From Microcaldota archaeon (GTDB taxonomy: Archaea; Micrarchaeota; Micrarchaeia; Micrarchaeales; CABMGC01): DNA of 17,174 nucleotides. The notes under the pieces are model-generated. The model did no database searches and was not told the origin of the DNA. It saw only the letters and a program-made list of their open reading frames with translations. Below are positions 1-17,174 of this stretch, in pieces; position 1 is the first letter of the stretch, and each line of letters starts with the position of its first letter. The DNA lies in assembly GCA_021835105.1 (NCBI GenBank), contig JAKBQS010000014.1:1-17174 (forward strand). Direction: 5' to 3'. Both the position numbers and the translations under genes were made by a program.

Positions 1-13
1 CTACGTAAACAAG

Positions 14-1192
14 ATGACTACAAAGGCAGTCGGAGAACAGCAGACGGAATACGTTGAGAGGAAAGGCCTTGGGCATCCGGACAGCCTCATAGACGGGATA
101 GTCGACGAGACGAGCCATGCGCTCTCCAGGGAATACCTTGACAAATGCGGATACATACTCCATCATAATGTCGACAAGGGTCTTATAATAGGGGGGGCCT
201 CCAAAGTGGGATTCGGGCACGGGGAGATAACAAAAAAGATCGAGGTAATAGTAACAGGAAGGGCGGCTGACAGACTGGAAAACACCACAATAGAAGTAAA
301 CGACATAGCAACAAAAGTGGCGACAGATTACCTGAAGGCTAACACAAGGTTCCTGGACCTGGAGAATGAAGTCACGTTTGAATCCAAGATAGCAAGGGGC
401 AGCGCTGACCTGACAAATATATTCCAGAGGGGAAAGGGCGCAGTGCCGCTTGCAAACGATACCTCATTCGGAATAGGCTTTGCGCCTCTCACCGATACCG
501 AAAGGCTAGTGCTTGAGGTAGAGAACTATCTGAACAGCAGGGATTACAAGAACCGCGCTCCTTCTGTTGGAGAGGACGTAAAGGTAATGGGCGTAAGGGA
601 AGGGGAGAAGATAACCCTCACTATAGCTATAGCCTTCGTAGCCAAGCTAATAGATTCGGTAGACACATACTCAAAGGTAAAGGAAGGGATAAAGGAGGAC
701 GTGCGCAAGTTTGCCTCAAAGATAACCGACAAGGAGGTCGAAGTTTACATAAACTATGGAGATTCTGAGGAGAACGAGGATGTCTACCTGACAAAGTCGG
801 GATTGAGCTGCGAGGCCGGGGATGACGGCTCGGTAGGAAGGGGCAACAGGGTAAATGGGCTTATAACTCCCTTCAGGCCTATGAGCCTCGAGGCAGCTGC
901 AGGAAAGAACCCGGTCAACCATATAGGGAAGATATACAATATACTCGCAAAGCAGCTCTCCTCAGACATAGTCAAGGAGTGCCCAGAAGTAAAGGCGTGC
1001 AACATAGCCATACTCTCGCAGATAGGAAGGCCTATAGACCAGCCGCACAACCTGAACATAGACATAATAAACGAGGAAGGATCAGACTTCAGCGTGGTCA
1101 ACGAGAAGGCGCGCAGAGTTGCGGATCAATGGCTTGACGGGATAACGGATCTTACAATGGACATACTGCTCGGAAAGTACAAGGCTTTCTGA
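14..1192 (+). CDS. mat: Archaeal S-adenosylmethionine synthetase
   Basis: Makes S-adenosylmethionine from methionine and ATP in the cytoplasm. It belongs to the archaeal MAT family (PF01941), which is only distantly related to bacterial MetK. Visible signatures: ERKGLGHPDS (15-24), HHNVDK (50-55), PLANDTSFGIGFAPLT (145-160) and the long GDDGSVGRG...ITPFRPMS block (269-291), then the GKNPVNHIGKIYNI stretch. All are close to what I recall of the Methanocaldococcus jannaschii enzyme. The length of 392 is near the usual ~400. The start is uncertain: the reading frame is open back to the window edge, no Shine-Dalgarno is visible in the 13 bases upstream, and relatives have about 8-10 more residues before VERKG, so the true start may lie outside the window. 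A SAM-hydrolase-like gene follows 45 bases downstream on the same strand. Confidence 0.96.
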   Translation: MTTKAVGEQQTEYVERKGLGHPDSLIDGIVDETSHALSREYLDKCGYILHHNVDKGLIIGGASKVGFGHGEITKKIEVIVTGRAADRLENTTIEVNDIATKVATDYLKANTRFLDLENEVTFESKIARGSADLTNIFQRGKGAVPLANDTSFGIGFAPLTDTERLVLEVENYLNSRDYKNRAPSVGEDVKVMGVREGEKITLTIAIAFVAKLIDSVDTYSKVKEGIKEDVRKFASKITDKEVEVYINYGDSEENEDVYLTKSGLSCEAGDDGSVGRGNRVNGLITPFRPMSLEAAAGKNPVNHIGKIYNILAKQLSSDIVKECPEVKACNIAILSQIGRPIDQPHNLNIDIINEEGSDFSVVNEKARRVADQWLDGITDLTMDILLGKYKAF

Positions 1193-1237
1193 AGGCGATT
1201 GCCTCTCTGCAAGAATGCACCATAGAAGGCGCTTCAA

Positions 1238-2089
1238 ATGGAGAATGAAACTTCAAGCGTATTCGTAATAGCCGATTATGGCATAGGGGATCCTGCGTTT
1301 GCTGAAGTCAACCAGAGGATAACCGCGCTTGCGGGAAATCCGCGCATAGAGAACATATCCGTTGCGCCTTTCAGCACAGTGCAGACAGGTTTCTGGGCGT
1401 ACCAGATTGCCCTTAATCACAATGAGCTCACAGGGCTTCTGAGAGGCAAGCACTCAAGGACATACCTATTCCTAAACACGGCACCAAGGAAGGACAATTC
1501 CATGCCTAGGAATGGGAATGCAGGCGAGCCTCTTGTATATGCAAAGCTTGAATGGGGCATGGAGGTAATAGGGGTAATGTCAGGAGAATCCTTCTCTTAC
1601 CTAAAGCCAGCGATAACTGAGCTCAGGGAAGTATCAGTTCCCAACGCAGGCTCTCAGTTCAGGTCGAGAGACATATTCCCTCAGGCTCTGGCAAGCATAA
1701 TGCACTCGGACTACTCAATTCTAGGGGACAAGATAGATACCAGCCTTATTCCAGAAAGGACCAAATGGCTCTTGGCGCATGTAGATGGATATGGGAACAT
1801 GAAGCTAAGCACCACTGCGTCAGAAGCAGGGCTCAAAGAAGGCGAGAGGATAACTATAGGCATAGGAAGGGAGCTGATAGAAGCGATATACTCAAATGGC
1901 ATATTCCATGTGGCAGACGGCGCTCTCTGTGTTGCGCCAGGATCATCTGGGAGAAAAGGCGATCCATTCCTTGAGATCTCAGAGAGATCAGGCAACGCGT
2001 GGACGAGATTCTCTTCCCCCAAAATGGAGTCGAGGGTAACGCTGGCGCGCTCAACAGAGAATGCAAAGGCGCTCAGGCTAAGGCTGTAA
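1238..2089 (+). CDS. Divergent SAM hydroxide adenosyltransferase (DUF62) family protein
   Basis: Family members split S-adenosylmethionine into adenosine and methionine, or use halide in place of water. The two-domain family outline is visible: N-terminal ADYGIGDP (12-19, compare DFG.xDP), a FSTVQTGFWAYQIAL strand-helix, FRSRDIF (141-147, compare FHGRDIF), HVDGYGNMKLS (181-191, compare the FGNLxTN start of the C-terminal domain) and APGSSGRKGDPFLEIS near the end. The usual DPGVGTxRR segment is replaced by NTAPRKDN (80-87), and His in FHGRDIF is Arg, so the Asp-Arg-His triad known for the family appears lost. It may therefore bind SAM without hydrolysing it or do other chemistry. It lies just downstream of AdoMet synthetase and is probably cotranscribed. 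Only a weak purine-rich site precedes the ATG. Family assignment is good, enzymatic activity doubtful. Confidence 0.72.
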   Translation: MENETSSVFVIADYGIGDPAFAEVNQRITALAGNPRIENISVAPFSTVQTGFWAYQIALNHNELTGLLRGKHSRTYLFLNTAPRKDNSMPRNGNAGEPLVYAKLEWGMEVIGVMSGESFSYLKPAITELREVSVPNAGSQFRSRDIFPQALASIMHSDYSILGDKIDTSLIPERTKWLLAHVDGYGNMKLSTTASEAGLKEGERITIGIGRELIEAIYSNGIFHVADGALCVAPGSSGRKGDPFLEISERSGNAWTRFSSPKMESRVTLARSTENAKALRLRL

Positions 2090-2094
2090 CAAAC

Positions 2095-2111
2095 GCAGGA
2101 GAATATCCTGC
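2095..2111. terminator. Possible intergenic hairpin between convergent genes
   Basis: A perfect inverted repeat, GCAGGA (2095-2100) and TCCTGC (2106-2111) around a 5-base loop, lies in the 40-base gap between the convergent SAM-hydrolase-like and S10 genes. A short A-rich run follows it on the + strand. It could help end transcription from both sides, but archaeal termination mostly uses T tracts and a 6-bp stem can occur by chance. Confidence 0.3.
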
Positions 2112-2129
2112 TTCAATAAAAAGAAAAGA

Positions 2130-2435
2130 TCAGGAGAGCGTTATCTCTATCTGTACAGTATCAGGCACAGGTAGCCTCATTACCTGCCTTAATGCCTGGT
2201 CGCTTCCCTCTATCTCTACAAGGCGCTTGTGTATTCTCATCTCCCAGTGCTCGAAAGTATGGGAACCGTCACCGCACGGGGTCTTCCTTGTAGATATCTT
2301 GAGCTTCTTTGTAGGCAGAGGCACAGGGCCCTTGTACTTTATGGTCGCGCTCTTTGCTATATCCACTATCTGGTTGGCTATGGCGCTGACTGCCGTAGGA
2401 TCCCTGCTTATAAGTTTTATGCGTGCCGTAGGCAA
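2130..2435 (-). CDS. rps10: 30S ribosomal protein S10 (archaeal uS10)
   Basis: Small-subunit ribosomal protein uS10, located in the head of the 30S subunit. The 101-residue length and the ARIKLISRD opening, PVPLPTKK, the RKTPCGDGSHTFEHWEMRIHKR core and VQIEITL end match archaeal S10. The start is TTG (2433-2435). It is chosen because the protein aligns from this residue, and the only nearby GTG (2441-2443) lies in the EF-1A frame. The gene begins 8 bases after the EF-1A stop, the conserved archaeal tuf-rps10 order, so it is very likely translated from the EF-1A message. No strong Shine-Dalgarno precedes the TTG, which suggests coupling to EF-1A translation. Confidence 0.97.
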   Translation of the reverse strand: MPTARIKLISRDPTAVSAIANQIVDIAKSATIKYKGPVPLPTKKLKISTRKTPCGDGSHTFEHWEMRIHKRLVEIEGSDQALRQVMRLPVPDTVQIEITLS

Positions 2436-2443
2436 ATAACCAC

Positions 2444-3709
<1,266 letters not shown>

Positions 3710-3713
3710 ATTT

Positions 3714-3719
3714 TCACCT
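3714..3719 (-). promoter_or_regulatory. Shine-Dalgarno site of EF-1A
   Basis: AGGTGA on the minus strand, four bases before the ATG at 3709. It decides the start: the longer in-frame reading would place this site inside the gene. Confidence 0.8.
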
Positions 3720-3803
3720 AATAAAGCATATAATAAGCTTAGAATCACTCCTGGTAAAAGAGCCTAACGCTAAATGTAAGCCAATAGTATATGTATAGTA
3801 AGC

Positions 3804-3818
3804 TATTTAAATCTTTCT
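3804..3818 (-). promoter_or_regulatory. Promoter (BRE + TATA box) of EF-1A-S10
   Basis: On the minus strand AGAAAG (BRE-like, 3813-3818) is followed by ATTTAAATA (3804-3812), a near-consensus archaeal box A. Transcription would begin about 25 bases downstream, near 3780, giving a leader of roughly 70 bases that ends in the AGGTGA site. It falls in the gap after the NAC gene, so EF-1A-S10 can be expressed independently of it. Confidence 0.6.
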
Positions 3819-3839
3819 ATACCTTCACGACATTAAAAC

Positions 3840-4187
3840 CTATTGGGCGTCCCCCTTCAGGTTCAGGATTGCTTCGGCTATGTTCCCGCCGGATGCGTTC
3901 AGCGCCTCCCTTGCCTCATCCGCGCTCGCGCCTGTCTTTTCCATAACCATATTCACGTCCTCCTCGCTTATCTCAGCGTGAACCTCCTTCTTAACCTCCC
4001 TTGCCTCTCCAGCAACCTGGAAGGATTTAGAGCCCTGTGCCTCTATGAGCGTTACGGAAGGGTTGTCTATTATTATATCCTTCCCTTCGCACTCTATCAC
4101 CACGCGCCTCGCCTCAAGCTCCTCGCTATGTATTCCCATCCTGTCCATCATGCTCTTAAGCGCTCTAGGGTCTATATTTGGCATCAT
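3840..4187 (-). CDS. nac: Nascent polypeptide-associated complex protein (archaeal NAC)
   Basis: Ribosome-associated chaperone that shields nascent chains; in archaea it acts as a homodimer of this NAC-alpha-like protein. The N-terminal part MPNIDPRALKSMMDRMGI followed by the VVIECEGKDIIIDNPSVTLIEAQGSKSFQVAGEA beta strands (about 28-62) is the NAC domain. The C-terminal ISEEDVNMVMEKTG...GGNIAEAILNLK (about 73-111) is a UBA domain. The length of 115 is typical. Two adjacent ATG codons (4187 and 4184) could start it; only a weak GTGAT-type site lies upstream. It sits between DUF424 and EF-1A in a translation-related block. Confidence 0.95.
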   Translation of the reverse strand: MMPNIDPRALKSMMDRMGIHSEELEARRVVIECEGKDIIIDNPSVTLIEAQGSKSFQVAGEAREVKKEVHAEISEEDVNMVMEKTGASADEAREALNASGGNIAEAILNLKGDAQ

Positions 4188-4211
4188 TCAAATCACTAGT
4201 ATATATCAGGC

Positions 4212-4224
4212 AATAATAAATTAT
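4212..4224 (-). promoter_or_regulatory. Possible promoter of the NAC gene
   Basis: An A/T-only stretch reading ATAATTTATTATT on the minus strand lies about 30 bases before the NAC start codon, the spacing expected for a leaderless or short-leader archaeal message. The DUF424-NAC gap is 73 bases, long enough for a promoter. Confidence 0.4.
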
Positions 4225-4260
4225 GTTATGCATGCGGCATAAATCCAAACGCAATGGGCT

Positions 4261-4587
4261 TTATTCGTCCAGGATGCCTTCGAATGCCCTGCATATGTAC
4301 ACAAAAGGTATCCCCTGCACGGAATCAACCTGGCTCTTCTTAACTATGCCCTTCTTTATGAACACCCCTGTAGCCCTCTCGCCTATTGCGTTTACCGTAT
4401 AGAAATCCTCAGGGTCTAGGCCGTCTGCAAATACATCCTCGTCTTCCGCCTCTCCTCTGTAAAAATCGGCATACCTATCAAGATCCAGCTCCTTGTTCCC
4501 CTCCGAGAATCTCCTGCCCAAAAGCTCTTCATCGCATACGGCTATGAGTTTCCCGTTCGGAGTCTCGTGTACATTTACAAGGATCAA
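4261..4587 (-). CDS. DUF424 family protein
   Basis: Small conserved archaeal protein (PF04242) of unknown function. The signature IAVCDEELLGRRFSEG near the N-terminus, FYRGE in the middle, and the VNAIGERATGVFIKKGIV...VQGIPFVYICR end match the family as I know it. In many archaea this family lies near translation genes, as here (NAC, EF-1A and S10 downstream). The start is TTG (4585-4587), four bases after the glycosyltransferase stop. It is the only start codon in frame that preserves the family N-terminus. GGGTAA just upstream is a poor Shine-Dalgarno, so translational coupling to the glycosyltransferase is likely. The 108-residue protein is highly acidic between about 38 and 62. Confidence 0.88.
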   Translation of the reverse strand: MILVNVHETPNGKLIAVCDEELLGRRFSEGNKELDLDRYADFYRGEAEDEDVFADGLDPEDFYTVNAIGERATGVFIKKGIVKKSQVDSVQGIPFVYICRAFEGILDE

Positions 4588-4591
4588 ATGA

Positions 4592-6088
4592 TTACCCGTA
4601 TTTGTAGAAGAAATAGAATGTAGAGGTATATAAGAAGCCGTACCAGATGAGCCACAGCCCTCCGGAGAGGTTGTTGAGCATAAGCGCTATGCCTCCAAGG
4701 CCGAATAGTGCGGCCGAGAAGACAACCTCGGTAAAGGAATTCCTGAAGGCAAGCGGAAGCCTCCTGCTTGACTTGCTGTAACCCTCGCGCCAGGCATTCT
4801 TCCTGCGGAAGTTGGTAATTGCCGATAATGCTGCGTTAGCCCTGACGAAGGCGAGGGAGAAGTTGAGGAAAAGGACCATGAACCCCTTCTTTACCGACTT
4901 GAAGTATACCTTTGTGAGTATGACCGGGGTAATAAGCGAGAGCGCAAATACGCCAAATCCAGCGATCTCTATATAGTTTCCAAGATACCGCGCTTCTATG
5001 AGCTGCTTTGCGCTCATGCTCGCAAACTGGAGCGAGGAGAAGACTATGAGTATAGAGACTACAGTGAAGAAGATAAGTATGACTGATATGTAATTAAGCC
5101 CGAACCCGTGCGTGAAGTAGTCGACCTTGGAAAGCGCGCCCATCTTCTTGTTGTCCTTGCCCTGCCTGTTCTTCAGGAAGTAAAGCAGGAACTGCGTATC
5201 GCCGTAATTATACCTCCACTGCTGCTTTACGAGATCACTGAACTTCATTATCGGCTTGCCAAGCGCATACACCTTCGGCACATAGAGGCTCTTGAACTCC
5301 TTCTTGTCCGATTCGAAGCTGAAGAATGTATCTTCTGTCACATACTCTGGGAAACCACCTACCTTATCTATAGCGGAGCGCCTTATCATGCCGCAAGATC
5401 CGGCAAATATTGCGGTATTGTTAAGTGCCCTCGAAGGCTGTATGAATTTGAAGAAGAAGGCGTCGAACAGGTTTACCGTGTCAGAGAAGAAAGAGCCCTT
5501 CGAATACCTTTTCTCCGTTTGTATATAGGCTATGCTCTTGTCATTGAAATACGGCAGCATCTCCTTCACAAATCCCCTGTCTATGAGCTTCTCATCCCCG
5601 TCGAATATCGCTATAAACTCCTCATCCGAGACCTTCAGCATGTTGTTCAGGGCTCCAGCTTTGTAGCCCTTTCTGGTCTTCCTGTGTATATACCTTATCC
5701 CTGCGGATGCGCAGAAGTTCCTAAGAAAATCGTTTATGTACTTCTTATCAGAATCATCCAGCAGGTAGTACGAGAGGTTGCCCTTTTCATAATCCATCTT
5801 GAGGAGCTTAAGGAAATTGTTCTTCACCATCATCGGGTCTTCATTGTAAACCGGCACGACAACAGCGACCTTAGGCGTGTAATCAAGGGGCTTAAGACTC
5901 TTCCTTATGGCATCTATCTTCTTTGCGTAGAAATTAGACCTGTAATAGGAATACGAAGAGAATATGTTGAAGAAGCCTGATATCGATGAAAGAAGGAGGA
6001 ATACTATGGCTATCAGGTAAAGGTAAATATTTGTGGAATTGTATAATAGGTATATTGAGAAAGCGATTCCAAATATCGTAAGCATCAC
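4592..6088 (-). CDS. Membrane glycosyltransferase, family GT2 (cellulose synthase-like)
   Basis: Processive-type membrane glycosyltransferase that would move sugar from a nucleotide sugar to a surface polysaccharide or glycolipid. Two N-terminal TM segments (about 1-43), cytosolic catalytic domain (70-320) with VPVYNE (78-83), DDSD (111-114), DGD (163-165) and TED (251-253), then about five TM segments (331-351, 373-396, 404-424, 454-472, 477-495). The product-binding QxxRW motif reads QQWRY (289-293), with Tyr for the usual Trp. GTG at 6088 or the next ATG (6083-6085) can start it. The frame stays open 19 codons further upstream without a start codon and encodes a plausible hydrophobic/amphipathic stretch, so the N-terminus may be eroded. 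The product polymer cannot be told from sequence. DUF424 starts four bases after its stop. Confidence 0.88.
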   Translation of the reverse strand: MMLTIFGIAFSIYLLYNSTNIYLYLIAIVFLLLSSISGFFNIFSSYSYYRSNFYAKKIDAIRKSLKPLDYTPKVAVVVPVYNEDPMMVKNNFLKLLKMDYEKGNLSYYLLDDSDKKYINDFLRNFCASAGIRYIHRKTRKGYKAGALNNMLKVSDEEFIAIFDGDEKLIDRGFVKEMLPYFNDKSIAYIQTEKRYSKGSFFSDTVNLFDAFFFKFIQPSRALNNTAIFAGSCGMIRRSAIDKVGGFPEYVTEDTFFSFESDKKEFKSLYVPKVYALGKPIMKFSDLVKQQWRYNYGDTQFLLYFLKNRQGKDNKKMGALSKVDYFTHGFGLNYISVILIFFTVVSILIVFSSLQFASMSAKQLIEARYLGNYIEIAGFGVFALSLITPVILTKVYFKSVKKGFMVLFLNFSLAFVRANAALSAITNFRRKNAWREGYSKSSRRLPLAFRNSFTEVVFSAALFGLGGIALMLNNLSGGLWLIWYGFLYTSTFYFFYKYG

Positions 6089-6175
6089 GAAAAGCCCTAT
6101 TGTAACTGCCCTTACGAAATCATCAAACTTCAGAAGCTCACCATGCTATGCGGAAATGATAATCTGACAGCAATA

Positions 6176-6190
6176 TTAATTAATAAAACT
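6176..6190 (+). promoter_or_regulatory. A/T-rich promoter region before the tRNA gene (and divergent glycosyltransferase)
   Basis: The 119-base gap between the divergent glycosyltransferase start and the tRNA is A/T rich around 6172-6190 (TTAATTAATAAAA). On the + strand it is centred about 25 bases before the tRNA 5' end, where box A of an archaeal tRNA promoter is expected. On the minus strand ACAAAG followed by TTTTATTAATTA offers a BRE/TATA for the glycosyltransferase. Confidence 0.5.
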
Positions 6191-6239
6191 TTGTAATATA
6201 TCTGTGCGCCGGGATGGCAGAACCAGGTAAATGCGCCAG

Positions 6240-6253
6240 AAAAAACAGGCGAA
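6240..6253 (+). other. 14-nt tRNA intron in the anticodon arm
   Basis: Between CCAG (6236-6239) and ACTCGAGA (6254-6261) lie 14 extra bases. Removing them restores a 5-bp anticodon stem and a 7-base loop with U33 and CGA. Boundaries are ambiguous by one base: 6240-6253 and 6241-6254 give the same product, and 6242-6255 would give A32. The 6240-6253 choice places a 4-bp helix CGCC (6234-6237) with GGCG (6248-6251) flanked by AG/A and AA/A, with cuts after the second bulge base at position 30/31. There is almost no outer helix and the inner side is only a loop, so this is a relaxed bulge-helix-loop type, not a canonical motif. Confidence 0.75.
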
Positions 6254-6291
6254 ACTCGAGATCTGGTGGCCTTTGGCTTTCTGGGTTCAAA

Positions 6292-6315
6292 ATGCATCGA
6301 GAAGATGCATGAATC
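6292..6315 (+). other. 24-nt tRNA intron in the T loop (position 59/60), canonical BHB
   Basis: The T stem CTGGG/CCCAG (6281-6285/6317-6321) encloses a complete bulge-helix-bulge. Central 4-bp helix TTCA (6286-6289) with TGAA (6310-6313), 3-base bulge AAA (6290-6292) on one strand, 3-base bulge TCT (6314-6316) on the other, and inner hairpin TGCATC/GATGCA (6293-6298/6304-6309) with a GAGAA loop. The known cutting rule (between second and third bulge bases) removes 6292-6315 and joins TTCAAA to T, which is exactly the 7-base T loop TTCAAAT. Confidence 0.9.
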
Positions 6316-6337
6316 TCCCAGTCCCGGCGTATCAAGC

Positions 6338-6952
6338 TTATGCCGAACGTCCAAGCATTGCACCTATCTTCTCCTCAAGCGCGCTTTCCGTATCCTTGAA
6401 TACCGAATACCTGATGGCGTTTATCCCGAGTTTTGCCGCAGCCTCTACATTCTCCTCAAGGTCGTCGACGAAGGAGACATCCTCATACCGCACTGCGAAA
6501 GGCTCCACTGCGGATACGTATATCTGCCGCTCAGGCTTCCTGACACCCATCGCGAAAGATGCGTAGTGCTTATCGAAAAATCCCTTCCCCTCGCCCAGCA
6601 TCCTCTCAGCAGCTGCGTACCTGTAAGGGTCTATATTAGAGAGCCATGCAGTCTTTACACGGGTGTGCAGTTCCCTCACAAAGTCAAGAAGCTCGTAGTT
6701 AAGCGATGCGTTCTTCTCGAAGAAGCCGACATAATCAACCTCCTTCGTTGCAATCCCAAGCCGCTCCGCAATCTTTTTCTCAAATAGCTCCAGGCTCATT
6801 GAGCCGAGCTCCATGCCTGTTATCCCTGCATCTATATCCGCATGGAACTCATTCTCCCCCATTCCGGAGACGGAGGAGAGATACTCCCTGTACCAAGAGC
6901 CCTTGTATGCTATCAGCACACCGCCTATGTCAAACATTGCAAGCTTAAGCAT
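6338..6952 (-). CDS. HAD superfamily hydrolase, subfamily IA
   Basis: Small cytoplasmic phosphatase-like protein of unknown substrate. Numbered from the ATG at 6952 (204 residues): motif I FDIGGVL with nucleophile Asp8, a helical cap (about 18-85), motif II Ser in LSNID (Ser105), motif III Lys in RKPE (Lys139), motif IV FVDDLEEN (Asp163-Asp164). The position two after the nucleophile is Gly rather than Asp, as in the FDxGG/FDxGN (YihX-like) subgroup. A TTG at 6973 is an alternative start overlapping the upstream stop codon, adding seven residues. The ATG is preferred because HAD proteins begin just before motif I. It is the last gene of a three-gene minus-strand cluster after the CDGSH protein. 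Confidence 0.85.
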   Translation of the reverse strand: MLKLAMFDIGGVLIAYKGSWYREYLSSVSGMGENEFHADIDAGITGMELGSMSLELFEKKIAERLGIATKEVDYVGFFEKNASLNYELLDFVRELHTRVKTAWLSNIDPYRYAAAERMLGEGKGFFDKHYASFAMGVRKPERQIYVSAVEPFAVRYEDVSFVDDLEENVEAAAKLGINAIRYSVFKDTESALEEKIGAMLGRSA

Positions 6953-6969
6953 CTGAACGCACTTGGCAA

Positions 6970-7236
6970 TCAATACTCATTCTGCAATCCGGAGTCGTCC
7001 TCGAGCTCTCTCCTTCCCCCTTCTATATCGTAACCGTATACCTTTGCACTATCCTCGTCTGCCACGCGCCTGTGGCTTCCATCGCAGAATGGCTTATGCC
7101 TTGAGAGGCCGCACGCACAGACGTGTATCTGGTAGTTCTTGACCTTCTCATCGTTGCTTACCTTATCAAAACCAGGTATATCCCCTAGCTTTATAACAAA
7201 CGGATGGTTCGCGTTGTGCTTAACAAGCCTTGGCAT
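6970..7236 (-). CDS. CDGSH-type iron-sulfur protein
   Basis: Small protein binding a [2Fe-2S] cluster through three Cys and one His, used in redox or cluster transfer. From the ATG at 7236 (88 residues) the motif C-A-C-x2-S-x3-P-x-C-D-G-S-H is complete: Cys40, Cys42, Cys51 and His55. The N-terminal half resembles the short single-CDGSH proteins of archaea and bacteria. No signal peptide or TM is seen. The start is set by AGGTGA (7241-7246), four bases before the ATG; a longer in-frame start nine codons upstream would lie before that site. It begins 10 bases after the alkyltransferase stop and leads into the HAD gene, so the three are likely cotranscribed. Confidence 0.93.
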   Translation of the reverse strand: MPRLVKHNANHPFVIKLGDIPGFDKVSNDEKVKNYQIHVCACGLSRHKPFCDGSHRRVADEDSAKVYGYDIEGGRRELEDDSGLQNEY

Positions 7237-7240
7237 TAAA

Positions 7241-7246
7241 TCACCT
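7241..7246 (-). promoter_or_regulatory. Shine-Dalgarno site of the CDGSH gene
   Basis: AGGTGA on the minus strand, immediately after the TAA of the alkyltransferase gene and four bases before the CDGSH ATG at 7236. It favours 7236 over the upstream in-frame start. Confidence 0.75.
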
Positions 7247-7576
7247 TTAATCCTTCGCTGCAAACCCTTTAAAACCTTCAGCGCGAAGAAGTTTAGCCTT
7301 CTTCCTGCTATCCTCCCTCCCAGAGTAGCCGCCTGTTCTGTTGTCGCTTCTGACTATCCTGTGGCATGGCACATCCGGCGCAAAAGGATTTGCCCTTAGC
7401 GCATTGCCTACTGCCCTGTAAGCCTTTGGCTTCCCTATCCTCCGCGCAAGCTCCTTGTATGTTATCACAGTTCCTTTAGGCACCTTGATTGTCTCGAGCA
7501 GGACGTTCTTCTGGAAATCCGTCAGAGCCTGCGATTCCCTTATCCGTCTCTCAAACGGATTTGTTCTTGAATGCAT
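7247..7576 (-). CDS. ogt: Short MGMT-type DNA alkyltransferase (O6-alkylguanine)
   Basis: Suicide protein that moves alkyl groups from O6-alkylguanine to its own cysteine. Only the C-terminal DNA-binding and active-site domain of MGMT is present (109 residues). Helix-turn-helix GTVITYKELARRIGKPKAYRAVGNAL includes the YR pair (Tyr53-Arg54, Arg finger). The active site PCHRIV carries the acceptor Cys71 in its normal setting, followed by the RSDN..GGYSG segment. Because the Cys is kept, it differs from alkyltransferase-like proteins, which replace it. The ATG at 7576 is preferred; a GTG five codons upstream (7591) is possible. An A/T-rich promoter lies about 25-35 bases before it, divergent from the TIGR01777 gene. 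First gene of the alkyltransferase-CDGSH-HAD cluster. Confidence 0.88.
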   Translation of the reverse strand: MHSRTNPFERRIRESQALTDFQKNVLLETIKVPKGTVITYKELARRIGKPKAYRAVGNALRANPFAPDVPCHRIVRSDNRTGGYSGREDSRKKAKLLRAEGFKGFAAKD

Positions 7577-7596
7577 AAGCAATATATACACTGAAC

Positions 7597-7615
7597 AATT
7601 TAATAATTATTTATT
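7597..7615. promoter_or_regulatory. Divergent promoter region, alkyltransferase / TIGR01777 gene
   Basis: An almost pure A/T block (AATTTAATAATTATTTATT) lies between the two divergent start codons, 54 bases apart. On the minus strand it sits about 25-35 bases before the alkyltransferase ATG, a good TATA position. For the + gene it would be only 15-30 bases from the ATG, so that message would be leaderless or nearly so. Confidence 0.45.
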
Positions 7616-7629
7616 GTGCAGGCATTGGG

Positions 7630-8547
7630 ATGCAGATGGAGATAGTAATTGCAGGCGGCACAGGATTCGTAGGAAACAGGCTGACAAAGCTTCTTCTAAA
7701 GAGTGGAGCAAGGGTGACCGTACTGAGCAGGTCGGAAGTGAAGCTCAACGATGAGCTTCTGCAATATGTCAAATGGTCTCCAAATTCAAAAGAGGAAAAG
7801 GACTGGTCATGGTGCATAGACGGGGCGCACGCAGTGGTAAACCTGTCCGGAGCTCCCCTATCAGGGAAGAGATGGAGCAGCAAGAATAAAGACGAGATAC
7901 TCAACAGCAGGATAAATGCCACCAAGTCCATCACCGCCGCAATAAAAAAAGCGTCCAACCCGCCTAAAGTACTAATATCCGGCTCTGCAGTAGGTTACTA
8001 CGGAAATGCGGGCGGGAAGGAGCTTACCGAGTCAGCTCCATGCGGCAAGGGCTTCCTTGCAGAAGTCTGCAGAAGATGGGAGAGCGAAGCCCATGCTGCC
8101 TCCGGAGCGGGAACTAGGGTATGCACAGTAAGAACGGGGATAGTGCTTGGCAGGGAGGGAGGGATGATAAGGCAGATGGAGGCAATGCTCAAATGCTTCG
8201 TCTCCGCTAAACTGGGCAGCGGAAAGCAGTGGATGTCGTGGATACACGCCGATGACGAAGCAAAGGCGATAAAATTCCTGATTGACTCAAAGGAGTGTTC
8301 AGGTGCATATAACCTAACCTCCCCAAATCCAGTAACCAACCTCGAATTCTCCGGGAAGATCTCCAGATATGCCGGAAAGCGCGCACTGCTAAATGCTCCG
8401 GAAGCGCTGCTGCGTGCCGTTGCAGGTGAGATGGCCGAAGAGATGATATTCGCCAGCCAGAGGGCACTTCCAGAGAAACTGGAGAAGGCAGGATACAAAT
8501 TTTCATACCCTTCAATAGACAGCGCGCTCAAGGAGATATTCGGATAA
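7630..8547 (+). CDS. TIGR01777 family NAD(P)-binding epimerase-like protein (YfcH/SDR39U1 type)
   Basis: Extended short-chain dehydrogenase-like protein of unknown substrate. N-terminal Rossmann motif GGTGFVG (9-15), then the family marker NLSGAPLSGKRW (about 71-82), SGSAVGYYG (about 117-125, catalytic Tyr region), RTGIVLGREGGM (about 159-170) and a C-terminal DUF1731-like end (PEALLRAVAGEMAEEMI...LEKAGYKFSYPSIDSALKEI). At 305 residues it is full length. ATG at 7630 or 7636 can start it; neither has a clear Shine-Dalgarno. The family is common in bacteria and scattered in archaea, so acquisition from bacteria is possible (inference). It converges with the helicase gene 20 bases after its stop. 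Confidence 0.88.
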   Translation: MQMEIVIAGGTGFVGNRLTKLLLKSGARVTVLSRSEVKLNDELLQYVKWSPNSKEEKDWSWCIDGAHAVVNLSGAPLSGKRWSSKNKDEILNSRINATKSITAAIKKASNPPKVLISGSAVGYYGNAGGKELTESAPCGKGFLAEVCRRWESEAHAASGAGTRVCTVRTGIVLGREGGMIRQMEAMLKCFVSAKLGSGKQWMSWIHADDEAKAIKFLIDSKECSGAYNLTSPNPVTNLEFSGKISRYAGKRALLNAPEALLRAVAGEMAEEMIFASQRALPEKLEKAGYKFSYPSIDSALKEIFG

Positions 8548-8567
8548 TGCACTAACCAGGTAGCGCC

Positions 8568-11270
8568 TCAAGAGAGCTCTGCCACCAGCATTCTTCCCAG
8601 GAGATCATCCACTCCCAAAGCCAGGAAATCATCTATGAATCTCTGCGGATTCTCCCTATAAGCGAAGAATTTTGCCAGAGCCTTCTCGAATGTGGCGAAC
8701 TGGCCTTTCCTAGGCTGCGCATCGTCAAGCTCATATCCTATCGTCCCTGTGTTTACCCTTCCTCTAAGCGAGATATACGCTATTCCAACCTTGATATCCT
8801 CTATGCGTATCCCTTTGCTTACGGCATAGAGGTTCCTATAAACCTCAAGCTGCCTCCTATGCTCCGATGCCCTGGAAGTGTCTCTGTCGGTCTTATAGTC
8901 AAGTATGAGGAATTTGCCGTCGCCGCACCTGAAAAGCGCGTCTATAACTCCAACAAACTGAATCCTCTCGCGTACACCATGCGACAACCTCGCGGCCTCA
9001 GTGCTAAGCCTGAGCTCGGCATCTATCTGTACGGCTCCGTACCTCTCCTCGAGTTCCTTAAATATTGCCTTAATATTATTAATGTGCAAAAGATCCTCTC
9101 CCTTAAGCTCATTAGGATCCAATTCTCCCCTGAATAGCCTCTCAGCGATCTTGTGGACATGCGACCCTCTCGCGGCTGCGGGGCCGCTCTCTCTGAGATC
9201 CAATATATACCTCTTCATGAACTCGTAGCTGTCTGGTACTGTGTTGACCATCGAGTATGACAACCTCCCTACCATGGGGAAATAATCATTTATCATACTT
9301 GCAAGCCACCTATCCTTTGTGCCAAGCGCAGCCTCCGCCTCCTCCCTCCTTCCTGATGCAAAGAGCGAATAGGCCCTCTCAGCGCGTGTAGCGCTACGCT
9401 CCTGCAGCAAAGCGCCAGCGTCAATATTCTCCACCGTTTCCTTTCCGATTTTATACTGCCCTGCGTTCCTTCTATTCGCAATAACATAAAGGCGATTCTT
9501 GGCCCTTGTCAGCGCAACAAAATCTACCCTAAGCCGTTCTTCCCGCAACTCTTCCCTTACGTCAATGCCCCTGCATGCTCTCATTATTGAGTATACTGCC
9601 ATGTCTATAAGGCTGAGGGTTTCGCGTGGCTCATGTGGGGCGTATACGACATTCTCAAATTCAAGCCCTTTTGCCTTATGCACAGTAGTTATAACCAGCT
9701 TCTCCCCTGCTGCAGGCTCTTGTTCGTCTTCGCCTGCTACAATATAATCAATAAAGTCCTCCATGGATGATATTGCCGAAGGGAAATCGGTAAGCTCTTC
9801 TATGCTCTTCTTTATCGATCTTGCGGCTTCAAAGTAATCCCTGCTTATAGAGATGCTTATCGGTATAACACACCCCTCCATCAATCCGATAAGCGTATCC
9901 ATCCTTGAGGCTTTCTTCCTAAGCTCCTCGAATCTTTCGAATCCGCCACCAAACTTCTTCTGCTGGAGCGCATCTATCCCGTGCCTCAATTCCCCAGCAA
10001 TCTCGAAGGCTTCCTTGAGTGTCAATCCTGAAAAAGGGGTATAAAGCGCTCTTCTTACATCATCCACATCGGTGGACACAAGCCCCCTAAGGAAAGCTGC
10101 TATCTCGCTCCTTGCCCTGACGGATGCAAAACTTCCAGAAGTGCTGGAGTAGCGTATTCCTTGCTCGTCAAGCATCCTAGATATTGAAAGCAGCTGCCCC
10201 CTGCTTCTGGTAATTATCGCAACACGCTCCCCATCATTCAGCGAGCCGAGGAGCTCTGCGGCTTTGTATACGCATGCCGCATCCTGGTTATCCGAGCACA
10301 TAACCCTCACCACCCCTCCTGATCCCTGCTTCCCTGCAAGCCCCTCCAGCTCAGGCTCGTATCCTCCCCTGCCATTAACCTTGGACAGGAAGTAGCCTTT
10401 CGCATACTCAAGTATCTCATCCTTGCTCCTATAATTCAGCTTAAGCCTCTCTTCCCTTGCGCCTTCGCCTCCAAACCTTGAGAAATTGGAGAAGCTCCCG
10501 CCTTGAAACCCAAATATTGACTGCTTCCTGTCGCCTACCGCAAATATCCTGTCTCCGCTCATAGATGCTATATCGGCCTCAAGCTCGTTTACGTCTTGCG
10601 TCTCATCCACGAGGACATGCATGTAGTGCCTCTTTCTTCTATCGTACTTCTTCTTGAAAAGAATGAGCATGTCGTTATAATCTATCATCCCCTCTGGCTT
10701 TGCTTTCTCATACGCCTGGAAAGCGGCCAAAAAATATCTGAGGAACTGCACATGCTCCGTCAAGCCTGCATCTTCCATTCCAGAGTGCAGATCTCCAAGC
10801 GCCTTCTCCGCAGCTGCAATATCTACTGCTTCGGGAAGAATCCCAAAACTCTTTATATACCTTATTGCATTCTCCATCTTAGGCACGAACTCCTCGAGTA
10901 TGTACTCCCTGCTGTAATTAAGGGCATTTGCCTCCATGAGATGCCTGAATATTGTGTACCTTATGAACCTGTTGCTGACGATTCCGTAATCCCTGTCGTT
11001 CTCCTGGAGGTAGCCGAATGCATATCCGTGAAAAGTATCAACGCTTAGCTCGTCAATGGGAAACTCGATTCCTGAATCTGATGCCTTCTTAAGTATCCTT
11101 TCCCTCATCTCCGAAGCTGCCTTGTTGGTGAACGTTATGCACAATATCTCGCTAGGCTTGACCCCACTGGAGATAAGCGAGATGACTTCCTTAGCTATTG
11201 CCTCAGTCTTCCCGGTTCCAGGGTTGGCTAGGATACGCACATTTGCATCATTGCCACGAGAAGCGCCCAT
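8568..11270 (-). CDS. UvrD/RecB-like helicase fused to a PD-(D/E)XK nuclease
   Basis: Superfamily 1A DNA helicase-nuclease for DNA end processing or repair. Walker A ANPGTGKT (15-22), Ia TFTNKAASEM (46-55), motif II VDETQD (221-226), III GDRKQSIFGF (246-255), IV LNYRS (278-282), V TVHKAKGLEFENVVY (529-543), VI VALTRAK (585-591). The C-terminal nuclease has the RecB/AddA/Cas4 set: GSHVHKIAE (His706), GVID (Asp777), LILDYKTD (Asp791, Lys793) and QLEVY (Gln807), all intact. The protein starts 14 residues before the Walker A motif, so the N-terminal Q motif (LNxxQ) found in UvrD/PcrA/Rep is missing. A stop codon lies five codons upstream, so no extension is possible. No Cys cluster of an iron-sulfur nuclease is seen. 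An AddB-like partner is not in the window. Confidence 0.93.
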   Translation of the reverse strand: MGASRGNDANVRILANPGTGKTEAIAKEVISLISSGVKPSEILCITFTNKAASEMRERILKKASDSGIEFPIDELSVDTFHGYAFGYLQENDRDYGIVSNRFIRYTIFRHLMEANALNYSREYILEEFVPKMENAIRYIKSFGILPEAVDIAAAEKALGDLHSGMEDAGLTEHVQFLRYFLAAFQAYEKAKPEGMIDYNDMLILFKKKYDRRKRHYMHVLVDETQDVNELEADIASMSGDRIFAVGDRKQSIFGFQGGSFSNFSRFGGEGAREERLKLNYRSKDEILEYAKGYFLSKVNGRGGYEPELEGLAGKQGSGGVVRVMCSDNQDAACVYKAAELLGSLNDGERVAIITRSRGQLLSISRMLDEQGIRYSSTSGSFASVRARSEIAAFLRGLVSTDVDDVRRALYTPFSGLTLKEAFEIAGELRHGIDALQQKKFGGGFERFEELRKKASRMDTLIGLMEGCVIPISISISRDYFEAARSIKKSIEELTDFPSAISSMEDFIDYIVAGEDEQEPAAGEKLVITTVHKAKGLEFENVVYAPHEPRETLSLIDMAVYSIMRACRGIDVREELREERLRVDFVALTRAKNRLYVIANRRNAGQYKIGKETVENIDAGALLQERSATRAERAYSLFASGRREEAEAALGTKDRWLASMINDYFPMVGRLSYSMVNTVPDSYEFMKRYILDLRESGPAAARGSHVHKIAERLFRGELDPNELKGEDLLHINNIKAIFKELEERYGAVQIDAELRLSTEAARLSHGVRERIQFVGVIDALFRCGDGKFLILDYKTDRDTSRASEHRRQLEVYRNLYAVSKGIRIEDIKVGIAYISLRGRVNTGTIGYELDDAQPRKGQFATFEKALAKFFAYRENPQRFIDDFLALGVDDLLGRMLVAELS

Positions 11271-11286
11271 GCTACCACAACAGCAT

Positions 11287-11302
11287 TATATATTATGTAA
11301 TA
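11287..11302 (-). promoter_or_regulatory. Possible promoter of the helicase-nuclease gene
   Basis: The 48-base gap after the DUF4870 gene contains a TTATTACATAATATATAA-like A/T stretch on the minus strand, centred about 23-25 bases before the helicase ATG. That spacing suggests a leaderless message; no Shine-Dalgarno is seen before the ATG. Confidence 0.4.
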
Positions 11303-11318
11303 AATAGCGTTACGCTTC

Positions 11319-11633
11319 TCAAAGAAGCCCGTGCAGCCAATCAGTCACAAAAGGTATGCGTATATCGCTGCCTTCGGATGCGCTGTAACCTATGTAAAGC
11401 CCGTAAATCCAGATAAGCAGTTCAATAAGCGATCCAAGAGGCGGCAGGAATACCAGAAGCGCGGCTATTATAAGCCCCGCAAGGCCCAGGACTATCGCCT
11501 GCGCCGCATGCACCTTAAGCCTCTTATCAGATTGCCCCAGGGTAACATAGACGACGAGGCCTGATATAAAACTAAAAAGATAAGTGAGTATGTATACGAA
11601 ACGGTCCTGATGCGAAGCCCTCCTTGAAACCAT
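11319..11633 (-). CDS. Small DUF4870-like membrane protein
   Basis: Predicted integral membrane protein of 104 residues with three TM segments (about 12-32, 44-66 and 68-88). The short loop after TM1 carries DKRLKVHAAQAIVLGL, which resembles the FxxxHAxQ signature of DUF4870/Tic20-like proteins. The function of the family is not established. The ATG at 11633 has a TATA-like box 31-40 bases upstream and no strong Shine-Dalgarno. It lies ahead of the helicase-nuclease on the same strand, but a separate promoter before the helicase makes a functional link uncertain. Confidence 0.75.
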   Translation of the reverse strand: MVSRRASHQDRFVYILTYLFSFISGLVVYVTLGQSDKRLKVHAAQAIVLGLAGLIIAALLVFLPPLGSLIELLIWIYGLYIGYSASEGSDIRIPFVTDWLHGLL

Positions 11634-11663
11634 ATACTAACCCTATAATCACTCTCCGGAAAG

Positions 11664-11673
11664 ATTAAATAAA
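11664..11673 (-). promoter_or_regulatory. Possible promoter of the DUF4870 gene
   Basis: TTTATTTAAT on the minus strand, about 31-40 bases before the ATG at 11633. The surrounding 146-base gap (11634-11779) also holds the ankyrin gene promoter and nothing else I recognise. Confidence 0.45.
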
Positions 11674-11720
11674 CCCATGCGCGGCGCAGTTGTCCCTTCA
11701 ATACGCATTGCCCAAATGCA

Positions 11721-11733
11721 AAAGCATATTAAT
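11721..11733 (+). promoter_or_regulatory. Possible promoter of the ankyrin-CBU_0592 pair
   Basis: AAAGC followed by ATATTAAT reads as BRE plus box A. Transcription would start near 11755, leaving a leader of about 25 bases with GAGG (11769-11772) seven bases before the ATG. Confidence 0.5.
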
Positions 11734-11779
11734 GAGAATTTTCCGAGGAATTGAAATACATTATGCATGAGGCAAAAGC

Positions 11780-12316
11780 ATGGCATATAAAGCAAAATCA
11801 AAAGACCCAGCGCAGAAAGAAATCAAAGCCACCGGCACTGATGGGGCTAGCGCGCGTTCCGTATCAGAAAGGATGAGCAGGCAGATATCCAAAGCATTCC
11901 ATTCTGTAGAGATAGGCGACCTGTTAGGCATAAGAAAGGCTCTGGAAAGGGAAGTGGCAATAAACATTCAGGATATAGACGGCCTTACAATGGCCCATGT
12001 TGCAGCAAGGTCTGACATGCTTACCTCTCTTAAGTTTCTAGTCGGGAATGGCGCTGACATAACAATAACTGATAATAAAGGCGCCTCTGTGCTCCATTTT
12101 TCTGCGTATTATGGCAGCATGGAGATGACCTCATACCTGCTCAACGAATGCGGTTTGGATCCAAGAACAAAAGATTACAATGGGAAAACCCCGCAATATT
12201 ACTCGGAAAACCGTGGTAAGTTCCGAACCTCCGATATGCTTGCCGAGAAAGCAAGGGGACTTGATGTCGCGGAAAGGAGAGAAGCCTCAGGCATGCGCGG
12301 GCTAAAGAGGCAATAA
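11780..12316 (+). CDS. Ankyrin-repeat protein
   Basis: Cytoplasmic protein-binding scaffold of 178 residues. After a Lys/Ser-rich tail (1-33) come about three to four ankyrin repeats: a partial one (34-64), DIDGLTMAHVAARSDMLTSLKFLVGNGADI (65-94), DNKGASVLHFSAYYGSMEMTSYLLNECGLD (98-127) and a degenerate DYNGKTPQYYSENRGKF (132-148). A charged Arg/Lys/Glu-rich tail ends the protein. No signal peptide or TM is visible and no enzymatic domain is present. GAGG seven bases before the ATG supports this start. A three-TM protein follows after 13 bases, almost surely in the same message, so the repeats may bind that protein at the membrane (inference). The partner cannot be named from sequence. Confidence 0.88.
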   Translation: MAYKAKSKDPAQKEIKATGTDGASARSVSERMSRQISKAFHSVEIGDLLGIRKALEREVAINIQDIDGLTMAHVAARSDMLTSLKFLVGNGADITITDNKGASVLHFSAYYGSMEMTSYLLNECGLDPRTKDYNGKTPQYYSENRGKFRTSDMLAEKARGLDVAERREASGMRGLKRQ

Positions 12317-12329
12317 AAAGGCAAGAGCC

Positions 12330-12620
12330 ATGCTGCAGCTTCTGATCTCCGTATCCGGCTGGGCAGGAACATTCCTAATACTGGCAGCGTTCTTCATGTC
12401 CGTATCAGGAAGGATGAAAGGGAGCAGCATATACTATCTTCTCATGAACCTCTTCGGTTCACTTGGTGTGCTCGCAAACGTTCTTTATTACATGGCTATT
12501 CCTGCCGCTTTCCTGGAGATTGTATGGGCTGCGGTCTCACTTTATGGGATATACTCGTACGCATCAGCGCTAAGACACCGAGAGAGCACCAACATGGGGG
12601 CGCACAAAGGGAGAAAATGA
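12330..12620 (+). CDS. Small membrane protein, CBU_0592-like
   Basis: Predicted membrane protein of 96 residues with three TM segments (about 4-24, 34-54 and 57-78) and a basic His/Arg/Lys-rich C-terminus. The pattern WAGTFLILAAFF..SGRMKGSSIYYLLMNLFGSLGVL, then PAAFLEIVWAAVSLYGIY, resembles the CBU_0592 family domain, whose function is unknown. It starts 13 bases after the ankyrin gene with only a weak AAGG-type site and is probably cotranscribed. Assignment rests on remembered pattern similarity, so treat it as tentative. Confidence 0.7.
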   Translation: MLQLLISVSGWAGTFLILAAFFMSVSGRMKGSSIYYLLMNLFGSLGVLANVLYYMAIPAAFLEIVWAAVSLYGIYSYASALRHRESTNMGAHKGRK

Positions 12621-12666
12621 AATTATACGCCTGAAAAGCGAAGTAAAACCGAAACATCTAGAAACC

Positions 12667-12705
12667 TATTTTAAAACCGTTGCCGAAGTGATTACTGCAA
12701 AGGAG
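12667..12705 (+). promoter_or_regulatory. Promoter and Shine-Dalgarno of the DUF4382 regulator gene
   Basis: GAAACC plus TATTTTAAAA (12667-12676) reads as BRE and box A; the start of transcription would be near 12697. GGAG (12702-12705) follows, five bases before the ATG. The 90-base gap after the CBU_0592-like gene has nothing else recognisable. Confidence 0.6.
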
Positions 12706-12710
12706 ATTTC

Positions 12711-14354
12711 ATGGGCAAGACTTGGGAGACAAAAAACAGGATAATACGCATGCTTGCTTCAAGGCCGTACACGCTGAGCGAGATAAGCGAAAAGCTTAAC
12801 CTCTCAGCTTCAACAGTAAGCGAGCACCTCCGCGAGTTGGAATCACGCGGCGCTATAAGCCAGGTTGACAATCAGTATTCGCGCAAATGGAAATACTACA
12901 AACTTAACGAAGGGTATAAGGCAGAAGGTCCGGCATCGGAGATAATCGCATCTACAGGGATAAAAAAACCAATACCACGAATAACCTTCTTCGCCATCTT
13001 CGTGGCTGCAGCGATATTCCTTATCTACTTCTCATATTCAACTTTCTCACTGCAGAGCGGGAAGTACAGCACACTGGCCTTTCAGATAACGGATCCGCCG
13101 GTAGTTCCTTCAGGCACAAATTCGCTCATAATCTCATACTCTTCTCTTGAGGCGCATTACACAAGCGGAAACAAATCCGGCTGGGTCATCGGAAACTCTA
13201 GCGGGAGCCTTAACCTCATGGAACTTGTAAATGTGAGCCAGATGCTCGGAACCGCAAGCGTCCCAACAAATTCTACGGTAAATCTTGTCAGGTTTTACAT
13301 AACATCTGCAAACATAACGGTCAACGGGACAGAATATCCAGTGACTGTTCCAAACAGCACTATTACGGTACCTGTTTCAGGCTCATCGAAGGTTAACCAA
13401 AGCTCTGGCATTCTCATAGACATGTCTCCAACTGTAGTCGCGATATACACGAACAACTCCACTGTTTTCGTAATGGTGCCTTCAGTGAAGGCGATAGTAA
13501 TAGGATCTTCAAATCTTTCTTCAAAGATAGGGTACAGACGCCATCTGCAGCAGGTCACCGAATCGGAACTGGAAAACGGCTCATTCGGGGTGAAGTTGGT
13601 ATCCTCGACTCTAAAGACTTCTGCAATCAACACGAGCGAAAGGAACGGCACATATTTCTCGGTAACACTCACAAATACTGGGAACAGGAGCGTGACAATA
13701 AACCACATAGTTTTAGTTGGCACACCTGCGGTCTACATGCGTGTGGATGGCTCCATGAATCAGGCAGGGGATAGCCAACAGCCTTATTCGCCGCAAAATT
13801 ACAATATAAACCAGACAGGCACAATGCAGGGGATTGGAACTCAAGGCTCAGGGCAAGTAGATACTAACTCAGGAATTGGTGCAGGATTTCCAGGCAACTT
13901 CGGTCACATCACGGGCAACATGATGAGTTCCAACATAACGGCCAACTTCTCAGCCGGCATAGGTTCTCATGTAGAAGGCGGTGACATGGCGCAAGCTCAA
14001 ATACAGGCAGATACTCATGCTCCTATAAACGCTTACGTCTTTGGCAACAGGAACCTCGCATTGGCATACGGAATTGAGAGGGAGGGGAATCAGATAAGAT
14101 TATTCCGCATGCTGAACTTCATAGTTACGGAGAACGGAACAATGGTGCTGCCATTTACCGGAGAGGCGGAAGGAATGGGTATAGGGCCCGGGTACGTGCT
14201 TAAGCCTGGTGCAAGCGCAACATTTACTTACAACGGAATGATAAGGTTCGGCAACGGTCGCATAATAGTCCATCCTGTAAACGGTACGACATACAAGGTA
14301 GCCATATTCGGCACACAGGACTTCCATCTGTGGGAGAATGTAACAGCAACCTGA
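12711..14354 (+). CDS. Membrane-anchored winged-helix regulator with DUF4382-like ectodomain
   Basis: Looks like a one-component sensor: DNA-binding domain inside, ligand-facing domain outside. Residues 6-68 form an ArsR/MarR-like winged helix (recognition helix around SASTVSEHLRELESRGAI, then a Lys/Tyr wing). One TM segment spans about 91-110. Residues 119-265 match DUF4382 (FQITDPP start, SLEAHYTSG..GWV, LNLMEL, RFYITSANITVNG, VPNSTITVPV, SGILIDMSP). A second beta-rich region (300-345), a Gln/Gly/Asn-rich linker (346-400) and a C-terminal domain follow. About twenty Asn-x-Ser/Thr sequons lie outside the membrane, fitting an archaeal N-glycosylated surface protein. The ATG has a GGAG site. 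The MFS gene follows after 63 bases with its own promoter, so it is a possible target. Confidence 0.85.
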   Translation: MGKTWETKNRIIRMLASRPYTLSEISEKLNLSASTVSEHLRELESRGAISQVDNQYSRKWKYYKLNEGYKAEGPASEIIASTGIKKPIPRITFFAIFVAAAIFLIYFSYSTFSLQSGKYSTLAFQITDPPVVPSGTNSLIISYSSLEAHYTSGNKSGWVIGNSSGSLNLMELVNVSQMLGTASVPTNSTVNLVRFYITSANITVNGTEYPVTVPNSTITVPVSGSSKVNQSSGILIDMSPTVVAIYTNNSTVFVMVPSVKAIVIGSSNLSSKIGYRRHLQQVTESELENGSFGVKLVSSTLKTSAINTSERNGTYFSVTLTNTGNRSVTINHIVLVGTPAVYMRVDGSMNQAGDSQQPYSPQNYNINQTGTMQGIGTQGSGQVDTNSGIGAGFPGNFGHITGNMMSSNITANFSAGIGSHVEGGDMAQAQIQADTHAPINAYVFGNRNLALAYGIEREGNQIRLFRMLNFIVTENGTMVLPFTGEAEGMGIGPGYVLKPGASATFTYNGMIRFGNGRIIVHPVNGTTYKVAIFGTQDFHLWENVTAT

Positions 14355-14383
14355 AATATCAGTGCAGCGCCCACCCGCGATAC

Positions 14384-14395
14384 AAAGTAATATAA
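14384..14395 (+). promoter_or_regulatory. Promoter of the MFS transporter (leaderless)
   Basis: AAAG followed by TAATATAA (14388-14395) reads as BRE plus box A, centred about 26 bases before the GTG start. Transcription would begin at or next to the start codon, and no Shine-Dalgarno is present. Confidence 0.55.
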
Positions 14396-14417
14396 GCATA
14401 AACTACATTCAGTTATC

Positions 14418-15764
14418 GTGGTTGGGTTGCAAAGGCAAAAGCTATTCGGAGTCACCAGCACTGGTTGGTCGGTATTCAAGGGTGCATTTGCGGGCTGGTT
14501 CTTAGATTCGTTCGACTTAAGCATGATGTTCCTGCTTGTCCCAACAATTGCGGCTATATTCTTTCCTTCAGGCAACCTCACGTTTGCGCTGATAGGTGCA
14601 TTCAGCATATACTTCATAAGCCTTGTATTCAGGCCGCTGGGAGGTGTGATATTCGGGCACATTGGCGATAAATACGGAAGGAAGACCTCAATGGTGATAA
14701 CCCTCATTGGCCTTGGGATAGTCATATTCCTGACAGGGCTTCTTCCCACATACGCTGAGGTTGGGATACTTGCCCCGATGGTGCTCATACTCTTAAGGAT
14801 GATAACTGGCATATTTGCCGGAGGCGAGTATGGCAACAGCTCTGCAATAATGATGGAAAGCACTCCAAGGAAGTCAAGGGGGCGCGTAGGATCTCTTCTC
14901 CAGGGCGGCTATCCCATGGGCTACACCACCGCTGCAATCGCATTCCTGGCCTTAAGATTCTCCTATGGTGCATCTGGATTCGCCGCGGAAGGCTGGAGGT
15001 TCATGTTCTTCATCGGAGTCGTGCCTGTAATAATCGGATTGGCAATAAGGCTCCGCATGCCTGAATCCCAGCTCTGGTCGGATGCTAAGAAGAAAAAGCA
15101 CATAAGGAAATCCCCGATAAGAATAGTATTCTCCAGAAGATACATTGGCGCATTCCTCTCAGGCGCCCTAGCGATGACAGGGATAGCATGGCTATATTCT
15201 CTTACGTTGGGTTACTACCCGACAATTCTCCCTATATTCACTTCTATAGCATTTCCGACAACAATATACATAGTAATAGCTGCAATACTTGCCTCATTTG
15301 TAGGGTACTTCACTTCAGGGTATGTGAGCGACATTATAGGCAGGAAAAAGACAATATACATATTTGCGGTTCTCGGAATCATATTCGCATTTCCATCTGT
15401 ATACGTGCTATTCAACTCCGCTTATGGGGCTGTCACGATAGGCATAATGGCAAGCATACTTGCATTCGTGACTACCGGAATATATGGGGTAATTCCGGCA
15501 TTCCTCTCTGAGAAGTTCCCTACCGAAGTTAGGGACACCGGGGTGGGAAGCTCGTTCAACAGCGGATTCATAATAGGATCATGGAGCTCTGTAGTTGCGC
15601 TCGCGATAGCCGGCTCATCTGACGCTTTCCTATCCAGCGTGCCCAAGACCGGCACACTTCTTGTTGTCACCGCAGTACTAATAATTGTCGGCGAAGTGCT
15701 TCTTGCCGCATCTGCATATCTCTCAAAAGAGACGTACAAGGAAGACCTTGGAAAAACAGAATAA
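14418..15764 (+). CDS. MFS transporter (metabolite:H+ symporter / sialate-transporter like)
   Basis: Twelve-TM proton-linked transporter of 448 residues in the cytoplasmic membrane. The first TM has GWFLDSFDLSMMFLLVP with paired acidic residues Asp30 and Asp33. The loop 2-3 motif is GHIGDKYGRK (80-89). TM4 has R127 and the GGEYGN...MESTPRKSRG block (135-155) typical of the metabolite:H+ symporter group. GGYPMGY and the second-half loop motif SDIIGRKK are also present. The substrate cannot be read; relatives carry organic acids or sugars acids. GTG start at 14418 fits a leaderless message. The upstream membrane regulator may control it. It converges with thiE. Confidence 0.92.
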   Translation: MVGLQRQKLFGVTSTGWSVFKGAFAGWFLDSFDLSMMFLLVPTIAAIFFPSGNLTFALIGAFSIYFISLVFRPLGGVIFGHIGDKYGRKTSMVITLIGLGIVIFLTGLLPTYAEVGILAPMVLILLRMITGIFAGGEYGNSSAIMMESTPRKSRGRVGSLLQGGYPMGYTTAAIAFLALRFSYGASGFAAEGWRFMFFIGVVPVIIGLAIRLRMPESQLWSDAKKKKHIRKSPIRIVFSRRYIGAFLSGALAMTGIAWLYSLTLGYYPTILPIFTSIAFPTTIYIVIAAILASFVGYFTSGYVSDIIGRKKTIYIFAVLGIIFAFPSVYVLFNSAYGAVTIGIMASILAFVTTGIYGVIPAFLSEKFPTEVRDTGVGSSFNSGFIIGSWSSVVALAIAGSSDAFLSSVPKTGTLLVVTAVLIIVGEVLLAASAYLSKETYKEDLGKTE

Positions 15765-15799
15765 TAGCATAGAACGCATGCGACAAGCGCTTCACCGGT

Positions 15800-16477
15800 T
15801 CAGAATGAGTCCCACGCGGCAGAGTACCTGCGTGCCTCAGCAATAGGATCCTTTGAATTCAATATGCCAGATATTACCGCTATCCCGTGCACCATGTACC
15901 TGGTCTTCATCTCCTTTATATGTTCGTATTTTATCCCTCCGATTGCTACCACTGGAACGTCAGGCTTATTCCCCTTTACAAAGCCCATTATATCCGCAAG
16001 CCCTTCCAAGCCTATGACCTCGCTATCCTCCTTGGTGTTGTTGGGGAAGACAGCTCCAGCCCCAAGATAGGTTGCACCCTCCTCTATCGCCTTTTCAGAC
16101 TGTCCAACATTAGCTACTGATATTCCTATCTCCTTCCCTTCTAGCCACCGCCCAAGCCTTCTCTTGGCCTCTACAAGCGGCATATCCTTCTGCCCAAGAT
16201 GTATCCCGTCAGCTCCAGAGAGCCTAGCTAGTTCTATATCGTCATTTACTATGAACATTGCCCCTGCAGCACTGCACAAGTTTCTTATTAATCTGCACTC
16301 TGCAAGCTTCGCATCAAGCCCTGCCTTCTTCTCCCTGTACTGGAGAACCTTTATGCCAGCCTCGAGCAGCATCCGTGCGCTTCCAACGTTGTCCATGCCA
16401 TACGCATTCGAGGTTATGCCGTAAATGCCCTCAGGTATACGGCTAAAGCTGCGCCTGTTTTTTACCAATGCCTGCAT
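15800..16477 (-). CDS. thiE: Thiamine-phosphate synthase
   Basis: Joins HMP-pyrophosphate and the thiazole phosphate to make thiamine phosphate. A TIM-barrel protein of 225 residues with QYREK (46-50), VNDDIELA (77-84, pyrophosphate/Mg site), DGIHLGQ (90-96), GISVAN (118-123), GAVFPNNTKED (141-151, compare the usual TxTK loop), VVAIGGI (176-182) and HGIAVISGI (197-205). The Thr of the PTxTK loop is Asn here. The ATG at 16477 is preceded by GGTAAT, a modest Shine-Dalgarno. The upstream 54-base gap contains CTTTTTATT, which could end the thiL message or act as a weak promoter. It follows thiL on the same strand, so the pair covers synthesis and phosphorylation of thiamine phosphate. Confidence 0.95.
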   Translation of the reverse strand: MQALVKNRRSFSRIPEGIYGITSNAYGMDNVGSARMLLEAGIKVLQYREKKAGLDAKLAECRLIRNLCSAAGAMFIVNDDIELARLSGADGIHLGQKDMPLVEAKRRLGRWLEGKEIGISVANVGQSEKAIEEGATYLGAGAVFPNNTKEDSEVIGLEGLADIMGFVKGNKPDVPVVAIGGIKYEHIKEMKTRYMVHGIAVISGILNSKDPIAEARRYSAAWDSF

Positions 16478-16531
16478 ATTACCGCAGCTATTAGAATGTG
16501 CCAGAATAAAAAGCTTGGGAGGATTTCGTCA

Positions 16532-17174
16532 TTAACCAACATCGGAAAAATGTTCGTAGCCACCTTCCTCTATCTCTTCCACTCCGTCATCCGTCTCAAT
16601 TGTGCATCTCTTCCCTCTAGCAATTCCTATCCTTGTAATGGCTATCCCTCTGCGTGCAGCCTCCGCCTCAAGCTTAGCTGCCCTTGATCTTGGCACTCCT
16701 ACAAGGAGCTCATACTCCCCTCCTATCCCGCATGCTATATGCATGGTATCCTTATTGCATAATTTCGATGCATAGACTGCGGCTCTGTCTATCGGCAGCT
16801 TATTATAATTCAGGAGCATTCCTACTCCAGAAGCCTCGCTTAGCTGCTTCACAGAGGCAAACAATCCATCTGACAAGTCTATTGCAGATGTGGCTCCCGT
16901 TCTCGAAAGAAACAGCCCTTCATTGATCCTGGGCTCAACATCGAGCATTTTGAGAGCCCATCTCCTATCTTTAAACTTTTTCCACATATAATATGCCGCT
17001 GCATTCTTTCCCAGAGTCCCAGTAACATAAATCACATCCCCCTCCCTGCAATTCCTTCTCCTGAGGGCTCTGCGCTTTTCGACCTCGCCCACTCCAAATC
17101 CAGCCATAGAGAGTACATCTCCCTCCTTCGTATCCCCTCCCGCAAGCCTGACTCCGTATCTATCCAGCATATGC
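16532..17174 (-). CDS. thiL: Thiamine-monophosphate kinase, partial (N-terminus outside window)
   Basis: Phosphorylates thiamine phosphate to the active thiamine diphosphate with ATP; AIR-synthase-like fold. The frame is open through the right window edge. The ATG at 17168-17170 looks internal because ThiL proteins are about 290-330 residues, so roughly 100 residues including the Asp-rich Mg site lie outside. Seen here: GVRLAGGDTKEGD, REGDVIYVTGTLGKNAAAY, the AIDLSDGLFASVKQLSEASGVG motif and GGEYELLVGVP near the C-terminus. The last usually reads GGEDYELL; the Asp is missing here. The stop is TAA at 16532-16534, 54 bases before thiE. Confidence 0.93.
   Translation of the reverse strand, partial: HMLDRYGVRLAGGDTKEGDVLSMAGFGVGEVEKRRALRRRNCREGDVIYVTGTLGKNAAAYYMWKKFKDRRWALKMLDVEPRINEGLFLSRTGATSAIDLSDGLFASVKQLSEASGVGMLLNYNKLPIDRAAVYASKLCNKDTMHIACGIGGEYELLVGVPRSRAAKLEAEAARRGIAITRIGIARGKRCTIETDDGVEEIEEGGYEHFSDVG

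Follow-up and report, generated by a model that had tools for sequence, protein, structure and literature searches.

A tRNA-Ser(CGA) gene of Micrarchaeota interrupted by introns at positions 30/31 and 59/60, and its predicted splicing

Introduction

Archaeal tRNA genes with more than one intron have been described before, and the closest cases are in Micrarchaeota, where a table row on multiple-intron tRNAs in the available part of PMC4033280 includes ARMAN-1 and ARMAN-2. Broad-specificity splicing enzymes and relaxed splice motifs, including the bulge-helix-loop form (a helix with one bulge, the second bulge being replaced by a loop), are described in the accessible text of PMC6379350. For the three-unit endonuclease of ARMAN-2 (PDB 4fz2 and 9w2k), the residues Tyr160-Lys161 have been linked to holding of the RNA for cutting, according to an excerpt of PMC12397907. 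Because ARMAN-1 and ARMAN-2 are listed in PMC4033280 and PMC6379350 describes the enzymes and motifs, this kind of gene and its mechanism are already known in Micrarchaeota. A second point of comparison is provided by the Thermoproteales, in which excerpts of PMC4033280 and PMC8450103 report tRNAs with two or three introns, many non-canonical sites and a broad-specificity endonuclease; large-scale intron transposition is also reported for that lineage.

The gene considered here lies in the window, which is the whole stretch of 17,174 nucleotides that was analysed. It is like the multiple-intron tRNAs of ARMAN-1 and ARMAN-2 in phylum, in having more than one intron and in the type of endonuclease, whereas its isoacceptor, Ser(CGA), and its pair of sites, 30/31 with 59/60, do not appear in the cited portion of PMC4033280. 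The Thermoproteales tRNAs share with it the multiple introns, the non-canonical sites and the broad-specificity enzyme, but belong to another lineage with another endonuclease subunit plan. What is added here is the isoacceptor, its site pair, its occurrence across one family and the empty sites that exist naturally in relatives. Among the titles and abstract openings listed in literature searches, none names this tRNA-Ser(CGA) gene, and no claim is made that it is unpublished.

Gene organisation

The preliminary description had read the locus as a tRNA-Ser(CGA) gene interrupted twice, by 14 nt within the anticodon arm and by 24 nt within the T loop, and this is borne out by the sequence, by stem pairing and by ARAGORN on the spliced form (Table 1). 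The listed elements of the spliced product, namely a 7-bp acceptor, the CTCGAGA loop, a 4-bp variable arm, the TTCAAAT loop and a discriminator G, and its length were likewise found as described. With both insertions removed, the acceptor (GCCGGGA/TCCCGGC) pairs at 7/7 positions, the D stem at 3/3, the anticodon stem (CCAGA/TCTGG) at 5/5 and the T stem (CTGGG/CCCAG) at 5/5, and one of the variable-arm pairs is G-U. The spliced form is a type II tRNA-Ser, with a cloverleaf, a long variable arm, a serine anticodon and the discriminator G. A covariance model scored the gene at 121 bits (E 8e-29), a value that is not independent of the window since the model was built from 25 family genes including this one, and gave no other credible match within the window.

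Table 1. Positions of the tRNA-Ser(CGA) gene and its parts in the window; G027 is the nearest genome
Feature	Position	Strand	Remarks
Whole gene, tRNA-Ser(CGA)	6208-6329	+	122 bp; spliced product 84 nt
Exon 1	6208..6239	+	Acceptor 5' strand, D arm, positions 26-30; 32/32 bases as in G027
Intron 1, 14 nt, tRNA position 30/31	6240..6253	+	Empty site in five relatives
Exon 2	6254..6291	+	Position 31, anticodon loop, anticodon stem 3' strand, variable arm, T stem 5' strand, T loop to 59
Anticodon CGA	6257-6259	+	Within exon 2, loop CTCGAGA
Intron 2, 24 nt, T loop position 59/60	6292..6315	+	T loops without intron in relatives
Intron 2 inner stem	TGCATC 6293-6298 with GATGCA 6304-6309	+	6 bp
Exon 3	6316..6329	+	T loop end, T stem and acceptor 3' strands, discriminator G
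Intron 1 central helix, exon strand CGCC	6234..6237	+	tRNA positions 25-28; pairs with 6248-6251
Intron 1 central helix, intron strand GGCG	6248..6251	+	Partner of 6234-6237
Intron 2 central helix, exon strand TTCA	6286..6289	+	Pairs with 6310-6313
Intron 2 central helix, intron strand TGAA	6310..6313	+	Partner of 6286-6289
A+T-rich upstream stretch, candidate BoxA/TATA	6173..6182	+	-35 to -26 from gene start

Intron borders and splice motifs

Borders and motifs were compared across 33 double-intron genes, comprising the window gene and 32 relatives, which were collected by a parser requiring all acceptor and T-stem pairs to be intact. Intron 1 is 11-15 nt long in these genes and intron 2 is 14-45 nt long. 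That neither intron lies at the 37/38 site, as had been proposed, is confirmed, and the sites 30/31 and 59/60 are fixed by relatives. Five relatives (L255, L257, L258, L269 and L271) carry a natural empty site for intron 1, CGCCAG-ACTCGAGATCTGG, identical to the join that splicing is predicted to give in the window; a sixth relative without intron 1, L261, has a different stem sequence. A run of A makes the borders 30/31 and 31/32 equivalent in the window sequence. The former is preferred because in six of the 33 double-intron genes intron 1 begins with T (five genes) or C (one gene), and these introns restore the A31-U39 pair only in that register; read by eye, the same register gives intron 1 of L171 a 4-bp inner stem. 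Intron 2 is preceded by exon TTCAAA and followed by T, and relatives lacking it (six family genes and 11 further genes from a phylum search) show intact TTCAAAT or TTCGAAT T loops.

In the window, intron 2 forms a full bulge-helix-bulge (BHB) in the strict sense of two 3-nt bulges, a 4-bp helix and flanking helices. All four central pairs of TTCA with TGAA are present, the bulges are AA/A and TC/T (slash at the intron border), and the inner stem and the T stem provide the flanking helices. Across the family set, TTCA is fully paired with TGAA, TGGA or TGAG in 30/33 genes and imperfectly in three, which compares with 0-1/33 when the partner is slid by 1-3 bases and with at most 4/33 for shuffled introns (2000 rounds). 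The inner stem of intron 2 ranges from 0 to 12 pairs in the other genes by simple count.

The central helix of intron 1, CGCC with GGCG, is present in 33/33 genes, in 0/33 when slid and in at most 2/33 with shuffled introns (2000 rounds). A strict BHB is not formed by intron 1 in the window, where the central helix has 4/4 pairs and the inner stem has none. Since the inner stem has 0-2 pairs across the 33 genes, intron 1 is assigned to the relaxed bulge-helix-loop type, with the helix, a 3'-side bulge AA/A and a loop in place of the inner stem. Both strands of the helix are invariant (33/33), so that its support is conservation and not covariation: the pairing consists of conserved letters inside an otherwise variable intron.

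Distribution among relatives

The archaeal lineage suggested in the preliminary description is supported, as the closest relatives among the matches listed are Micrarchaeota. The SAM synthetase encoded in the window has Micrarchaeota as its closest relatives among the best 80 matches listed, with a top identity of 71%; matches L001-L033 from this search comprise 27 Micrarchaeota/Micrarchaeum, five Marsarchaeota and one Mancarchaeum among those listed. The nearest genome, G027, is 83.9% identical over a colinear stretch of 16.2 kb that includes the tRNA gene.

BLAST with the 122-bp gene against 59 genomes of one Micrarchaeota family matched 39 of them, at a single place each (E <=1e-4). Both introns are present in 32 of these genes and intron 1 only in six (L118, L171, L172, L174, L175 and L176), while the remaining gene (L173) is truncated beyond intron 1 where its contig stops; these last seven were read by eye and not parsed by script. 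Weak matches (L084-L090) and a Ser(GGA) gene (L083) were left out of the Ser(CGA) counts. Given 32 double-intron genes among 39 in a single family, Ser(GGA) genes that can have two introns and the ARMAN-1 and ARMAN-2 entries in the part of PMC4033280 cited above, the rarity first attributed to two introns in one tRNA was overstated.

Twenty family genomes gave no BLAST match. Among these, G035 has an intron-free tRNA-Ser(CGA) (L255). In G004 the doubly interrupted Ser(CGA) was not found by BLAST, and a different tRNA-Ser(CGA) bearing an anticodon-loop intron is present (L235). No Ser(CGA) was seen in G002 among four of the five matches to the family model R1 that were examined, or in Micrarchaeum sp. 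A_DKE (G005) among its seven R1 matches, all of which were read. The pattern GGCGARACTCGAG matched G002 at a place that is no tRNA and was discarded.

A model search of 146 phylum genomes added 14 new loci, all 14 with intron 1, of which three have both introns and 11 have intron 1 only. A further 20 matches, picked by length, comprise four intron-free Ser(CGA) genes (L255, L257, L258 and L261), two Ser(CGA) genes with intron 2 only (L269 and L271), ten intron-free Ser(TGA) genes and four Ser(GGA) genes with one or two introns. Four intron states are therefore present among the Ser(CGA) genes of relatives, namely both, first only, second only and neither. The phylum counts are of loci read and are not phylum frequencies, because the listing ran from the best match downwards and the 20 further matches were a selected set. 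The model matched 141 of the 146 phylum genomes, a figure that includes other Ser and Leu tRNAs and so does not count tRNA-Ser(CGA).

Copy number, EndA and RtcB were read from relatives, whose genomes are mostly multi-contig, and not from the window's own genome. A second tRNA-Ser(CGA) was not found in G027, which has a single BLAST match. Of its 40 RF00005 matches, two are pieces of 21 nt, and the 38 that were read include no second Ser(CGA); the family model gave one CGA gene among eight matches.

Conservation

Between the window and G027, 0/84 exon bases, 0/14 bases of intron 1 and 3/24 bases of intron 2 differ, and the 60 bases upstream of the gene are nearly identical. The 33 genes comprise 24 distinct mature sequences, 28 distinct first introns and 32 distinct second introns. 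In an alignment (A3) of 25 of them, 97.2% of stem cells are paired and eight pairs have both sides changed, compared with 21.6-50.4% paired and at most one pair changed on both sides in slid-stem controls. The eight genes omitted from A3 (L091, L094, L098, L100, L105, L111, L113 and L115) are mostly near copies, and L105 was omitted needlessly. One D-stem pair (A3 columns 12 and 25, mostly A with C) is nonstandard in 15/25 genes and forms in the window; both its neighbour pairs are invariant. Upstream, positions -35 to -26 are 79-100% A/T in the 33 genes, reaching 100% at -29, and this stretch is a candidate archaeal BoxA/TATA element.

Splicing machinery

The preliminary description had also pointed to a broad-specificity splicing endonuclease. 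Support for this type comes through G027, whose EndA is ARMAN-2-like in sequence and keeps the Tyr-Lys of the ARMAN-specific loop, at the Tyr160-Lys161 place (positions counted by eye). It aligns with residues 5-387 (383 residues) of the 395-residue ARMAN-2 chain (4fz2) at E 7e-153 and is of the epsilon2 (ARMAN) type, with a single chain, three units and the loop lysine. In contrast to the ARMAN-2 endonuclease, the G027 enzyme is a predicted endonuclease; its open frame has 435 codons with the match beginning at codon 53, and the start is uncertain.

Matches to PF01974 (EndA) were found in 55/59 family genomes, and 52 of the 55 have at least two, generally side by side within a single open frame of 339-580 codons. 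EndA was not matched in G009, G045, G051 and G048, all multi-contig assemblies judging by contig numbers; the first three have the double-intron gene and G048 has intron 1 only. RtcB, the archaeal tRNA ligase, was found in 5/5 genomes tested.

Detection by tRNA search tools

The unmodified window gave no ARAGORN tRNA in any mode tried and no RF00005 match at E <=1. Once both insertions had been taken out, ARAGORN called tRNA-Ser(cga) in each of its two modes. Removal of intron 2 by itself gave a call in intron mode alone, with a 14-nt intron reported, whereas there was no call if intron 1 by itself or nothing was removed. Over the 33 double-intron genes, ARAGORN found 0/33 unspliced, with or without the intron option, and 33/33 spliced. 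A search of the whole G027 genome with RF00005 at E <=10 missed the double-intron gene, and in a matched test at E <=1 the same model found 4/4 intron-free, 4/4 single-intron and 0/4 double-intron genes. The expectation that search tools would miss the gene thus holds for ARAGORN and for Rfam RF00005. tRNAscan-SE in archaeal mode may well find it, because since version 2.0 that program has BHB models and handles genes with two or three introns, as stated in the accessible part of PMC8450103.

Three other matches in the window were set aside. A loose tRNA finder match at 1088-1307 (220 nt) is too long, is without a tRNA core and runs into the final part of an open frame, and two sub-threshold lncRNA matches in the Rfam scan were judged to be chance.

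Other interrupted tRNA genes in the lineage

Insertions were also seen in other tRNA genes of these genomes. Two introns, in the anticodon loop region and the T loop, are present in tRNA-Ser(GGA) genes (L083, L017, L238, L267 and L270). T-loop insertions occur in Arg-, Leu-, Ala- and Cys-like genes (L004 3921-4037, L165, L160, L163, L276 and L277; anticodons read by eye), and tRNA-Leu(TAA) of G005 and G002 (L251 and L252) has an insertion in the D loop region.

In tRNA-Ser(TGA) of four genomes (G027, G021, G004 and G002), an anticodon-loop intron contains CTCAAGAG-CTGA, followed 4-7 bases on by TGATG. The loci are L240 (4-124), L244, L239 and L242, together with L235, which is a Ser(CGA); G005 has a one-letter variant of the motif (L241). 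By eye, L235 (G004:C4:5627-5754) looks like a copy of the Ser(TGA) gene of G004, including the intron, with one anticodon base changed. The motif looks like a D'/C' box pair whose putative antisense part matches the anticodon loop. With the D+5 rule, which we take to place the methylation at U34 of tRNA-Ser(TGA), the intron would guide 2'-O-methylation of that base in cis. A tRNA-Trp intron has been reported as a guide acting in cis (PMC7994747, in excerpt).

Discussion

Comparison of the sequences indicates that this is almost certainly a working tRNA-Ser(CGA) gene of Micrarchaeota, with one precursor whose two introns would be cut by an ARMAN-type EndA and whose exons would be joined by RtcB; the gene is real and probably functional. 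The anatomy and conservation of the gene, the covariation of its stems, the natural empty sites and the enzyme genes in relatives are observed, and from these we infer transcription, cutting, joining and aminoacylation. Both introns would be transcribed within a single precursor, in which the three-unit endonuclease would cut intron 2 at the complete BHB and intron 1 at the reduced motif. Ligation by RtcB would then yield the 84-nt product, which would read UCG. As long as intron 1 is present, its helix would compete with the D and anticodon stems for bases and, because it uses these bases, the mature fold should require removal of intron 1.

Intron 1 might be kept for a job, such as keeping the anticodon arm from being folded or modified before the intron is excised, rather than being a neutral passenger. 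Its presence in 39/39 family matches, with intron 2 missing from 6/38 complete ones, would fit such a role, as would the letters GGCGAA at its end in 32/33 double-intron genes (the exception ends in AG). However, the conserved letters are those that the splice motif itself requires, while the loop varies; moreover, at least six relatives are without intron 1, and no guide-like box was seen in it by eye. A job for intron 1 is unlikely. It is something of a long shot that intron 1 is an old, purposely kept switch, with UCG-decoder supply subject to a checkpoint at splicing and intron 2 having come and gone independently; the intron 1 helix would then borrow positions 25-28, so that the D and anticodon stems could not both form before the endonuclease acts.

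It is very improbable that the locus is a pseudogene or remnant, in which insertions piled up in a dead copy while decoding falls to an intact tRNA-Ser(CGA) at another locus. The different, by eye Ser(TGA)-like, tRNA-Ser(CGA) of G004 (L235) would suit this explanation, but the exons are unchanged at 84/84 bases between genomes that are 84% identical over 16 kb. In addition, every acceptor and T-stem pair is intact in the 32 family genomes that have both introns, as the parser required, and compensatory changes are seen in the 25 aligned genes. Each of the 39 matched family genomes has a single match (E <=1e-4), and no other Ser(CGA) was seen among the G027 matches read. A mature tRNA that keeps one or both insertions, with a lengthened T loop or anticodon arm, is scarcely credible. 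Folding of the unspliced RNA (6210-6330) is somewhat better than that of shuffled sequences (z -2.58, 2/200 at least as good) and intron 2 is by itself able to form a hairpin, but the anticodon stem would be broken by a retained intron 1, both introns show splice-motif pairing at the exact register with variable lengths, intron-free relatives read as the joins, and the EndA gene is present in G027.

Because RF00005 found none of the four double-intron copies, scans of the Rfam kind have a blind spot here, and tRNA counts of such archaeal genomes taken from them can be too low. The gene also offers a clear-cut comparison for two tRNA introns in which all four states occur among relatives, so that the exon borders can be read directly rather than predicted.
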